Under the pieces are notes generated by a model. It was not told where the DNA came from. It saw only the letters and a list, made by a program, of their open reading frames with translations, and searched no databases. From Deltaproteobacteria bacterium (GTDB taxonomy: Bacteria; Myxococcota_A; UBA9160; UBA6930), in NCBI GenBank assembly GCA_016875395.1, contig VGRF01000003.1, forward strand, positions 124,001 to 188,000: a stretch of DNA of 64,000 nt, written 5' to 3'. Both the position numbers and the translations under genes were made by a program. Of this stretch, positions 1 to 64,000 are shown piece after piece (positions within the stretch are counted from its first letter, which is position 1; every line of letters begins with the position of its first letter).

Positions 1-653
1 TTCTCGGGCACGAGGCCGTGCAGCGCGACGACGTGGCGCGCGAAGAACGCCTCGGAAGCTGCGCGCGTCGCGGGCAGGTCGTGCTCGCGGGGCAGGACGC
101 GCTCGCGCAGGTCGTACACGCGATCGAAGCCGGTCCGATCCGCGATCATCACCTCACCGAGCAGCCACAGGAGATGCAGCGCGACCGCCGTGTCCTTGCG
201 ACCGCGGTAGTTCCACTCGCCGACGTGGTTGCCCTCGATCTCGCGGTTGGCGAGCGGACCGCGCTCGCGCAGAGCGCGCAGTGCGCTCCGCATCGCGCCA
301 GGGTGCTTCGCGCGAAAGCTCGCGACGTAGGCGTGACTGCGCGCCGCGCGCATCTGCGGGCGCCAGAAGCGGAACGTCTCGATCGGATAGAGATGGAGCC
401 AGCCGCCGTAGTCGAAGGCGCCGCGCTGCTCGTAGGCGACGCGCCGCAACAACTCGGGCACGTAGCCTTCGACGCGGCCGTAGAGCGCGATGTCCTGGCT
501 GCGCGCTGCGACGTTCAGCGGATCGAGCTGAAGCGCGTGCATCTCGCGAAGCGCCGCCGCAACGCCCGCTTCGCCCGCGAAGCGCCGGCCGGGCCAGAGC
601 CCCTGCGCGCCGAGCACGAAACGGCGGTGCGTCTGCTGAGAGACCGTGATCAC
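1..653 (-). CDS. YcaQ-like winged-helix DNA glycosylase family protein (partial)
   Basis: The reverse strand reads openly from a GTG start to the window edge, giving the first 217 residues; the C-terminus lies outside. The N-terminus (RRFVLGAQGLWPGRR, then MHALQLDPLNVAARSQD and FDYGGWLHLYPIE) matches the HTH_42/YcaQ family. Its best known member, E. coli YcaQ, is a DNA glycosylase that unhooks interstrand crosslinks; other members are uncharacterised. The GTG start shares bases with the TGA of the upstream CBM9-like gene, so the two are probably translationally coupled. The full family length is about 400 residues, so about half is seen. The family call is solid; the exact repair role is inferred. 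Confidence 0.8.
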   Translation of the reverse strand, partial: MITVSQQTHRRFVLGAQGLWPGRRFAGEAGVAAALREMHALQLDPLNVAARSQDIALYGRVEGYVPELLRRVAYEQRGAFDYGGWLHLYPIETFRFWRPQMRAARSHAYVASFRAKHPGAMRSALRALRERGPLANREIEGNHVGEWNYRGRKDTAVALHLLWLLGEVMIADRTGFDRVYDLRERVLPREHDLPATRAASEAFFARHVVALHGLVPE

Positions 654-1330
654 GCGAACTCCAGCACTCCGAAGTGCTGCGGCAGATGAAACTCCGCGGG
701 CTCTGCGTACGTCGGCGCCCACGCGCTGAACTCGTCGGGCCCGCCGCGCGGGCGCTCGATGCGAAAGAAGTTCGCGCGCCAGCGCTCGCCCGCGCGCGGC
801 GGCGCGGCTTCGAGTGACGCGAACGGGATCGCCCACTCGACGGACCAGCCTTCGTCCAAGTCGTCGCGCACGTCGAGCGTTCCCCGCACGCGCACGGCGC
901 GCTCCCAGCCCGCGCACACCCAGTCGAGGTTGGTGCGCATCGTCGCGCGCGCGAGGTCGGGGCTGTCGATGATGCCTTCCCAGTAGGCGCCGCGCGGGCT
1001 CAACTCGAGCTCGAAGTAGCGGCGCACGTCGCCGTTCGGCGCGAGGAACGCCTCGCACACTTCCTCGTCGTACGGGCGCTCGTTGCGCCCGCGATAGCTG
1101 CCCCACACGTCGCGGTCGGCGCAGTCGAATGCGACGTAGAGCCTCACGCCGTCGTGGCACACGCGCAGCGCAGTCGGCTGCACGCTGCCGCGCGCGTTGC
1201 CGGGGTCGCGGCCGTGCGACGCGGCGAGCGGTGTCGGGGCGAGATGCGTCCACGGGGACTTGTTGAGGTCGCCGTCGATCGGGACTCTTGCCGCGATGCG
1301 CGGAACCCTGAGCAGCGGCAGTTGCGGCAC
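650..1330 (-). CDS. CBM9-like carbohydrate-binding domain protein
   Basis: A 226-residue protein. Typical family-9-like carbohydrate-binding signatures are visible: an N-terminal IDGDLNKSPW, a central VAFDCADRDVWGSY, and the late WSVEWAIPFASLE followed by WRANFFRIERP. Stand-alone proteins of this family are common in bacteria but their ligands are mostly unknown. No signal peptide is visible, so it is probably cytoplasmic. The GTG start was chosen because the reading frame upstream runs antisense into the divergent kinase gene. Its stop codon overlaps the start of the next gene. A link to the divergent sugar kinase is plausible but inferred. Confidence 0.7.
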   Translation of the reverse strand: MPQLPLLRVPRIAARVPIDGDLNKSPWTHLAPTPLAASHGRDPGNARGSVQPTALRVCHDGVRLYVAFDCADRDVWGSYRGRNERPYDEEVCEAFLAPNGDVRRYFELELSPRGAYWEGIIDSPDLARATMRTNLDWVCAGWERAVRVRGTLDVRDDLDEGWSVEWAIPFASLEAAPPRAGERWRANFFRIERPRGGPDEFSAWAPTYAEPAEFHLPQHFGVLEFA

Positions 1331-1357
1331 GAGCGGCCTCCGGCGGCGAGTGCGCGC

Positions 1358-2476
1358 ATGAGTAGCTCCGCCGACGAGGCGCTGCTGCGGGAAGTGGCGG
1401 AAGCGTTCGCGCTGCCCGGTCGCTGGCTCGGCTCGCGCGCGTTCGGCAGCGGACACATCAACACCACGGTGCTCGCCGAGCTCGAGACGCCACGCGGCCC
1501 CGCGCGCTTCGTGCAGCAGCGCATCAACCGCGCCGTGTTCCGCGAGCCTGCGCAGGTGATGGAGAACTTCGCGCGCGTGGTCGCGCACCAGCGCCGCGCG
1601 CTCGAGCGCGAGGGCGTGCGCGACGTCGATCGCCACGTGCTCACGCTGGTGCCGACTCGCAGCGGAGCCAGCTTCTTCGTGGATTCTTGCGGCGACACCT
1701 GGCGCACCGTGCCGCTGATCTCGGGCGCGCACACGCAGGATGTGCCGCGCGGCGAAACCGACGCGCGCAGCGCCGCCTTCGCGTTCGGGCGCTTTCTCGC
1801 ACAGCTCGCGGATCTGCCGCCGCCGCGCCTGCACGAGACGATTCCGCGCTTCCACGACGCGCGGCTGCGCTTCGAGCAGCTGCAAGAGGCCGTGCGCGCC
1901 GACGCCGCGGGGCGGCTCGCGGGCTGCCGCGCAGAGGTGGAGCTCGCGCTCGCGCGCGAGCCGGTGGTGGCGCGCTTCGAGGCGCTGAAGCGCAGCGGCG
2001 CGCTTCCCGAACGCGTCGCGCACAACGACACGAAGCTGAACAATGTGCTGCTCGACGACACCACGGGCGAGGGGCTGTGCGTGATCGACCTCGACACGGT
2101 GATGCCGGGCACGGCGCTCACCGACTTCGGCGACCTCGCGCACAGCGCCGCGACGCGTGCCGCCGAGGACGAGCGCGACCTGTCGCTCGTGCGCGTCGAT
2201 ACGATGCTCTTCGCCGCGCTCGCGGACGGCTTCGTGCGCGGCTGCGGCCCGAGCCTCGGCGCCGAGGAACGCGTCGCCCTGCCCTTCGGCGCGCAGCTGA
2301 TGTGCCTCGTGCTCGGCATGCGATTCCTCGCCGATCACCTGCGCGGCGACACCTACTTCCGCGTTCACCGCGAGGCGCACAACCTCGACCGCGCGCGCAC
2401 GCAGCTCGCGCTCGTCGCGGACTACGTGCGCAAGCAGCGCGAGCTGAGCGACGCCGTCGCCGCGATCCGCGCGTAG
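1358..2476 (+). CDS. NahK-like aminoglycoside-phosphotransferase-fold sugar kinase
   Basis: A 372-residue APH-fold kinase. The phrase FVQQRINRAVFREPAQVMEN near the N-terminus is typical of the N-acetylhexosamine 1-kinase (NahK)/mucin-desulfatase group. The catalytic loop HNDTKLNN lies at residues 222-229 (base Asp224) and the metal-binding IDLDT at 243-247 (Asp244/Asp246). It would phosphorylate a small polyol or hexosamine in the cytoplasm with ATP; the substrate is not proven by sequence. The ATG was chosen because earlier in-frame codons overlap the divergent CBM9-like gene. An EamA transporter follows after 6 bases, suggesting one transcript. Confidence 0.75.
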   Translation: MSSSADEALLREVAEAFALPGRWLGSRAFGSGHINTTVLAELETPRGPARFVQQRINRAVFREPAQVMENFARVVAHQRRALEREGVRDVDRHVLTLVPTRSGASFFVDSCGDTWRTVPLISGAHTQDVPRGETDARSAAFAFGRFLAQLADLPPPRLHETIPRFHDARLRFEQLQEAVRADAAGRLAGCRAEVELALAREPVVARFEALKRSGALPERVAHNDTKLNNVLLDDTTGEGLCVIDLDTVMPGTALTDFGDLAHSAATRAAEDERDLSLVRVDTMLFAALADGFVRGCGPSLGAEERVALPFGAQLMCLVLGMRFLADHLRGDTYFRVHREAHNLDRARTQLALVADYVRKQRELSDAVAAIRA

Positions 2477-2482
2477 CGCGCA

Positions 2483-3328
2483 GTGACCACCGCCGTCTTC
2501 GTCGCGATGCTGGCGAGCGCGCTGCTGCACGCGAGCTGGAACGCGTGGGTGAAGGCGCGGCCCGATCCTTACGGCGCACTGGTCGTGCTCGGCGTCGCGG
2601 CGGCTTGGCCGAACGTGTTGTTGTTGGCGTGGGCGGGCTTGCCGGATCACGCCGCGTGGGGCTGGGTCGCGCTCACCGTCGCGCTCAGTGTGCCGGCGCA
2701 GGCGCTGCTCGGGCGCGCATATCACGAGGGCGACTTCGCGGTCGCGTATCCGATCGTGCGCGGGATGAATCCGCTCGTGATCGCGCTCGCCGCGATCCCG
2801 CTCTTCGGCGAGCAGCTCGCGCCGCTCGGCTTCGCGGGCGTCGCCGGCATCTCGTTCGGCATCGCGCTGCTCGGCTGGGAGGCCGCGCGCCGCTCGCGCA
2901 CGATCTCGGCACGCGGCGTCGCGTTCGCGGCGCTCTCGGCGCTGGTCACCGCGGGCGCCGCGCTCACCGACACGCTCGGTGCGCGCGCAGCGAACGCGCC
3001 GTTCTCGTACGGCCCGCTGATCGCGATCGGCAACGCCGTGGCGATGGCGGCCTATCAGTCGCACCGCATCCACGTCGGGCGCACGATCGCCGCGCACTGG
3101 CAGCTCGCGCTGTTCGGCCCGCTGCTCTCCACTGCTTCGTATCAGCTCGCGATGTGGTCGATCGTGCGCGCGCCAGCGGGTCTCGTCATCTCGCTGCGCG
3201 AGACGAGCATGCTGTTCGCCGTGGCGATCGGCGCGCTGTTCCTCAGCGAGCGCGTCGGCGCGTGGCGCTGGGTTGCAGTCTGCGTGGTGTTCGCGGGCGT
3301 GATCGCGATTCGCCTCGCGAGCACGTGA
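2483..3328 (+). CDS. EamA/DMT-superfamily membrane transporter
   Basis: A 281-residue hydrophobic protein with about ten predicted membrane helices in two EamA repeats. The first repeat shows LLHASWNAWVKARPDPY and YPIVRGMNPLVIALAAI; the second ends with GLVISLRETSMLFAVAIGA and a final helix WVAVCVVFAGVIAIRLAS. Drug/metabolite transporters of this type move small metabolites or amino acids across the inner membrane; the substrate cannot be told. It starts with GTG, 6 bases after the kinase stop, and is probably co-transcribed with it. A weak hairpin follows the stop (stem GCGAAGC/GCTTCGC, about 3329-3348). Confidence 0.85.
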   Translation: MTTAVFVAMLASALLHASWNAWVKARPDPYGALVVLGVAAAWPNVLLLAWAGLPDHAAWGWVALTVALSVPAQALLGRAYHEGDFAVAYPIVRGMNPLVIALAAIPLFGEQLAPLGFAGVAGISFGIALLGWEAARRSRTISARGVAFAALSALVTAGAALTDTLGARAANAPFSYGPLIAIGNAVAMAAYQSHRIHVGRTIAAHWQLALFGPLLSTASYQLAMWSIVRAPAGLVISLRETSMLFAVAIGALFLSERVGAWRWVAVCVVFAGVIAIRLAST

Positions 3329-3339
3329 GCGAAGCGCGG

Positions 3340-3345
3340 TAGCTT
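3340..3345 (+). promoter_or_regulatory. -10-like TAGCTT element
   Basis: TAGCTT fits the TANNNT form of a sigma-70 -10 box and lies 19 bases before the GTG of the DUF1428 gene. The same element type (TAGCNT) stands 20-40 bases before several other starts in this window. No clear -35 is visible. It overlaps the small hairpin after the EamA gene. Confidence 0.25.
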
Positions 3346-3364
3346 CGCGCGCGGAGGGGAACCC

Positions 3365-3724
3365 GTGGCCAACTACGTCGACGGCTTCGTGATGCCGATT
3401 CCGAGGAAGAACACCGAGGCCTATCGCCGTGTCGCGAAGGCGCTCGCGAAGATCTGGCGCGCTCACGGCGCGCTCGCGTACGTGGAGTGCATCGCCGACG
3501 ACGTGAAGCCCGGGAAGTGGACCTCGTTCCCGCAGGCCGTGAAGCTGAAGCCCGGCGAAGTCGTGTGGTTCTCGTGGATCGTGTTCAAGTCGCGCGCGCA
3601 TCGCGATCGCGTGAACGCGGCGGTGATGAAGGATCCGCGCGCGCAGAAGATCATGTCCGGGCCGACCACCTTCGATGGCCGCCGCATGGTTTACGGCGGC
3701 TTCAAGGCGCAGGTCGAGGCGTAG
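3365..3724 (+). CDS. DUF1428 (YbaA-like) protein
   Basis: A 119-residue cytoplasmic protein of the DUF1428/YbaA family, a ferredoxin-like dimeric alpha/beta-barrel fold without known activity. Signatures are YVDGFVMPIPRKNTEAYR at the N-terminus, FKSRAHRDRVNAAVMKDPR in the middle and FDGRRMVYGGFKA at the end, all usual for the family and at usual length. The GTG start follows a GGAGGGG ribosome site at good spacing. It precedes the PPOX-like gene by 23 bases, so the two may share a transcript. Confidence 0.85.
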   Translation: MANYVDGFVMPIPRKNTEAYRRVAKALAKIWRAHGALAYVECIADDVKPGKWTSFPQAVKLKPGEVVWFSWIVFKSRAHRDRVNAAVMKDPRAQKIMSGPTTFDGRRMVYGGFKAQVEA

Positions 3725-3747
3725 CCCGTAACAACCGGAGGTTCGCG

Positions 3748-4125
3748 ATGAGCATCCCCGTCTCGCTCGAGAAGCTGCGCGCCGAGGTGGAGCGCTACGG
3801 CAGGGCGCCGTTCCTGCTCACGGTGAGCGACGACGCTCGGCCGCACAGCGTCTCGGTCGCAGTCGCGTGGGATGGCGACGCGCTCGCGATGAACCCGGGC
3901 AAGCGCACGCGCGCGAACGTGGCGGCGCGGCCCCTCGTGAGCTTGTTGTGGGCGCCGATAGAGCCCGGCGGATACAGCCTGATCGTCGACGCCGAAGGCA
4001 GCCTTCGCGGCGAGGGCGACGCCGCGCGCGTGCTCGCGCGCCCGACGCGCGCCGTGCTGCACCGCCCCGCGACGCCCGAGACCGTGCTGAAGGACGGCTG
4101 CAGCGCGGACTGCGTGCGCGTCTGA
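3748..4125 (+). CDS. pyridoxamine 5'-phosphate oxidase-like flavin-binding protein
   Basis: A 125-residue split-barrel protein of the PPOX/F420-binding superfamily. The pattern FLLTVSDDARPHSVSVAVAW followed by MNPGKRTRANVAARPLVSLLW is the usual first half of such proteins. It probably binds FMN, F420 or haem; the activity is unknown. The ATG follows an excellent CCGGAGG site. Another PPOX-type protein occurs in this window at 30051-30623, and two more proteins near 4.5 and 49 kb could belong to the same fold, but they are not close copies. The gene ends just before the first cluster of palindromic repeats. Confidence 0.75.
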   Translation: MSIPVSLEKLRAEVERYGRAPFLLTVSDDARPHSVSVAVAWDGDALAMNPGKRTRANVAARPLVSLLWAPIEPGGYSLIVDAEGSLRGEGDAARVLARPTRAVLHRPATPETVLKDGCSADCVRV

Positions 4126-4136
4126 CCCCACGGGAC

Positions 4137-4228
4137 GCGCACCGGGGACGTACGTGCACCTCGGAACGCGTGAAAGTGCACGTACGTCCCAGGTGCGCGC
4201 TTTGGTGCACGTACGTCCCCTGTGCGCG
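4137..4228. repeat. inverted repeat cluster of GGGGACGTACGTGCAC units
   Basis: Three copies of one word fill the gap between two convergent genes: one forward (4144-4159) and two reverse (4176-4190 and 4205-4220). Each is bordered on the G-run side by GCGCAC or its complement. Opposed copies can pair into a long hairpin, as REP/BIME-type elements do. A second cluster of the same word lies at 39012-39139. No associated transposase is present in the window. Function unknown; transcription end, nucleoid-protein binding or REP mobilisation are all possible. Confidence 0.75.
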
Positions 4229-4229
4229 C

Positions 4230-4700
4230 TCAGCTGCGCGGCGTCACGCGCCAGTAGCGCGTCGGGGGCGGCGGGGGCTCGCCGGGCTTCGGGTCGGGGA
4301 ACTTGTACTTCGCCGCGTAGGCGAGCATGAGGCGCTCGAAGGTGTCGCCGCGCTCGTCGTAGGGAACGAGGCGGACCTCGTAGATCTTCCCGTCGATCTT
4401 CAGCCGCACGTCCGGATTCGCGTCGGCCCACGCTGGCCAGCGCTTCGTCTCGGGGTCGCGCGCGCCGAGGTAGAGGTCGCCGTCTAGCGCTGCGCACCAG
4501 ATCGTGACCGAGTGCGGGAGGCCGAGGAAGCCACTCACCTCCACGGAGATTTCTTCCTGTGCGTCGGTGAAGGACCAGTCGGCCGGGAAGTCCGTCACGT
4601 CGCCTGATAAGTGCAGGCCCGGGCGCCGGTCCGAGGGGTCGATGCAGGCGCACAGCGCGAGCGCGATCCCGAGTGCGAGCCAGCGAGTTGCGAGCGACAT
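4230..4700 (-). CDS. small secreted lipoprotein of unknown function
   Basis: A 156-residue protein with a lipoprotein signal (WLALGIALALCAC, acylation Cys near residue 19). The mature part, with LPHSVTIWCAALDGDLYLG, VRLKIDGKIYEVRLV and a Pro-rich tail PPPPPTRYWRV, recalls the split-barrel fold of deazaflavin-dependent nitroreductase/DUF2255-like proteins. That match is only by eye. The ATG is preceded by a strong GGAGGAG site, and TAGGCT (4721-4726) may serve as its -10. It stands alone between the repeat cluster and the Rieske operon. Sure of lipoprotein export, unsure of function. Confidence 0.65.
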   Translation of the reverse strand: MSLATRWLALGIALALCACIDPSDRRPGLHLSGDVTDFPADWSFTDAQEEISVEVSGFLGLPHSVTIWCAALDGDLYLGARDPETKRWPAWADANPDVRLKIDGKIYEVRLVPYDERGDTFERLMLAYAAKYKFPDPKPGEPPPPPTRYWRVTPRS

Positions 4701-4810
4701 GGCTCCTCCTTCGCGCGCGCAGCCTAGTCCGCGGCGCCGCCGCCTGCGCCATGCTTTGCGGGACTTCCGCGGTGAACGGGGTGCCGGTCGAGGTGGAGGC
4801 GATCGCGTAG

Positions 4811-6190
4811 TCAGGCGCCGCGCGATCCGGACTCGCGATCGTCCGCGAGGTAACGCTCCAGCTCCGCGTGGAAGTGGCGCAGGCGCTGCTCTTGCTCGCC
4901 CCACAGCTGGCCCTTGAAGCCGCGCGAGCGCACGCCGCGCTGCACTTCGGGCAGCAGCTCCGCGTCCTGCGAGAGCACTTGGCCGAGGTTTCCGTCCTCG
5001 CCGACGCCGAACTTCTCGAGCGGCGGCCGCACGCGCCCTGATAAGTCGGTGCCCTCGGGAATCCCCATCCAGTCGGGCGCCTTGTGGTGCGGGTCCTCGC
5101 TCGTCCGGATCAGCGTCATGGTGTTGTAGAAGAAGCGCTCCGGGTCGGTCGGGTGTGGCAGGAAGCGCATCAGGAACACGCCTTCCGGGTGACAGCCGAT
5201 CTGCACGTTGGGGAAGATGCCCGTGGCCCAGCTGTCGGTGAGCTGACCGTCGCTGAAGTGCGCGTAGTCGACGCCGCTCTTCGCAGCGTTCGCGCGCTTT
5301 GCCCGCGCGATGGCGGCGCGCACGCCGCGCGCATCGCCCTGATGACTCGTGGGGTCGACGCCGACGGTCTGCAGCATGTACGCGAGTCCGTCGTTGAGCG
5401 TGTCCTGATCCTTGATGCGCGGACTCATCTGGCCGATCGGCACGATCATGCGGCTCGCGCCGTGCGGATAGAGGTCGTACTGCACGGCGAGGTCGGCCAT
5501 CACGTAGCGCGTCTCGGGGTGAACGACGTGCAGGTGATACGACTCGTAGAACGCCTCGACGCCGATCTTCCAGTTCGCCGCCCACTCCGTCTGCACGTGG
5601 CGCACGACTTTCATCCGATCGATGCCGTAGGCCTCGAGGTACCCGGGCGGGAGCCCGATGCGCTCGCGCAGCGGCGGCGCGTGCTCGTCCATGTTCACGA
5701 ACACGATGCCCGCGTACTCCTCGCAGCGAATCTCGGCGAGCCCGCGCGCTTCGCAGAGCACCTCGTCGCGGAAGGTCTCGCGGTCGGTCACGCCGAGCAG
5801 CTCGCCGCGGTGGTTGAAGCGCCACGCGTGGAACGGGCAGACGTGGAAGCTCTTCTTGCCGTACGGCTGCGCGACGAGCCGCGTGCCGCGGTGCGTGCAG
5901 ACGTTGTAGAAGGCGCGCACGCCCGCTTCGGTGCGCGAGATGATGAAGCTCTCGCGCCCGATCTCGAACAAGCAGTACGAGCCGATCTCGGGCAGGTCGG
6001 TGGAAACGGCGGCGATCAGCCACGTCTTCGGCCAGAGGCGCTCCCACTCGAGCGCCATGAACTCGCGCGAGTGGTACCGCGCGGGATCGACCGTGGCGGT
6101 GCCGTTGTCGACGTACGGCAGCTTCGCTTCGAGCGAGCCCGCGGGCGCGCTCGGGTTCACGATCGTGCCGCGGCGAAAGTCGTAGGCCAT
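4811..6190 (-). CDS. Rieske [2Fe-2S] ring-hydroxylating oxygenase alpha subunit
   Basis: A 459-residue oxygenase. The Rieske cluster ligands are C98-x-H100 and C118-x2-H121 (CTHRG then CPFHAW). The mononuclear iron site in the C-terminal domain follows E216-x2-H219-x4-H224 (EAFYESYHLHVVH). Such enzymes insert O2 into aromatic, steroid or terpenoid rings with electrons from a separate reductase, which is not encoded here. It is the last gene of a six-gene operon with acyl-CoA synthetase, two hydratases, thiolase and DUF35. This context suggests an alicyclic or steroid-like substrate. The substrate is inferred; the enzyme class is clear. Confidence 0.92.
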   Translation of the reverse strand: MAYDFRRGTIVNPSAPAGSLEAKLPYVDNGTATVDPARYHSREFMALEWERLWPKTWLIAAVSTDLPEIGSYCLFEIGRESFIISRTEAGVRAFYNVCTHRGTRLVAQPYGKKSFHVCPFHAWRFNHRGELLGVTDRETFRDEVLCEARGLAEIRCEEYAGIVFVNMDEHAPPLRERIGLPPGYLEAYGIDRMKVVRHVQTEWAANWKIGVEAFYESYHLHVVHPETRYVMADLAVQYDLYPHGASRMIVPIGQMSPRIKDQDTLNDGLAYMLQTVGVDPTSHQGDARGVRAAIARAKRANAAKSGVDYAHFSDGQLTDSWATGIFPNVQIGCHPEGVFLMRFLPHPTDPERFFYNTMTLIRTSEDPHHKAPDWMGIPEGTDLSGRVRPPLEKFGVGEDGNLGQVLSQDAELLPEVQRGVRSRGFKGQLWGEQEQRLRHFHAELERYLADDRESGSRGA

Positions 6191-6191
6191 C

Positions 6192-6599
6192 TCAGCTCTC
6201 CAGCGTGAACACCGGAACGGTGATCGCGTCGCTCCACGCATCGAAGCGTACGCGCACACTCGCGCCGATGCGCACCGCATCGGGCGCGCAGCCGACGACG
6301 TTGCTCATCAGCGTCGGCCCCTCCGCAAGCTCGATCAGCGCGACGACGTAAGGCACCTCGGGCTCGTAGGCTGCGGACACCGCGCGCCGAATCACCGTGA
6401 ACGACTTCACGCGCCCGCGGCCTGAGGCTTCGCTCCAGGCGAGCCGCTCGCTCGCGCATGAGGTGCAGATCGAGCGCGGGTAGAACTGGTGCTTCGCGCA
6501 GGCCTCGCAGCGCTGCAGCACGAGTCGGCCCTCGCGCGCCGCGGCCCAGTACGGGGCCGACACAGGCGTGGGCGTGGGAAGTGCTTTCGTCTCCGCCAT
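6192..6599 (-). CDS. DUF35 zinc-ribbon/OB-fold protein, thiolase partner
   Basis: A 135-residue protein with an N-terminal rubredoxin-like zinc ribbon (C31-x2-C34, C45-x2-C48) and a C-terminal OB fold (SNVVGCAPDAVRIGASVRV). DUF35 proteins form obligate complexes with thiolase-superfamily enzymes, as in the Ltp2-ChsH2 retro-aldolase of cholesterol side-chain degradation. Here the gene directly follows a thiolase, its ATG overlapping the thiolase TGA (TGATG), so the two products are probably made together. A GTG one codon upstream is an alternative start. A second DUF35/thiolase pair lies at 39.2-40.7 kb. Confidence 0.88.
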   Translation of the reverse strand: MAETKALPTPTPVSAPYWAAAREGRLVLQRCEACAKHQFYPRSICTSCASERLAWSEASGRGRVKSFTVIRRAVSAAYEPEVPYVVALIELAEGPTLMSNVVGCAPDAVRIGASVRVRFDAWSDAITVPVFTLES

Positions 6600-7762
6600 C
6601 ACGCGCCCTTCCCTAACAAGAGCGTCGCGTGGCTGGAGAGAATGCCGCCCTGCGCGTGGAGCAGCGCAATCTCCGCGCCTGCGACCTGCCGCGCGCCGGC
6701 CGCGCCGCGCAGCTGCGCCACGGCCTCGGTCAGCGCGAACATCGAGCCGGGGTTGCCGGGGTGACAGTGCGAGAGCAGGCCGCCGTGCGTGTTGATCGGC
6801 AGCTCGCCGCCGATGCGCGCGCGGCCCTCCGCCACGAACGCGCCGGCTTCGCCGGGCTTGCAGAAGCCGAGGTCCTCGAGCTCGACCAGCACGACGGGCG
6901 TGAAGCAGTCGTAGACGTAGGCGACGTCGACCTCGCGCGGGCCGAGCTTCGCCATCGCGTAGGCGCGCTCGCCCGAGTGCTTCGCGAACGAGCTGGTGAG
7001 CGAGTGCGCCTGCGAGATGTGCTCGTGACCGTGCGCCTCGCCGGCCCCCAACAAGACGACCGGCGCGTGCGGGAAGTCGCGCGCGCGCTCGGCGCGCGTG
7101 AGCACGATCGCGGCGCCGCCGTCCGAGACGAGCGAGCAGTCGAGCAGGCGCAGCGGGTCCGCGATGAGGCGGCTCGCGAGCACGTCTTCCACCGTGATCG
7201 GGTCGCGCATCTGCGCGTGGGGATGCAGTGCGGCGTGGGCGCGGTGCGTCACCGCCACGGCCGCGAACTGCTCGGGCGTGGCGCCGAACTCGTGCAGGTA
7301 GGCCTGCGCGATCAGGGCGTAATAACCGGGCACCGTCGCGCCGTACGGCGTCTCGAACTCGGGGTGCCCGGACGACGACTGCGTGACCATCGCCTGCGCG
7401 CGAGAGAGCCCGCTGCGCAGCGAGTCGGCCATCGACACGACGACGGTCTCACACAGCCCCGCCTGAATCGCCGCTGCGGCCTGCGCGATCACCGAGAACG
7501 TGGTGCCGCCGCCGGCGTTCGCGCTCATGCACCAGCGCGGGAAGATTTGCAGATACTCCGCGATCGCCTCCGCGTGATACATGCGCGGCTGCGCCATCGA
7601 GTTGCAGGTGACGAGGCCGTCGACCTGTTCTTTGCGCAGCCCGGCGTCCGCGAGCGCGCGCAGCGCGGCCAGGACGCACAGCTGCGTCGCGTCCTTGTCG
7701 GGAACTTTGCCCACCGCGGTATCCGCGGCGCCCACGATCGCGACGCTGCCGGCGAGGCTCAT
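6599..7762 (-). CDS. SCP-x/Ltp2-type thiolase-fold protein, probable acyl-CoA retro-aldolase or thiolase
   Basis: A 387-residue thiolase-superfamily protein. The N-terminal VAIVGAADTAVGKVPDKDA and C-terminal NTHGGLLSHCHPGNPG are typical of the lipid-transfer-protein thiolases. The usual nucleophilic cysteine position reads SANAGGGTTFSV, with Gly where Cys is expected. This argues against a classical thiolase and for a DUF35-dependent retro-aldolase of the Ltp2 kind. That would cleave a 3-hydroxyacyl-CoA made by the hydratases upstream. Start and stop overlap both neighbours, so coupling is tight. The class is firm; the aldolase reading is inference from context and the missing Cys. Confidence 0.88.
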   Translation of the reverse strand: MSLAGSVAIVGAADTAVGKVPDKDATQLCVLAALRALADAGLRKEQVDGLVTCNSMAQPRMYHAEAIAEYLQIFPRWCMSANAGGGTTFSVIAQAAAAIQAGLCETVVVSMADSLRSGLSRAQAMVTQSSSGHPEFETPYGATVPGYYALIAQAYLHEFGATPEQFAAVAVTHRAHAALHPHAQMRDPITVEDVLASRLIADPLRLLDCSLVSDGGAAIVLTRAERARDFPHAPVVLLGAGEAHGHEHISQAHSLTSSFAKHSGERAYAMAKLGPREVDVAYVYDCFTPVVLVELEDLGFCKPGEAGAFVAEGRARIGGELPINTHGGLLSHCHPGNPGSMFALTEAVAQLRGAAGARQVAGAEIALLHAQGGILSSHATLLLGKGA

Positions 7763-8172
7763 CGCGCGAGCCTCACGCGCGCCGTGCCGGGCGTGATCAC
7801 CTCGCCCGCTGCGTTCTTCACCCACAGCTCGAGGTCGGCCTCGCGCGCCCCGGCGTCGACGGACTTCACGACGCCGCCGACGCACACCTCGTCGTCGACG
7901 AAGCACGCGAGCCGGTTCGAGTACGAGAATCGCACGATGCGTCCCTCGCCGAGCCAGTCCTCCGCGCACTGCGCCAGCCAGTCCCCCAACAACGGACCGG
8001 GCACCACGAGGCCCGCGTAGCCCTCGGCCTGCGTCGCGTACTCGCGCTCGTAGTGGATTCGGTGCGCGTTCCAGAGCGCGGCGTTGTAGAAGAACGACTG
8101 CACGATGTCGCAGCGCCGCCGCAGCTCGGGCAGCGCATCGCCAGCGCGCACGTTCGAGGACGCCGCGCTCAT
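7759..8172 (-). CDS. MaoC-like hotdog hydratase, C-terminal-half type
   Basis: A 137-residue single hotdog-domain protein. The phrase YATQAEGYAGLVVPGPLLGDWL matches the catalytic-type half of HTD2/mesaconyl-CoA hydratase-like proteins, with VDDEVCVGGVV and a final GEVITPGTARVRL. It probably pairs with the adjacent hotdog gene to form one double-hotdog enoyl-CoA hydratase, as ChsH1 and ChsH2 do in steroid degradation. The gene overlaps both neighbours by four bases (ATGA). The substrate is an unsaturated acyl-CoA, not otherwise defined. Confidence 0.8.
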   Translation of the reverse strand: MSAASSNVRAGDALPELRRRCDIVQSFFYNAALWNAHRIHYEREYATQAEGYAGLVVPGPLLGDWLAQCAEDWLGEGRIVRFSYSNRLACFVDDEVCVGGVVKSVDAGAREADLELWVKNAAGEVITPGTARVRLAR

Positions 8173-8627
8173 CGCAGGATCCGCGTCGTCTTCTCGCGCA
8201 CGACGAGCTCGCCGTTCGGGCGGCGCACTTCCATCACGATCTCGTAGAAGATCAGCGCGCCGGAGCGCCCCGCCTTCTCGTAGAGGTTCGTGAGCGTGCG
8301 CGTCGCGATCAGCTCGTCGCCGGCGCGGATCTCGCCGTGGTATTCGATGTCGAGTCCGCCGGCCATGCCGCGCTCGAGCGGCAGCTTCGGCAGGAGCGAG
8401 TCGCCGGCGACACCATCCGGTGTCAGCCCCTCGCGCTCGACCACGGGCCAGAACAGCGGCACGTGGAACAGCGGCGGCGCGACATCGCCGTCGAGGTACT
8501 TGCGCTGCGTCTGCCCGCTCGCGATCGCGTACTTGCGGATGTCGCGCCGCGTCGCGATCTGGCGATCCGGCGGCGCCTGCTTGCCGATGTTCCGCAACAA
8601 CTCGGGCGTGAGGAGGGGCGCGCTCAT
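8169..8627 (-). CDS. FAS1-like dehydratase/MaoC hotdog protein, N-terminal-half type
   Basis: A 152-residue hotdog protein of the FAS1-like dehydratase (MaoC_dehydrat_N) type. Visible signatures are RRDIRKYAIASGQTQ, then LPLERGMAGGLDIEYHGEI and GDELIATRTLTNLYEKAGRS. Proteins of this half usually supply substrate binding to a catalytic partner, here the next gene, with which it overlaps by four bases. Together they would hydrate a 2-enoyl-CoA. The ATG also overlaps the stop of the acyl-CoA synthetase, so the operon is continuous. Good family support; specificity unknown. Confidence 0.82.
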   Translation of the reverse strand: MSAPLLTPELLRNIGKQAPPDRQIATRRDIRKYAIASGQTQRKYLDGDVAPPLFHVPLFWPVVEREGLTPDGVAGDSLLPKLPLERGMAGGLDIEYHGEIRAGDELIATRTLTNLYEKAGRSGALIFYEIVMEVRRPNGELVVREKTTRILR

Positions 8628-10177
8628 ACCTGCCGCGATCTCCCGCTCCAGTGCGGATCGCGCAGATCGCGCTTCAGGATCTTGCCCGTGGGCGACTTCG
8701 GCAGCGCGTCCACGAACTCGACGCTGCGCGGCTTCATGTACGACGCGAGGTGCTGCTTCGCGGTGTCGATGATCTCCTGCGCGGTCGCGGTGCGGCCGGG
8801 CTTCAGCACCACGACCGCCTTCACCGCCTCGCCCCACTCCTCGTCGGGCACGCCGATCACCGCGGCTTCGAGCACCGCGTCGTGCTTGTGGATCGCGGCC
8901 TCGACCTGCGTCGAATAGATGTTCTCGCCGCCCGAGATGATCATGTCCTTCGCGCGGTCCACGATGAACACGTATCCCTCGGCGTCCCAGTACGCGACAT
9001 CGCCCGTGCGCATCCAGCCGTTGCGGAAGGTCTCGGCAGTGAGCTCGGGCTTGCGCCAGTAGCCGAGCATGTTCGCCTCGCTGCGAATCGCGATCTCGCC
9101 CGGCGTCACGCCGTCGCGCGGAACCGCGCGGCCCTTCTCGTCCTGCACTTCCACGGTCGTCACGAAACCTTGTCGCCCACACGAGCTGAGTCGTTCCGGG
9201 TGATCACCGCGAATCGCGCGCGCGTGATCTTCCTGCGAGAGGAAGGTCATGGTCATGCCTTCCGTCTGGCCGTAGCCCTGGATCAGCGTGCACGGGAACG
9301 ACTCGAGCGCGGCCTTCACGACCGTCGCCGGCATCGGGCCACCGCCGTACTGGATGTTGCGCAGGCTCGAAAGGTCGTACGACGAGAAGCCCGGCACGGC
9401 CATCATCCAGTTGAGCATGGTTGTTATGCCGAGCAGCGCCGAGACGCGCTCAGCCTGGATCACTTCGAGCGCCTGCTTCGCCTCGAAGTTCACGAGCACG
9501 ACGGGACAGCCGTGCGCCATGTAGTTCATCGCGAGCGCGACGGGGATGTGAAACATCTGGCCCGTGAGCATGTAGACGTCGCTCGGCACGACGCGCTCGG
9601 CGACGGTCTGGTTGAGCATGCCCATGAACAGCGTCTTGTGGGAATGCAGCGCGCCCTTCGAGATGCCCGTGGTGCCGCCGGTGTAGAGGATCAGCGTGGG
9701 ATCGTCGCCGCCAGTCACTCCGGAAGCCGCGGGCTCGTCGTCGCTGCCGCTCGCGACGAGCGCATCGAAGCTGCCGTCGCTCGCGGCGCCGAACTCCGCC
9801 CACAGCTTCACGTCGAGCGCGCGCTGCAGCTCGGCGCGCTCCTTCGCGAACTCCGCCGAAGTCACGATCGCGCTCGGGTCGCCGTCGCGCAGGATGCGCT
9901 CCATCTCCGGCACCCCGAGCCGCCAGTTCAGCGGCTGCGCGATGAAGCCCGCACGCGCGCAGGCGTAGTAGATCTCGAAGTACTCGATGCTGTTCTTCGC
10001 GAGCACCGCGACGCGCTCGCCCTTCGCGAGGCCGCGCGCCGTGAGCGCGTTCGCGAGCTTCCTCACGCGCGCGTCGAGCTCGCCGAACGAGACGCGGCGG
10101 CCGGTCGGAACGTCCACGATCGCGGGGCGCCCCGGAGCGAGGCCTGCCCACTTCGCGGTGATTTTCCCGATGTTCAT
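8624..10177 (-). CDS. AMP-forming acyl-CoA synthetase
   Basis: A 517-residue ANL-superfamily enzyme. The AMP-binding loop LILYTGGTTGISKGALHSHK spans about residues 162-181. Further motifs are GYGQTEGMTM, the hinge region YVFIVDRAKDMIISGGENIY and the C-terminal PKSPTGKILKRDLRD with its catalytic Lys. It activates a carboxylic acid to its CoA thioester with ATP in the cytoplasm. As first gene of the operon it would feed the two hydratases and the thiolase/DUF35 pair downstream. The likely substrate is a hydrophobic, perhaps side-chain, acid; this is inferred from neighbours only. Confidence 0.93.
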   Translation of the reverse strand: MNIGKITAKWAGLAPGRPAIVDVPTGRRVSFGELDARVRKLANALTARGLAKGERVAVLAKNSIEYFEIYYACARAGFIAQPLNWRLGVPEMERILRDGDPSAIVTSAEFAKERAELQRALDVKLWAEFGAASDGSFDALVASGSDDEPAASGVTGGDDPTLILYTGGTTGISKGALHSHKTLFMGMLNQTVAERVVPSDVYMLTGQMFHIPVALAMNYMAHGCPVVLVNFEAKQALEVIQAERVSALLGITTMLNWMMAVPGFSSYDLSSLRNIQYGGGPMPATVVKAALESFPCTLIQGYGQTEGMTMTFLSQEDHARAIRGDHPERLSSCGRQGFVTTVEVQDEKGRAVPRDGVTPGEIAIRSEANMLGYWRKPELTAETFRNGWMRTGDVAYWDAEGYVFIVDRAKDMIISGGENIYSTQVEAAIHKHDAVLEAAVIGVPDEEWGEAVKAVVVLKPGRTATAQEIIDTAKQHLASYMKPRSVEFVDALPKSPTGKILKRDLRDPHWSGRSRQV

Positions 10178-10265
10178 GCTCGTTGACTCCGCTGCTTCCG
10201 CATCGACTCCGCTCGGCTCCGCCTCGCTGCGCGCTTCGCTTGCGCCGCGATCGAAGCGGCCCGGG

Positions 10266-10685
10266 TCAATACGCCATGTCGAGATCGATGCGGCGCTCGA
10301 CGATCACCCAGCGACCGCCCTGGTTGCGAACGCGGTCGCGATAGAGCCCGCTCGTCACGAGCCGGATCGCGCCGTTCTCCACCGAGGTCAGCGTGAGGTT
10401 CGACACGAGCGAGACCTCGCCGCCCTGCTCCGCCACGACCATCGTGTTCGTCGTGACGTGGCGGCGCTTGTCCTTCTGCGCCGCCATCGAGTCGCGCATC
10501 AGGCCCAGGACCTCGTCGCGCCCATCGAAGCGAACCGGGCGCGTGCCGCCGGCGATCTCGAGCACGAGCGACGCGTTCGGCGCGAAGCACGCCTCGAGCA
10601 TCGCGAGGTCGCGCTCGTCGAGCGCGTAGGCGGAGCGCGCGAGCAGCTCGTTGATCTCGAGCTTCGTCGCCGCGTCGATCGCCAT
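10266..10685 (-). CDS. SnoaL/NTF2-like nuclear-transport-factor-2 family protein
   Basis: A 139-residue cone-fold protein. The start ATKLEINELLARSAYALDERD and the end RDRVRNQGGRWVIVERRID are typical of the SnoaL_4 subgroup. Members include dehydratases, isomerases and small hydroxylase subunits that work on steroid- and polyketide-like molecules; many have no known function. The ATG follows a GGAGAG site. It lies 88 bases upstream of the acyl-CoA synthetase and may be the leader gene of that operon. A strong hairpin separates it from the TonB receptor gene. Two further NTF2-like genes occur at 18.6 and 54.4 kb. Confidence 0.8.
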   Translation of the reverse strand: MAIDAATKLEINELLARSAYALDERDLAMLEACFAPNASLVLEIAGGTRPVRFDGRDEVLGLMRDSMAAQKDKRRHVTTNTMVVAEQGGEVSLVSNLTLTSVENGAIRLVTSGLYRDRVRNQGGRWVIVERRIDLDMAY

Positions 10686-10702
10686 CCCACTCTCCTCGTG
10701 AA

Positions 10703-10735
10703 ACGGGCCGTGAGCGGAGTGCGCTCACGGCCCGT
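10703..10735 (-). terminator. intrinsic-type terminator after the TonB receptor gene
   Basis: A perfect 14-base inverted repeat (ACGGGCCGTGAGCG and its complement) with a 5-base loop (GAGTG). On the minus strand it is followed by TTT. It lies 21 bases past the stop of the TonB receptor and just before the NTF2-like gene, so it would end receptor transcription. The U-run is short, so efficiency is uncertain. Confidence 0.7.
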
Positions 10736-10756
10736 GCGTTCAGTGCACGCGACGCA

Positions 10757-13198
10757 TCAATCGTCGGCGCGGAACTTCACGCCGAGCTCGATGCCGAACG
10801 CGCGCGGCTCGCCGTAGTAGGACATCGTCCAGAGCGCGCCCACGGGCAGCTCGCCCACGCGATAGATCTCGTCCGTGAGGTTGCGTCCGTACACGCGCGC
10901 GAAGTAGCGGTCCTCCGCGTCGGTGAAGGAGATGCTCGCGTTGAGCAGCGTGCGGCGATCCGTGATGCCGTCGAGATCCGGGCGGAACTGGTTCGCGTTG
11001 TAGACGAACGGCGCCTCGTCTTCCCAGTCGACGCCGACGCTGTAGCGCATCTCGCCCGAGCCGAGTGCGTGGTGAACGATGATGTCGCCCGCGGCCTGCA
11101 GCGGCACCGAGCGGTTCACGTCGCGATCCGAGAGATCGATGTCGACGTCGCCGTCGAAGTCCGTGTCCGCCTCGAACTTCTTGTAGTCGCTCTCGATCCA
11201 GCCGAAGTTGCCGCGCAGGTCGAGCCAATCGGTGAGCATCGCGTTCCATTCGAGCTCGATGCCGCCTGCGGTCACCTCGGCGGCGTTGAAGAAGCGCGTC
11301 TCCTGGAACGTGCCGAAGTCCGCGACGAGGTCGCGCTGCGCGTCGCTGTACTTCACGTAGAAGCCAGCGGCGTTGATGCGCAAACGGTTGTCGAGCAGAT
11401 CGAGCTTCACGCCTACCTCGAAGGAGTCCGCCTTCTCTGGATCGGTCGGCGCTGCCGCCAACGGCGTGATCGCCACGCCCGTCGTGCCGGTCTGGTCGTT
11501 GTAAGCGCCGCTCTTGAAGCCATGCGCGTACGTGAAGTACGTGTAGATGCCGTTCTCGAAGTCGTAAGCGAGCGTCACACGCCCGGTCGGCTCGCCCCAC
11601 TGCTCGCGGTCGCGAACGACGCCGGTCGGGAAGCGGTCGAAGTCCGCCGCGGCGAGCGGAGTACCGAGATCGGACAGGGTCGGATTCCCGTCGAGCAGGA
11701 ACACGAACACCTGGTTCCGGCCCGCCCAGCGCTTGCGCTCGTTGGTCCAGCGAAAGCCGCCGGACAAGGAGAGCTGGTCCGTGAGGTTGAACGTGGTGTC
11801 GAAGAACAGCGCCCAGTTCTCCGCCTTCTGCTTGTTGCAGAGGATCTGAGGATTGTTGTCGAAGAAGGTCGGGTCTCCGAAGAACGCGGAGCCGAGGCCT
11901 AACAAGTCGAGGAAGCCGAGCACCTGCAGCACGCAGAACTCGGTCTCGTCGTTCTGATAGAAGAAGCCGCCGACGAAGTCGCCGCGCAGGCCGAGCAGGT
12001 TCTCGAAGCCTCCGTTCAGGCGGAGCTCTTGCTGGAACGTCTTGCGGTCGTCGTCGCGCGTGGCGTCGAACAGCGAGTTCGGGCCGACTTCGCCGGTGTA
12101 CGTCGAGGGCAGCCGGGAATCCTGCTTGCGGTAGCCCGTGACCGAATGGAGCTGATACTCGCCGATGTCCCAGTCGAGGTTCAGGTAGTAGCCGTTCACG
12201 TCGACGCGGTGACCCTTCGACATGTTGAGCAAGAGGCCATCGCGATCGGTCGTCGCGGCGTGCTTGATCGGGTTGCCCGAGTCGCGCGTGAGGCCGAACG
12301 CGTTCCAGAGGAAGCCCGAGCCCGGCTTCGTGCCGTTCGCGACGGGCGGCGAGTCGCTCGAGTCGTCGAGCAGCTCGTAGGTGAACACGCCTCGGAAATT
12401 CTCGCTGGGCTCGAAGAGCAGCTTCACGCGGCCCGTGAACACGTCGTCACCACCGGCGTCCTTGCCGTTGCCCTGTCCGGTCGTGCCGTTCGCGGGGTGC
12501 AGTGGATCGAACGAAGTGACGGGGCCGTACTCGGCGCCCAGCTCGTAGAACCCGTCGGAGTCGATGAACGCGCCGGACGCCCGCAGCGCGAACATCTCGC
12601 CGAGCGGGATGTTTGCGGCGAAGCGCTCCTCGAAGCGGCCGAAGCTCGCGATGCGTTGCTGGAACTCGAAGCCCCACTCGCCGAGCACGGGGCGCTTCGT
12701 GCGCACGTTCACCATGCCGCCCGTCGTGTTCTTGCCGAACAGCGTGCCCTGCGGGCCGCGCAGCACTTCGATCTGCTCGATGTCGAAGAGGTCGAGCGCC
12801 TGCGTCTGGATGTGCGGGATCACGAAGTCATCGACCGCCACGCCGACGTGCGCGTCGGCGTAGACGATGATCGAGGTCTGACCGACGCCGCGCATCGCGA
12901 AGGCCGCGGCGTTGAAGCCGGCGGGCTTACCGGTGGAGAAGTTCGGCACGAGGCTCGCGATGTCGCCGAGGTCGTTCGTGACGAGCTCACCGACCGTTGC
13001 GTCGTTGATCGCGGTGACGGCGACGGGCGTGGTCTGCACGTCGGTGGCGTCGCGACGCGTCGCGATCACCGTGATGGTCTCGAGGCCTTCCTCGTCGCCA
13101 GGTGCGGCGGGCGCCTGCGCCAAGAGCGGCTGCGCGGCGAGCGCGGTCGCGAGAGCCAGTGCGCGCGACGGGCGCGCGGCGAGCGAACGAATCTTCAT
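10757..13198 (-). CDS. TonB-dependent outer-membrane receptor
   Basis: An 813-residue receptor. A signal peptide (ALALATALAAQPLLAQA) is followed by a TonB-box-like ETITVIA and the plug domain, with FAMRGVGQTSIIVYADAHVG and VLRGPQGTLFGKNTTGG. The barrel then runs to the aromatic end GIELGVKFRADD. The gene is full length for the iron-complex/unknown-substrate receptors found in oligotrophs that degrade complex organics. It imports a bulky ligand across the outer membrane with energy from TonB. The neighbours (luciferase-like monooxygenases, a second receptor) suggest an organic substrate and not iron, which is inference. A terminator follows it. Confidence 0.93.
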   Translation of the reverse strand: MKIRSLAARPSRALALATALAAQPLLAQAPAAPGDEEGLETITVIATRRDATDVQTTPVAVTAINDATVGELVTNDLGDIASLVPNFSTGKPAGFNAAAFAMRGVGQTSIIVYADAHVGVAVDDFVIPHIQTQALDLFDIEQIEVLRGPQGTLFGKNTTGGMVNVRTKRPVLGEWGFEFQQRIASFGRFEERFAANIPLGEMFALRASGAFIDSDGFYELGAEYGPVTSFDPLHPANGTTGQGNGKDAGGDDVFTGRVKLLFEPSENFRGVFTYELLDDSSDSPPVANGTKPGSGFLWNAFGLTRDSGNPIKHAATTDRDGLLLNMSKGHRVDVNGYYLNLDWDIGEYQLHSVTGYRKQDSRLPSTYTGEVGPNSLFDATRDDDRKTFQQELRLNGGFENLLGLRGDFVGGFFYQNDETEFCVLQVLGFLDLLGLGSAFFGDPTFFDNNPQILCNKQKAENWALFFDTTFNLTDQLSLSGGFRWTNERKRWAGRNQVFVFLLDGNPTLSDLGTPLAAADFDRFPTGVVRDREQWGEPTGRVTLAYDFENGIYTYFTYAHGFKSGAYNDQTGTTGVAITPLAAAPTDPEKADSFEVGVKLDLLDNRLRINAAGFYVKYSDAQRDLVADFGTFQETRFFNAAEVTAGGIELEWNAMLTDWLDLRGNFGWIESDYKKFEADTDFDGDVDIDLSDRDVNRSVPLQAAGDIIVHHALGSGEMRYSVGVDWEDEAPFVYNANQFRPDLDGITDRRTLLNASISFTDAEDRYFARVYGRNLTDEIYRVGELPVGALWTMSYYGEPRAFGIELGVKFRADD

Positions 13199-13225
13199 CG
13201 TGGTCCCACGGTGAAGTGCGAAACG

Positions 13226-13264
13226 AAAAAGGCCGCGATCGATAACAACTCGATCAGCGAGGCC
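13226..13264 (-). terminator. intrinsic terminator after the first LLM gene
   Basis: On the minus strand an imperfect stem (GGCCTCGCTGATCGA pairing with TCGATCGCGGCC) is followed directly by TTTTT. The stop codon of the upstream LLM gene lies inside the 5' arm. It separates the LLM gene from the TonB receptor, which therefore probably has its own promoter in the 55-base gap. Confidence 0.65.
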
Positions 13265-14327
13265 GCCAGGAGTGCAGCTCGGGCAGCACCTTGGTCGCGA
13301 ACAGGCGCATGCTCTTCTCCGCCTGCTCGCCGGTGAGGCCGCCGTAGCTGACCTGGATCGTGAGATCGAAGTCGCCGAGCACCTTCCGGCGCGCGTCCAT
13401 CTTGTCGAGGATCTGCTGCGGCGTGCCGAACGTGTTGATCTCGGCGAAGCCTTGCGCGGCGGCTTCGAGCCCGGTGTTGCGCAGGCCCTCGGCGTTGTTC
13501 GCGTAGTCGCCGTACCCCTTCATGTCCTTGAAGTGCGTGCCGGCCATGTCGTAGTGCTCCATGACCGTGAGGTAGTAGTTGGCCATGTGCTTGCGAGCGA
13601 GCTTCTCGGCGAGCTCGGCGCTCTCGTCGCAGGCGAGGAAGTCGACACACACGGGCGGCGGCGCCGGCTTGTTGTGGTGCTCGGCGAAGAGCGTTCGGTA
13701 GCGCTGGAAGTGTGGCGCCATCTCGGCCCACGGCTTCTGCGCGAAGCTCATCATCTGCGCGCCGAGTCGCGCGACGATCGGCACCGAATCCGAAGACATG
13801 CCCACCGCGGCGAAGCGTCCCTTCCAGCTCGCGTACGGCCGCGGGCGCACCTCGACGCGGCGCTGCTTGAAGTACTTCCCGTCGGCCTCGACGATGCCGG
13901 TCTCGAGCCCGCGGATCGTGATCTCCGCCGCCTCGTCGAAGCGATCGCGCGCCTCGTTCATGTCGACGCCGAAGATGTCGTACTCGCGCTTGGCGAGGCC
14001 GCGTCCGATGCCGTAGATCGCGCGGCCCTTGCAGAGGTGATCGAGCGCGATCATGCGCTCCACCACGCGCAGCGGGCGCGCGTGCCAGGGCAGGATCACC
14101 GCGCCCGTGAGCAGCTTGATGCGCTCGGTCTTCGCCGCCATGTACGCGAGGAACTGCGTGTTGTCCGGGCTCATCGCGTAGTTGAAGAAGTGATGCTCGA
14201 CGGCGCCGAGCGTGTCGAAGCCGAGCGGCTCCGCCATGCAGGCGAGGCGGATGTCGCGCTCCCAGGCCTCGCGGTCCGAGATCGTGTCGCGAAAGTTCTG
14301 GAAGACCATGAGCAGGCCGACGTTCAT
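13254..14327 (-). CDS. LLM-class flavin-dependent monooxygenase (luciferase-like)
   Basis: A 357-residue bacterial-luciferase-fold TIM barrel. Typical features are LGFDTLGAVEHHFFNYAMSP, LTGAVILPWHARPLRVVERM and GRAIYGIGRGLAKREYDIFGVD. Such enzymes use FMNH2 or F420 to oxygenate or reduce organic substrates. The motif set resembles that of alkanal- and terpenoid-oxidising members; the substrate is unknown. The gene sits between two TonB receptor genes on the same strand, and its product may act on what they import. A terminator overlaps its stop codon. Confidence 0.9.
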   Translation of the reverse strand: MNVGLLMVFQNFRDTISDREAWERDIRLACMAEPLGFDTLGAVEHHFFNYAMSPDNTQFLAYMAAKTERIKLLTGAVILPWHARPLRVVERMIALDHLCKGRAIYGIGRGLAKREYDIFGVDMNEARDRFDEAAEITIRGLETGIVEADGKYFKQRRVEVRPRPYASWKGRFAAVGMSSDSVPIVARLGAQMMSFAQKPWAEMAPHFQRYRTLFAEHHNKPAPPPVCVDFLACDESAELAEKLARKHMANYYLTVMEHYDMAGTHFKDMKGYGDYANNAEGLRNTGLEAAAQGFAEINTFGTPQQILDKMDARRKVLGDFDLTIQVSYGGLTGEQAEKSMRLFATKVLPELHSWRPR

Positions 14328-14368
14328 CGCGATTCTCCTAGTGGCTCTCCGAGGCGCCGCGGCGGTGA

Positions 14369-16651
14369 CTAGAACGCTTGCACGATGCGGATGCCGTATG
14401 CACGAGGCGGGCGCGTGGTCGCGTACGTCCACAAGCCGGCGAACGTGACGCTGGTCCCGACGTCGTACGCCTGCGACCACGAGTGGTCGTCGTTCAAGTT
14501 GAGCCCCCACACGCTGAACGTGGTGTCGTTCCAGCGGTAGCTGAGCGACGCGTCGAGCACGTGGTGCGACGGATTGTGGCTCTGCGGCGAGTTGAGGAAC
14601 GTGAGCTCCTGATCGCCGATGTAGCGCCAATCCATCTGCGCCGTGAACGTGCCGCCGAGCGCCTCGAGCGTGTAGGTCGGCGACAGCGTGAACGTCACCG
14701 GCGGCGCGCGGCGCAGCTCGAGGTCCGAGAGATCGGTGAGCGTGACCGGGTCGATCAGCTTCTCGTACTCCGCCTCGAGAATGCCGAGGTTGGCTGCGAT
14801 CGAGAGCTGCTCGGTGATGTAAGCGGCGAGGTCGAGCTCGAAGCCATACACGCGCGCCTTCGCGGCGTTCACGACCAGCGTCTGCTGGCCGGTGCCGCCA
14901 CCGGTCGGAACGCTCTGCTCCTCCTGCTTGTCGTCGTACTTCATGTAGAAGACGGAGCCGTTCATGCGCAGGCGCGAGTCGAACCACTCGCTCTTCCAGC
15001 CCAGCTCGAAGTTGTCGACGGTCTCGGGGTCGTACGGGATCGAGGCAGCGGCATAGGTGCCGGGACGGCCGTTGAAGCCGCCCGCGCGGAAGCCGCGCGA
15101 GTAGAGGAAGTAGAACATCAGGTCGTCGTTCAGCTGGTAGCGAAGGCCCACCTTGGGCGTGAACTCGTCCCAAGACTCCTCGAACGGATTGTCGAGGCTG
15201 CCCTTGGTCGCGAGCTGCGGCATCAGCACGTCGATCAGGCCACTGCTCTTCTCGTCGTTCGTGTAACGCAGGCCGAGCGTGGCGGAGAGCGAGTCCGTGA
15301 TCTGGTAGTCGCCCTCGAAGAAGAGGGCCCACGACTTGGTGTCCTGCTCCACCGTCTGGTCGACCGTGAGCACGGTGCCCGGCGGCAGACCGAACAAGAA
15401 ATCACCGAAGCCGATGTAGCTCGTCAGATCGATGCGGTAGTCCGAGTTCCAGACGTACACGCCGCCCGTGACGTTGAGGCGCTCGCCGCCGTAGTTGAGG
15501 CGCAGCTCGTGGCTCTGCTGGTTCCACTCCGCGGGGCGATCCGTGTGGTAGAGCGTGCGCGCGGTGCCGTCCCAGTCCTGGAACACTTCCTCTTCGGTGC
15601 GGAACTCGCCGAACACGTACTCGAGCGAGAAGTCCTCGTTGATGTCCCAGCTCACGTTCGCGATGTGCAGATCCGTGTTGAAGAACGACTGGTACGGATC
15701 GTCGCCGTTCTGGAGAACGTCGTAGCGGTTTCCGGACTGCGGAGTGCGCAGGCCCGCGGCGCACTCCGAGTAGAAGAAGCACCAGACCTGCCCAGGCTGC
15801 GCGAGGTTCTGCACGGTGTTCGCGTCTTGATCCTGCCAGGTGCGGTCGTAGCGGTAGTAGATCTCGAGGTTCTCAGTCGGGCGGAACAGGATGCTCGGGC
15901 TGACGGAGCCGTACTTCACGTCGCCGACTTCACGGTCGAGCGTGAGGTTGTCGAACCAGCCGTCGGTGCGGCGCAGTGCGCCGCCGAGCTTCACGGCGAG
16001 CTTGTCGCCGAGCGGAACTTCGAAATAGCCGTCGAGCTGGCGATCCGAGTGGTTGCCGTAGCCTGCGCGCACTTCGCCGCCCCACTCCTCGAGGCTGGGT
16101 TTTCCGCGCGTGATGTTGATGACGCCGCCGATCGAGTTGCGCCCGAACAGCGTGCCCTGCGGACCGCGCAGCACTTCGACGCTCTGCAGGTCGAGCGCCC
16201 GCAGCATCGCGCCCGAGTTCACGCCGATGAACACGCCGTCGACCACCACGCCCACGGTGGGATCGAAGTTCTTCTCGACGTCGGTCGTGCCGACGCCGCG
16301 GATCGAGATCGCCGCGGGGCTCCCGGGCCCTTGCTGGATGTCGTCGACGATCAGGTTCGGCGCCGTGTTCGCGAGGTTCTGGAGGTCGATGTCGGATCGC
16401 CGCGCCAACTCCTCGCGCCCAATCGCGCTGACCGCGGACCCAAGGTCCTGGAGATTCTCTTCGCGCTTGCGGGCGGTCACGATGATCTCTTCGAGCATCG
16501 AGTCGTCCTGCGCCTGCGCGGGTGCTGCCGCTGGACCGGCCGCGGGCGGCGGGGTCGCGGGCTCCTGTGCCGTGGCGATCGTCGCCGCCAACGAAATGCC
16601 GAGCCCGAAGGCGAGCCGTCGCAAGTCGGTCACCGCGTTCATGGTGCGCAT
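14369..16651 (-). CDS. TonB-dependent outer-membrane receptor
   Basis: A 760-residue receptor with signal peptide (LAFGLGISLAATIATAQ) and a Pro/Ala-rich linker. A TonB box (EEIIVTA) leads into the plug (ISIRGVGTTDVEKNFDPTVG, VEVLRGPQGTLFGRNSIGG) and a long beta barrel ending in PPRAYGIRIVQAF. It differs clearly in sequence from the receptor at 10.8-13.2 kb, so this is not a recent tandem duplication. An ATG three codons downstream is an alternative start. It lies between two LLM genes on the same strand. Import of a hydrophobic growth substrate is inferred from these neighbours. Confidence 0.93.
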   Translation of the reverse strand: MRTMNAVTDLRRLAFGLGISLAATIATAQEPATPPPAAGPAAAPAQAQDDSMLEEIIVTARKREENLQDLGSAVSAIGREELARRSDIDLQNLANTAPNLIVDDIQQGPGSPAAISIRGVGTTDVEKNFDPTVGVVVDGVFIGVNSGAMLRALDLQSVEVLRGPQGTLFGRNSIGGVINITRGKPSLEEWGGEVRAGYGNHSDRQLDGYFEVPLGDKLAVKLGGALRRTDGWFDNLTLDREVGDVKYGSVSPSILFRPTENLEIYYRYDRTWQDQDANTVQNLAQPGQVWCFFYSECAAGLRTPQSGNRYDVLQNGDDPYQSFFNTDLHIANVSWDINEDFSLEYVFGEFRTEEEVFQDWDGTARTLYHTDRPAEWNQQSHELRLNYGGERLNVTGGVYVWNSDYRIDLTSYIGFGDFLFGLPPGTVLTVDQTVEQDTKSWALFFEGDYQITDSLSATLGLRYTNDEKSSGLIDVLMPQLATKGSLDNPFEESWDEFTPKVGLRYQLNDDLMFYFLYSRGFRAGGFNGRPGTYAAASIPYDPETVDNFELGWKSEWFDSRLRMNGSVFYMKYDDKQEEQSVPTGGGTGQQTLVVNAAKARVYGFELDLAAYITEQLSIAANLGILEAEYEKLIDPVTLTDLSDLELRRAPPVTFTLSPTYTLEALGGTFTAQMDWRYIGDQELTFLNSPQSHNPSHHVLDASLSYRWNDTTFSVWGLNLNDDHSWSQAYDVGTSVTFAGLWTYATTRPPRAYGIRIVQAF

Positions 16652-16738
16652 TCGTTCACCTCGCTCATTCCCGGATGGGGTTAGGGTGTGGACTATGCGT
16701 TGAACGAGTTTAACCCACGCGAAGGCGAATCCTGACGT

Positions 16739-17752
16739 TCATGCGAGCGCGCTGCGCACGCGTGGCAGGACCTGCCTCGCGACGTACTCCATGCGCGCGC
16801 TGCCGCTCTCGATCGGCTCGCCTGGGAATTGCGCCCAGAAGTGCACGTCGATGATCTCGGGGTACTCGCGCAGCATCGCAACGAGACCGGCGACCGCCTG
16901 CTCCGCGTCCCACAGCTGATAGAGGCCGTCGCGGATCGCGGTGGGCGCGTCCTTGAACGGCGGCACCTGATCCGGCGGCCCGAACGCGCCCCACGCGATG
17001 TACTGGTTCGTCTGATAGAGCACCGGCCCCGCGAGCTTCGCGGCCTCGGCCTCCGGGTCTGCAGCGATGATTCCCCAGTGCCCCGCGCAGATCGCGCCCG
17101 CGCTGCGCGGCTTGCCCTGCGCGGCGAGCGCCTTCACGTACACGTCGTGCCCGATGCCGCCGGTGGAGAGGAAGCCGTCGCCGATGCGCGCCGCGCGCGC
17201 GATCGCGGGCTCGGCCATGCCGCCCATGAAGAGGCGCGGCGGCTTGTTAGGGCGCGGCGCGACGCGCAGGCCGTCGATCCGGAAGCGCTTCCCATTCACG
17301 CGGATCGGCTCGCCCGACCACGCTTGCCGCAGGATCGCGACGCCCTCTTCCATCAGGCTCGGCCGGTGCGCGAGCTTGCGGCCGAAGTAGTCGAACTCGA
17401 GCTGGCGATAGCCGAGTCCGACGCCGAGATCGAAGCGGCCGTCCGTCAGAATCGAGAGCGCCGCCGAGTCTTCGGCGATGCGCACCGGATCGGCGAGCGG
17501 CAGCAGCATCAGGTTCGTGGCGATGCGCATGCGCTTCGTGCGCTCGCCGATCGCGGCGGCGATCACGAGCGGCGACGGCGTGTAGCCGTCGTCGACGAAG
17601 TGGTGCTCGGTGAGCCACACCGAGTCGAAGCCGAGCTGCTCGGCCCACGCGATCTGCTCGAGGCTCGCGCGATACAGCGATTCGAAGCTGCGCGTGCTCG
17701 GCGGCGGGTTCCGGAAGTCGTACCAGAGGCCGAAGTTCACTCGGCGCGTCAT
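16739..17752 (-). CDS. LLM-class flavin-dependent monooxygenase (luciferase-like)
   Basis: A 337-residue luciferase-like protein. Visible are the N-terminal RRVNFGLWYDFRNPP, LGFDSVWLTEHHFVDDGYTP, the FMN/F420-site segment GRFDLGVGLGYRQLEFDYFG and LFMGGMAEPAIARAARIGDG. It is related to but distinct from the LLM gene at 13.3-14.3 kb. The start overlaps the stop of the alpha/beta hydrolase (ATGA), so the two are co-translated. A flavin oxygenation followed by ester or lactone hydrolysis would make sense chemically; that is inference. Confidence 0.9.
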   Translation of the reverse strand: MTRRVNFGLWYDFRNPPPSTRSFESLYRASLEQIAWAEQLGFDSVWLTEHHFVDDGYTPSPLVIAAAIGERTKRMRIATNLMLLPLADPVRIAEDSAALSILTDGRFDLGVGLGYRQLEFDYFGRKLAHRPSLMEEGVAILRQAWSGEPIRVNGKRFRIDGLRVAPRPNKPPRLFMGGMAEPAIARAARIGDGFLSTGGIGHDVYVKALAAQGKPRSAGAICAGHWGIIAADPEAEAAKLAGPVLYQTNQYIAWGAFGPPDQVPPFKDAPTAIRDGLYQLWDAEQAVAGLVAMLREYPEIIDVHFWAQFPGEPIESGSARMEYVARQVLPRVRSALA

Positions 17753-18555
17753 TGCGCTCTCCCTAACAGCTCGAACAGCGCGGCGTGATACGCGTCCGGC
17801 AGCTCGAGGAACGGCGCGTGGCCGCAGTCGAGCTCGCACAGCCGCCCGTTCGGCAGCGCCTTTGCCGCCGCGCGCCCGATGTCGGGCGACACGACGCCGT
17901 CGCGCGCGCCCACCACCACCAGCGCGGGCGCCGTGATCTTCGGAAGCAGCGCGCGCTGGTCGAGCTGCGCCAGCGCGCCGAGCGAGGCGTCGGCGCCGGG
18001 GCTCGCTTCGAGCGCGATCTGCCAGCAGCGCTGCTTCACGTCTTCGCCCACGTCCACCGCGAACACGCCGCCGAAGTAGAGGCCCTTCAGGAACGCGATG
18101 CGCCCCGCGCGGAGCGCAGCCACGGTGCCCGCGACATCCTCCGCGCGCCCGCCGTGCGGAAAGCCCTCGGCCTGCGTGTAACGGGGCGTCGCGCCCACCG
18201 TGAGCACGAGGCCGCGCAGCTTCGCGCCGAGCTTCGCGGCGGCGTCGACCACGACCGCGCCGCCGAGCGACCAGCCGTTCAGCACGACGGCAGCGAGCCC
18301 GAGGTGCGTGCACAGCGCGACGACGTCGCTGCCGAGCGCGTCGATCGACACGTCCGCGAAGTCCTTGTCGCTGCGCCCGCAGCCGCGGTGGTCGTAGGCG
18401 ACGACCGCGTGCCCGCGGTCCGTGAGCCGTGCGATCGTGTCGTCCCACGCGCGGCAGCCCATGCCCCAGCCATGCGAAAGCACGACGGTGGGCCCGCGCC
18501 CCGCGTAGTGCTCGAAGTAGATCTGGCGCCCGCTCTCGCGCGTCAGCATGACCAT
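17749..18555 (-). CDS. alpha/beta-fold hydrolase
   Basis: A 268-residue hydrolase. The nucleophile elbow is GWSLGG, the acid is probably the Asp in VVVGARDGVVSPD and the base is the His in LDCGHAPFLELPD. The oxyanion region is VVLSHGWGMGCRAWDD. Esterase, lactonase or C-C hydrolase activity is possible. Of two close in-frame ATGs the first fits an AGGAG site best. It is co-translated with the LLM monooxygenase, and may open an ester or lactone formed by a monooxygenase. It is divergent from an NTF2-like gene across 93 bases that must hold both promoters. Confidence 0.88.
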   Translation of the reverse strand: MVMLTRESGRQIYFEHYAGRGPTVVLSHGWGMGCRAWDDTIARLTDRGHAVVAYDHRGCGRSDKDFADVSIDALGSDVVALCTHLGLAAVVLNGWSLGGAVVVDAAAKLGAKLRGLVLTVGATPRYTQAEGFPHGGRAEDVAGTVAALRAGRIAFLKGLYFGGVFAVDVGEDVKQRCWQIALEASPGADASLGALAQLDQRALLPKITAPALVVVGARDGVVSPDIGRAAAKALPNGRLCELDCGHAPFLELPDAYHAALFELLGRAQ

Positions 18556-18648
18556 AACAAGTGCGCTCCTGTGCGAAGCGGGCACGTTACACCCGCTGCG
18601 CCGAGTGCGAGCGCCGAGGCATCATCGTCAGCCACGAAGGAGACGCTG

Positions 18649-19125
18649 GTGGACACCGCGTTGAAAATTGCCGCGCTCGAACGGCAGCTCGACCACCTGT
18701 CGAGCCGATTCGAGCTTCAGGACCTGGTGGCGGACTACTGCCTCGGTTTCGACAAGCGCGACTTCGAGCGCTTCCGCGCGATCTGGTGGGACGACTGCGT
18801 GTGGGACATCGGCCCGCCCTTCGGGCGCTTCGAGGGCCATGCCGGCATTCACGAGGCGATCTACGACGTGCTCTGGCCCGCGTGGCTGAAGTCGACGCAC
18901 TTCACGACGAACCTGCGCGTCGCGTTCGACGGCGCAGACCGCGCGGACGGCATCTGCGACATCGACTGCATCGGCACCACTTCGGACGGCCAGGCGCAAA
19001 CCATCGCGGCCACGTATCGCGACCGCTTCGAGCGGCGCGGCGGCGTGTGGAAGATCGCGCGACGCAGCGTCGAGATGCACCACTTCAGCCCGCTCGTGGG
19101 CATCACCTTGAGCCCACCGAAGTAG
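18649..19125 (+). CDS. SnoaL/NTF2-like family protein
   Basis: A 158-residue cone-fold protein. FELQDLVADYCLGFDKRDFER followed by FEGHAGIHEAIYDVLW and YRDRFERRGGVWKIARRSVEM is typical of the SnoaL_4 group related to ring-hydroxylase small subunits and dehydratases. The GTG start was chosen because of the GAAGGAG site six bases before it; no ATG lies near. The role is unknown, perhaps an isomerase or hydratase step. The gene is divergent from the hydrolase/LLM unit and converges on the ogt-like gene with only five bases between stops. Confidence 0.8.
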   Translation: MDTALKIAALERQLDHLSSRFELQDLVADYCLGFDKRDFERFRAIWWDDCVWDIGPPFGRFEGHAGIHEAIYDVLWPAWLKSTHFTTNLRVAFDGADRADGICDIDCIGTTSDGQAQTIAATYRDRFERRGGVWKIARRSVEMHHFSPLVGITLSPPK

Positions 19126-19130
19126 CGGGG

Positions 19131-19694
19131 CTATTCGCGATCGGGCGCGCTCGCGAACAGTGGCAGCGTGCCCGGCATCTGCACGCCCTCGATCGAGAGC
19201 AGGCGCAGCTTCGTCTCGAGGCCACCCGGCGCGCTGAAGCCGCCGAGCTTGCCGTCCGCGCCGAGCACGCGGTGACACGGAACCACGACCGCGAAGCGGT
19301 TGCGCGCCATCGCCGCACCGACTTCGCGCGCGAGAGCCCTGTCGCCGAGCCGCTCGGCGATCTCGCCATACGCGAGCGTCTTGCCCGGCGGAATCGTGCG
19401 CGCGACTTCGTAGATGCGGCGATGCAGTGCGCTCACCTCGCGCAGATCGAGCGCGATCTCGCGCAGGTCGCGGCGCTCGCCGCGCAGCAGCGCCGTGATG
19501 GCCTCGATCGCGCGCGCGACGGCGAGCGGCGGCGCGAGCTCGGGCGTGCGTGGAAAGCGCCGGCGCATGCGCCGCAGCGTGTCCTCGCCGCGCGGCTCGG
19601 GCAGCCAGGTCGCCACGAGGCCGGCTTCGCTCCACGCGAGCCCCATCACGCCGAGTGCAGTCGGAAAGCGCGCGATGCCGAGGGCGTCTGCCAT
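19131..19694 (-). CDS. ogt: methylated-DNA-[protein]-cysteine S-methyltransferase
   Basis: A 187-residue O6-alkylguanine-DNA alkyltransferase. The active-site PCHRV holds the methyl-accepting Cys140. The preceding helix-turn-helix reads IPPGKTLAYGEIAERLGD and the family signature GKLGGFSAPGGLETKL follows. The enzyme repairs O6-methylguanine by a one-time transfer of the alkyl group to itself. There is no Ada-type N-terminal metal domain, so the Ogt type is the better name. It stands alone; the neighbours are unrelated catabolic genes. Confidence 0.93.
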   Translation of the reverse strand: MADALGIARFPTALGVMGLAWSEAGLVATWLPEPRGEDTLRRMRRRFPRTPELAPPLAVARAIEAITALLRGERRDLREIALDLREVSALHRRIYEVARTIPPGKTLAYGEIAERLGDRALAREVGAAMARNRFAVVVPCHRVLGADGKLGGFSAPGGLETKLRLLSIEGVQMPGTLPLFASAPDRE

Positions 19695-19922
19695 GCGCGC
19701 GAGTCATATCACCGCGCGGCGAACGCGACCGGCCGGAAGCGGACGCGAGCGGACACATCGCCAATCCAGCGTCAGACGCGATCTCCTCGATTCCCGCCCG
19801 CCGACCCCCCTATCTCTATGGCCCCCCCATGCCCCGCAGGGCTAATGCGATACGGCCCGTCTCGTATTACGTTGACTTCGCGTCGGGCCGGGATCTTCCG
19901 GCCCGCTTCCGAGGAGGCCGCG

Positions 19923-21104
19923 ATGGACTTCGATTTCACGCCCGAAGAGCAGAAGTTCGCGGACGAGGTCGAGCACTGGCTGGTCGCGAACCACGACCCG
20001 GTCGTGATGGACCCGACGCGCGAGAACTTCACGCAGCTCGCGGACACGCCCGAGCGCCGCGCGTTCATGAAGAAGCTCGCCGCCAAGGGCTGGCTCGGGA
20101 TGTCGTGGCCGAAGGAGTACGGCGGCCAGGAGATCCCAGGCTTCTACGAGTACATCCTCAACGAAGCGCTCGCGCGGCATGCGGCGCCGCAGATCGGCAA
20201 GGGCGTCGGCATCATCGGCAAGACGCTGATCCGCCACGGCAGCGAGAAGCTGAAGCGCGAGTTCCTGCCGAAGGTGCTCGCCGCGGAGATCGAGTTCGCG
20301 GTCGGCTACAGCGAGCCGAACGCGGGCAGCGACGCCGCGAACATGCAGCTCAAGGCCGAGAAGGTCGAAGGCGGCTGGAAGCTGAACGGGCAGAAGATGT
20401 GGACGACGTCGGCGCACTTCGCCGACTGGTACTGGGTCGGCGCGCGCACGGACCCTGACAAGCCGAAGCACGACGGCATCAGCTTGTTCCTGATTCCGAT
20501 GAAGCACCCGGGGCTCGAAGTGCAGAGCCTGCCGACGGTCGGCAAGGACACGACCAACCAGGTGTTCTTCAAGGACGTGTTCGTGCCCGACGACTACCTC
20601 GTGGGCAAGCGCGGCCAGGGCTTCCAGATGATCAGCGAGGCCCTCGACCTCGAGCGCTTCACGATGTTCACGCTCTCGCCGATCGCGGGCCGCACGAAGG
20701 TGCTCGTCGACTGGGCGCGCACGGCGCAGCTCGACGACGAACCGGTCCGTAACAACCGCGACGTGCGGCGCACGATCGCGAACATCGTGACCGACACCGC
20801 CGTCGCGAAGGCGCTCAGCACGCGCTTCGTGTGCGCGGCGAAGGAAGGCGGCAAGCCGCCCACGGTCGAGTCGTCGCAGTACAAGCTGTTCACGACGACG
20901 CTCTCGCAGCGCGTGTGCGACGAGGCGCTCGACCTGATGAGCGTCGCCGGCACGATCCGCGAGGGCCAAGACGAGGCGCCGCTGCGCGGCCGCTTCGAGG
21001 GCGCCTATCGCGCGACGATGAACGAGACGGTGGGCGGCGGCGGCAGCGAGATCCAGAAGAACATCATCGCGCGCCGCCATCTCGGCTTGCCCAAGAACTT
21101 TTAG
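19923..21104 (+). CDS. acyl-CoA dehydrogenase
   Basis: A 393-residue FAD enzyme. The N-terminal DFTPEEQKFADEVEHWL, central VGYSEPNAGSDAANMQLKAE, then MWTTSAHFADWYWVGARTD and the end GGGGSEIQKNIIARRHLGLP are all typical. It would oxidise an acyl-CoA to the 2-enoyl-CoA. A second, shorter acyl-CoA dehydrogenase follows after 95 bases. Such pairs form alpha2beta2 heteromers in actinobacterial cholesterol side-chain degradation (ChsE1-ChsE2), and the same is inferred here. The ATG follows a GAGGAGG site. The 228-base gap upstream holds an imperfect inverted repeat (ATACG/CGTAT around 19849-19868) that could be an operator. Confidence 0.93.
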   Translation: MDFDFTPEEQKFADEVEHWLVANHDPVVMDPTRENFTQLADTPERRAFMKKLAAKGWLGMSWPKEYGGQEIPGFYEYILNEALARHAAPQIGKGVGIIGKTLIRHGSEKLKREFLPKVLAAEIEFAVGYSEPNAGSDAANMQLKAEKVEGGWKLNGQKMWTTSAHFADWYWVGARTDPDKPKHDGISLFLIPMKHPGLEVQSLPTVGKDTTNQVFFKDVFVPDDYLVGKRGQGFQMISEALDLERFTMFTLSPIAGRTKVLVDWARTAQLDDEPVRNNRDVRRTIANIVTDTAVAKALSTRFVCAAKEGGKPPTVESSQYKLFTTTLSQRVCDEALDLMSVAGTIREGQDEAPLRGRFEGAYRATMNETVGGGGSEIQKNIIARRHLGLPKNF

Positions 21105-21199
21105 GGCGCATCGCGGATGCGGCTGGGGACGCTTCGCGTCGCAGCTGATCCGCCGCGCCTGGTTGCGCCTCCTCGGCGCGAACGAATCGGAGACAGAGC

Positions 21200-22321
21200 G
21201 TGGAACTCGAGCTGAACGACGAACAGCGGCTGATTCAGGAGATGACGCGCGGGCTGCTCAAGGAGCACTGCCCGCGTGCCGTCGTGCGCAAGGTCGAGAA
21301 CGATCCGAAGGGATTGCCCGATGCGCTGTGGAAGCAGATGGCGGAGGCGGGCCTGACGGGTTTGCTCTTGCCCGAGGCGTACGGCGGCGGCGCGCAGACG
21401 ATGCTCGAAGCCGCGCTCGTGTACGAAGAGCTCGGCCGCGCCATCGCGCCGACCCCGCACTTCGTGAGCAGCGTCCTCAGCGCCGGGATTCTCCTCGCGG
21501 CCGGCAGCGATGCGCAGAAGAGCGAGTGGCTCCCGCGCATCGCGCGCGGCGACGCGATCCTCAGCGTCGCGTGGCTCGAGCCCGAGCGCGGCTACGGCCC
21601 GAAGGGCGTGCAGCTCGCGGCAAAGGCGGACGGCGCGGACTTCGTGCTGAACGGCACGAAGCGCCACGTGCAGTGGGCGGGCGTCGCGGACCGCCTGCTC
21701 GTGCTCGCGCGCACGAACGCGGGCATCGACTTGCTGCTGGTCGACCCCAACAACCCCGGCATCAAGCTCACGCACTACCAGTCGGCTTCGGGCGAGCCGC
21801 ACTTCCGCATCGACTTCGCGAACGCGCGCGTTCCGAACAGCGCGCGCATCGGCGCCGCGGGCTCGGGCTGGGACACGTTCAGCCGCGTGCTGCGCGACGA
21901 CGGCCTGATCCCGCTCGCGGCCTACGCGATCGGCGGCGCCGCAGTGTGCCTCGAGGACACGGTCGAGTACGCGAAGGTGCGCAAGCAATTCGACAAGCCG
22001 CTCGGCGCGTTCCAGGCGCTCGCGCACTACATGGCCGACGCCTCGACGCGCATAGACGGCGGCCGCGTGCTCGTGCACGAGGCGGCGTGGAATCGCGCGC
22101 AGGGCCGCAGCGTCTCGCGCTTCGCGCCGATGGCGAAGCTGTTCGCCACCAACACCTATCAGGACGTGACGCGCACCTGCGCACAGATCTGGGGCGGCGT
22201 CGCCTTCACGATCGAGTACGACACGCAGCTCTTCTTCCGCCGCGCGAAGGAGCTGCAGCTCTCGTGGTGGGACGTGCCGTACCTCGAGGAGCTGATCGCG
22301 GCGGACGTGCTCGACGCGTAG
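21200..22321 (+). CDS. acyl-CoA dehydrogenase family protein (probable partner subunit)
   Basis: A 373-residue acyl-CoA dehydrogenase. Signatures are ELNDEQRLIQEMTRGLLKEH, AEAGLTGLLLPEAYGGGAQT and KQFDKPLGAFQALAHYMADA, followed by QIWGGVAFTIEYDTQLFFRR. The C-terminal IWGGVAFTIEYD type is typical of the smaller, divergent partner in heteromeric steroid-type dehydrogenases. The GTG start has a weak upstream site. It is in the same orientation as the dehydrogenase just before it, and both probably act on one CoA ester. Which subunit carries the catalytic Glu was not resolved. Confidence 0.9.
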   Translation: MELELNDEQRLIQEMTRGLLKEHCPRAVVRKVENDPKGLPDALWKQMAEAGLTGLLLPEAYGGGAQTMLEAALVYEELGRAIAPTPHFVSSVLSAGILLAAGSDAQKSEWLPRIARGDAILSVAWLEPERGYGPKGVQLAAKADGADFVLNGTKRHVQWAGVADRLLVLARTNAGIDLLLVDPNNPGIKLTHYQSASGEPHFRIDFANARVPNSARIGAAGSGWDTFSRVLRDDGLIPLAAYAIGGAAVCLEDTVEYAKVRKQFDKPLGAFQALAHYMADASTRIDGGRVLVHEAAWNRAQGRSVSRFAPMAKLFATNTYQDVTRTCAQIWGGVAFTIEYDTQLFFRRAKELQLSWWDVPYLEELIAADVLDA

Positions 22322-22331
22322 GGCCTTCGGC

Positions 22332-23090
22332 TCACCCCCCGACTCTCACGCTCCCGAGCCGCTCGCCCGAGTGCTGGGTGCGCAGCTCGTACTCGACCAC
22401 CTCGGTCACGATCGCGCCGCCAGCCTGGACGTCCGTGATGCGCAGCAGCACGTCGAGCGAAGCGCCGCCGAACGTGCCGAGCTTGTCTCGAATCAGCTGC
22501 GCCTCCTCCGCGGGCACGCGCCACACCTGCGCTTCGAGTCCGTTCGCGAAACGCAGCTCCGCCTTCTCGCGCATCGCGTCGAAGTACACGAACTGACTCG
22601 GCGCGAGCGCGCGCACGGTGAATTCGCCGTAGCTCGGGTCGTACTCGCTGAGCTGCGCGGCGAGCGTGAGGCGCAGTGCGCCGACGTCGCGAACCGCGTT
22701 GCGCGCGGCCTCGAGCTCGCTCCGAATCAGGTCGCGCTGCGCGGGCTTGTCGACGGCGCGTGCGGAGATGACGCGAAAGTCCTCCTCCACCCAGCGCGTG
22801 ATCGGCGGCTCGGTGCCGGTGAGCTCGTAGCGCAGCAGCACGATCGCGAGCGCCTCGGGGTTCACGAGCTCGCGAGTGCGGCCGCCGATTCCCGGTCGAG
22901 GCGCCGGCGCCTCGCGCTCTGATCGCGCCGCGGGATTGTCAGGGGTTGGCGACGCCGACTGCGGAGCATCCGGCGCGACTGCCTCACTCCCCGCTGCCGG
23001 CGAGGCATCGCGCTCCCCCTCGCCTCCGCACGCCGCCGCGAGTGCGAGCGCGCTCGCGAGCGCGATGCGAGCGCTAGAGCTGCGGCGCAT
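22332..23090 (-). CDS. hypothetical lipoprotein
   Basis: A 252-residue protein with a lipoprotein leader (RIALASALALAAACGG; acylation Cys near residue 23). A Pro/Ala/Ser-rich linker (about residues 28-65) precedes a folded region with FTVRALAPSQFVYFDAM and LDVLLRITDVQAGGAIVTEV. I do not recognise a characterised family. The start overlaps the end of the upstream lipoprotein gene by 17 bases, so they share an operon of envelope proteins. It converges on the acyl-CoA dehydrogenase with ten bases between. Location is likely periplasmic, anchored to a membrane. Confidence 0.65.
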   Translation of the reverse strand: MRRSSSARIALASALALAAACGGEGERDASPAAGSEAVAPDAPQSASPTPDNPAARSEREAPAPRPGIGGRTRELVNPEALAIVLLRYELTGTEPPITRWVEEDFRVISARAVDKPAQRDLIRSELEAARNAVRDVGALRLTLAAQLSEYDPSYGEFTVRALAPSQFVYFDAMREKAELRFANGLEAQVWRVPAEEAQLIRDKLGTFGGASLDVLLRITDVQAGGAIVTEVVEYELRTQHSGERLGSVRVGG

Positions 23091-24042
23091 CGGCGTTCTC
23101 CGCGGCTTCCTCGACCTCGCGCGCCTTGCGCGCGTTCTCACCCGCTTGCAGCGCCTCCTCGGTCGACACGATCGCCTGATAACCCGTCGCTTGGTCGATC
23201 ACGCCGACTTGCATCGACTGCGCGAGCTGACGGTTGCTGTCGAGCGTCATCACCATCGCCTGGACGACGAGGCCGCAGTCGGGCGAGAAGCTCGTTCCGC
23301 CGTCGGGGCTCGAGATGCCCATGCAGCTCGAGAAGAGCGGGGAAGTCTCGCCGACCGCTCTCCCGCGCGGGTCGTAGATCCAGTCGAGCCGGCGTTGCCC
23401 ATTCTGGCTCTCTTGGTTGCGCGACGGAGGCCCGTACTTCTTGACGAGCGCGTCCGCGACCGACGCCGCGGTCGGGTTCTTGCCTTCCGCGAACCACTCC
23501 TCGCGCGCGACGGCGATGACGCGCTCATCGCCCGGCATGCCCATCGACGCGACGTACCACTTCGCTTGGCCGGGGAACATGTCCTGCACGACGGCGTTGC
23601 CAGCGCGGTCCATCCAGCCCTCGCTGAACTCTTTGCGCACCTCGTCCGCGGTCTTCTCGCGCTCGGCGAACTTCGCCGTGAAGCCTTGGCGAATCGTCTG
23701 GCCGTACGTCTGCATGTTGAACTGCCGCGAGCCCTCTTCCGCGACGAGCAGATCGTGCGTGCACAGCACGATGTTCTTCGCATCGTCGAGCGTGAGCCCC
23801 GGCCGCACGCCCACCACGTCGTCGACGGGCGCCCCGTCCGCGCGCTCGGGCGTGTCGATGTCCGCGGGGCAATCGACGTCGCCGCGCTTCTCCTCCGCGA
23901 CCTCCTCGGCGCTCATCACCTCTTCGGGAGCGTTGCCGCGCCCCGAGCTCGGGTCCGGCAGGCCGAGCTCGTCATCGTCCGAGCCGCAGCCCGCGAGCGC
24001 GCAGCCCGCGATCAACACCAACGCGTAGAGCTTCTTGTGCAT
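23074..24042 (-). CDS. hypothetical lipoprotein with acidic linker
   Basis: A 322-residue protein with a clear lipoprotein signal (LYALVLIAGCALAGCG) and a strongly acidic N-terminal linker rich in Asp/Glu (about residues 22-70). The folded part includes VGVRPGLTLDDAKNIVLCTH and VKKYGPPSRNQESQNG, then SMQVGVIDQATGYQAIV. The wording around GLTLDDAKN recalls SmpA/OmlA-like periplasmic modules, but this is weak. The ATG is preceded by AGGAGAT. It is the middle gene of a three-lipoprotein run transcribed away from the ECF sigma gene. Function unknown. Confidence 0.65.
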   Translation of the reverse strand: MHKKLYALVLIAGCALAGCGSDDDELGLPDPSSGRGNAPEEVMSAEEVAEEKRGDVDCPADIDTPERADGAPVDDVVGVRPGLTLDDAKNIVLCTHDLLVAEEGSRQFNMQTYGQTIRQGFTAKFAEREKTADEVRKEFSEGWMDRAGNAVVQDMFPGQAKWYVASMGMPGDERVIAVAREEWFAEGKNPTAASVADALVKKYGPPSRNQESQNGQRRLDWIYDPRGRAVGETSPLFSSCMGISSPDGGTSFSPDCGLVVQAMVMTLDSNRQLAQSMQVGVIDQATGYQAIVSTEEALQAGENARKAREVEEAAENADAPQL

Positions 24043-24080
24043 GGAGATCTCCTCTCGCGCAGCGCACGCCGCCGCGCTCG

Positions 24081-25022
24081 TCAGGGGCGGCGCGTCAACA
24101 CCGCGCTGCGGATGTTCGAGCGAATCGGGTCTTCGCTCTGGGACTGCTCGATGCTGCCGTCGGCGAGCACGCGGCCGACGTAGCGGTACCAGCCCTGCTT
24201 CGCGTAGAGCGAGTACCACTCGCCAGTGATCGTGTCGTTCGCGAGCACGCCGCGAATTTCGTAGTGCGGCCCCGCTCCGGCGGGCGGCCAGGTGCACAGC
24301 ATCCGCACGCTCACGCCGGTTTGAGTGAGACTGCAGCTGCCTTGGCGGAGGTATGCGTACTCGCCGCTCAGGTTTGGCGTGCGCGCCGCGGGCCCTGCGG
24401 CGGGCACGAGCGACACGTCGTCGAGACCACAGCTGTTGTCGGTGTCGCGATTCACGAACGCGATCGTCGTCGCCGCACTCGCTGCAGTGATCGGAACACG
24501 CACGGGTAGCCAGTGCTGCGCGCCGGGGACGTTGCCGCTGTTGCGGAACACGTCGGCCGGCTTGCCGTCGACGAACAGCTCGATCGCGCTCGTCTTCCCG
24601 AAGCCGCGGGCGACGACGTTGCCGACCGCGAAGCTCAGCTCGTAGCGAGCGCCCGGCTGCGTGCGAACCGTTTGCTGCACGCCGGTCGCCGTCCTGCTCA
24701 GACCTGTTAGGTCGAGACACTGCGCGCCGCTGCGCGCGTTGAAGGTCGTGGCGCCGTTCGCATATTGGCCGCTGATCGGCGCAACGTTTCCGCGAGCACC
24801 GATCACGTCCCAGCCCGGGAACGCCTGGCCCTGCGCGAAGAGTTGGTAGCGGCCCAGCGGGACGACGGGCTGCTCGAACCCGCCATTCGCGACCAGCAGG
24901 GCGGCGCGCGGTTGCAGCGCGCTGAGCTCGTTCGCGACCTGCTGCAGCTCGGCGCACGCCGAGACCGCGAGCGCGATCGAGGCCATGGCGACACCTCTCC
25001 AACCACTGCGCGAGTGCCACAT
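24081..25022 (-). CDS. DUF642-like lipoprotein
   Basis: A 313-residue secreted protein. The signal region (WRGVAMASIALAVSAC) ends in a lipobox. It is followed by LLVANGGFEQPVVPLG and ARSGAQCLDLTGLSRTATGV, the usual start of DUF642/galactose-binding-like jelly-roll domains. These bind cell-wall or exopolysaccharides in plants and bacteria. A C-terminal beta-rich region with LRQGSCSLTQTGVSVRM follows. The longer start was preferred because it gives positive charges before the signal core; an ATG 12 codons later has the better ribosome site. Location and fold are well supported; ligand unknown. Confidence 0.65.
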   Translation of the reverse strand: MWHSRSGWRGVAMASIALAVSACAELQQVANELSALQPRAALLVANGGFEQPVVPLGRYQLFAQGQAFPGWDVIGARGNVAPISGQYANGATTFNARSGAQCLDLTGLSRTATGVQQTVRTQPGARYELSFAVGNVVARGFGKTSAIELFVDGKPADVFRNSGNVPGAQHWLPVRVPITAASAATTIAFVNRDTDNSCGLDDVSLVPAAGPAARTPNLSGEYAYLRQGSCSLTQTGVSVRMLCTWPPAGAGPHYEIRGVLANDTITGEWYSLYAKQGWYRYVGRVLADGSIEQSQSEDPIRSNIRSAVLTRRP

Positions 25023-25039
25023 GCCTCGGGCCCGCGCGC

Positions 25040-25348
25040 TCACGCGGCTGCTCCGGCGTGCTCGGCCCACGCCTCTTCGACGACTTCCAGGTTGCGCACG
25101 CCCCGGCGGCGCATCCACCAGCCGAAAATCAGCAGCGGGATTCCGATCGGTGCGAGCAGGATCAGCACGGTGCAGAGAGCGCCCATCACCATCACGTACG
25201 TGCCGGCGAGCTTCGGGAATTTCGCTGCGGTCACGAGCTTCATGCGCTGCGTGTGCAGCACATCGGGGTCGCGCGTTCCGATCGACTTCAGGAATCCGAT
25301 CGCCGACTGCTTGTCGAGCCGCAGCAGTGGGCTCCGTTCGATTTCCAT
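25040..25348 (-). CDS. small membrane protein of unknown function
   Basis: A 102-residue protein. The N-terminal half is soluble and basic (MEIERSPLLRLDKQSAIGF, then RMKLVTAAKFPKL). Two closely spaced hydrophobic helices follow (GTYVMVMGALCTVLILLAPI, GIPLLIFGWWM) and a short charged tail ends the protein. I do not recognise a named family. It lies upstream of the lipoprotein genes and divergent from the ECF sigma gene across 130 bases. A role in the same envelope unit is possible. Confidence 0.6.
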   Translation of the reverse strand: MEIERSPLLRLDKQSAIGFLKSIGTRDPDVLHTQRMKLVTAAKFPKLAGTYVMVMGALCTVLILLAPIGIPLLIFGWWMRRRGVRNLEVVEEAWAEHAGAAA

Positions 25349-25478
25349 GTTTGCCTCCCGGCCGCTCTGCGCCGGCGTGGCGCGGGTTCTCGGCCTTCAT
25401 TGCGCATTGCGCGAAGGCCCCCGCGAATCCGTCATCGGCTGGCGGATTTTTTTGCGCCCGCGTGAGAAGCTGGGCGAA

Positions 25479-25994
25479 ATGCCGGACGCCGACGTGAACG
25501 CGCTGTTCGACCTCACCTACGCCGAGCTGCGGCGGCTCGCGGCCAGCGTCCGCGGCGGGGACGCCAACGCCACGCTCAGCGCCACCGGGCTCGTGAACGA
25601 GGCGTGGCTGAAGCTCGCGGGCGCGCCGCCGCGCGGTGTGGAGAGTGCGCTGCACTTCAAGCGAATCGCGGCACGGGCGATGCGGCAGGTGCTGGTCGAG
25701 TCGGCGCGCAGGCGGCACGCCGAGAAGCGCGGCGGCGACGTCGCGTTCGTGACGCTCGACGCCGAGGCAGAGTCGGTGGCAGCGAGCGCGGGCGATCTGC
25801 TCGCACTCGACGCTGCGCTGGCCGAGCTCGCGAGCGTGAGTCCGCGTCAAGCGGAGATGATCGAGCTGCGCTTCTTCGGCGGGCTCGGCGCGGCGGAGAC
25901 TGCGCAAGCCCTCGGCGTCTCCGAGGCGACGCTGCTGCGGGATTGGCGCGCGGCACGCGCGTGGCTCGCGGCGACGCTGCGCGGCGACGCGTGA
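25479..25994 (+). CDS. ECF-type RNA polymerase sigma factor
   Basis: A 171-residue sigma-70-family factor. Region 2 is NALFDLTYAELRRLAASVRG and region 4 is SPRQAEMIELRFFGGLGAAE with the helix-turn-helix AQALGVSEATLLRDWRAARA. The pattern RARAMRQVLVESARRRHAEK lies between and is typical of the sigma group (TIGR02999-like) that is encoded next to Ser/Thr kinases. Here the stop overlaps the ATG of exactly such a kinase (TGATG). The kinase presumably controlled sigma activity by phosphorylation, but it is broken, so the control circuit may be lost. Target promoters are unknown. Confidence 0.88.
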   Translation: MPDADVNALFDLTYAELRRLAASVRGGDANATLSATGLVNEAWLKLAGAPPRGVESALHFKRIAARAMRQVLVESARRRHAEKRGGDVAFVTLDAEAESVAASAGDLLALDAALAELASVSPRQAEMIELRFFGGLGAAETAQALGVSEATLLRDWRAARAWLAATLRGDA

Positions 25995-27023
25995 TGGACG
26001 CGCAGCGCTGGGAGCGTGCGCAGCGACTCTTTCTCGCGGCGTCCGAGCTGCCCGCCGCGGAGCGCGACGCGTGGGTCGACTCGCACGCGGGCGGCGATCT
26101 CGCACTCGCTCGCGAAGTGCTCGCGATGCTGCGCGCGGACGCCGACGCCGCGCTCGTCGACGCGCCCCTCGCGCGCGTCGCGGGCTCACTGCTGGATGCG
26201 CCGCTCCCGACCGTCGCGTTCGGGCCCTACCGCGTGACGCGAGTGCTCGGCGAAGGCGGCATGGGAGTCGTCTACCTGGGCGAGCGCGCCGACCTAGGCA
26301 GCGTCGCAGCGATCAAGGTGTTGCGGGACGCGTGGCTCTCTCCCGCGCGGCGCGAGCGCTTCCTCGCCGAGCAGCGAACGCTCGCGCAGCTCGTGCATCC
26401 CGCCATCGCGCAGCTGCACGACGCCGACACGCTCGCCGACGGCACGCCGTGGTTCGCGCTCGAGTTCGTAGACGGCGTCCCGATCACCGAGTACTGCCGC
26501 GCGCGCGGTACCACGCTGGACGGCCGCCTCGAGCTGTTCGCCGCGGTCTGCGCCGCCGTCCAGCACGCTCACGCTCACGCGGTGATTCACCGCGACATCA
26601 AGCCCTCGAACATTCTCGTGACGCACGCCGGCGCGGTGAAGCTGCTCGACTTCGGGATCGCGAAGCACCTCGAGAGCCTCGCGGAGCCGGCAGATCAGAC
26701 GCGCACGGGCCTGCGCCTGATGACGCCCGCCTATGCCGCGCCCGAACAGATTCCCGGCGAGCGCGTCGGCATTCACATCGATGTCTACTCGCTGGGCGTG
26801 GTCCTCTACGAGCTGCTCACCGAGCACACACCGTTCGATCTCACAGGCATGACGCCCGCCGAGGTCGCTTCCGCCGTCGCGGAACGCGAGCCCGAGCGCC
26901 CGTCGCTCTCCGCCGCTCGCGCGGAGAGTCGCAGCGCGGTGAGGCGCGTGCGCGGCGCGAGCATCGCGTGGAGCGATCTCGACGTGCTGTGCCTCACGGC
27001 CATGCACAAGGAGCCCGCGCGCC
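25994..27023 (+). pseudogene. Ser/Thr protein kinase, truncated after the kinase domain
   Basis: The kinase domain is complete and well preserved: glycine loop GEGGMG (86-91), Lys108, catalytic HRD (199-201) in HRDIKPSNILV and DFG (219-221). The normal frame runs to DVLCLTAMHKEPAR and then continues only as an antisense-like Arg-rich run. The expected post-kinase segment, membrane helix and early TPR repeats are absent, and a TPR tail resumes in another frame at 27024. An internal deletion with frame change is the simplest reading. The open frame goes on to 27697, so a chimeric product could still be made. Coupled to the ECF sigma gene. Confidence 0.75.
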
Positions 27024-27407
27024 ATGGTCGCGATCTACCGCAAGGCGTATCCCGAAGGGCACTACCTCGTGGGCGTCGCAGTCTCGAACGTGGGCAGCGT
27101 GTTCATGCGCTCCGAGCGTCACGCCGAGGGCGAACCCTACTTCCGCGAGGCCCTCGCGATCTTCGAGGCGACGCTTCCCGCCGATCACCTGAACATCGGA
27201 ATCGCGCGCATCAAGCTCGGGCGCACGTTGTTACGGCAGGGCAAGACCGCCGAGGCCGCGCGCGAGACGCTCGCCGGGCACGACATCCTCGCGAAGCAGC
27301 AGGAGCCCTCGGTGAGCTGGCTCGAGTCGGCCCGCGGAGATCTCGTGGAGGCGTACACGAAGCTCGGCGAGCCCGCGCTCGCCGCGCGCTATCGAGGCCC
27401 GCCCTGA
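27024..27407 (+). pseudogene. TPR C-terminal remnant of the Ser/Thr kinase
   Basis: A 127-residue frame with tetratricopeptide character: YRKAYPEGHYLVGVAVSNVG, GEPYFREALAIFEATLPADH and RIKLGRTLLRQGKTAEAARE. This is exactly what ends large kinase-TPR proteins of this sigma-associated family. It lacks the linking part and is out of frame with the kinase domain just before it. It was probably once one gene of about 900 residues. The stop overlaps the end of the convergent GPH transporter gene by 19 bases. Independent expression seems unlikely, as no ribosome site is evident. Confidence 0.7.
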
Positions 27408-28855
27408 GCGCGGCGCCTTGCGGCCAGCGCGCGCTGAATCTCCCCAAACCGCTCGCGCGAGATCTCGAAGCGGGCGAGGAACACGAGGCTCACCAGGAAG
27501 AACAGCATCATGCCGGGGCCCTGGAGCAGGCCGAGGCGCATGATCACGTCTGCGGGCACCGAGCCGACGGCCGCGTTGGCGGCGCCTTCGGGGAAGCCGA
27601 TCGCCTGCAGCAACACGCCGCCCAGGAAGTTGCCGACGCCCGAGACGGCCTTGTTCATGAACGCGATCGCCGACACGAAGATGCCTTCCTGGCGTAGGCC
27701 CGTCTGGAGCTCGCTCTCGTCGACGACGTCCATGATCATCGACGAGTAGAGAATGCCGAGCTGGATCGCGGCGAAGACCATCAGGCCGGCGTGCGCCATC
27801 ACGGCAACGAGCAGCGCAGTCGTGCCGTTCTCCGGCATCCAGCCGAGCAGCCGCAGCACGATCGCGAGCGGGCCGAACAGCACGGCGAAGGTCGCGAGCG
27901 CGATGGCGGTGCGGCGCTTGTCGAAGCGCGCACTGATCGGGCGCGCGGCGAGCACGCCCCCGAGCACGGGCACGATCGCGAGCCCCGACATCAGCGCGAG
28001 CTGATCGCTGCGGAACTCCCAGAAATACGTGTTCATGTAGGTGCCGAACACTTCCTGGACGCCGAGCGCGCTCGCCGAGAACAGCGCGGCCACGAGCACC
28101 ATGCGGTACGAGCGATTCCCGAGCGCATTGCGCACTTCCGATGCGAAGCGCCGCGGTGAGAAGAGCGGGCCGGAGCTCGCGGACTGGCGCAGCGTGGGAA
28201 TGAGCGAGTGCGTGCCGGCAGACGAGGCGAGAATCGCGAACGCGGCGAGGACGGCGCAGTAGAGCCCGAGCGCGGGGTAGTTATCAGGGTCGAGGCGGCC
28301 GGTGATGCCTTCGCCCGTGTCGGCGAGGAACACGCGCCAGCCCATCAGGCTCACCGAGATCGCCCCGAGCCAGCCCAGCATCCAGCGGAAGGACACGAGG
28401 CTCGTGCGCTCGTCGTAGTGCGCGGTGATCTCGGGCCCGAGCGCGCTGCTCGGCACCATGTAGAAGGTGAGGAAGAGGCGGACGCCGACGGAGAACGCCG
28501 CCATCCACGCGAACAGGCCCGCGGTGCCGAGGCCCTGGGGCGGCGCCATCAACAGGTAGAAGCACACGCCCATGGGCAGCGCGGCGAAGTACATGAAGGG
28601 GTGACGCCGTCCCCAACGCGAGCGGAAGTTGTCGGAGATCGAGCCCATCAGCGGGTCGGTCACCGCGTCGACGACCATCGCGACGAGGATCGCGGCGCCG
28701 GCCCAGCCTGCGGGTAGGCCGAGCACCGCGCTGTAGTAGAGCATCAGGAACGAGTTGAAGACGGAGTTCTTGGCTCCGTCCGCGATGGAGCCGGCGCCGT
28801 AGGCGAGCTTGATGCGGAGCGGAACTTCGTGCGCGGGAGCTGCTGCAGCGGTCAT
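27389..28855 (-). CDS. GPH-family MFS transporter (MelB-like sodium/solute symporter)
   Basis: A 488-residue membrane protein with about 12 helices. The N-terminal IKLAYGAGSIADGAKNSVFN and the loop VDAVTDPLMGSISDNFRSRW are hallmark GPH (glycoside-pentoside-hexuronide) signatures; the Asp-containing VTDPLMG segment carries the cation-site residues. It takes up a sugar-like or other small solute with Na+ or H+. GPH carriers also occur in catabolic clusters of non-sugar compounds, so the solute is open. It converges on the broken kinase and is followed, on its own strand, by the diguanylate cyclase gene 37 bases upstream. Confidence 0.9.
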   Translation of the reverse strand: MTAAAAPAHEVPLRIKLAYGAGSIADGAKNSVFNSFLMLYYSAVLGLPAGWAGAAILVAMVVDAVTDPLMGSISDNFRSRWGRRHPFMYFAALPMGVCFYLLMAPPQGLGTAGLFAWMAAFSVGVRLFLTFYMVPSSALGPEITAHYDERTSLVSFRWMLGWLGAISVSLMGWRVFLADTGEGITGRLDPDNYPALGLYCAVLAAFAILASSAGTHSLIPTLRQSASSGPLFSPRRFASEVRNALGNRSYRMVLVAALFSASALGVQEVFGTYMNTYFWEFRSDQLALMSGLAIVPVLGGVLAARPISARFDKRRTAIALATFAVLFGPLAIVLRLLGWMPENGTTALLVAVMAHAGLMVFAAIQLGILYSSMIMDVVDESELQTGLRQEGIFVSAIAFMNKAVSGVGNFLGGVLLQAIGFPEGAANAAVGSVPADVIMRLGLLQGPGMMLFFLVSLVFLARFEISRERFGEIQRALAARRRAQGGPR

Positions 28856-28892
28856 CGTGCGCGCGACGCTATCGCGGCATCGCGCCCGCGCG

Positions 28893-29975
28893 TCAGGTCA
28901 CTTCGACCGTTCCGCTCTCGCTCGCGCGGTGGATGCGCGCGCCGCCCGCGCGCTTCGCGGCGTACATCGCCTCGTCGGCGCGAACGAGCATCACTTCTTC
29001 CGAGCTCGCGTGCTGCGGGAACTCGACGAAGCCGATGCTCGCGCTCACCTGGAGCAGCGCCCCGCGCACCGGAAACGGCGCCTGGGCGGCTTCGAGCAGC
29101 TTGCGCGAGAAGATCTCGGCGCCCTTCGGGTCGTCGTACTCGCTGAGCAGCACGACGAACTCGTCGCCGCCGATGCGCGCCGCGACATCGACGCCGCGCG
29201 TGAGCCGGCGGATGCGACCCGCGAGCAGGCGCAACAGCTCGTCCCCGGCGTCGTGTCCGTGCCCGTCGTTGACGCTCTTCATGCCGTCGAGATCGAGGAA
29301 CACGAGCGCGCCGCGGCGGCCGAAGCGCTGCGCGCGCCCGAGCGCGTGGCGCGCGCCGAGCTGGAGCTCGAGGCGATTGGCGAGGCCGGTGAGCGGATCG
29401 GTCGTCGCGAGGTGTTCGAGCTGCGCAGCCTTGCGGTCGTAGGCGCGGCGCAGCGAGACGGCGAGCGCGAGCGAGACCGCCAGCACACCCGACTCCGTGA
29501 GGATCGCGAGGCCGGGGCCAGGATCGATGCGGACCGCGGTCGGTACGAACTCGCTTGCGACCACCAAGGCGAGGCAAGGCGCCGCCCAGACCAGCGCGGC
29601 CTGCGCGCCGAGGAAGTGGGCCGTGCTGAGGAGAAGCAACGGCGCGTAGTACACGATGATCGAGCCCGGGTAGCCGCTGAGGATCACGGAGTAGAAGAGG
29701 CTCGCGACCGAGAGGAACGCGCCGAGGTGCATCGCCAGGCGGAAGCCGCGCCGACTCGGGTCGCCGATCCGGATCGCGAGCAGCAAGCAAGCGCAGGGAA
29801 GCACGTTCGCGAGCGCGATGCCGAAGGCGCCACCCATCAACGGGAGCGCGACGGAGATCAGCGCGCCGTGGGCAGCGAGAATCCAGAGCGGCTGGCGCAC
29901 CCAGTCGCCATCGACCAGCGCGCGCCCGGGCTGCCGCTCGGCGCCTGCCCGCGGTCCTGTCGCCGTGTCCAACAT
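28893..29975 (-). CDS. membrane-bound diguanylate cyclase (GGDEF)
   Basis: A 360-residue protein. The first 180 residues form about five or six membrane helices without a recognisable sensor domain. The GGDEF domain starts at TTDPLTGLANRLELQLGARH and has an intact active site RIGGDEF. The product-inhibition I-site RxxD is present (RGVD, exactly five residues before GGDEF), so the enzyme is probably active and feedback-controlled. It makes cyclic di-GMP from two GTP. It lies upstream of the GPH transporter on the same strand and may be co-transcribed. The signal sensed is unknown. Confidence 0.92.
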   Translation of the reverse strand: MLDTATGPRAGAERQPGRALVDGDWVRQPLWILAAHGALISVALPLMGGAFGIALANVLPCACLLLAIRIGDPSRRGFRLAMHLGAFLSVASLFYSVILSGYPGSIIVYYAPLLLLSTAHFLGAQAALVWAAPCLALVVASEFVPTAVRIDPGPGLAILTESGVLAVSLALAVSLRRAYDRKAAQLEHLATTDPLTGLANRLELQLGARHALGRAQRFGRRGALVFLDLDGMKSVNDGHGHDAGDELLRLLAGRIRRLTRGVDVAARIGGDEFVVLLSEYDDPKGAEIFSRKLLEAAQAPFPVRGALLQVSASIGFVEFPQHASSEEVMLVRADEAMYAAKRAGGARIHRASESGTVEVT

Positions 29976-30050
29976 CCGCGGGAGACATCGTCCCCCGCGC
30001 CGCGACGATTGAGCCCTCGTGAGTCCTGCGAGGCCTTCGCGGGAGGCGCC

Positions 30051-30623
30051 TCAGCCCCGCAGCCCGCGCCGCTTCAGCTCCGCCGCGAGCCGCTCGGTAT
30101 CCGAGCTGAGCGGCGTCGCGAGCCGGCTCGGGTCGAGCGTGCCCGCGGTGTGCTGGAACATCTTGATCCCGTCGTAAGTGATGAACTTCTCGGGCGTCAC
30201 CTCGAGCACGACGCGCAGCGGCGAGTCGAGCATCTTCGCGAACGCGTCCGCCGCGGCCTGCTCGCGGCGCAGGTGGAACGCGAACTCCGGGTAGAACCAC
30301 GCCTTCGTCTCGCGGTCCTCGCGCACGCGGCAGCGGCCCTTGATCGTGATCGTCTTGCTGGGCCCGAGCTCGGTGCCGGTGCTGGTCACGCACACCGAGA
30401 CCTGCGGGTTGCGCTGGATGGCGGCGATGCGGTGGCGGTGCGCGCCGGCCGTGAGCCACATCTTCCCGTTCTTCCAGTAACAACTCATGATCACGCCGAT
30501 CGGCCAGCTGTCCTTCGTGCACCAGCTGAACACGCACTCGCGCGACGCACGCAGCAGCTTCTCCTGGTCCTCGGGATCGAGCCGGTAGATCGAGACTTGC
30601 TCGTAATTCTCCAAGTCGGACAT
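30051..30623 (-). CDS. pyridoxamine 5'-phosphate oxidase family protein
   Basis: A 190-residue split-barrel flavoprotein. The segment CVFSWCTKDSWPIGVIMSCY followed by KMWLTAGAHRHRIAAIQRNP and VSVCVTSTGTELGPSKTITI is the usual FMN-type split-barrel core. The C-terminal EVTPEKFITYDGIKMFQHTA contains the common late motif of such proteins. The reaction is unknown; FMN- or F420-dependent reduction is possible. It lies 19 bases downstream of the CMD/AhpD-like gene on the same strand and is probably co-transcribed with it, which may hint at a redox or peroxide context. Confidence 0.82.
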   Translation of the reverse strand: MSDLENYEQVSIYRLDPEDQEKLLRASRECVFSWCTKDSWPIGVIMSCYWKNGKMWLTAGAHRHRIAAIQRNPQVSVCVTSTGTELGPSKTITIKGRCRVREDRETKAWFYPEFAFHLRREQAAADAFAKMLDSPLRVVLEVTPEKFITYDGIKMFQHTAGTLDPSRLATPLSSDTERLAAELKRRGLRG

Positions 30624-30642
30624 GGCGTCACCTCCGGCGTGC

Positions 30643-31113
30643 CTAGTAGTTGGGGACGTAGATCTCGCAGGCGCCCTTGTCCGAGCCCGCGATCACGAGC
30701 ATGCGCCCGAACGAGTGGTACTGGCCGATCATGAAGCCGAGCTCCGCGATCTCGGCATCGCTGAAGTGCCCGCGCAGCTCCGCGATGAACGCGGCGTCGA
30801 TGGTGCGGAAGTCCGCGAACATCTTCTCCGCGTAGCGCACCGCGAGCGCCTCGCGCGGCGCGAGCGTGCGCTCGGCTTCGGGCAGGTGGATCTGCTCGAT
30901 CGTCGCTTCATCGAGCCCTTGACGCGCCGCCGACGCGTACCGTGCGAAGCTTCAAGTGTCGCAGCCGTTCAGCGCGGCGATCTTCAGGCGCGCGATCTCC
31001 TTGATGCGCGCGGGCACCGCGCCTTCCTCGTGCGCCGGGCGAAAGAACTTCAGGTAGCGGCCGAGCAGCTCGGGCATCGCGGCTCCGAGATCCAACGGCT
31101 TCGCGTGTGTCAT
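30643..31113 (-). CDS. CMD/AhpD-like protein with in-frame TGA, candidate selenoprotein
   Basis: Reading through one TGA gives a complete 156-residue carboxymuconolactone-decarboxylase/AhpD-fold protein. The first part (53 codons) ends in RLKIAALNGCDT. TGA is codon 54 (30954-30952), and SFARYASAARQGLDEATIEQ follows in frame to a normal stop. The TGA stands exactly where the second Cys of the redox CxxC motif belongs (C51-D-T-x54). Glu39, 12 residues before C51, matches the proton-relay Glu of AhpD; the usual His after the second Cys is Arg. A SECIS-like hairpin follows the TGA. Selenocysteine is therefore likely. A Cys-to-stop mutation or base error is the alternative. Confidence 0.7.
30922..30938 (-). 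promoter_or_regulatory. SECIS-like hairpin after the in-frame TGA
   Basis: In the mRNA sense, 13 bases after the TGA, ACGCGTC pairs with GGCGCGT (seven pairs, one G-U) around a GGC loop. The loop begins 20 bases past the TGA and starts with G. This fits the published bacterial SECIS pattern: a short stem, G in the first two loop positions, and a loop about 16-37 bases from the UGA. Such hairpins also arise by chance in G+C-rich DNA, so this supports the selenocysteine reading but does not prove it. Confidence 0.45.
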
Positions 31114-31151
31114 CACGTCTCCTTCGTGCGCGTGTCCGCGCGAAGCGGGCG

Positions 31152-31157
31152 ACGCTA
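31152..31157 (-). promoter_or_regulatory. -10-like TAGCGT element before the CMD/AhpD-like gene
   Basis: On the minus strand GATAGCGTC lies about 38 bases before the ATG of the candidate selenoprotein gene. A strong GAAGGAG ribosome site follows at about eight bases from the ATG. The same GATAGCGTC word stands before the GPH transporter (28866-28871) and before the Rieske gene at 54.3 kb (54337-54342), which supports a shared promoter type. Confidence 0.35.
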
Positions 31158-31171
31158 TCGCGCCTCGCAGC

Positions 31172-31720
31172 TCACGCGCTGCGAATCACCGGCGCGCTGC
31201 TCGACCAGTCGATCTTGCGCACGGGGTCGGTCGCTCCGTCCCAGCCCTCCGCCGCAGTGCGAATGATCGCGAACAAGCCATCCATGCCCGCGGTGCGGGC
31301 CATCAGCTGAATCATCACGCCGGGCTGCTCCGTGGAATCGAGGTACGCGTGCGCGTCCCCGTACGCCTGGCGCAGCCGAAAGCTCCCGCTTGCCTCGAGC
31401 GCAGCGACTTTCGCGGCGACGTCGTCGCACCAGAACGCGAGGTGCTGGAGCCCGCCCTCGGGATGCGCCGCGAGGTACTCGGAGTAGATCGTGGGCGTCG
31501 TGCCGAGCGGCTGGATGACTTCGATCTGCTGGTCGCCCGAGTACGCGAAGGCGGCTTTGAGCTCCGTCTTCACGCGGGCGCCGTCGACGACGGCGTCCAT
31601 GCCGCGCAGGTGCTCGAGGAAGAAGGGCCCGACGCCGCGCGCGAGCCAGTGGCGCATCGCGGCGTCGATGTCGGGAACCACGTACCCCTGCTGGACGATC
31701 GGGCCGAATCGCTTGCTCAC
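31172..31720 (-). CDS. VOC-family (glyoxalase-like) protein
   Basis: A 182-residue vicinal-oxygen-chelate protein resembling the Glyoxalase_4/methylmalonyl-CoA epimerase group. Signatures are IVQQGYVVPDIDAAMRHW, GDQQIEVIQPLGTTPTIY and PEGGLQHLAFWCDD. Typical metal ligands of the fold are present as Gln/Glu/His (IEVIQP, LQHLAF). Reactions in this family range from isomerisation to dioxygenation; the substrate is open. The GTG start overlaps the TGA of the upstream cupin gene and follows an AAGGGGG site. The pair cupin-VOC probably acts in one pathway. Confidence 0.85.
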   Translation of the reverse strand: MSKRFGPIVQQGYVVPDIDAAMRHWLARGVGPFFLEHLRGMDAVVDGARVKTELKAAFAYSGDQQIEVIQPLGTTPTIYSEYLAAHPEGGLQHLAFWCDDVAAKVAALEASGSFRLRQAYGDAHAYLDSTEQPGVMIQLMARTAGMDGLFAIIRTAAEGWDGATDPVRKIDWSSSAPVIRSA

Positions 31721-32142
31721 GCGAGTCCCCCTTGACGGTCGGGCTCGGGAAACACGTAATGCACTTCGCCGAACGAGTCCGCGGCGAAGACATAGAGCAG
31801 TCGCAGCGGCTCGCGGCCCGTGTTGCGCGCGCCATGCCATTCGCCGCCGGGGATGAACACGCTCGTGCCCGCGCGCAGCGCGTGCTCTTCGCCCGCGATG
31901 TGCACGATGCCTTCGCCGGAGAGCACGTAGTAAGCCTCGCTCTGCGCGTGCCGGTGGGGATGGAACGGGCTCGGCTGTCCGGGGCCCAGATCGGTGACGC
32001 CGAGCGTCAGACCCGACGTCGGCGTGCGGTCGCCGCTCAGGAGCGTGCGCCACAGCACCTTGCCCCGGATCGGGTCGTCCCAGCCCTCGACTGGGCACTC
32101 TGCCTCGTGCACGACAACGCCTCGCACCCCGTCCATTTCCAT
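31717..32142 (-). CDS. cupin-domain protein
   Basis: A 141-residue single cupin barrel. Cupin motif 1 reads HPHRHAQSEAYYVLSGEG (metal ligands His, His, Glu) and motif 2 FIPGGEWHGARNTG supplies the final His. The set of ligands is complete, so a bound metal ion is expected. Small cupins of this type act as dioxygenases, isomerases or storage-type binding proteins. The first of two close ATGs was chosen because AGGAGAG precedes it. It overlaps the VOC gene by four bases and is divergent from the SDR gene. Confidence 0.85.
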   Translation of the reverse strand: MEMDGVRGVVVHEAECPVEGWDDPIRGKVLWRTLLSGDRTPTSGLTLGVTDLGPGQPSPFHPHRHAQSEAYYVLSGEGIVHIAGEEHALRAGTSVFIPGGEWHGARNTGREPLRLLYVFAADSFGEVHYVFPEPDRQGGLA

Positions 32143-32179
32143 TTCTCTCTCCTCTACTCGGTCGGCGACCGCGCTTGCG

Positions 32180-32185
32180 TAGCAT
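32180..32185 (+). promoter_or_regulatory. -10-like TAGCAT element before the SDR gene
   Basis: TAGCAT (context GCGTAGCATGC) lies 20 bases before the GTG of the SDR gene, with the AGAGGAG ribosome site in between. It fits the TANNNT -10 pattern seen before several other genes of the window. No -35 is evident. Confidence 0.35.
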
Positions 32186-32205
32186 GCACGCGCAGAGGAG
32201 CTCAC

Positions 32206-33090
32206 GTGAGGAAGTTCGGAAAGTCGAGCACGGCGGAAGAAGTCACGGCGAGCGCGAACCTGCGCGGCAAGCTCGCGCTCGTGACGGGCGTCAGCTCCGG
32301 CATCGGCGCCGAGACGCTGCGCGTGCTGGCGCTGCGCGGCGCCACGGTGATCGGCACCGCGCGCACCGCCGAGAAGGCGCGCGAGGCCTGCGCGCCGCTC
32401 GGGGCGAGCGCGATCCCGCTCGCGTGCGAGCTCGAGAGCCAGGACTCGATCCGCGCCTGCGCGGCGGAGGTCGCGAAGCTCGGGCGTCCGCTCGATCTGC
32501 TGGTCGCGAACGCGGGCATCATGGCGCTGCCGAAGCTCGAGCAGGTGAACGGGATCGAGAAGCAGTTCGCGACGAATCACCTCGGCCACTTTCTGCTGAC
32601 GAACCTGCTGCTCGCGCAAGTCGAGGCGGCGCCAGCCTCTCGCGTCGTCGTCGTGAGCAGCGCCGCGCACCTTCAGGCGCCGCGCGCGGGCATCGAGTTC
32701 GACAACCTGAGCGGCGTGCGGGGATACGCCGGCTGGCGCGCTTATGGGCAGTCGAAGCTCGCGAACGTGCTGTTCGCGAAGTCGCTCGCGCGCCGGCTCG
32801 GGCCGCAGCGCGCGGCCTACTCGCTCCACCCCGGCGTGATCCCGACGAACCTCGGCCGCCACATGAGCCCGCTCGTCACGCTCGCGATGGGGCTGTTCAT
32901 GCGCCCCTTCGCCAAGACGATTCCGCAGGGCGCGGCGACGACTTGTTATGCCGCCGCGCACGCGAGCGCTGGACCGAGCGGCGCATATCTCTCGGACTGC
33001 GCCGTCGCGAAGGCGAACCCGCTCGCGAACGACGCGGCGCTCGCGGACCGGCTGTGGGAGACATCGGAGCGCCTCACTGGCCTCGCCTGA
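32206..33090 (+). CDS. short-chain dehydrogenase/reductase (SDR)
   Basis: A 294-residue classical SDR. The cofactor loop is TGVSSGIGAE, the NAG motif is LVANAGIMALP, the catalytic Ser lies in VVVVSSAAHL and the Tyr-Lys pair in YGQSK. The C-terminal part (HPGVIPTNLGRHM) is typical of retinol-dehydrogenase/WW-domain-oxidoreductase-like SDRs that act on bulky hydrophobic alcohols. NADP(H) or NAD(H) use cannot be fixed. The GTG start follows a GAGGAG site. The gene is divergent from the cupin/VOC pair and converges on the DUF1330 gene. Confidence 0.92.
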   Translation: MRKFGKSSTAEEVTASANLRGKLALVTGVSSGIGAETLRVLALRGATVIGTARTAEKAREACAPLGASAIPLACELESQDSIRACAAEVAKLGRPLDLLVANAGIMALPKLEQVNGIEKQFATNHLGHFLLTNLLLAQVEAAPASRVVVVSSAAHLQAPRAGIEFDNLSGVRGYAGWRAYGQSKLANVLFAKSLARRLGPQRAAYSLHPGVIPTNLGRHMSPLVTLAMGLFMRPFAKTIPQGAATTCYAAAHASAGPSGAYLSDCAVAKANPLANDAALADRLWETSERLTGLA

Positions 33091-33153
33091 GGCGCGTCCG
33101 AAGGGGACCTCGTCGCCGAGCGCCCTGACTCCGAAGCACTTCAGCCAGACCGG

Positions 33154-33447
33154 CTAGCCCGCGTACCCCTCCGCGAACACGAGCCGCGTGCGCGCGGTTC
33201 GCTCGCGCAGGGCGATGAGCGGCGTGTACTCTGGCGACGCGTACCACGCGCGGGCGCGCGCGAGGCTCGGGAACTCGAGCACGATCAGGCGGCGCGGCGA
33301 CCAGTCGCCCTCCTTCACCTCGGTCGCGCCGCCGCGCACGAGGTAGCGACCGCCGTACGCCGCAATCGTGGCGGGTACGCGCGCGCGGTACTCCTCGAAG
33401 CCAGTGGGGTCGGTGATCTCGACGTCGGCGATCACGAGAGCAGGCAT
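33154..33447 (-). CDS. DUF1330 protein
   Basis: A 97-residue protein of the DUF1330 family, a ferredoxin-like dimeric alpha/beta-barrel. The line PALVIADVEITDPTGFEEYR at the start and SPRRLIVLEFPSLARARAWY in the middle are the family hallmark at normal length. The biochemical role is unknown; relatives include small monooxygenases and isomerases. It has a GGGGAC ribosome site. It follows the Baeyer-Villiger-type monooxygenase gene on the same strand by 31 bases and may be co-transcribed with it. Confidence 0.85.
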   Translation of the reverse strand: MPALVIADVEITDPTGFEEYRARVPATIAAYGGRYLVRGGATEVKEGDWSPRRLIVLEFPSLARARAWYASPEYTPLIALRERTARTRLVFAEGYAG

Positions 33448-33478
33448 GGGTCCCCTTCGTCGCGCGCGGCCCCGCAGC

Positions 33479-35269
33479 TCACGGCTGCAGCTCGAGGCCC
33501 TCGAGCTTTCCCGTCTCACGCCACTCGGCCATCAGCTTGAAGAAGGGCTCGGGGCCGAGGCCGTAGGAGCCGTTCTGCACGGCGATGCCTTCGACCTTGC
33601 CCTCGTTGTTGTAGTAGCCGGGCGTGCAGGCATCGAGGAAGTCGCGGCCGAAGCGCGAGAGGTCGATGATCGTCTGTACCCACGCGTCCTCGGCATCGCG
33701 CTTCGCCTCGAATGTGCGCGCACCGCGCCTCAGCGTTTCGCCGATCACGTAGGCGATGTGCTTGCTCTGGTCCTGGAGCAAGTGCGGATAGTTCGCGGTG
33801 AACGCGGACTGCTGCGCGCCCATGATCAGCATGTTCGGGAAGCCGTTCGTGTGCAGCCCGTGCAGCGTGCGCACGCCGCCCGCCCACTTCTCGCTGAGCG
33901 CGACGCCGCCGCGGCCGACCATGTCGTAGCCCGCGCGGCGCGTGTAGCCCGTGCCGACCTCGAAGCCGGTCGCGAACACGATGCAGTCGAGCTCGTACTC
34001 CACACCGTTCGCGACGATGCCCTTCTCGGTGATGCGCTCGACGCCCTTCCCGTTCGTGTCGACCAGCTTCACGTTGGGGCGATTGAACGCGGGCAGATAG
34101 TCGTCGTTGAACGTGGGGCGCTTGCAGAACTGCCGGTAGTACGGCTTCAGCGCCTCCGCGGTCGCCGGGTCCCTAACAAGCGTCTCCGCGCGCCTCCGGA
34201 TCTGCTCCATCTTCTCGAAGTCCGCGAGCTCGAGCGTCTTGGTGGCGGCGTCGGGCGACGCGACCTTGCTGGGATCCTGCTGCGCCTGCACGAGCAGCTT
34301 GCGGATGATGTCGGTCCAGCCGTCGTTGACGAGATCCTCCGCCTGCCAGCCGCCCGAGACGAGGATGTTGAAGTTCTGCATGCGCTTCTGCTGCCAGCCG
34401 GCGGTCAGCGACTTCGCCCACTCCGGATCGGTCGGCTTGTTGCCGCGCACGTCCACCGAGCTCGGCGTGCGCTGGAACACGATCAGCTGCTTCGCGGCCG
34501 CGGCCAGGTGCGGCACGCACTGAATCGCGGTCGCGCCGGTGCCGATGATGCCGACGCGCTTGTCGCCGAGCTTCGTGAGGTTCCCGTCGGGCCCGCCGCC
34601 GGTGTAGTCGTAGTCCCAGCGGCTGGTGTGGAACGAGTGCCCATTGAACGTGCCGACGCCGGGAATGCCCGGCAGCTTCGGTCGATTGAGCGGCCCGTTC
34701 GACATCACCACGAACTGCGCCGTGATCTGGTCGCCGCGATTCGTCGAGACGAGCCAGCGCGCCTCGTCCTCCTGCCAGCGCAGCTCCGTCACTTCGGTCT
34801 GGAACAAGACGTCGCGGTAGAGGTCGTAATGCTTCGCGATCGCGCGCGCGTGCGCGAGGATCTCGGGCGCGAACGCGTACTTCTCCTTCGGCACGTAGCC
34901 GACTTCTTCGAGCAGCGGCAGATAGATGTACGACTCGATGTCGCACTGCGCGCCGGGGTAGCGGTTCCAGTACCAGGTGCCGCCGAAGTCGCCGCCCTTC
35001 TCGATCATGCGGAAGCCGTCGATGCCCGCCTCGCGCAGCCGCGCCGCCGCCATCTGCCCGCCGAAGCCGCCGCCAATGACGACGATCGGCACTTCGTCCG
35101 CGACCGGCTCACGCACGATCGGGTCGACATACGGGTCGTCGAGGTACTTCGCGAATTCGCCCGCCACTTCGACGTACTGCGCGTTGCCGTCTACGCGCAG
35201 GCGCTTGTCGCGCTCAGCGCGGTACTTCGCGCGGAGAGAGTCGGCGTCGAAGTTGCTGGGGTCGCTCAT
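33479..35269 (-). CDS. flavin-containing monooxygenase, Baeyer-Villiger type
   Basis: A 596-residue class B flavoprotein. The FAD Rossmann motif is GGGFGG (66-71), the Baeyer-Villiger long fingerprint begins GGTWYWNRYPGAQCD, the short fingerprint is FNGHSFHTSRWD and the NADPH motif is GIIGTGATAIQ. The N-terminal extension of about 60 residues is usual for cyclopentadecanone/steroid-type BVMOs. It inserts O next to a ketone to form an ester or lactone with NADPH and O2. It is the largest of three such enzymes in the window (others at 46.4 and 49.4 kb). Substrate inferred as cyclic ketone or steroid. Confidence 0.93.
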   Translation of the reverse strand: MSDPSNFDADSLRAKYRAERDKRLRVDGNAQYVEVAGEFAKYLDDPYVDPIVREPVADEVPIVVIGGGFGGQMAAARLREAGIDGFRMIEKGGDFGGTWYWNRYPGAQCDIESYIYLPLLEEVGYVPKEKYAFAPEILAHARAIAKHYDLYRDVLFQTEVTELRWQEDEARWLVSTNRGDQITAQFVVMSNGPLNRPKLPGIPGVGTFNGHSFHTSRWDYDYTGGGPDGNLTKLGDKRVGIIGTGATAIQCVPHLAAAAKQLIVFQRTPSSVDVRGNKPTDPEWAKSLTAGWQQKRMQNFNILVSGGWQAEDLVNDGWTDIIRKLLVQAQQDPSKVASPDAATKTLELADFEKMEQIRRRAETLVRDPATAEALKPYYRQFCKRPTFNDDYLPAFNRPNVKLVDTNGKGVERITEKGIVANGVEYELDCIVFATGFEVGTGYTRRAGYDMVGRGGVALSEKWAGGVRTLHGLHTNGFPNMLIMGAQQSAFTANYPHLLQDQSKHIAYVIGETLRRGARTFEAKRDAEDAWVQTIIDLSRFGRDFLDACTPGYYNNEGKVEGIAVQNGSYGLGPEPFFKLMAEWRETGKLEGLELQP

Positions 35270-35439
35270 CGCGGTGCTCCTGTCGTGCTGCCGAGCGCGA
35301 GGCTTCGGCGCGGGCTGTGAGAGCGGGAGTTTGCCGCAGCCGACTGGCTCCGCGCTTCCGGCAGTCCGTGCGCAGGTCCCTGTGGTTGCTCGAAACGCAC
35401 GCCCGATCCAGCATCGCCGTCCTCGCGAAGGAGCCTGCC

Positions 35440-36501
35440 ATGCCCCGCCGCCTGTTCTCCGCCGACTCGCACTGCGTGATCCAGGGCGACGCCGTGAAGA
35501 AGAATCTCGCCGCGAAGTTCCACGCCGACTGGGACGCGGGCATGGCGAAGTACGACGCGCTGCGCGCGCAGCAGATGGCGGGCGGCAAGCTCGAGCTCGA
35601 GGACTTCGTCGACCTCGAGGCGGCGCGGCACCCGGGCTACTTCGACTCGCGCGCGCGGCTCGCGGCGATGGACGCGGATGGCGTCGAATGTGAGGTGATG
35701 TACTCGGAGTTCGACTTCACCTCGAAGGTCTATCAGGTGGGCGCGAGCTGGAGAGAGTGCGCGACCGCCTATAACAACACGTTGAACCAGTTCGCGCAGG
35801 CGGACCCGAAGCGCATCCTGATCACGTACCAGCTGCCGCTGATCGACATCGAGTACGCCGTGAGCGAGATCCACCGCCTCGCCGCGCTCGGCGCGCGTTC
35901 GATCCAGATCCCGAACTTCCCGAGCGAAGTCGGTATGCCCGACTACCACGACGCGCGCTACGAGCCGCTCTGGAGCGCGTTCGAGGAGACGGGCGTCGTG
36001 GTGGCGAACCATCTCACGCTGAAGGACGGCCTCTGGGACGTGTTCCGCCGCGATCCGACGCCGCAGAAGGGCATCTTCACCGCGCAGCCTGGCTTCGCGA
36101 TCGCCGAGACGCTGTGCTGGTACATCCTCACGGGCGTGCTCGAGCGGCACCCGGGACTGCGCGTCGTATTCGTCGAGCCGGGCCTGTTCTGGTTGCCCGG
36201 CTTCATTCGATACCTCGACTCGCGCATGCACCATCACTACGTGTTCCCCGGCGTGAAGGAGCTGCCGAGCACGTACTTCCGGCGCCAGATGGCGGTGACG
36301 TTCGTGCACGAGCCCGAGGGCGTGGAGCAGCGGCACGCGATCGGTATCGACAACGTGCTCTGGTCGACCGACTTCCCGCACCCCGTCTGCAACTGGCCGA
36401 ACGCCGGCGCGAAGATCGAGAAACAATTCGCGGGCGTGCCCGAGAGCGAAGTGCACGCGATCACTTGGGCGAACGGCGCGCGGATGTACGGCATCGCATG
36501 A
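35440..36501 (+). CDS. amidohydrolase family 2 protein
   Basis: A 353-residue TIM-barrel hydrolase of the ACMSD-like amidohydrolase_2 group. The start FSADSHCVIQGDA replaces the usual HxH with a DSH form common in this subgroup. Further features are ALGARSIQIPNFPSE, HPGLRVVFVEPGLFWLPGF and the late metal-site WSTDFPHPVCNWPN. Members decarboxylate or hydrolyse products of ring cleavage. The ATG was chosen for the AAGGAG site eight bases upstream; earlier in-frame codons lie in the divergent promoter region. Its stop overlaps the start of the CoA-transferase gene, so the two act together. Confidence 0.88.
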   Translation: MPRRLFSADSHCVIQGDAVKKNLAAKFHADWDAGMAKYDALRAQQMAGGKLELEDFVDLEAARHPGYFDSRARLAAMDADGVECEVMYSEFDFTSKVYQVGASWRECATAYNNTLNQFAQADPKRILITYQLPLIDIEYAVSEIHRLAALGARSIQIPNFPSEVGMPDYHDARYEPLWSAFEETGVVVANHLTLKDGLWDVFRRDPTPQKGIFTAQPGFAIAETLCWYILTGVLERHPGLRVVFVEPGLFWLPGFIRYLDSRMHHHYVFPGVKELPSTYFRRQMAVTFVHEPEGVEQRHAIGIDNVLWSTDFPHPVCNWPNAGAKIEKQFAGVPESEVHAITWANGARMYGIA

Positions 36502-39011
36502 CGAGCGGCGCTCCGGCACTCGACGGCCTGCGCGTGCTCGATCTCTCGTGGGGCATCGCGGGCCCGATGACGGGCATGCTGCTCGCGGACTCGGGCGCCC
36601 ACGTGACGAAGATCGAGCCGCGCGGCGGCGACCCGTTCCGCGCGCAGCTCGGCTACCGCGTGTGGCAGCGCGGCAAGCGCAGCGCGGTGCTCGATCTGAA
36701 GAGCGCGGCGGATCGCGAGGCGTTTCTCGCGCTCGCGAAGCACGCGGACGTGGTGCTCGAGAGCTTCGCGCCGGGCACGACGGCGAAGCTCGGCATCGAC
36801 TACGCGACGCTCGCCGTTGCGAATCCGCGCCTCGTCTACTGCTCGATCACCGCCTACGGCCGTAACAACAAGCACTCCGCGCGGCCCGGCTACGACTCGC
36901 TCGTGGCGGCGCGCACGGGCCTGCACTTCGAGCAGCGCGGCTGGCCCGATGGCGCGCTGAACCACATGGCGCGGCGGCCGGATCCGTTCGCGCACATCGA
37001 CTTCGACTACGCGCAGGTACAAGGCCCCGCGCGCGAGGGCCCGGTGTTCCCCGCCTCGTTCTACCCGAGCCTCGGCGCGTTCTTCGCCGCGACGCTCGGC
37101 ATTCACGCCGCGCTCCGCGCGCGCGAGATCACCGGGCGCGGCCAGTGGGTGGAGACTTCGCTGCTGCAGGGCGCGCTCGCCTGTGCAAGCGGCGTGTGGC
37201 AACGCGCGGAGCGCGTCGATGCGAAGGACTTCGACTCGTGGATTCTCGGCGCGCGCTCGCCGAAGGGGCACTTCGAGTGCGCGGATGGGCGCTGGATCCA
37301 CAACTGGGTGCCGAACCCGCGCTTCCTGCTCTCCGCGTCCGCGGGCGATGCGCTGAATGCGACGCCGGAGCTCGCCGCGAAGAACGACCCGGATCGCTTC
37401 GGCACCGCGCCCGGCGAGCTCGTGGTGATGCAGCACTACCAGCCGCTGCTCGCCGAAGCCGCGAGGAAGTTCCCTGCTGACGGCTGGGTGCGCGCGGCGG
37501 CTGCGGCGAACATGACGATTCAGCCCGTGCGCTCGCCCGAGGAAGCGCTCGCGGATCCGCTCTTCCTCGCCGATGGCTGTGTCGTTACGGCCCTCGACGC
37601 GGAGCTCGGCGCGATCCGCCAAGTCGGCAGCACGATTCGGCTCGCGAAGAATCCGCAGCGCATCGGCGCGCCCGCCGCGCGCGTGGGCGAGCACTCCGCG
37701 GCGGTGAGGGAGGAAGCGGCGGCGCTCGCGCTGAAGCCCGCGCGCGAGGCGACGCCGGGGCGCAAGCTGCGCGCGCCGCTCGAGGGCATCACGGTGCTCG
37801 ACCTCGGCCTCGCGATCGCGGGCCCGTTCGGCACGCAGCTGCTCAGCGACCTCGGCGCGAACGTGATCAAGATCAACGCGCTCTACGACATCTACTGGCA
37901 CGCGAACCACATCGCGTACATGGCGAACCGCGGCAAGCGCAGCATCGCGCTCGATTTGAAGGAGCCGCGCGCGATGAAGGTGCTGCACGAGCTGGTCGCG
38001 CGCGCCGACGTGGTGCAGCACAACATGCGCTACGACGCGGCGCAGCGGATCGGCGTCGACTACGAGAGCTTGCGCCGCGTGAATCCGCGCCTCGTCTACT
38101 GCCACACGCGCGGCTTCGAGAATGGCCCGCGCGCGAGCCTGCCCGGCAACGACCAAACGGGGGGCTGCCTGGCCGGCACACAGTACGAAGACGGCGGCAT
38201 GGCGCGCGGCGGGAAGCCGCTGTGGAGCTTCTGCTCGCTCGGCGATACCGGCAACGGCTTCCTCTCCGCGATCGCGATGATCCAGGCATTGATGCAGCGC
38301 GATCGCAGCGGCGAAGGCCAGTTCTGCGACACCTCGATCGTGTACGCGCAGCTGCTGAACACGAGCTACGCGGTGGCGCGCGCGGACGGCAGCGGCTTCG
38401 TGCGCCCGCACACCGACGCGACGCAGACGGGATTCAGCGCGACGAATCGCTTCTACGAGACGCAGCGCGGCTGGCTGTGCGTGCTCGCGCCGGGCGACGC
38501 CGCGTTCGCGCGCATGTGCGCCGCGCTCGGCGCGCCCGAGCTCGCGCGCGACGCACGCTTCGCGAGCGAAGCCGCGCGCGCGAAGCACGACGCGGAGCTC
38601 GCGCAGTCGCTAGGCGCGCTACTCGCGCAGCGCAGCGCGCAGGGGGCGTTCGCCGCGCTCGACGCCGCGGGCGTGCCGTGCGAGATCTGCGACCCCGAGT
38701 TCGCGCTGGGGCTCCACGACGATGCAGAGCTGAGGCAGCGCGGCTGGACCGCGAGCTACGAGCACCCGTTCGTCGGCAAGCTCGATCAGGTCGGCCTGCT
38801 GTGCGACCTCAGCGACACGCCCGGCCGCGTGCAGGGCCCGCCGCTGATCGTCGGCCAGCACAGCCGCGAGATTCTGCGCGAGCTCGGCTACGCGCCGGCC
38901 GACATCGACGCGCTGTGCGCCAGCTGCGTGCTCGACTGGGAGCCCGGCAAGCCGCATCGCGTCGTGATCCCGAGCAAGTGGCTGCCGAAGCCCGCGGCGA
39001 AGAGCGAATGA
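36498..39011 (+). CDS. tandem family III CoA-transferase (two CaiB/BaiF domains)
   Basis: An 837-residue fusion of two CaiB/BaiF-type domains. Domain 1 starts LRVLDLSWGIAGPMTG and domain 2, near residue 428, starts ITVLDLGLAIAGPFGTQLL. In domain 2 the segment SFCSLGDTGNGFLSAIAM holds the Asp expected at the catalytic position. The matching place in domain 1 (PASFYPSLGAFFAATLGI) has none, so only domain 2 is likely to be catalytic. It transfers CoA between acids, activating a substrate without ATP. It is translationally coupled to the amidohydrolase and lies before the second DUF35/thiolase pair, with a repeat cluster in between. Confidence 0.9.
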   Translation: MTSGAPALDGLRVLDLSWGIAGPMTGMLLADSGAHVTKIEPRGGDPFRAQLGYRVWQRGKRSAVLDLKSAADREAFLALAKHADVVLESFAPGTTAKLGIDYATLAVANPRLVYCSITAYGRNNKHSARPGYDSLVAARTGLHFEQRGWPDGALNHMARRPDPFAHIDFDYAQVQGPAREGPVFPASFYPSLGAFFAATLGIHAALRAREITGRGQWVETSLLQGALACASGVWQRAERVDAKDFDSWILGARSPKGHFECADGRWIHNWVPNPRFLLSASAGDALNATPELAAKNDPDRFGTAPGELVVMQHYQPLLAEAARKFPADGWVRAAAAANMTIQPVRSPEEALADPLFLADGCVVTALDAELGAIRQVGSTIRLAKNPQRIGAPAARVGEHSAAVREEAAALALKPAREATPGRKLRAPLEGITVLDLGLAIAGPFGTQLLSDLGANVIKINALYDIYWHANHIAYMANRGKRSIALDLKEPRAMKVLHELVARADVVQHNMRYDAAQRIGVDYESLRRVNPRLVYCHTRGFENGPRASLPGNDQTGGCLAGTQYEDGGMARGGKPLWSFCSLGDTGNGFLSAIAMIQALMQRDRSGEGQFCDTSIVYAQLLNTSYAVARADGSGFVRPHTDATQTGFSATNRFYETQRGWLCVLAPGDAAFARMCAALGAPELARDARFASEAARAKHDAELAQSLGALLAQRSAQGAFAALDAAGVPCEICDPEFALGLHDDAELRQRGWTASYEHPFVGKLDQVGLLCDLSDTPGRVQGPPLIVGQHSREILRELGYAPADIDALCASCVLDWEPGKPHRVVIPSKWLPKPAAKSE

Positions 39012-39139
39012 GGCGCGCACCTGGGACGTACCTGCACATCGACGCGCACTGGGGACGTACGTGCACTCCGGAGCGCGCGTGGCGGTGCACGTACGTCCCC
39101 TGTGCGCGAAATGGTGCACGTACGTCCCCGGTGCGCGCG
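39012..39139. repeat. second inverted repeat cluster of GGGGACGTACGTGCAC units
   Basis: Four copies: two forward (about 39022-39037, slightly changed as CTGGGACGTACCTGCAC, and 39051-39066) and two reverse (39085-39100 and 39114-39129). Flanks of GCGCAC/GTGCGC are kept. The forward and reverse pairs face each other, so a long two-tier hairpin could form between the CoA-transferase stop and the DUF35 start. The same word makes up the cluster at 4137-4228. It starts within one base of the CoA-transferase stop, as expected for a 3' intergenic REP-like element. Confidence 0.75.
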
Positions 39140-39153
39140 CGAGCTTCCACGCG

Positions 39154-39564
39154 ATGACCGCCGCGGCGCGCCCCGACCCCATCGTCACCGCGGACAACGC
39201 GTTCTTCTGGGAGGCGTGCGCGCGCGGCGAGCTCGTGGCGCAGCGCTGCGGGGCGTGCGGCGCGTTCGCGCATCCGCCGCGACCGATGTGCCCGCGCTGT
39301 CACAGCACGCAGCGCGAGGTCGCGCGCCTGTCGGGGCGCGGTGAGGTGTGGAGCTGGATCGTGCCGCGGCATCCCGCGCCGATCGGCTTCGCGGAGGCTC
39401 CGGTCGTCGCGCTGATCGCGCTCGACGAGGGCGTGCGGCTCGTGTCGAACGTGGTCGGCGTCGCGCCCGAAGCGATGCGCAACGGGCTGCGTGTCGAGGT
39501 CGCGTTCGAGGCGACCGCGGGCGGCAAGGCAGTGCCGGTGTTTCGCGCGATGGGGCGAGGGTGA
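39154..39564 (+). CDS. DUF35 zinc-ribbon/OB-fold protein, thiolase partner
   Basis: A 136-residue DUF35 protein with zinc-ribbon cysteines C32, C35, C46 and C49 and a C-terminal OB fold (LVSNVVGVAPEAMRNGLRVE). It is similar in plan to the DUF35 gene at 6.2 kb, but the gene order is reversed: here DUF35 comes before the thiolase. The thiolase ATG overlaps its TGA, so a complex is expected. The ATG was chosen because the open frame upstream lies in the repeat cluster. It has no strong ribosome site, which is odd for a partner of a catalytic subunit. Confidence 0.88.
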   Translation: MTAAARPDPIVTADNAFFWEACARGELVAQRCGACGAFAHPPRPMCPRCHSTQREVARLSGRGEVWSWIVPRHPAPIGFAEAPVVALIALDEGVRLVSNVVGVAPEAMRNGLRVEVAFEATAGGKAVPVFRAMGRG

Positions 39565-40727
39565 TGTTCGGCGCCGGGCGCGCAGTCGCGATCGCGGGGA
39601 TCGGGCAGACGACGTACGCGCGCCGCGATGAGCGCAGCGAGTCGCTGCTCGCAGCCGAGGCGACTCTCGCGGCGCTGCGCGACGCGGGAGTCGCACCCGC
39701 GGACGTGGATGGCATGATCACCTACACGCTCGATCCCGTGGACGAGATCGGCATGTGCCGCGCGCTCGGCGTGCGCGATCTCGCTCTAACGAGCCGCGTG
39801 CCCGGCGGCGGCGCAGGCGCGCTCGGCACGATCCATCAGGCCGCCGCCGCAGTCGCGGCGGGCGCGTGCGAGACGGTGCTCGTGTGGCGCGCGATCAATC
39901 AAGGCGCCGCGTATCGCTACGGCCAGCCGCAGGCCGGCGGGATGTTTCAGCCGGGCAGCGGCACCAGCTCGCTGCTGTGGTGCATGCCGTTCGGCGCACA
40001 GGCGCCCGCGACCTGGGCCGCGCTCGCGATCCAGCGGTACATGCACGAGTTCGGCGTGACGAGCCGCGACTTCGGCCGCATCGCCGTGCTCCACCGCAAA
40101 CACGCTGCGACGAACCCCGCCGCGATCTTCCACGGCAAGCCGATCACGCTCGACGAGCACCAGGCTTCGCGCTGGATCGTGGAGCCCGTGCTGCGCCTGC
40201 TCGACTGCTGTCAGGAGAACGCCGGCGCGGCAGCCGCAGTCATCACGACGCTCGAGCGCGCGCGCGATCTGCGGCAGCGGCCCGTGCAGATTCTCGCCGC
40301 CGCGCAGTCGATCCCCGCCGAGGCCGAGGTGATCTCGAACTACTACCACGCGGACCTGACCACCATGCCCGAGGCAATGGGCGTGGCGAAACGGCTGTGG
40401 GCGCAGAGCGGCCTCGCACCGCGCGACATGCACGCCGCGCTGCTCTACGACGCGTTCACGCCCAACGTGATGAAGCAGCTCGAGGCGTTCGGCTTCTGCG
40501 AGCACGGCGAGGCGAAGGGCTTCGTGGCGGACGGACACTGCGAGTTATCAGGCTCGATCCCCACGAATACGCACGGCGGCCACAGCGGCGAGGCCTACAT
40601 CCACGGCATGAACCTCGTGACCGAGGGTGTGCGCCAGCTGCGCGGCACGGCGGCGAATCAGGTCGCGGGCGCGCAGCTCGTGCTCGTCTCGTCGGGGATG
40701 GCCGGCGCGATCCTGGCGAAGGCGTGA
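39564..40727 (+). CDS. thiolase-fold protein, probable DUF35-dependent retro-aldolase
   Basis: A 387-residue thiolase-superfamily protein of the lipid-transfer type. The N-terminus is VAIAGIGQTTYARRDERSES. The position of the thiolase nucleophile reads RVPGGGAGALGTIHQAAAAV, again without Cys, as in the homologue at 6.6 kb. The C-terminal NTHGGHSGEAYIHGMNLVTE lacks the usual GHPxG. Both changes suit a retro-aldolase or a non-decarboxylating role more than a classical thiolase. It overlaps the DUF35 gene by one base (TGATG). An inverted repeat at its stop codon probably ends the transcript. Confidence 0.88.
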   Translation: MFGAGRAVAIAGIGQTTYARRDERSESLLAAEATLAALRDAGVAPADVDGMITYTLDPVDEIGMCRALGVRDLALTSRVPGGGAGALGTIHQAAAAVAAGACETVLVWRAINQGAAYRYGQPQAGGMFQPGSGTSSLLWCMPFGAQAPATWAALAIQRYMHEFGVTSRDFGRIAVLHRKHAATNPAAIFHGKPITLDEHQASRWIVEPVLRLLDCCQENAGAAAAVITTLERARDLRQRPVQILAAAQSIPAEAEVISNYYHADLTTMPEAMGVAKRLWAQSGLAPRDMHAALLYDAFTPNVMKQLEAFGFCEHGEAKGFVADGHCELSGSIPTNTHGGHSGEAYIHGMNLVTEGVRQLRGTAANQVAGAQLVLVSSGMAGAILAKA

Positions 40728-40756
40728 GACATTTCGGCCCGGCCGAAATGACTCAC
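40724..40756 (+). terminator. long inverted repeat at the thiolase stop codon
   Basis: GTGAG-A-CATTTCGGC and its mirror GCCGAAATG-A-CTCAC enclose a 3-base loop (CCG). This gives a 15-base stem with one A-A mismatch, and the TGA stop lies in the 5' arm. There is no U-run, so it is either a factor-dependent terminator, an mRNA end stabiliser, or an operator for the next gene, whose start is 63 bases downstream. Confidence 0.55.
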
Positions 40757-40786
40757 GCGCACCCTCGCCTGCCCCGCGCACGGGAC

Positions 40787-40792
40787 TAGCAT
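40787..40792 (+). promoter_or_regulatory. -10-like TAGCAT element before the TPR lipoprotein gene
   Basis: TAGCAT (context GGACTAGCATCGG) lies 27 bases before the ATG, with the GGGAGGA ribosome site in between. It matches the TAGCNT elements seen before other genes of this window. Confidence 0.35.
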
Positions 40793-40819
40793 CGGCCTCG
40801 CTCTCCGGGAGGACTCGCG

Positions 40820-41956
40820 ATGCCTCGGCCGGCCCGCTTCTCCGTGCTCGCTGCGGCCGCAGCGCTCGCCGGCTGCGCAGCGGTTCCCGTCACGCCGGAT
40901 GCGCGCGCAGCTGCGGGCGATCTCGTCGCGATCCCCGCGCCCGACGGGCTCTCGCTGCAAGAAGCGGGCATCGCGACGCTCGATGCGCGCATGCGGCGCT
41001 TCGTCGCGACCGAGCTCACGGCGACGAGTGACTCCGCGCGCCTCGAGCAGCTCATCGGCGCGGTGATCCGAAGTCCCACGTTTCACATCGATTACGGCGA
41101 TCAGACGCGCACGGCGCTCGAAACCTTCGAGACGCTGCGCGGCAATTGCCTCGCGTTCACGAACCTGTTCGTCGCGCTCGCGCGCGAGGCGGGCCTCGAG
41201 GTCGCGTACCAAGAAGTCGACGTGCCACCCACGTGGTCGCTGCGCGGCGACACCCTCGTCGTGAGCCGCCACATCAACGCGATCGCGACCGTGAACGGCC
41301 AGCCGGACTACGTGGTGGACTTCAACATGCCCGAGTTCCGCGCCGCCTATCCGCGGCGTGCGATCTCCGATGCGCGCGCGGCGGCGCACTACTACAGCAA
41401 CCTCGGCGTGGAGCAGATGCAGGCGGGCGAGCCCGAGGTTGCCCTCGCGTACCTCCGGAAATCGCTCGCGATGGACCGCACGCTGCCGCAGGCGTGGATC
41501 AACCTCGGCGTGTGGCACCGCCGCCGCGGCGACTTCGCGCGCGCGGAAGCGAGCTACGTCGAAGCGCTGCGCCTCGCCCCGCGCGACTACGTGGCGATGA
41601 ACAACCTCGCGAGCTTGCACGCGCAGGCGCAGAGGCCCTAGCTCGCGCGTACCTTCGCGGATCGCATCAAGCAGCACCGCGCGCGCAACCCCTACTTCAA
41701 GTACGCCCAGGCGGAGACCGCCTTCCGCCGCGGCGAGTTCCGGCTCGCGCGGCGCCGGCTGCTCGAGGCCATTCGCGCCAACGACATCGACGCCACGTTT
41801 TTCACCTTGTTAGGGAAGACGCAGCGCCAGCTCGGGGATCTCGACTCCGCGAGTAAATCGTTCGCGCGGGCGCTCGAGATTTCCGACGACCCGACGCTGC
41901 GCACCGCGCTTCGCCGCAAGCTCGAGCTGCTGGACGACGCCAAGGGCGGCCTCTGA
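40820..41956 (+). pseudogene. transglutaminase-like/TPR lipoprotein interrupted by an amber codon
   Basis: The first 273 codons encode a lipoprotein (LAGC, Cys19) with a transglutaminase-like domain: C110 in RGNCLAFTNLFVALAREAG, H151 in SRHINAIATVNG and Asp167 in YVVDFN. TPR repeats follow. A TAG at 41639-41641 interrupts the frame after HAQAQRP. The same frame then continues for 104 codons with clear TPR character (NPYFKYAQAETAFRRGEFR, LGDLDSASKSFARALEIS) to TGA. The full protein would be about 378 residues. A single nonsense change or base error is the simplest cause. The front part may still be functional. Confidence 0.75.
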
Positions 41957-42071
41957 GCGTCGCGGGCCGCGGCGGCGCGCCGGCTGCCGGCGAGGTCCGC
42001 CGCGATCGATGAGCTGCGGCGCTGCGCGGGCGCAGCGGATCGCGAGCAGCGCGAAGGCCGCGGCGGCGCTG

Positions 42072-42077
42072 TAGCTT
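42072..42077 (+). promoter_or_regulatory. -10-like TAGCTT element before the VOC gene
   Basis: TAGCTT in the context GTAGCTTCGCGCG lies 22 bases before the ATG of the VOC gene. The 12-base word TAGCTTCGCGCG also occurs before the DUF1428 gene (3340-3351), so it is likely a promoter part and not chance. Confidence 0.3.
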
Positions 42078-42099
42078 CGCGCGCCCCTCGGAGGCGCAA

Positions 42100-42558
42100 A
42101 TGATTCTCGGTCTGCACCACGCCGCGCTCGCCGTGCCCAGCATGCAGCGCGCGCTCGACTTCTACTGCGGCGTGCTCGGCTTTCGCGTGACGATGGAGGC
42201 GGAGCTGCCGCCGGGCTACGCGCCGATGAACGAAGCCTTCGGCGTGGCGAATGCGGCGTGCAAGGTGCGCATGATCCGCAAGGGCGGCTCGTGCATCGAG
42301 CTGTTCGAGTTCGCCGACGCGGAGGCGGGCGACGCGAAGCGCCCGGTCAACCGCGTCGGGATCACGCACATCGCACTCGTCACCGACGACTACCTCGCCG
42401 ACTATGACCACCTCGCGAAGCACGGCGTCGCCTTCAACGCCCCGCCCTTCGGCGCCGCGCCGCAGCGCTTTGCGTACGGCCGCGACCCGTTCGGCAACGT
42501 GATCGAGCTGCTCGAGCACGCACCCGGCGACGCGAGCGCGCTGAGATTCGAGGACTGA
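42100..42558 (+). CDS. VOC-family (glyoxalase/dioxygenase-like) protein
   Basis: A 152-residue VOC protein. The pattern LGLHHAALAVPSMQRALDFY at the start, CIELFEFADAEAG in the middle, GITHIALVTDDYLADYDHL and GRDPFGNVIELLEHA at the end is the classic two-module fold. Metal ligands are probably His6 or 7, Glu near ELFEF, His in ITHIAL and Glu in VIELLE. The reaction (lyase, isomerase or ring-cleaving dioxygenase) cannot be told. The ATG follows a CGGAGG site at good distance. It converges on the VanZ-like gene with four bases between. Confidence 0.88.
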   Translation: MILGLHHAALAVPSMQRALDFYCGVLGFRVTMEAELPPGYAPMNEAFGVANAACKVRMIRKGGSCIELFEFADAEAGDAKRPVNRVGITHIALVTDDYLADYDHLAKHGVAFNAPPFGAAPQRFAYGRDPFGNVIELLEHAPGDASALRFED

Positions 42559-42562
42559 CGAC

Positions 42563-42949
42563 TCAGCCTCGCGCGGCGAGGAGGCGCTCGACGCCGCGCA
42601 TCCACGAGCCGCGCGTGAGGCGCACGATCGCGAGCGCGAGCACGACGCCCACTACGTTCGCGACGGCGTCAGCGACTTCGCCCGAGCGACCAGCGCTGCC
42701 GAAGTGCTGAAGGAGCTCGCAGCCGATGCCGAACGCGAAGAGCACCGCGCCTGCGCCGAGGTGATGCGCGCGCACGACGAGGCCTGAGAACCACGTCGTG
42801 AGCACGCCGTAGCCGAGCGCGTGCTCGGCTTTGTCGGAGAGGGAGATGCCTGGCAGGCCCTGCGAGGGGATGAGGCTGAGCCACAGCACGCCCGCGACGA
42901 GCAGCACGCCCCCGCTCCACCAAAGCCACTTCCAGCGCAGCTGCTCCAC
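42563..42949 (-). CDS. VanZ-like membrane protein
   Basis: A 128-residue membrane protein with about four helices. The loop SLSDKAEHALGYGVLTTWFS carries the conserved DKxxH signature of VanZ-like proteins. Further parts are GIGCELLQHFGSAGRSGEVA and the helix DAVANVVGVVLALAIVRLTR. VanZ confers low-level teicoplanin resistance in enterococci; most relatives in other bacteria have no known role. The GTG start just before EQLRWKWLWWSGG suits both an AAGGGG site and the usual family length. It stands alone between the VOC and LLM genes. Confidence 0.8.
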   Translation of the reverse strand: MEQLRWKWLWWSGGVLLVAGVLWLSLIPSQGLPGISLSDKAEHALGYGVLTTWFSGLVVRAHHLGAGAVLFAFGIGCELLQHFGSAGRSGEVADAVANVVGVVLALAIVRLTRGSWMRGVERLLAARG

Positions 42950-43103
42950 GTCGAGGCACCCCTTCGCACGATCGCGACTTCTTCGGAACACGCACGCGCT
43001 TGTTGGTTCCAGCATCGCGGCGCACCCTCGCGCGGACTCGACGAACGTCCGGAGTGTTGGCGATCTCGCCAGCCCATGACGACCGAGTCCGGAGGCTCCA
43101 CTC

Positions 43104-43961
43104 GTGAAGCTCGGCGTCTTCTCCTTCAACACGGAGTACACCGTGCGCGCCGACAAGCTCGCGCGTGCAGTGGAAGAGCGCGGCCTCGAGTCGTTCTGGC
43201 TGCCGGAGCACACGCACATCCCGGCGCCACCGGACGGCGTGGTGAAGATGGTCGATGGCCGCGAGCTGCCGCGCGAGTACCGCCACATGGCGGACCCGTT
43301 CCTCGGTCTCGCGGCCGCGGCCGCGGCGACGACGAAGCTCGTGCTCGGCACGGCGATCTGCCTCGTGAACCAGCACCACCCGATCTCGCTGGCGAAGCGC
43401 GTGGCCACGCTCGATCACCTCAGCGACGGCTGCTTCATCTTCGGCGTCGGCGCGGGCTGGAACGTGGCGGAGATGAACCACCACGGCATCGCGTTCGAGG
43501 ACCGCTGGCGCCAGCTCAGCGAGCGACTCGATGCCCTGAAAGTGCTCTGGCGTGACGAGCGCGCGCGCTTCGAGGGCGAGTTCGTGCGCTTCGGCGACAC
43601 CTGGCTCTACCCGAAGCCGCTCCAGCGCCCGCATCCGCCGATCTTGTTAGGGACGCTCGACACGCCGTTCGGCCGCGGCCTCGTCGCGAAGCACGCGGAT
43701 GCGTGGATGCCGATCGCGCTCAACCTCGAGTACACGAAGAAGAGCCTCGCCGACGTGCGCGAGCGCATGGAGCGAGCGGGGCGCGATCCCGCGAAGCTCG
43801 GCATCTCGATGCTGTTCCTCGCCGAGCGAGAGCAGAGTGCAGCCACGCTCGCGCAGGCGCGCGCGATGGGAGAGGAGCGTGCGATCCTGCGGCTCCCCGC
43901 CGCGGGCGAGAGCGAGGTGTTGCAAGCGCTGGATCGCTGCGCGCGAATCGGCGTAACGTAG
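43104..43961 (+). CDS. LLM-class F420/flavin-dependent oxidoreductase
   Basis: A 285-residue luciferase-like protein of the TIGR03619-like group. Typical features are the N-terminal LGVFSFNTEYTVRADKLARA, LESFWLPEHTHIPAPPDG, the substrate-side GTAICLVNQHHPISLAKRV and FGVGAGWNVAEMNHHGIAFE. The group includes probable F420-dependent enzymes, but relatives in non-F420 bacteria use FMN. The GTG start follows a CCGGAGG site. No partner reductase is near. It is one of four LLM genes in this window. Confidence 0.9.
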   Translation: MKLGVFSFNTEYTVRADKLARAVEERGLESFWLPEHTHIPAPPDGVVKMVDGRELPREYRHMADPFLGLAAAAAATTKLVLGTAICLVNQHHPISLAKRVATLDHLSDGCFIFGVGAGWNVAEMNHHGIAFEDRWRQLSERLDALKVLWRDERARFEGEFVRFGDTWLYPKPLQRPHPPILLGTLDTPFGRGLVAKHADAWMPIALNLEYTKKSLADVRERMERAGRDPAKLGISMLFLAEREQSAATLAQARAMGEERAILRLPAAGESEVLQALDRCARIGVT

Positions 43962-43992
43962 AAGCAGGTGTAAGCTCCCGGTTGGGCGCTCT

Positions 43993-44006
43993 CTTGCGTA
44001 CGCAAG
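43993..44006. promoter_or_regulatory. 14-base perfect palindrome, possible operator
   Basis: CTTGCGTACGCAAG is a perfect inverted repeat 57 bases before the start of the hybrid histidine kinase gene. Length and symmetry suit a dimeric repressor site of TetR or similar type. No regulator gene is adjacent, so the binding protein is unknown. Confidence 0.4.
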
Positions 44007-44063
44007 GGGTCGACGGTGCCTGATCGAGGCAGCACGGGCGATGACGGATTTTAGACGGAGCTG

Positions 44064-46262
44064 TTGCCGGCCCGGTCGCTGACGCGCGTGCTGTACCTGA
44101 TCACCGGGATTTGCACCGCGATGGCGCTCGCCTCGCCGTTCCTGACGAAGCAGCCGCTGCCCTTGATCGCGATTTACGGCGCAGTCGCCGCGTCGTGTAT
44201 CGCGGCGCATCGCCTTGCGAGAGCGGGTCACCCCGGCCGGGCCGCCGCGGGATTCGTCGTCGTCGGCTGGCTCGCGCAGACGGTCTCCGTGTTCCTGCTG
44301 GGCGGCGTCTCCAGCCCCAGCTTCTCCGCTTCCGTTTCGCTCGTGTTACTGGCGGGGTTGATCTGGAACGAGCGAGCGGCGTTGGCATTCGGAGCTTTGA
44401 GTGTCGGAGCCGCAACGGTCTTCGCCTTCCTACCCCCCGCGTGGCTTCCAAGTCCGCTCGTCGAGCCGGCGCGGTGGCGGTTCTTGGCGGCGCTGCTCGC
44501 TCAGATCGTCGTCGTCCTGCTGTCGCTGCGGCTCGCGACCACGAGCGTTCGGCGCAATCTGGCGCGCGCGCAGGAGAGCTCTCAGGTCGCGCGCGAGGCC
44601 ACGCGGGCGGCCGAGCGACGTGTACGCCAGCAGACGGCGATCGCGCGCCTGGGCACGTTCGCCCTCGCGAGCCGCGACTCCGGCGCGCTGCTCGACGAGT
44701 TCGTGAACGAAGTTTCGCGCACGCTCGGCGCGGAGCTCGTGAAGGTGCTCGAGCTCTCGGACGACGGAGGGCATCTCCTGTTGCGAGCGGGCTTGGGTTG
44801 GGACGCGGGCTTGGTCGGGCAGGCGCGTGTTCCCGTCGGCAAGGATTCGCAGGCCGGCTTCACCCTCGCGTCGCAGATCCCCGTGTTGGTGAGCGACTTG
44901 AGCACGGAGCAGCGCTTCAGTGGGCCGGAGCTGCTCACGAACCATGGTGTGCGGAGCGGCGTGAGCGTCGTGATTCGCGTCGAGGGCAGGACCTACGGGA
45001 TCCTCGCCGCTCACAGCCGGCAGCCCGACGCCTTCCGCGACGAAGACGCATTGTTCCTGCAAACCGCCGCGAACCTGCTGTCGACGGCCTTGGGCCGCGA
45101 ACGACTGGAAGCGAACCTCGCGCGTCAGGGCCGTCTCGAGGCGCTCGGCAGGCTCGCGGGCGGCGTTGCGCACGACTTCAACAATCTGCTGACCGTGATC
45201 CTCGGCTACGCGGATGCGCTGGGTCAACGCGGCACGCGAATCGATCCCGCGCTCGCGGCGAAGGAGATTCGCGGCGCTGCGGAGCGCGCGGCCGGTTTGA
45301 CGCGCGATCTGCTCGCGTTCGCGCGGCAAGTGCCGGGGTTGCCGATCACACTCGACCTGAACGAAATCGTCGCGCGCAGCCTCCGCTTGCTCGAGCGGCT
45401 CGTCGGGGAAGACATCCGGCTTCGGACCCAGTTCGCGGCCGAGCCCTGCCTCGTGCGCGCGGACGCAGGCCAGATCGAGCGCGTGCTGGTCAATCTCGTC
45501 ATCAACGCGCGAGACGCTCAGCCGGACGGCGGGGAGATCGCGATCGCGACACGGCGCTGCACGGAAGGGGCGCGCGCCAGCGTGAGGCTGATCGTTACGG
45601 ATCGCGGCTCCGGGATGGCGCCCCACGTGCTGGCGCATGCGTTCGAGCCATTCTTCACGACGAAAGGCGGCGGAGCGGGCAGCGGGCTCGGGCTCGCGAC
45701 GGTCTACGGAGTCGTTCAACAACTCGGCGGCGAGGTCTCTGCCACCAGCGAGCTCGGTGCCGGAACCCAGATCACGATCGACCTGCCGTTGGCGACGGAG
45801 GCGCGACGAGAGCTCGAAGGCGACGCACCCGCGGAGGCGAGCGCCGTGCGCGCTGGGACCGGCGAGACGGTCTTGGCGGTCGAGGACGATGCCGAGCTGC
45901 GCGTCCTGCTCGTCGAGTCGCTCGAGCGAGCGGGGTACGTGGTGCTCGCCGCGGCAGACGGACTCGCCGCGATCTCCCTCATCGAGAGTCATCCCGGCCC
46001 GATCGACGCGCTGATCACCGACATCGTGATGCCCGGAGCGAGCGGCTTCGACGTCGCCGCGCGAGTGCGCGAGCGGCGACCGAACGCGCGCGTCCTCTAC
46101 ATGTCCGGGTACGTCGGACACGACGGCTCGCTCGCCGAGGTCGAGCGGCCCGATGTCACGTTCGTCGCAAACCCGTTCCGCATGCGCGATCTCACGGCCG
46201 CCTTGGGCAAGACGCTTGCGCGCGGAGCTCCGGTCTCAGCTTCGCCAGCTCGCGGCGTGTGA
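44064..46262 (+). CDS. hybrid sensor histidine kinase with GAF and receiver domains
   Basis: A 732-residue membrane-bound kinase. About five helices (1-160) are followed by a coiled segment, a GAF domain (about 200-345), a HisKA domain with H370 in GGVAHDFNNLL, and an HATPase with N-box VLVNLVINARDAQ and G-box GSGLGLATVYG. A C-terminal receiver (from 603) has its phospho-Asp653 in LITDIVMPG. The receiver's highly conserved Lys before PF is replaced by Asn (VANPF, Asn703), so its phosphotransfer may be altered. It starts with TTG after a GGAG site. No output regulator is adjacent. Confidence 0.92.
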   Translation: MPARSLTRVLYLITGICTAMALASPFLTKQPLPLIAIYGAVAASCIAAHRLARAGHPGRAAAGFVVVGWLAQTVSVFLLGGVSSPSFSASVSLVLLAGLIWNERAALAFGALSVGAATVFAFLPPAWLPSPLVEPARWRFLAALLAQIVVVLLSLRLATTSVRRNLARAQESSQVAREATRAAERRVRQQTAIARLGTFALASRDSGALLDEFVNEVSRTLGAELVKVLELSDDGGHLLLRAGLGWDAGLVGQARVPVGKDSQAGFTLASQIPVLVSDLSTEQRFSGPELLTNHGVRSGVSVVIRVEGRTYGILAAHSRQPDAFRDEDALFLQTAANLLSTALGRERLEANLARQGRLEALGRLAGGVAHDFNNLLTVILGYADALGQRGTRIDPALAAKEIRGAAERAAGLTRDLLAFARQVPGLPITLDLNEIVARSLRLLERLVGEDIRLRTQFAAEPCLVRADAGQIERVLVNLVINARDAQPDGGEIAIATRRCTEGARASVRLIVTDRGSGMAPHVLAHAFEPFFTTKGGGAGSGLGLATVYGVVQQLGGEVSATSELGAGTQITIDLPLATEARRELEGDAPAEASAVRAGTGETVLAVEDDAELRVLLVESLERAGYVVLAAADGLAAISLIESHPGPIDALITDIVMPGASGFDVAARVRERRPNARVLYMSGYVGHDGSLAEVERPDVTFVANPFRMRDLTAALGKTLARGAPVSASPARGV

Positions 46263-46401
46263 GCTCACCTCAGGGCGCGAGGAAGCCGCCGTCGACCGGC
46301 AGCGTCCCCCCCCGCGCGATGACGTCCGCCCTCTACGCCCTCCGCGAGCGAGGCGGCATGCTGCCGCGTGCGAGGCGATGCGGGGAACGGTGCGTTGCAA
46401 C

Positions 46402-46407
46402 TAACGT
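46402..46407 (+). promoter_or_regulatory. -10-like TAACGT element before the monooxygenase gene
   Basis: TAACGT lies 23 bases before the ATG of the flavin monooxygenase gene, with the GGGGAG ribosome site between. It fits the TANNNT pattern of the other candidate -10 boxes here. Confidence 0.3.
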
Positions 46408-46430
46408 CGCGCGTCCATCGGGGAGTCGAG

Positions 46431-48086
46431 ATGAGCAGCACTTCGGCAGCGCCGCGCGACGCTGGCGCGCGCTTCGACGTGATCGTCGTGGGCGCGGGCT
46501 TCGCGGGCATGTACCTCCTCTACCGCCTGCGGCAGATGGGCCTAACAGCTCGCGTGTACGAAGCCGGCACGAGCGTGGGCGGAACTTGGTATTGGAACCG
46601 CTACCCCGGCGCGCGCTGCGACGCCGAGAGCCTCGCCTACTCCTACTCGTTCTCGCGCGAGCTCGAGCAGGAGTGGGAGTGGACCGAGCGCTACGCGACG
46701 CAGCCCGAGATCCTGAAGTACGCCGAGCACGTGGCCGAGCGTTTCGACCTGAAGCGCGACATGCGCTTCGAGACGCGCGTCACCAGAGCGAGCTTCGACG
46801 ACGCGCGCGCCGAGTGGAGCGTCGAGACCGATCGCGGCGATCGCGCGATCGCGAAGTTCTGCGTGATGGCGACGGGCTGCCTGTCGGTCCCGCAGGAGCC
46901 GAACATCCCGGGCCTGCGCGACTTCTCGCGCGAGATGCACTGGGCGAGCCGCTGGCCCCATCACGAGGTGCGCTACGAGAACAAGCGCGTCGGCGTGATC
47001 GGCACCGGCTCCTCCGCGATCCAGGCGATTCCGGTGATCGCCGAGACCGCGGGCCACCTCACCGTCTTCCAGCGCACGCCGAACTTCAGCGTGCCCGCGG
47101 TGAACGCGCCGCTCGACCCGGAGTTCGCGCGCGCCTTCAAGCGCAACTATCCGCAGCACCGCCAGAACTACCGGCTCGGCCTGAGCGGCGGCTTCGGCGA
47201 CCTCACGATCGAGCCGCAGCCCACCGTGCCCGCGTTCGAGACGTCGGTGGGCAAGAGCGAGGCCGAGCTGCGCGCCGCCTTGGAGCGGAGCTGGCGGAGC
47301 GGCGGCGCGCGCTTCTGCGGGACGATCCTCGACACGCTCGCGAACGAAGACACGAACCGCTTCGTCGCGAGCTACGTGCACGAGAAGATCCGCTCGATTG
47401 TTAGGGACCCGGCCACCGCGGAAGCGCTCTGCCCGACCTCGCACCCGATCGGCACGAAGCGCATCTGCGTCGATATCGGTTACTTCGAGACGTACAACCG
47501 CCCGAACGTGAAGCTCGTCGACATCGCGAAGCACCCGATCGAGCGCATCACCGCGACGGGCATCCAGATCCAGGGCGGCGAATTCCACGAGCTCGACATG
47601 CTGGTGATGGCGACCGGCTTCGACGCGATGACCGGCGCGCTCGCACGCATCGACATCCGCGGCGCGGGCGGCGCGAAGCTCAGCGACGCGTGGGCGGCGG
47701 GCCCGAAGACTTACCTCGGCATCGGCAGCGTGGGCTTCCCGAATCTGTTCATGATCACCGGCCCAGGCAGCCCCTCGGTGCTCAGCAACATGCTCGTCTC
47801 GATCGAGCAGCACGTGGACTGGACGCTCGCCTGCATCGACTGGATGCGGCAGCGCGGCTTCGCGCGCATCGAGGCGAAGCCCGAGGCGCAGGAGCAGTGG
47901 GTCGCGCACGTGAACGAAGTCGCGAACGGGACGCTCATGCCGAGAGCCGCGAGCTGGTACATGGGCGCGAACATCCCCGGCAAGCCGCGCGTGTTCATGC
48001 CCTACGCCGCGGGGGTCGGCGTCTACCGCGAGATCTGCGATCGCGTGGCAAAGAATGGGTACGAGGGGTTTGCGTTCGGGGGCTGA
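46431..48086 (+). CDS. flavin-containing monooxygenase, Baeyer-Villiger-like
   Basis: A 551-residue class B flavoprotein. The FAD motif is GAGFAG (21-26), followed by GGTWYWNRYPGARCDAES. The NADPH motif is GVIGTGSSAIQ. The usual BVMO fingerprint FxGxxxHxxxWP appears only in altered form (FSREMHWASRWP), with no Gly and one residue off in spacing. It is therefore best called BVMO-like; it may be a steroid or cyclohexanone type with shifted specificity. The ATG has a GGGGAG site. It follows the hybrid kinase but is separated from it by 168 bases holding a gene relic. Confidence 0.9.
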   Translation: MSSTSAAPRDAGARFDVIVVGAGFAGMYLLYRLRQMGLTARVYEAGTSVGGTWYWNRYPGARCDAESLAYSYSFSRELEQEWEWTERYATQPEILKYAEHVAERFDLKRDMRFETRVTRASFDDARAEWSVETDRGDRAIAKFCVMATGCLSVPQEPNIPGLRDFSREMHWASRWPHHEVRYENKRVGVIGTGSSAIQAIPVIAETAGHLTVFQRTPNFSVPAVNAPLDPEFARAFKRNYPQHRQNYRLGLSGGFGDLTIEPQPTVPAFETSVGKSEAELRAALERSWRSGGARFCGTILDTLANEDTNRFVASYVHEKIRSIVRDPATAEALCPTSHPIGTKRICVDIGYFETYNRPNVKLVDIAKHPIERITATGIQIQGGEFHELDMLVMATGFDAMTGALARIDIRGAGGAKLSDAWAAGPKTYLGIGSVGFPNLFMITGPGSPSVLSNMLVSIEQHVDWTLACIDWMRQRGFARIEAKPEAQEQWVAHVNEVANGTLMPRAASWYMGANIPGKPRVFMPYAAGVGVYREICDRVAKNGYEGFAFGG

Positions 48087-48096
48087 GAGAGGGCGA

Positions 48097-48729
48097 TTAC
48101 GGCTTGGGGACCTTCGTCAGGCTCATCGCGACGGGTCCGCCTTTGCCGAGGATCGACACGCTCCCGCTCCTGGTGCTCTTCAAACCCAGCGATGCGCCAG
48201 CCGTGAGGAACCCGACGATCCCCGACGCTTTCCCGGAGATCTCGAAAGAGCTCTTCTTCTTCTCCGATGCCACGAAGGCGAACTCCGACGCGACGTAGAC
48301 CTCCGTCACGATCCTCCACTCCTTGAAGTTGAACTTCGGGAGCCTTTGCACGGCCTCGAGGACTTCGGCGAGGTTCTCGATGTGCGCGCCCTGCAGAACC
48401 GGGGTCTTGAGCACGTACTCGAACTCGCCGCCGAACTCGTACCTCACGCTCGCGTCGGCGGCGAGATCGAGCGCCGCGCTGCTCGGCAGCTCGGCGCCGG
48501 CCTGGAAGATTCGCTCTTTCGTTCCGCTCGATACGAAGTCGAGCGACATGTCCTGGAACGGCTCCGGGTCGAAGCCGACGCCGAGCCTCGCGAGCTTCGT
48601 CATCTGTTGGAAGCCATCTCCTTTCGGTCGCAGCACGTCACCGAGGTCGAATGCGGTGCCGGGCAGGTAGACCGCCCGCGCGCCGAGCTTGCTCTTCATC
48701 TGCTTGCTGAGTCGCTCCTCCACCGACAT
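48097..48729 (-). CDS. uncharacterised protein with Gly/Ala/Ser-rich hydrophobic hairpin
   Basis: A 210-residue protein I cannot assign. It begins with a charged helix (MSVEERLSKQMKSKLGARA), then YLPGTAFDLGDVLRPKGDGF, a beta-rich middle (ASVRYEFGGEFEYVLKTPVL) and a late amphipathic or hydrophobic segment ISGKASGIVGFLTAGASLGL before SGSVSILGKGGPVAMSLTKV. There is no signal peptide. The late segment could insert into a membrane, which makes a pore-forming or lipid-binding role thinkable but unproven. A strong AAAGGAGGG site marks the start; an ATG 24 codons upstream is less likely. It stands alone. Confidence 0.6.
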   Translation of the reverse strand: MSVEERLSKQMKSKLGARAVYLPGTAFDLGDVLRPKGDGFQQMTKLARLGVGFDPEPFQDMSLDFVSSGTKERIFQAGAELPSSAALDLAADASVRYEFGGEFEYVLKTPVLQGAHIENLAEVLEAVQRLPKFNFKEWRIVTEVYVASEFAFVASEKKKSSFEISGKASGIVGFLTAGASLGLKSTRSGSVSILGKGGPVAMSLTKVPKP

Positions 48730-48836
48730 CGAGTCCCTCCTTTCCGTGGGTGACCCAGAGACTTGCGCAGCCTCGGTCGCTATGGAAATGAACGAGTTCA
48801 CAGCTCTCGACCGGACGAATCATGGAGGCCTCCACG

Positions 48837-49289
48837 ATGCGCGCCCACCTCCTATGGGGGATCGCCTTGGCTCTGACTGGCATGGGAGCCGTCGCCCTCG
48901 TGCGCGGCCCTGCCGAGCTCGCGAACGCGCCGGTGCGCTGGATTCTGCGTTCGCCGCTGCACGGCGTGTTCAGCTCGCAGGTCCTTCTGCTCGAGCTGAC
49001 TTCTCGCGACAGCCGGAAGCCCTACGTGATTCCGGTGAACTATGTCGAGCGCGGTGACGCGCTGCTGGTCGGCAGCGACTTCGATTGGTGGCGCGATCTC
49101 GAGGTAGAGCCGCGCGTGCGCGTCGAGCTCCGTAACAGCCTGCCTCGCACGGTGAGCGCGCGCATCGTGCGAGATGCCGCCGAGGCTGACGCGGGCTGGC
49201 GCGCGCTACGGCCGAGCTCCTGGGAGAGCGCGGTCGCGAGAGGCGCGGTGCTGATCGAGATCGCGCTCGAAGAAGCACCTGCCCCGTGA
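48837..49289 (+). CDS. deazaflavin-dependent nitroreductase-like protein with N-terminal hydrophobic segment
   Basis: A 150-residue protein. One N-terminal hydrophobic stretch (LLWGIALALTGMGAVALV) is followed by a split-barrel-like domain with KPYVIPVNYVERGDALLVG, SDFDWWRDLEVEPRVRVELR and a short C-terminal helix. This pattern matches DUF385/F420H2-type nitroreductase-like proteins. The ATG with GGAGG eight bases upstream was preferred over an ATG five codons earlier that lies inside that site. The function is unknown; a membrane-tethered flavin or lipid-binding role is possible. It precedes the third monooxygenase gene by about 110 bases. Confidence 0.7.
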   Translation: MRAHLLWGIALALTGMGAVALVRGPAELANAPVRWILRSPLHGVFSSQVLLLELTSRDSRKPYVIPVNYVERGDALLVGSDFDWWRDLEVEPRVRVELRNSLPRTVSARIVRDAAEADAGWRALRPSSWESAVARGAVLIEIALEEAPAP

Positions 49290-49363
49290 ATGCGATCGTG
49301 CGCGGATCCACGGGAGTGATCAGCTCCGGCGCGCTGCGCGAGTCGCTGCTCGTCCGATCTCGC

Positions 49364-49369
49364 TAGCGT
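49364..49369 (+). promoter_or_regulatory. -10-like TAGCGT element before the monooxygenase/VOC pair
   Basis: TAGCGT (context TCGCTAGCGTGG) lies 27 bases before the ATG of the monooxygenase gene. It is one of the recurrent TAGCNT words placed 20-40 bases before starts. Confidence 0.3.
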
Positions 49370-49396
49370 GGCCGCTCACCCACTCGCGAGACCTCG

Positions 49397-50875
49397 ATGA
49401 CCGCCGCCGCGCCCGCCCCTAACACCTCCCTGCCCGCCCACACCACCGTGCTCGTGATCGGCGCCGGCCCCGGCGGCATCTGCTCGGGCATCACGCTCGC
49501 GCGCGCGGGCATCACGGACTTCGTGATCGTCGAGAAGGCCGCGGGCGTCGGCGGCACCTGGTGGCACAACCGCTACCCCGGCGCCGAGTGTGACGTGATG
49601 TCGCACCTCTACTCGTTCTCGTTCGAGCCGAAGGCCGACTGGTCGCGCCCGTACTCGGGACAGGCGGAGATTCGCGACTACGTGGAGCACGTCGCGCGCA
49701 AGCACGGGATGCTCCCGCACTGCCACTTCGACACCGAGGTGAAGACGCTGCGCTGGGACGAGCGCGCGGCACTCTGGCGCGCAGCGTTCGCGGACGGACG
49801 CGCGCTCACGGCGCGCTTCGTGATCAGCGCGATCGGCATGTTCAACGACATCGCGCTGCCCGACATCGCGGGCCTCGACGACTTCGCGGGCACGCTGTTC
49901 CACACCGCGCGCTGGAAGGACGGGCACGACCTGACGGGTGAGCGCGTCGCGCTGATCGGCAGCGCGGCGAGCGCGGTGCAGACCGCCCCCGAGATCGCGC
50001 CCATCGTCGCGCGCCTCGACCTCTACCAGCGCACGCCGCAGTGGGTCGTTCCGAAGAAGGACACGCCGTTCACCGAGGCCGAGCTCGCGCACTTTCGCGC
50101 GAACCCCGACGCGGTGAAGGCGATGCGCGACGAGATCTACAGGGAGATCGAAGCGTTCGTGCTCTTCCAGGATCCACAGGCCGTCGCCGCTTCGGAGGAG
50201 GCAGGCCGGCAGAACCTGCTCGCGGTGAACGATCCCGAGCTGCGCCGCCGCCTCACGCCCGATTGGCGCTACGGCTGTCGGCGCCCGCTGCTCTCGAACC
50301 TCTACTACCCGATCTTCAACCGCCCGAACGTGCACCTCGTCGACTGCGGCATCGAGCGCATCGTTCCAGCTGGGGTTGTTACGGCGCGCGGCGAGCTGCG
50401 CGAGGTCGACACGATCATCCTCGCCACCGGCTTCGAGACGACGCGCTACCTGAGCGCGCTCGACGTCGCGGGCCGCGGTGGCGTGCACATCCAGGACGCG
50501 TGGCAGGACGGCGCGATCGCTTATCAGGGAATCACCACGAGCGGCTTCCCGAACTTGTTCATGATCTACGGCCCCAACACCAACAACAACTCGCTGATTA
50601 CGATGCTCGAGCTCGAGAGCGACTACGCGGTGCGCGCGATCCGCCGCGTGCTGGACGCGAAGCTCGCTTGGATCGACGTGAAGCCGAGCGCGATGGCCGC
50701 CTACAACGAGCAGCTGCAGAAGGACATCGCGGGCATCACGGTGTGGCGCAGCGACTGCCGCGGCTACTACCGCGCGCCGTCGGGCCGCATCGTCACGCAG
50801 TTCCCATACACGATGACGACCTATGAGCGCATGCTCGCGGTGAACGACGCCGCGAGCTACGAGGAGGCGCGATGA
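49397..50875 (+). CDS. flavin-containing monooxygenase, Baeyer-Villiger type
   Basis: A 492-residue class B flavoprotein. The FAD motif is GAGPGG (22-27), followed by GVGGTWWHNRYPGAECD. The short fingerprint FAGTLFHTARWKDG has Phe, Gly, His and Trp in the right places, so Baeyer-Villiger activity is likely. The NADPH motif reads VALIGSAASAVQ, with Ser-Ala for the usual Gly-x-Gly. The ketone substrate is unknown. It overlaps the following VOC gene by four bases (ATGA), so both products are co-translated. The protein is about 100 residues shorter than the enzyme at 33.5 kb. Confidence 0.92.
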   Translation: MTAAAPAPNTSLPAHTTVLVIGAGPGGICSGITLARAGITDFVIVEKAAGVGGTWWHNRYPGAECDVMSHLYSFSFEPKADWSRPYSGQAEIRDYVEHVARKHGMLPHCHFDTEVKTLRWDERAALWRAAFADGRALTARFVISAIGMFNDIALPDIAGLDDFAGTLFHTARWKDGHDLTGERVALIGSAASAVQTAPEIAPIVARLDLYQRTPQWVVPKKDTPFTEAELAHFRANPDAVKAMRDEIYREIEAFVLFQDPQAVAASEEAGRQNLLAVNDPELRRRLTPDWRYGCRRPLLSNLYYPIFNRPNVHLVDCGIERIVPAGVVTARGELREVDTIILATGFETTRYLSALDVAGRGGVHIQDAWQDGAIAYQGITTSGFPNLFMIYGPNTNNNSLITMLELESDYAVRAIRRVLDAKLAWIDVKPSAMAAYNEQLQKDIAGITVWRSDCRGYYRAPSGRIVTQFPYTMTTYERMLAVNDAASYEEAR

Positions 50876-51345
50876 AACAGATCGCCCCGGTCGAGGCCGG
50901 CATCGCGGTCGAAGATCTCGACCGCATGCACGCGTTCTACACACGCGCGCTCGGCTGCCACGAAGTGCGACGCGCCGAGATCCCCGCAGCGCTGAGCAGC
51001 GCGATCACGCTCGCGCGCGACGGCTACACGTGCGTGTGGCTCAAGACGCCCGGCGGCGAAACGATCAAGCTGATGCGCCCACCTAACAAGCCCGCCGCGA
51101 GCGGCGCGCCCGCGCTGCTGACCGAGCGCCGCGGCATCGCGTACCTCACGTTCTACTGCGACGCGATCGGCGAGGTGCTCGCGCGCTGCGAAGCCGCCGG
51201 CGCGACGCTTCGCTCCGATCGCGCGCTGATTCAAGGCGAGCGCCCGGTGAAGCTCTGCTTCCTCGCCGATCCCGAAGGCAACGTGATCGAGCTCGTCGAG
51301 CCGCAGGACCTCGCGAGCTTCCGCCCGGACATCGCGAAGCGCTGA
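50872..51345 (+). CDS. VOC-family protein coupled to a monooxygenase
   Basis: A 157-residue VOC protein. The two modules begin VEAGIAVEDLDRMHAFYTRA and GIAYLTFYCDAIGEVLARCE; the end is FLADPEGNVIELVEP. The first ligand position (usually His) is replaced, as the start reads EAGIAV; only the last Glu (VIELVE) is clearly kept, so metal binding is doubtful. It is translationally coupled to the Baeyer-Villiger-type monooxygenase before it and may isomerise or hydrolyse its product. It converges on the LLM gene with nine bases between. Confidence 0.82.
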   Translation: MKQIAPVEAGIAVEDLDRMHAFYTRALGCHEVRRAEIPAALSSAITLARDGYTCVWLKTPGGETIKLMRPPNKPAASGAPALLTERRGIAYLTFYCDAIGEVLARCEAAGATLRSDRALIQGERPVKLCFLADPEGNVIELVEPQDLASFRPDIAKR

Positions 51346-51354
51346 GCGCTCGCG

Positions 51355-52377
51355 TCAGGCGGTGAGCGAGAGCAGCCCCGCGAACGCCTCCGCGGGATCG
51401 GCGCCGCGCGGCGGCAGCACGTTCGTGAGCACGAGCTCGTCCACGACACCCGCGTAGTCCGCGATGCGCTTCGCGCACTCGGCGGGCGTGCCCGCGAGCG
51501 CGAGGCGATCGAGGCACGCATCCGGAATCGCGTCGACCGCGGCCTCGCGACTGCCGCCGTTCGCCCAACGCAGCGCGGCGTCGGCGACCGCGGAGAAGCC
51601 CTGCTCGCGCAGCGCGAACTCGTAGTACGGGTGCGGCAGCGGCGCGAACAGCCCCACGATCGCCTCGCGCGCAGCACGACGCGCGCGTTCGCGGTCTGCG
51701 TCGACCGCGGTGAGGATGCCCGTGACGATGCCGAGCGCGCGCGGGTCGCGATTCGCCGTGGCAGCCGCCTTCTCCGCCGCCGGGCGGATCACCTCGCGGT
51801 GGTACTCCGCAGAGAGCAGCGCGCCGCACGCGAGACCGTCCGCGCAGCGCCCCGCCACTTCGATCATGCGCGGGAAGATCGCGGCGAGGTAGACGGGAAA
51901 CGGCGCCGGACGCGGATCGACCGCGGGCGTCCAGCGCATGCGGTGCACCTTGCCCGCGAACTCGATGCGCTCGCCGGCGCGCGTGCGCGCGACCTGCCGC
52001 AGCAGCGTCACGTACTCCGCCATCTTCGTGAGCACGCGCTCGTGCGGAATCCCCTGCCACTCCTCGTTGATCACCTTGTTGCCGCCGCCGACGCCGAGCA
52101 GCAGGCGCCCCTGCGACAGGTCGTCGAAGTCGATCGCCGACATCGCGGTGAGAAACGGGCTGTGGCCGTACGCGTTCAGCACGTACGGGCCGAGCCGCAC
52201 GCGCTTCGTCGCGCACGCGAGCGCGGCGAGCGAGATCCAGGCGCTGCGCCAGGCCTCGGTCAGATAGAGCGAGTCGACGCCCGCTTCCTCGGCGCGCCGC
52301 CCGATCGCGACGAGCTGAGCGACGCTCATGCCGCCGCCCGTGAAGGCGACGCCGAGGCGCGGGCGGGCGGCTGTCAT
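51355..52377 (-). CDS. LLM-class flavin-dependent oxidoreductase
   Basis: A 340-residue luciferase-like protein. Visible are the N-terminal PRLGVAFTGGGMSVAQLVAI, AEEAGVDSLYLTEAWRSAW, AIDFDDLSQGRLLLGVGGGN and the late RIADYAGVVDELVLTNVLPP. It is close in plan to the F420-dependent methylene-tetrahydromethanopterin-reductase-like group, but cofactor use is open. It follows the NIPSNAP and Rieske genes on the same strand with gaps of 4 and 53 bases, so these three may form one transcript for an oxygenation pathway. Confidence 0.9.
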   Translation of the reverse strand: MTAARPRLGVAFTGGGMSVAQLVAIGRRAEEAGVDSLYLTEAWRSAWISLAALACATKRVRLGPYVLNAYGHSPFLTAMSAIDFDDLSQGRLLLGVGGGNKVINEEWQGIPHERVLTKMAEYVTLLRQVARTRAGERIEFAGKVHRMRWTPAVDPRPAPFPVYLAAIFPRMIEVAGRCADGLACGALLSAEYHREVIRPAAEKAAATANRDPRALGIVTGILTAVDADRERARRAAREAIVGLFAPLPHPYYEFALREQGFSAVADAALRWANGGSREAAVDAIPDACLDRLALAGTPAECAKRIADYAGVVDELVLTNVLPPRGADPAEAFAGLLSLTA

Positions 52378-52381
52378 GCGG

Positions 52382-52723
52382 CTACATCGACTCCATGAAG
52401 CGCGCGGCCATCTGCACGTAGCCGTTCGGATCCGGGTGCTTGGCCCACACCGCCTTCCAGTCGTCGCCCGCGAACGCGCCCTTCATCGCGACGTCACGCG
52501 CGGCTTTGCTCTCCCAGCGAATGATCCACGTCACGTTCGCTTCGCCGATCGGCGACTTCTGCGGATTCGAGCCGGTGATCTCAGCGCCATTCGCGCCGTC
52601 CCACACCCAGAAGCCCACCACGTCGAGGCGCTTGCGCAGTACCGGCACCGCCTCCTCCGCCCACTTCTTGTACGCCTCGAACAGATCGGGCCGGTAGTGG
52701 TAGTCGCGTACTTCGTAGATCAC
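52382..52723 (-). CDS. NIPSNAP-family protein
   Basis: A 113-residue ferredoxin-like protein. IYEVRDYHYRPDLFEAYKKW at the start and FWVWDGANGAEITGSNPQ with VTWIIRWESKAARDVAMKGA are typical of the NIPSNAP group. Bacterial members are small proteins of unknown biochemical role often found beside oxygenases; some related dimeric barrels act as monooxygenases or isomerases. It lies between the Rieske and LLM genes on one strand. An operon role as helper of one of these enzymes is plausible. Confidence 0.82.
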   Translation of the reverse strand: MIYEVRDYHYRPDLFEAYKKWAEEAVPVLRKRLDVVGFWVWDGANGAEITGSNPQKSPIGEANVTWIIRWESKAARDVAMKGAFAGDDWKAVWAKHPDPNGYVQMAARFMESM

Positions 52724-52776
52724 GTCTTCTCCTCATGGCGCGCCGCGCGCGCCGGCTGGTGGTTACGGACGCGCGC

Positions 52777-54312
52777 TCACGGACGCGCGATCCACTCCTC
52801 GAGCAGCTTGTGGAAGTGGCGCAGCTTCGTCTCGTTGTAGGAGGCGAGCTGCAGGTGCTGCATCGCGGTCGCGTGCAGACCCTCTTGCACGAAGGGCAGG
52901 TTTCGGGAGTCCTGGTTGAACACCTTCGCGAGCATGCCGAGCTCGGGCGCCTCGACCCAGTCGTCGTCTTTGCCGAGCCAGTGGATCGGCACCGCCTTCG
53001 GGTACTTCCCGTCCTTCGGGATCGGCGCCAGGTACAGGCACTCCATGATCGCTTCGTCGGGGTTGTTCCCGTTCGGGCGGAAGCGGTAGACGATGCGGTT
53101 GAACGAGCCCCACGGATGGAAGTTCGGGAACAGCGTGAAGTAGATCGGCGCGAACTCGATGTCGGCCGCTTGGTCCGCGAGGTCCCCGACGACCGTGCGG
53201 AAGCCCTCGCGCTGCATGTGCGCCATCGCGCGGTGCTGCGCGACCACGTCCATCGGGTCGATGCTCGAGGAGGCGTACACGCGCGAGCGGCCGCGCACGT
53301 CGACCGCGCCCGGCGGCAGCTGTCGCCCGGCGACGAGATCGCACATGTGCGGATTCGCTTCGCCGAGCTCGCCCGACACCCACACCGCGCGCGGCGTGAA
53401 CACGCCGGTGCGGCCGTCGGGCGTGCGCACGTCGCAGTAGCCATCGCTGCGCGGCGTGTAGACGTAGCCGTCGCGCACGTCGCGCTGGCTCGGCAACGCC
53501 GGCACCGGTCCCCAGTTCGTGAGCCCGAACTCCTCCATGCCCGCGACGGTGATCGCCCGCGAGTAGTTGCCGAATACGTCGTACTTCGTGTTCCCGTCCT
53601 GCGAGCTGCCCGTGACGATTTGCGGGTGCGTCAGGATCGTGTGATAGGCCTCCATGAAGGCCGACTGCACGACCTTCCAGTTCGCCTTCATGATCTTCGC
53701 GACGTGCGCTTCCTTGTATCGCTGCTCGTACGGCAGCACGGTGAAGTGACTCGACAGATCGCCGACGAACTTCTCGAGCGGCTCGCAGTTCCGGTCGGGG
53801 TTGATGAAGACGAAGCGGCCCCACTTGCCAACCTTCACCTCGGGCAGGTTCTGCTTCGACTTGTCGACGTACTTGAAGTCCCACTCGCTCGTGATCTCCT
53901 TGAGCGAGCCGTCGAGATTCCACGCCCAGCCGTGGAATGGGCAGCGAATCTCGGTCGCGCGCTTGCCGCCGCACTCCTTCAGCTTGCGCCCGCGGTGGAG
54001 GCACGCGTTGTAGAACGCCTTGAACGAGTCGGCGCCGGTGCGCACGACGAGGAACGACAGGCCCGCGATGTCGTACGCGATCGAGTCGCCCACCTCGGGG
54101 ATGTCGTCCTCGTGGCACGCCATCTGCCACGCGCGCTTCCAGACTTTCTCGACCTCGAGGTCGTGGAACGCGCGCGACGTGAATTGCTCCACCGGCACGC
54201 GCGTGATGCCCTCCATGCGCGAGTCGCGGCGGAACGACTCCGGCGCGCGGCGCGGGTCCGCGTCGAGCAGGCGGTGGTACTTCTCCTCGATCTCCTTCGG
54301 TCCGTAGGGCAT
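52777..54312 (-). CDS. Rieske [2Fe-2S] aromatic ring-hydroxylating oxygenase alpha subunit
   Basis: A 511-residue oxygenase. The Rieske ligands are C104-x-H106 and C124-x2-H127 (CLHRGRKL, CPFHGW). The catalytic iron site follows E221-x2-H224-x4-H229 (FMEAYHTILTH). The C-terminal part (ASYNETKLRHFHKLLEEWI) resembles the end of the partial gene at the right window edge, so the two are paralogues. No beta subunit or reductase lies next to it. GAGGAGG precedes the ATG and a GATAGCGTC promoter word lies 25 bases upstream. Substrate open; the operon continues with NIPSNAP and LLM genes. Confidence 0.93.
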   Translation of the reverse strand: MPYGPKEIEEKYHRLLDADPRRAPESFRRDSRMEGITRVPVEQFTSRAFHDLEVEKVWKRAWQMACHEDDIPEVGDSIAYDIAGLSFLVVRTGADSFKAFYNACLHRGRKLKECGGKRATEIRCPFHGWAWNLDGSLKEITSEWDFKYVDKSKQNLPEVKVGKWGRFVFINPDRNCEPLEKFVGDLSSHFTVLPYEQRYKEAHVAKIMKANWKVVQSAFMEAYHTILTHPQIVTGSSQDGNTKYDVFGNYSRAITVAGMEEFGLTNWGPVPALPSQRDVRDGYVYTPRSDGYCDVRTPDGRTGVFTPRAVWVSGELGEANPHMCDLVAGRQLPPGAVDVRGRSRVYASSSIDPMDVVAQHRAMAHMQREGFRTVVGDLADQAADIEFAPIYFTLFPNFHPWGSFNRIVYRFRPNGNNPDEAIMECLYLAPIPKDGKYPKAVPIHWLGKDDDWVEAPELGMLAKVFNQDSRNLPFVQEGLHATAMQHLQLASYNETKLRHFHKLLEEWIARP

Positions 54313-54336
54313 CGGGGCGTCCTCCTCGCGAGCTAG

Positions 54337-54342
54337 ACGCTA
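54337..54342 (-). promoter_or_regulatory. -10-like TAGCGT element before the Rieske gene
   Basis: On the minus strand GATAGCGTC lies about 25 bases before the ATG of the Rieske gene, with the GAGGAGG ribosome site between. The identical nine-base word precedes the CMD/AhpD-like gene and lies near the start of the GPH transporter gene. Confidence 0.4.
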
Positions 54343-54372
54343 TCACGCGTGAAAGCGGGTTCGCGCCCGGCT

Positions 54373-54378
54373 TATGCT
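54373..54378 (+). promoter_or_regulatory. -10-like TATGCT element before the SnoaL-like gene
   Basis: TATGCT lies 24 bases before the ATG of the SnoaL-like gene and is the best match to the sigma-70 -10 consensus in this divergent region. The region is only 90 bases and must hold both promoters. Confidence 0.35.
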
Positions 54379-54402
54379 CGGACTCAACCTGAGGAGAACG
54401 CC

Positions 54403-54816
54403 ATGAGCGCGCAGCGATCCGAAGAAGTGATGCGCACCTACCTCGCCGAGGTCGTCGGCAAGCGCCGCTACGAGCTGATCCCGCAGCTCGCGGCCGAGGA
54501 CATGATCGACCACACGCAGCCCGTGAAGGGCCGGCAGGGCCTCGTCAACCACGTGACGAACTTCCACCGCACCTTTCCCGACGTGACGATTCAGATCAGA
54601 CGCATCGTCGCCGGCGAGAACGACGCGGTCGGCTGGTGGAGCCTCAAGGGCACGCACTCGCAGGAGCTGTTCGGGCAGCAGGGCTCCGGCAAGGTGCTCG
54701 AGTTCGACGTGGTGAGCTTCTTCCGCCTGAAGGGCGGGATGCTCGCGGAGTATCACGTCGTGGCGGATGCGCTCACGGCAGCGATGCAGATGGGGCTGAA
54801 GCTGAAACCGGCCTGA
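54403..54816 (+). CDS. SnoaL-like ester-cyclase family protein
   Basis: A 137-residue cone-fold protein. EEVMRTYLAEVVGKRRYELI, DMIDHTQPVKGRQGLVNHVT and the pattern FHRTFPDVTIQIRRIVAGEN are characteristic of the ester-cyclase subgroup of SnoaL-like proteins. The name comes from polyketide cyclases, but most members have unknown substrates. A GAGGAG site precedes the ATG. It is divergent from the Rieske gene and converges on the SDR gene with eight bases between. A role in the same oxygenation pathway is likely from position only. Confidence 0.85.
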   Translation: MSAQRSEEVMRTYLAEVVGKRRYELIPQLAAEDMIDHTQPVKGRQGLVNHVTNFHRTFPDVTIQIRRIVAGENDAVGWWSLKGTHSQELFGQQGSGKVLEFDVVSFFRLKGGMLAEYHVVADALTAAMQMGLKLKPA

Positions 54817-54824
54817 CTGCGCCT

Positions 54825-55907
54825 CTATGGGAGCAGCCGCGCCGCGCGATAGCGCGCGAACCACTTCCGCAGCATTTCGTCGGTGTAGAGCGTGTCGTGG
54901 AAGCCCGCGCGCCGGATCTTGATCGTCGAGATCGAGGACGCGCCGACGGCGCCGCGCGCGGTGCGCGCGAACACGAAGTCGGCGAACTGGAGCGATTGGC
55001 CGAGGAAGGCGTCGAGCGACGGCGCGACGAGCCCGCGCTGCGCGCGAACGCGATCCCACTCGTGCGCGTGCTTCGGCAGCTCGTCGGCAAAGCCGAGCGG
55101 CGCATCGTCACCCGGGCGCATGTCGAGACTCTCCGCGATCACCGGCCACTGATCGCGCAGTGAGAACAGCTCGCCGTTGGTGAGGTTGAGCGCTTGATTG
55201 CGCGCGCCCTCGGCGGCGGCCGCCCACTCGAACGCGCGCGCCATCAAGTCCGTGTCGGTCGCCTCGAGCAGGCTCCCGCTTCCACCCGGGTAGTGCAGCG
55301 GCTCTCCGCGCTGCTTCAGCAGCGCCGCGTACACGCCGATCGCCGCGAGCAGATTCATCGCGCCGCCGACCGCGAGCCCGACGACGAGCGCGGGGCGCAT
55401 CACCGTCCAGCCCCACGCCTCACCTCGCTGGCGATCGGCGAGATAGTCCTGCTGCGCCCAGTAGAAGTTCGGGATCGCGCGGTCTTCGTCGCGGTCTTCG
55501 CGCGCGCCCGGGCGCATCGGCTTCACGTGAACGCCGTACGCCTTCGGACCCTGCAGGATCGTCACGTTGCGGAGCGCCCGCGACGCGCGCGCAATCGGCT
55601 CCAGCGTGTTGCGCAGCATCGCGCCGTTGCGATCGACGTGTGCCTGCTGCGTCCAGCCCGCGACGAGCTCGGGCTCCTCGTGCAGCGCTGCGAACACGAT
55701 CTGCGTGACGTCGCTCATGCCGCCGAGCGCGGCCTTGCACGCTCTCTCGTCCGCGAGATCGAGCGAGAGCCAGCGCGCGCCGTGCGTCTCGAGCGGGGCG
55801 CGGCGCGAGATCGCGGTCACGGCGAAGCCGCGCCGCGCGAAGTGCTCCATCGCCGCGCGGCCGACGAGGCCGCTCGCGCCCGTGATGAGAATGTGTCCGC
55901 TCGGCAT
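54825..55907 (-). CDS. extended SDR of the PRISE (progesterone 5-beta-reductase/iridoid synthase) type
   Basis: A 360-residue extended SDR. The nucleotide motif is TGASGLVGRAA. Features of the PRISE group are LQGPKAYGVHVKPMRPGARE, with a Lys-Ala-Tyr-Gly-Val-His core, and NFYWAQQDYLADRQRGEAWG, where the family's Tyr lies in NFY. Known members reduce enones such as progesterone or 8-oxogeranial with NADPH. This fits a steroid or terpenoid theme. The ATG was chosen for the family start (PSGHILITGASG). Divergent from the truncated phoX gene. Confidence 0.88.
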   Translation of the reverse strand: MPSGHILITGASGLVGRAAMEHFARRGFAVTAISRRAPLETHGARWLSLDLADERACKAALGGMSDVTQIVFAALHEEPELVAGWTQQAHVDRNGAMLRNTLEPIARASRALRNVTILQGPKAYGVHVKPMRPGAREDRDEDRAIPNFYWAQQDYLADRQRGEAWGWTVMRPALVVGLAVGGAMNLLAAIGVYAALLKQRGEPLHYPGGSGSLLEATDTDLMARAFEWAAAAEGARNQALNLTNGELFSLRDQWPVIAESLDMRPGDDAPLGFADELPKHAHEWDRVRAQRGLVAPSLDAFLGQSLQFADFVFARTARGAVGASSISTIKIRRAGFHDTLYTDEMLRKWFARYRAARLLP

Positions 55908-56057
55908 CGCTCTCGCTCCCGACGAGAGCGAGAGCTTGCGGTCTCGCCGTCGAGAATTCGAGGCGCAAGGCGCGAGATATCGTGGGCGCATGCAAACCAG
56001 TGCGCCTCGCTCCCTCTACGTTGCCCCGCTCCTCCCGCAGATCGCCGCGCAAGCCGC

Positions 56058-57554
56058 GCAGCGCACGGCGTCTCGGTCGTGGAAGTGCGGCGCGAGGCGG
56101 GCCGCTGGCGTGTCATCAATGAGTCGACGCGAAACCGGCGCATCACCGGCCACACTCCGATGCGCGCGGTCGGTCCGGCCGCCGGCTCGCCGCTGCTGCA
56201 AACCGGCGACGACCCGACGGGCACGCGCATTCTCGGCACGCTCAACAACTGCGGCGGCTCGGCGACGCCGTGGGGCACCTACGTGACCGGCGAGGAGAAC
56301 TACGACTTCTACTTCGCGCAGCCGACGGCGGCGAACCTCACGCCAGAAGAGCGCCGCTACATGCAATCGGCGCTGAGCGGCTTGATCCGCGTCCACCGCG
56401 GCGACCCGCGCTTCGACATGCTCGTGGCCGGCAATCGGAACGAGCCGAATCGCTTCGGCTGGATCGTGGAGATCGATCCGTATCGCCCCGAGTCGACGCC
56501 GCTGAAGCTGACGGGCCTCGGCCGCTTCAAGCACGAGATGGCCGCGGTGCGGCTCACGCGAGACAAGCGCGCGGTCGCCTACTCGGGCGACGACGAGCGC
56601 AACAACTACATCTACAAGTTCGTCGCTTCGCGCACGGTGCAGGATGCGCGGCGGTTGCGGAAGAGCCCGCTCGAGGACGGCACGCTGTACGTCGCGAAGT
56701 TCGACGCGGGCGCCGTGAGCGGCGACGGCGCGGGCACTGGCCAGTGGATTCCGCTCACGCCCGACAACCCCGCGCTGGCCGGCTGGACGCTCGACCGCAT
56801 CCACGTGTTCACGCGCCTCGCCGCCGACGCCGTCGGGGCCACGCGCATGGACCGTCCGGAGTGGATCAGCGTCGCGCCCGACGACCAGGTCTACGTGTGC
56901 TGCACGAACAACACGCGGCGCGGGCGCGCGACGACGAACCCGACGGAAGGCACAGGCAGCCTGCCCGAGAACTTCACGGCGCCGATCGACGAGGCGAACC
57001 CGCGCGGCGGCAGCGCGGGCAACCCGTTCGGCCACATCGTGCGCTGGAAGGAGGACGGCGACGCGGACGCGCTCACGTTCACGTGGGACATCTTCGTGCT
57101 CGCGGGCGACCCGGCGAACCCGCTCGGGCTGCCCGGCGGCAACGTCGTGGGCGACCTGTTCGCGGCGCCCGACGCCGTGACGGTGGATCGCGACGGCCGC
57201 GTGTGGGTGGGCACGGACATGTTCTCGTCCGAGCTCAGCACCGGCGCGTACACGATTTTCAATAACAACATGCTGCTCGCCGCCGACCCGGCCACGAAGG
57301 AGTTCCGGCGCTTCCTGGTCGGGCCCTCGGGCTGCGAGGTCACCGGCATCACGTTCAGCCCGGACCGGCGCGCGATGTTCGTGGACATCCAACACCCCGG
57401 AGAGCCGCCGGAGGTGTTCACGAACAACCTGAACAACCCGTCGACGCGCTGGCCGTGGCCGGACCCGAGTACTCCGGGTGACGTCAACACACGCCGGCCT
57501 CGCTCGGCGACGGTCGTGATCACGAAGGACGACGGCGGAGTCATCGGAACCTGA
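56058..57554 (+). pseudogene. phoX: PhoX-like alkaline phosphatase, N-terminus missing
   Basis: About 498 codons match the C-terminal three quarters of PhoX/DUF839 alkaline phosphatases: VSVVEVRREAGRWRVINEST, GTLNNCGGSATPWGTYVTGE (with ENYDFYF) and PDAVTVDRDGRVWVGTDMFS. The expected Tat signal and the first 150-200 residues are absent. The preceding in-frame codons do not resemble PhoX, and only 150 bases separate it from the divergent SDR start. No proper start codon or ribosome site is visible; the first in-frame ATG (56160) lies inside the domain. A 5' deletion is the simplest reading. A perfect terminator follows the stop. Confidence 0.75.
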
Positions 57555-57571
57555 TCGGTCCCCGCGAACCG

Positions 57572-57603
57572 GGGCTGGGCGCTGCGAGGCGCCCAGCCCT
57601 TTT
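57572..57603 (+). terminator. intrinsic terminator after phoX
   Basis: A perfect 11-base stem (GGGCTGGGCGC and its complement) with a 6-base loop (TGCGAG) is followed by TTTT. It lies 18 bases after the phoX stop. This is the best intrinsic terminator in the window. It may act for both convergent genes, though the T-run suits the plus strand. Confidence 0.85.
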
Positions 57604-57626
57604 CGCTTCGCGCTAGGTGACGCGCC

Positions 57627-58127
57627 TCATTCCCCGAGTGCGTCGCGTGCCGCTTTCGCGACCTCGGGGTCGCTGGCTCGCGCGAGCTCTCGCAGCGCGG
57701 CCTCCGCGAGCCGGTCGTCGGACCACTGCAGCTGCGCGAGCGCCGCGAGCACGACGCGCGAGTCCGCGTCGCGTGTCGCCGCGATCAGCGCATCGAGCGC
57801 GCGCGGGTCGTCGCTGTGGCCGAGCAGCACGATCGCGGCTTCACGTGCGCGAGGATCGGAGTCCCTCGCAGCGACGAGCAGCGCGTCGGCATCCGCGGGC
57901 GCCCTGCCGAGTGCGAGGATCTGGCGCACGCGTTCGTCGCTCGCGGGAGCGGGGTCGATCGCCGGAGCGGGCTCACGCTGGACGCGCGGTGCTTCCGGGC
58001 TCGCCTCGCTCGCCACCGGCGGGGCGGGCTCCGCGCTCGGCGCGCGCTCCGCGCACGCTCCGTCGCCGTCTCCGCCGCAAGCAAGCAGCGCGAGTAGGCA
58101 AGCGAACACGGCCGAGGAGCACTTCAT
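57627..58127 (-). CDS. HEAT-repeat lipoprotein
   Basis: A 166-residue lipoprotein. The signal FACLLALLACGGDG ends in a lipobox. A Pro/Ala/Glu-rich linker (about 25-65) precedes helical HEAT-type repeats: ADADALLVAARDSDPRAREA, DDPRALDALIAATRDADSRV and DDRLAEAALRELARASDPEV. Such proteins are scaffolds for protein contacts; the partner is unknown. It is divergent from the cytochrome gene by 54 bases and converges on phoX. A periplasmic location beside a periplasmic cytochrome may be meaningful, but this is only proximity. Confidence 0.75.
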   Translation of the reverse strand: MKCSSAVFACLLALLACGGDGDGACAERAPSAEPAPPVASEASPEAPRVQREPAPAIDPAPASDERVRQILALGRAPADADALLVAARDSDPRAREAAIVLLGHSDDPRALDALIAATRDADSRVVLAALAQLQWSDDRLAEAALRELARASDPEVAKAARDALGE

Positions 58128-58181
58128 GCGTCGAGTCTACGCCGCACGAGGCGCTGGCAGCGGCCGCCCCCTCGCGAGAAG

Positions 58182-58583
58182 ATGCGTGCGATGCGCCCGC
58201 TGCTCGCGCTGCTCACCGTGTTCTTCGCCGCCTCCGCCGCTGCGGAGACAGAAGTCGTGTTCGTGCGCGACGTGTGGCCGATCTTCGCGCGGGATTGCGT
58301 CGCGTGTCACAGCGTGAAGCAGCGCTACGCGAACCTCCAGCTCGACTCGCCCGCGCGCATCCTGCAGGGCGGCGACATCGGGCTCGCTGTCGTGCCCCGT
58401 CAGCCTGAGAAGTCCGAGTTGATGCGACGCCTTCTGCTGGCGGTGGACTCGCCGGATCGGATGCCGCGCGAGCGCAAGGCGCTGACGCCGGCCGAGCTCG
58501 CGCGCATCGAGCGCTGGATCCGCGAAGGCGCGCAGTTCGGCGACTGGGTCGGCATGGGCGCGAAGTCGGGAGCCGTGAAGTGA
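58182..58583 (+). CDS. periplasmic c-type cytochrome domain protein
   Basis: A 133-residue exported protein. The signal peptide (LLALLTVFFAASAAAE) is followed by VVFVRDVWPIFARDCVACHS with a single CxxCH haem site. The rest (LDSPARILQGGDIGLAVVPR, MPRERKALTPAELARIERWI) matches the planctomycete-type cytochrome C module, with MP as likely axial region. It probably carries electrons in the periplasm. Its TGA overlaps the GTG of the next gene, a PLP enzyme with a Tat leader, and a Tat-type lactone oxidase follows, so it may accept electrons from that flavoenzyme. Confidence 0.85.
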   Translation: MRAMRPLLALLTVFFAASAAAETEVVFVRDVWPIFARDCVACHSVKQRYANLQLDSPARILQGGDIGLAVVPRQPEKSELMRRLLLAVDSPDRMPRERKALTPAELARIERWIREGAQFGDWVGMGAKSGAVK

Positions 58584-59812
58584 GCGCGCAGATCACGCGA
58601 CGCAGCCTGCTCGGCAGCGCGGCGGCAGGCGCGCTCGCGGCGAACGCGGGCACGGAGGCGAGCACGATGAGCGAGCGAAAGCCGTGGGACGCGATCGCGC
58701 TGGAGAAACCGATCGCGCTCGCAGATCTGCCCACGCCTGCGCTGCTCGTCGACGAGGCCGCGCTGGGGCGCAATCTCGCGAAGATGGCGGCGCACGCCGC
58801 AGCGAAGAAGATCGGCCTGCGGCCCCACGTGAAGACGCACAAGTGCCCGCTGCTCGCGAAGAAGCAGCTCGCGCTCGGCGCGCTCGGCGTATGCGCGGCG
58901 AAGGTGAGCGAGGCCGAGGCGCTGGCGGACGCGGGCATCGACCGCGTGCTGATCACGTCGCCGCTCGCGAGCGCAGACAAGTTCGAGCGCGTGGTGGCGC
59001 TCGCGCAGCGCGCGCCGGGCCTCCAGGTCGTGCTCGACGCGGCGAGCGCCGCGCGCGTGTTCGACGCCGCGGCCGCGCGTGCGGGCGTGACGCTCGGTGT
59101 GCTGATCGATCTCGACACGGGCACGCGTCGCACCGGCATCCAGCCCGGCGAGCCGGCTCTCGCGCTCGCGCGAGTCATTGCGGAGTCGAAGCACCTGCGC
59201 TTCGATGGCCTGCAGGCGTACTCGGGCCACGTCATGCACGTCGCGGGCCGCGAGGAGCGCAAGAAGAAGTCGCTGGAGTCGCTCGCAGGAGCGCTCGACA
59301 CGAAGGCGCTGCTCGAGAAGAGCGGCATCGCCGTGAAGGCGCTCACCGGCGGCGGCACCGGCACGTACGACATCGACTGCGACGTCGCGGGCATGACCGA
59401 CCTGCAGGTCGGCTCGTACCTGTTCATGGACGTGCAGTACCGCATGATCGGCGACGCCGACGGCGAGCTGTTCGACACGTTCGAGCCCGCGCTCACCGTG
59501 CTAGCGACGGCGATCAGCCAGCCCGTGCCGCAGCTGATCACGATCGACGCGGGCTTCAAGGCGTTCGCAAACGAGCCGGACGCGAAGCCGCAGTTCAAGG
59601 ACCGCGCCGGGCTCGCGTATTTCTACGGCGGCGACGAGCACGGCATCTGCGCGTACACGGGCGAGGCACGCACGCTCGCGCTCGGCGAGAAAGCCGAGCT
59701 GATCGTCTCGCACTGCGACCCCACGGTGAATCTCTACGACGCGTATCACGTGGTTCGCGACGGCATGGTGCGCGAGCTGTGGCCGATCACGGCGCGAGGC
59801 AAGTCGCAGTGA
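58580..59812 (+). CDS. D-threonine aldolase/D-serine dehydratase-like (DSD1) PLP enzyme with Tat leader
   Basis: A 410-residue fold-type III PLP enzyme. The probable PLP lysine is K85 in RPHVKTHKC. The C-terminal metal site is the His/Cys of VSHCDPTVN, as in eukaryotic-type D-serine dehydratase and D-threonine aldolase. An N-terminal TRRSLLGSAAAGALAANAG has the twin-arginine pattern, so export of the folded holoenzyme is likely. It would cleave or dehydrate a D-hydroxy amino acid. The GTG overlaps the cytochrome stop and its own stop overlaps the oxidase start, giving a tight operon. Substrate unproven. Confidence 0.88.
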   Translation: MSAQITRRSLLGSAAAGALAANAGTEASTMSERKPWDAIALEKPIALADLPTPALLVDEAALGRNLAKMAAHAAAKKIGLRPHVKTHKCPLLAKKQLALGALGVCAAKVSEAEALADAGIDRVLITSPLASADKFERVVALAQRAPGLQVVLDAASAARVFDAAAARAGVTLGVLIDLDTGTRRTGIQPGEPALALARVIAESKHLRFDGLQAYSGHVMHVAGREERKKKSLESLAGALDTKALLEKSGIAVKALTGGGTGTYDIDCDVAGMTDLQVGSYLFMDVQYRMIGDADGELFDTFEPALTVLATAISQPVPQLITIDAGFKAFANEPDAKPQFKDRAGLAYFYGGDEHGICAYTGEARTLALGEKAELIVSHCDPTVNLYDAYHVVRDGMVRELWPITARGKSQ

Positions 59813-61128
59813 TCGGGCGCAGGCAGTTGTTACGGAACGCGGCGGGCGCCGCGGCTCTCGCAGCGGCGAGCGGCAGCCTAGTGCAGCGCGCATTCGCCGC
59901 GACCGCGCCGCCCGAGTGGTCGAACTGGTCGGGCTCGGTGCGCTTCACGCCCGCAGAGAAGGTCGCGCCCACGAGCGTCGCCGAGGTGCAAGCCGCGGTC
60001 GCGCGCGCGGCGAAGGCGGGCCGCGGCGTACGCGCGATCGGCAGCGGGCACAGCTTCACCCCGCTGTGCGAGACGCAGGGCCTGCAGCTCGTGACGAGCC
60101 GCCTGCGCGGCGTCGAGTCCGTCGACACGGCGCGGCGCGAAGCGTGGCTGCTCGGCGGCAGCAAGCTCTACCAAGTGGGCGAGCCGCTGCGGAAGGCCGG
60201 ACTCGCGCTCTCGACCATGCCCGACATCGACCGCCAGGCCCTCGCGGGCTCGATCGCGACGGGCACCCACGGCACGGGCCGCACGATCGGCAGCCTCTCG
60301 TCGTACGTGACGGGTGTGCGCCTCGTGCTCGCGAGCGGCGACACGCTCGAGGCGACGCCTGACAAGCACCCCGAGATTTTCCGCGCGGCGCAAGTCTCGC
60401 TCGGCGCGCTCGGCGTGATCACGCACGTTCGCCTCGCGCTCGAGCCCGCGTTCCGCCTGCGCGAGCGCAACTGGACCGCGCCGTTCGAGGCGTGCATGGC
60501 GCAACTCGAGTCGCACGTCGCGCAGAACCGCCACTTCGAGTTCTTCTGGTTCCCCGACCCGAACGCCTTCGTGCCCGCGAAGCTGCCCAAGGATCTGTGC
60601 GGCATGAAGTCGCTGAATCCGACGAAGGAGCCGCGCGACTTCGAGCGCTGGGACGACGCGGCGCAGACGCGCGGCGAGCGCGTCGGCTGGAGCGACACGA
60701 TCTACGCCTCGCCGCGCGACACCGCGTTCAACGAGATCGAATTCGCGATTCCTGCCGAGCGCGGCCCCGACTGCGTGCGCGAGTTGCGCCAGCTGATGCT
60801 CACGAAGCACAAGGACGCGCTCTGGCCGCTCGAGTACCGCACCGTGAAGCCCGACGAGGCGCTGCTCTCGCCCGACTGCGGTCGCGCAACCGTGACCATC
60901 TCGGCGCACCAGGCGGCCGAGCGCCCCTACCGCCCCTACTTCGACGACGTGGAAGCGATCTTTCGGAACCACGGCGGCCGCCCGCACTGGGGCAAGATCC
61001 ACAAGCTCGGCGCAAAGGAGCTCGCGCCGCTCTACCCGAAGTGGGACGCGTTCCAGCGCGTGCGCAAGGAGCTGGACCCGAAGGGCGTGTTCCTGAATGC
61101 GTTCTTGCGCAAGGTGTTAGTGGCGTAG
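59809..61128 (+). CDS. D-arabinono-1,4-lactone/L-gulonolactone oxidase-like FAD enzyme with Tat leader
   Basis: A 439-residue vanillyl-alcohol-oxidase-fold flavoprotein. The leader IGRRQLLRNAAGAAALAAAS shows twin arginines. The FAD PP-loop is RAIGSGHSFTPLCETQGLQL, the FAD domain continues with IATGTHGTGRTIGSLSSYVT, and the C-terminal ALO domain has the active-site HWGK (RPHWGKIHKLG). Enzymes of this class oxidise aldonolactones or sugar alcohols. Export and the neighbouring c-type cytochrome suggest a periplasmic dehydrogenase and not an O2-dependent oxidase; that is inferred. GTG start overlapping the preceding TGA. Confidence 0.9.
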   Translation: MIGRRQLLRNAAGAAALAAASGSLVQRAFAATAPPEWSNWSGSVRFTPAEKVAPTSVAEVQAAVARAAKAGRGVRAIGSGHSFTPLCETQGLQLVTSRLRGVESVDTARREAWLLGGSKLYQVGEPLRKAGLALSTMPDIDRQALAGSIATGTHGTGRTIGSLSSYVTGVRLVLASGDTLEATPDKHPEIFRAAQVSLGALGVITHVRLALEPAFRLRERNWTAPFEACMAQLESHVAQNRHFEFFWFPDPNAFVPAKLPKDLCGMKSLNPTKEPRDFERWDDAAQTRGERVGWSDTIYASPRDTAFNEIEFAIPAERGPDCVRELRQLMLTKHKDALWPLEYRTVKPDEALLSPDCGRATVTISAHQAAERPYRPYFDDVEAIFRNHGGRPHWGKIHKLGAKELAPLYPKWDAFQRVRKELDPKGVFLNAFLRKVLVA

Positions 61129-61144
61129 CGGCGGAGGAGTCGCG

Positions 61145-61660
61145 ATGAACTGGGACGCGATCGGCGCGGTCAGCGAGGCGCTCGGCGCGCTCGCGGTGTT
61201 CGTGACGCTCGTCTACCTCGCGCAGCAAGTCCGCCACGCGCGCGACTCGGTGGCACGCGCCACGGGGCAGAGGCGGCTGCAGGCCGCTTCGGAGCTGTCG
61301 CGCTGGATGGCGTCGGACGCGGAGGCGCGAAGGGTCACCCTGAAGGCGAACGCTGCGCTCGGGTCTCCGACGGGACCGCTAGCCGCTGCGATGGCTGCGA
61401 ACGCGGGACTGACCCCAGACGAAGTTCAGTTGATGATGTACGTGCAGCTCGCGTGGTGGCACTACCGCGTCGATGCGATCGAGAACATTCAGGATCTCCC
61501 TCCCGCCCAGCGCGAGGATTTCGACAAGGTGCTGCGCCTTCAATATGCGGGCGGCAACCCCGTCGCAACGCTTTGGTACGAGAGCGTGAAGCACACCCTT
61601 CACGCCGGCGCCGTGCGCTACGTCGACGCCGTGATCCGCAGCCCGGAGCCACGCCCATGA
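61145..61660 (+). CDS. small membrane-anchored hypothetical protein
   Basis: A 171-residue protein. A single N-terminal helix (IGAVSEALGALAVFVTLVYL) is followed by a helical cytosolic or periplasmic part with AQQVRHARDSVARATGQRRL and LTPDEVQLMMYVQLAWWHYR. This matches a widespread family of small uncharacterised proteins with one membrane anchor. The ATG has a GGAGG site. The stop overlaps the start of the PhyH gene (ATGA), and 16 bases separate it from the lactone oxidase, so it is part of the same operon. Function unknown. Confidence 0.75.
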   Translation: MNWDAIGAVSEALGALAVFVTLVYLAQQVRHARDSVARATGQRRLQAASELSRWMASDAEARRVTLKANAALGSPTGPLAAAMAANAGLTPDEVQLMMYVQLAWWHYRVDAIENIQDLPPAQREDFDKVLRLQYAGGNPVATLWYESVKHTLHAGAVRYVDAVIRSPEPRP

Positions 61661-62622
61661 CCACGCGACCCACCACCACCCGCGACCTCGCGCGCGCGAA
61701 GCACGACCTCGACCAGCACGGCTACTGCCTCGTCGCGGACGCGCTCCCGCGCGAGCAGCTCGAGTTGGTACGGGCGCGGCTCGTCGAGCAGGCGGATGCG
61801 GAGCAGCGCGCGGGCATCGCGTACCGCGACGGCGGGCGCGGGCAGCAGATCGTCGACGACTTCGGGCGGCTGCGCGCGGACGCGTTCAGCGAGGCGAGCG
61901 GCGGCGTGAACCAGCGCGTTTGGATGCTCGCGAACAAGGGGCGCTGCTTCCGCGAGCTGATCGGGCATCCCCTCGTGGACGAGCTCGTCGGCCACGTGCT
62001 CGGCGAGCGCTTCATCCTCTCGCAGATGTCGGCCAACATCGCGCGAACGGGCGGCGTGCGAATGGGCCTTCACACCGATCAGTGGTGGATGCCGCAGCCC
62101 GTGCGGCCGGGGAAGCCGGCGGTGAAGCCGGGCGACGTGACGCGCGCGGCGGCGCAGGAATTCGTCAAGCCCGACCTCGCGCTCGGCATCGCGCCCGCCG
62201 TCGTGGCGAACACGATGTGGATGCTGTCGGACTTCACCGCCGAGAACGGCGCCACCGAAGTCGTGCCGGGCTCGCACATGAGCGGTGCGCATCCGCCGCA
62301 AGGCGATCAATCGGGTTGCGGCATCGTGCAGGCCGAAGGCCCGGCGGGCACGCTGATGGTGTTCGATGGCCGCCTCTGGCACGGCACCGGCGCCTGCACT
62401 GCGAACGACGCGCGGCTCGGGCTGCTCGTGACGTTCTGCGGTCCGCAGTTCCGCCCGCAGGAGAATCAGACCCTCGGCATCGACCCCGCGCTGTGGGGCG
62501 AGCTCGACGCGAAGCTGAAGTTCCGGCTCGGCTTCGCGCCGTGGAACGCGTACGGCCGCGTCGAGAGCCCGGCGGCGGCGGAGGTGCACCCGCTCGCGGA
62601 GCGCGTGGGGGAGATGCGCTAG
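61657..62622 (+). CDS. phytanoyl-CoA dioxygenase (PhyH) family protein
   Basis: A 321-residue Fe(II)/2-oxoglutarate oxygenase. The iron ligands are H139 and D141 in GLHTDQWWMP and the distal H242 in RLWHGTGACTAND; the Arg near RLGLLVT would bind 2-oxoglutarate. MSANIARTGGVRM and ENGATEVVPGSHMSG are typical of the family. It hydroxylates an unactivated carbon of a small or CoA-bound substrate. As last gene of the cytochrome/PLP enzyme/lactone oxidase operon its substrate may be related, yet it has no export signal and acts in the cytoplasm. Confidence 0.9.
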   Translation: MTTRPTTTRDLARAKHDLDQHGYCLVADALPREQLELVRARLVEQADAEQRAGIAYRDGGRGQQIVDDFGRLRADAFSEASGGVNQRVWMLANKGRCFRELIGHPLVDELVGHVLGERFILSQMSANIARTGGVRMGLHTDQWWMPQPVRPGKPAVKPGDVTRAAAQEFVKPDLALGIAPAVVANTMWMLSDFTAENGATEVVPGSHMSGAHPPQGDQSGCGIVQAEGPAGTLMVFDGRLWHGTGACTANDARLGLLVTFCGPQFRPQENQTLGIDPALWGELDAKLKFRLGFAPWNAYGRVESPAAAEVHPLAERVGEMR

Positions 62623-62699
62623 CGAGCGCAGCGCGCAGCCAGGCGGCGCCTTCGCAGCCGAGCGAAGTCGAATGCGGAGGCGCAGTTGTTACGGGCGCT

Positions 62700-63887
62700 T
62701 CAGCCCCGCCCCTTCGGCGGCAGCTCCCACACCGCGCGCCCGTAGCTCTCCGCCGCTTCCTCCCACACCAGCGACACGTGCGTGACACCGACGTCGATGT
62801 CGCGCTTGAAACGCTGGATCGGGTTGTCGAGGTAGACGGATGTCGCGCCGCTCATCAGCGAGAGATCGCTCGCGACCTTGCCCACGACGCGCGCGACCCA
62901 GGCGGCGTCGCGCTGCGAGGCGAGCCCGTCGACCGGCGTCGGCGCGGCGCCCACTGCCGCCCACTTCTCGAGCTCCGCCAATCGGTGGCGCATCACGAGG
63001 TGCGCCGCGTGGATGTCGCTGAGCGCTTGCGTCAGCTTGATCTGATTCGCCACGCGCTCGACCTGCTTCTCGCCTGTGAAGAGCGCCTTCTTGCCGACGA
63101 GCGTGCGCCGCACGCAATCGGCCATGCCCTGCGCCATCCCGACGAGCGCCGCGGGGATGCCCCACACCGCCGGCCACGTGAACGGCAGCCGCGCCATCGG
63201 CGTGCCGTGCGCCTTGCCGCCCGGTGTCCTCCCGAGCGCGAGATCGAGAATCCCGAGCACGCGGTGCTCGGGCACGAACACGTCGTCGAGCACGAGGTCT
63301 TTCGAGCCGGTGCCGCACAGCCCCGAGACGAACCAGTCGTCGAGGATGGTCACGTCCGCGCGCGGGACCAGCATCCAGTCCATCAGCGTCGGGCTGGGCT
63401 TCATGATGATGAACCAACTCGCGAAGTCGCAGCCGCTCGAAAACTTCCAGCGACCCGAGAGGCGCCAGCCTCCGTCGACGCGCGTGGCCTCGCTGCGCGG
63501 CGCGAAGGAGACGGTCGAGCAGATCTGATCGTCGCCCGTGGCCCAGTACTCCTGCTGCGCGCGCAGCGGGAAGAGGCCGAGCTGGTAGTTGTGGACGACG
63601 AACAGGTTCGCGATCCAGCCGCTCGATCCGCAGCCGGTGGCGATCGTGCGGATGCACTCGGCCGCGGTGTCGAGACCGAGCTCGTAGCCGCCGAAGCGCT
63701 TCGGCTGCAGGATCTTGTGGAAGCCGGCGCTGCGGAGCTCGGCCACGGTGTCGTCGGGCAAGCGCCGATTCGCCTCCGCGGCGGTGCTGCGCTCGCGTAG
63801 CCGCGGCACGAGCGCTTCCGCACGGGCGATCAGCTCCTCGCGCGTCGGAGTCTTCGCGGTCTCAGGGGCAACGGCGTGGGCACTCAT
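62700..63887 (-). CDS. acyl-CoA-dehydrogenase-fold flavin monooxygenase (HsaA/HpaB-type oxygenase component)
   Basis: A 395-residue protein of the acyl-CoA-dehydrogenase fold. The start ARAEALVPRLRERSTAAEAN followed by LPDDTVAELRSAGFHKILQP and GYELGLDTAAECIRTIATGC with GSSGWIA is characteristic of two-component FMNH2-dependent monooxygenases such as HsaA, a steroid-ring hydroxylase. WKFSSGCDFASWFIIM lies in the middle. It needs a flavin reductase, not encoded here. A CTGGAGGG site marks the ATG. The stop of the upstream Rieske gene lies 17 bases before it, so both may form one oxygenation operon. Confidence 0.9.
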   Translation of the reverse strand: MSAHAVAPETAKTPTREELIARAEALVPRLRERSTAAEANRRLPDDTVAELRSAGFHKILQPKRFGGYELGLDTAAECIRTIATGCGSSGWIANLFVVHNYQLGLFPLRAQQEYWATGDDQICSTVSFAPRSEATRVDGGWRLSGRWKFSSGCDFASWFIIMKPSPTLMDWMLVPRADVTILDDWFVSGLCGTGSKDLVLDDVFVPEHRVLGILDLALGRTPGGKAHGTPMARLPFTWPAVWGIPAALVGMAQGMADCVRRTLVGKKALFTGEKQVERVANQIKLTQALSDIHAAHLVMRHRLAELEKWAAVGAAPTPVDGLASQRDAAWVARVVGKVASDLSLMSGATSVYLDNPIQRFKRDIDVGVTHVSLVWEEAAESYGRAVWELPPKGRG

Positions 63888-63904
63888 CCGATCCCTCCAG
63901 CGGC

Positions 63905-64000
63905 TCACGGCTTCGAGATCCACTTCTCCAGCAGCTCGTGGAAGTGCCGCGGCTTGGTCTCACCGTAGTCCGCCAGGATCACGTAGGGGTTCTTCATCGT
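63905..64000 (-). CDS. Rieske oxygenase alpha subunit, C-terminal end only (partial)
   Basis: The reverse strand reads openly from the window edge to a TGA. The visible 31 residues end in YGETKPRHFHELLEKWISKP. This closely resembles the last residues of the Rieske oxygenase at 52.8-54.3 kb (YNETKLRHFHKLLEEWIARP), so a related oxygenase is very likely. The Rieske and iron sites lie outside the window. It is followed after 17 bases by the HsaA-like gene. Confidence 0.7.
   Translation of the reverse strand, partial: TMKNPYVILADYGETKPRHFHELLEKWISKP

Follow-up and report, generated by a model that had tools for sequence, protein, structure and literature searches.

Selenoproteins with a CxxU motif in the AhpD/CMD superfamily have been known as a class since 2005. 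The Sargasso Sea survey reported 27 AhpD-like and 4 CMD proteins of the CxxU type (PMC1088965), the GOS survey reported 299 proteins as AhpD-like 1 and 70 as AhpD-like 2, the latter with pfam02627 (PMC2398784), and CxxU AhpD/CMD selenoproteins also appear in a 2026 review (PMC13188914). The initial annotation of the DNA studied here had mentioned such proteins from marine surveys, and these two surveys confirm it. For PA0269 of Pseudomonas aeruginosa (2o4d, 2ijc, 7xw1), a CxxC protein of the same superfamily, a relay of Glu36, Cys48, Tyr50, Cys51 and His55 has been proposed (PMC3141380).

Our analysis of a 64-kb stretch of DNA (the window) points to a well-supported new member of this class. 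We put at about 0.96 the probability that the in-frame TGA of the gene listed below encodes selenocysteine (Sec) with the help of a bacterial SECIS element, a reading that comes from sequence comparison and makes the gene a CxxU selenoprotein of the CMD/AhpD superfamily. Like the Sargasso and GOS proteins, as far as their descriptions allow comparison, the predicted product has a PF02627 domain with Sec as the second redox residue, a SECIS right after the UGA, and Cys homologues. Unlike them, it comes from an assignable organism and belongs to an orthologous group with an invariant Arg after the CxxU. The features of the locus are as follows.

30643..31113, minus strand: predicted CMD/AhpD-like selenoprotein gene, 156 residues with Sec at 54, ATG start and TAG stop
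30952..30954, minus strand: in-frame TGA, read as Sec54 of C51-D-T-U54 (second redox position); TGA recurs in this column in the Sec-type orthologues, with TGC in the Cys forms
30961..30963, minus strand: Cys51 codon, first redox residue, invariant in alignment A1
30997..30999, minus strand: Glu39 codon, at the position of AhpD Glu118 and PA0269 Glu36, invariant in A1
30940..30942, minus strand: Arg58 codon, at the position of AhpD His137 and PA0269 His55 (spacing compared with PMC3141380), invariant in A1
31119..31124, minus strand: Shine-Dalgarno-like AAGGAG, 5 nt before the ATG, read directly from the sequence
30922..30938, minus strand: putative bacterial SECIS hairpin with a 7-bp stem and a GGC loop, 13 nt after the TGA

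The coordinates first given for the gene were right, with the minus strand left unstated. From the ATG (31113-31111) the frame codes for 53 residues ending in NGCDT, meets the TGA (30954-30952) and continues for 102 residues to the TAG (30645-30643); residues are numbered from this ATG with the TGA taken as one residue, which gives C51-D-T-U54 and Arg58. The product matches the Pfam CMD model PF02627 at 32.4 bits against a curated cut-off of 23 (E 9.6e-8). This is the sole in-frame TGA in the 64 kb with coding-type GC3 on both sides and a proper hairpin.

We recovered 33 Sec-type orthologous sequences (the window gene and 32 others), 63-75% identical and with the TGA in the same column. Another 17 orthologues, complete or nearly so, came from the 60 nearest genomes, and each of these except one contains a single internal TGA. 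When 379 genomes from across the phylum were searched with a profile, orthologues were confined to the order of the window and one further family (f12) of the same class, and a single-protein search of genome contigs added one relative only, L020, from the Myxococcales MAG UWMA-0315. This sequence matches a genome from the order of the window (G323) at 100% identity over 3474 bases, which assigns the source organism to the phylum of that MAG, apparently Myxococcota; L020 and L093 are one sequence, entered a single time in pair counts. An alignment with Cys homologues, proposed in the initial annotation, revealed a C/U column at residue 54: two Cys-type orthologues, L028 (GCNLC) and the more distant L110 (ECQTC), have TGC there and no hairpin, so that the UGA falls where homologues have Cys, as expected of a selenoprotein. 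The genome of L028 still carries selA, and the replacement of Sec by Cys in this orthologue indicates that Sec is not indispensable.

The hairpin was found where it had first been noted, with its 5' arm at 30938-30932, a GGC loop at 30931-30929 and its 3' arm at 30928-30922, after a 13-nt unpaired spacer. Its 7-bp stem includes one G-U pair. It lies directly after the UGA and has a small apical loop with G, the feature described for the bacterial SECIS (PMC1088965). Taken alone, the window hairpin is weak evidence: its single-sequence fold is unremarkable against dinucleotide shuffles (z -0.71), and synonymous-codon shuffles give it p=0.013. What is decisive is the comparison between genes. 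The stem was significant at p<0.05 against synonymous-codon shuffles in 46 of 51 Sec-type genes and in 0 of 8 Cys-type genes. In a set of 41 distinct Sec-type sequences that combines orthologues with same-register paralogues, 99.0% of the stem cells are paired, six of the seven pairs show double changes and 43 cells are compensatory against 7.4 in shuffles, figures that somewhat favour structure because paralogues in the 43-row alignment were restricted to that register. The result for orthologues alone is independent of this choice, with 99.6% of stem cells paired and 11 of them compensatory, where shuffles give 1.4. In the larger set, pairing was lost when the partner was shifted by 1-3 columns. 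The element is conserved and covarying in the Sec copies and absent from the Cys copies.

Four loci (L103, L105, L106 and L108) illustrate how the protein follows the stem. In these, Ser-Ala-Thr-Arg has become Gln-Ala-Ala plus a fourth residue that is His, Gln or Arg, and both arms are rewritten from ACGCGTC/GACGCGT to ATGCGCA/TGCGCAT or ACGCGCA/TGCGCGT around an unchanged GGC loop; the outermost pair is lost in L106. The four are mutually related and therefore represent few independent events. Codon choice is also restricted. The third-position difference rate drops to 0.075 in the six hairpin codons, from 0.48 before the TGA and 0.51 after the hairpin (33 Sec-type genes, pairwise), GCG (Ala), TCG (Ser), ACG (Thr) and CGT (Arg) are the sole codons used wherever the amino acid is kept, and CGT occupies one hairpin Arg in 30 of 30 sequences against 9% of Arg codons elsewhere. 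Since the protein alone does not require such codons, the constraint is attributed to the RNA. No Rfam match was obtained in the window at gathering scores. When a covariance model of the SECIS was run over the source genome, the window hairpin was the single significant site (E 3e-10). Those of its next candidates that were inspected were set aside: they had no fitting UGA with an open frame and seem to be chance matches.

The initial annotation had called for a search of the genome for selA, selB, selC and selD, and all four were present in this draft assembly (4.5 Mb, 96% complete, 96 contigs). The matches were selA at E 1.9e-154, selB at 282 bits and above its cut-off, selD at 262 bits as an NDH-SelD fusion, and a tRNA-Sec with anticodon TCA (UCA) that scores 71 bits and passes Rfam RF01852. 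The selD gene (L018, C1:239014-239925) follows an NADH-dehydrogenase-like domain in a 746-codon open frame, and its active site holds Cys (CGGCAAK); Ndh-SelD fusions have already been described (PMC2398784). In the proposed mechanism, SelB would bind the hairpin that begins 13 nt after the UGA and bring Sec-tRNA(Sec), with its UCA anticodon, to this UGA at codon 54, and the sequence data strongly suggest that insertion there would yield the full 156-residue helical protein. selA was found in 56 of 61 genomes (the source genome and 60 relatives), and no TGA-bearing CMD match was found in the five relatives without a selA match among these 61 genomes, several of them incomplete. This joint absence agrees with a link to Sec and falls short of proof.

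The same genome holds two more CMD genes with an in-frame TGA in this column and a hairpin at +11: L113 (C1:63824-64228, minus strand; CGLU) and L114 (C1:313436-313831, plus strand; CGFU). Their hairpins are individually weaker (p=0.045 and p=0.19, respectively, against synonymous-codon shuffles), and both genes probably encode further selenoproteins. Two other Sec-type CMD subfamilies were seen in related genomes, one with CHVU (L116-L119 and L126), weaker hairpins and an AGTTG loop, and one with CKQU (L120-L122 and L124) and a stem with a GGG loop. A tree of 56 CMD sequences requires at least five changes between Sec and Cys, and the exchange has thus been repeated.

Other explanations of the TGA were weighed against these data. 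A sequencing or assembly error in an ordinary CxxC CMD gene, with TGC or TGT as the true codon, would be conceivable in a draft of this kind, as a single base change would yield Cys and Cys homologues exist. However, the same TGA is present across 33 orthologues from different genomes and accompanies a covarying hairpin that the Cys copies lack; the orthologues already refute such an error, to which we attach a negligible probability. A pseudogene or a genuine stop would leave a 53-residue peptide only, and TGA does act as an ordinary stop elsewhere in the clade, where several orthologues end in it. This explanation is extremely improbable given that the codons past the TGA evolve as protein and specify many invariant residues: compared in pairs, the 33 Sec-type genes differ at codon positions 1, 2 and 3 at rates of 0.17, 0.13 and 0.48 upstream of the TGA, and of 0.19, 0.14 and 0.51 downstream of the hairpin, and this equal constraint on both sides argues for one gene.

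The frame itself demands nothing beyond read-through, so UGA could in principle be decoded as Trp or Gly, or through a suppressor tRNA. Against this, the column has Cys in homologues and never Trp or Gly, TGA also terminates a gene in the same genome (that of L114), the complete Sec machinery with its tRNA-Sec(UCA) is present, and the SECIS is conserved; we regard decoding as another residue as having hardly any chance of being correct. Insertion of selenocysteine, as first proposed for this gene, is the reading favoured by the sel genes, the C/U column and the covarying SECIS.

An AF2 model built on the orthologue alignment (pLDDT 90) has an all-helical AhpD-like fold, and Foldseek aligned it with AhpD-like chains at TM 0.72-0.78. 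The best solved matches (2gmy, 6k40, 7xw1, 2ijc and 2o4d) are AhpD-like or antioxidant-defence proteins, and the sequence matches agree, with PA0269 and Atu0492 as the best. PA0269 resembles the predicted protein in fold (TM about 0.78), in size and in its E-x11-C-x2-C/U spacing, which supports the earlier statement that Glu39 and Cys51 fit the AhpD layout (Glu36, Cys48 and Cys51 in PA0269; PMC3141380). The two proteins are only about 24% identical, and the CxxC, Tyr50 and His55 of PA0269 are met by U54, Thr53 and Arg58. Mycobacterium tuberculosis AhpD likewise shares the superfamily and the Glu and CxxC(U) at equal spacing, whereas its relay residues His132 and His137 are replaced by Thr53 and Arg58, and the window protein is shorter and has no conserved neighbour. 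With Glu39, Cys51, Thr53, Sec54 and Arg58, the protein departs from the five-residue AhpD relay (Glu-Cys-His/Tyr-Cys-His) at two positions beyond Sec for Cys. Only one of 19 members matched the NCBIfam ahpD model TIGR00777, weakly (E 0.0068) and without qualifying for membership. Identity as a true AhpD is therefore not supported, and with the His relay replaced the protein may not serve as a genuine AhpC adaptor. There is also distant similarity in the AhpD core to NF053654 (YciW-related (seleno)protein; 35.3 bits against a cut-off of 310) and to NF041047 (GSU3128 family (seleno)protein; a weak match only), and the window protein is a member of neither. No NCBIfam equivalog model claims this subfamily.

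The Arg in place of His, described at first as unusual, is indeed a replacement. It is not an oddity of one gene but a trait of the subfamily: Arg58 does not vary among the orthologues, Cys-type L028 included, L110 has it too, and equivalents occur in other Cys paralogues (CPICKAIRF, CRSCMAIRY), so that it is not Sec-specific. At neutral pH a selenol is ionised, and it depends less on a proton relay. Arg58 may then simply stabilise the anion. A further Cys near residue 147 (ACEIYVP in A1) is kept in most orthologues and absent in L029, L034 and L110; it sits in or beside the low-confidence tail of the model and is a possible third redox residue.

Sequence and model together make it likely that the protein is some type of selenol/thiol oxidoreductase. 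On the basis of its fold, its CxxU motif and the invariant Glu39, we propose that Sec54 would attack a peroxide, a similar electrophile or an oxidised partner and then form a selenenylsulfide with Cys51, to be reduced by a thioredoxin-like or lipoyl donor. A peroxidase-type role specifically is somewhat favoured. At issue here is the functional part of the interpretation only, where a selenoprotein with other chemistry, such as a Bmp8-like reductive dehalogenase, RclX-like reactive-chlorine defence or another CMD activity, is the less probable choice while still a substantial one. Structures of Bmp8 and RclX are among the fold matches and the AhpD relay His residues have given way to Thr and Arg, but the best fold and sequence matches, PA0269 and Atu0492, are AhpD-like or antioxidant-defence proteins, themselves little characterised. 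We consider it rather unlikely that the subfamily is a Sec-specialised branch with non-AhpD chemistry, in which Arg58 would stabilise the selenolate for a substrate new to CMD proteins, in a lineage with parallel CMD selenoproteins and repeated Sec/Cys switching.

The gene neighborhood gave no further lead. Genes around the window copy encode MFS, GGDEF, PPOX, VOC, cupin, SDR, DUF1330, flavin monooxygenase and amidohydrolase proteins. The surroundings at 28852-36519 look catabolic, with the flavin monooxygenase (35269-33479), DUF1330, VOC, cupin, SDR and amidohydrolase genes. None of the genes around the window copy was found within about 6 kb of any of 18 orthologous loci. Cluster analysis likewise yielded no neighbour common to most orthologues; its larger clusters consist of the gene's own overlapping reading frames. 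The PPOX gene starts about 20 bases downstream, and co-transcription is plausible here without being a feature of the family. A functional link to PPOX, suggested in the initial annotation, is not upheld by this unconserved neighbourhood, and PPOX, VOC, cupin and flavin monooxygenase were not counted as parts.

By routine annotation this gene would appear as a truncated fragment or pseudogene, though it would be an intact redox enzyme carried by dozens of genomes in a lineage that has received little study. The evolutionary case for Sec in this subfamily is unusually complete. One protein family offers a natural experiment, with Sec and a hairpin in some members and Cys without a hairpin in others, in which amino-acid changes follow base pairing. 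The alignment should be useful to refine SECIS models and to ask why Sec is retained or lost.
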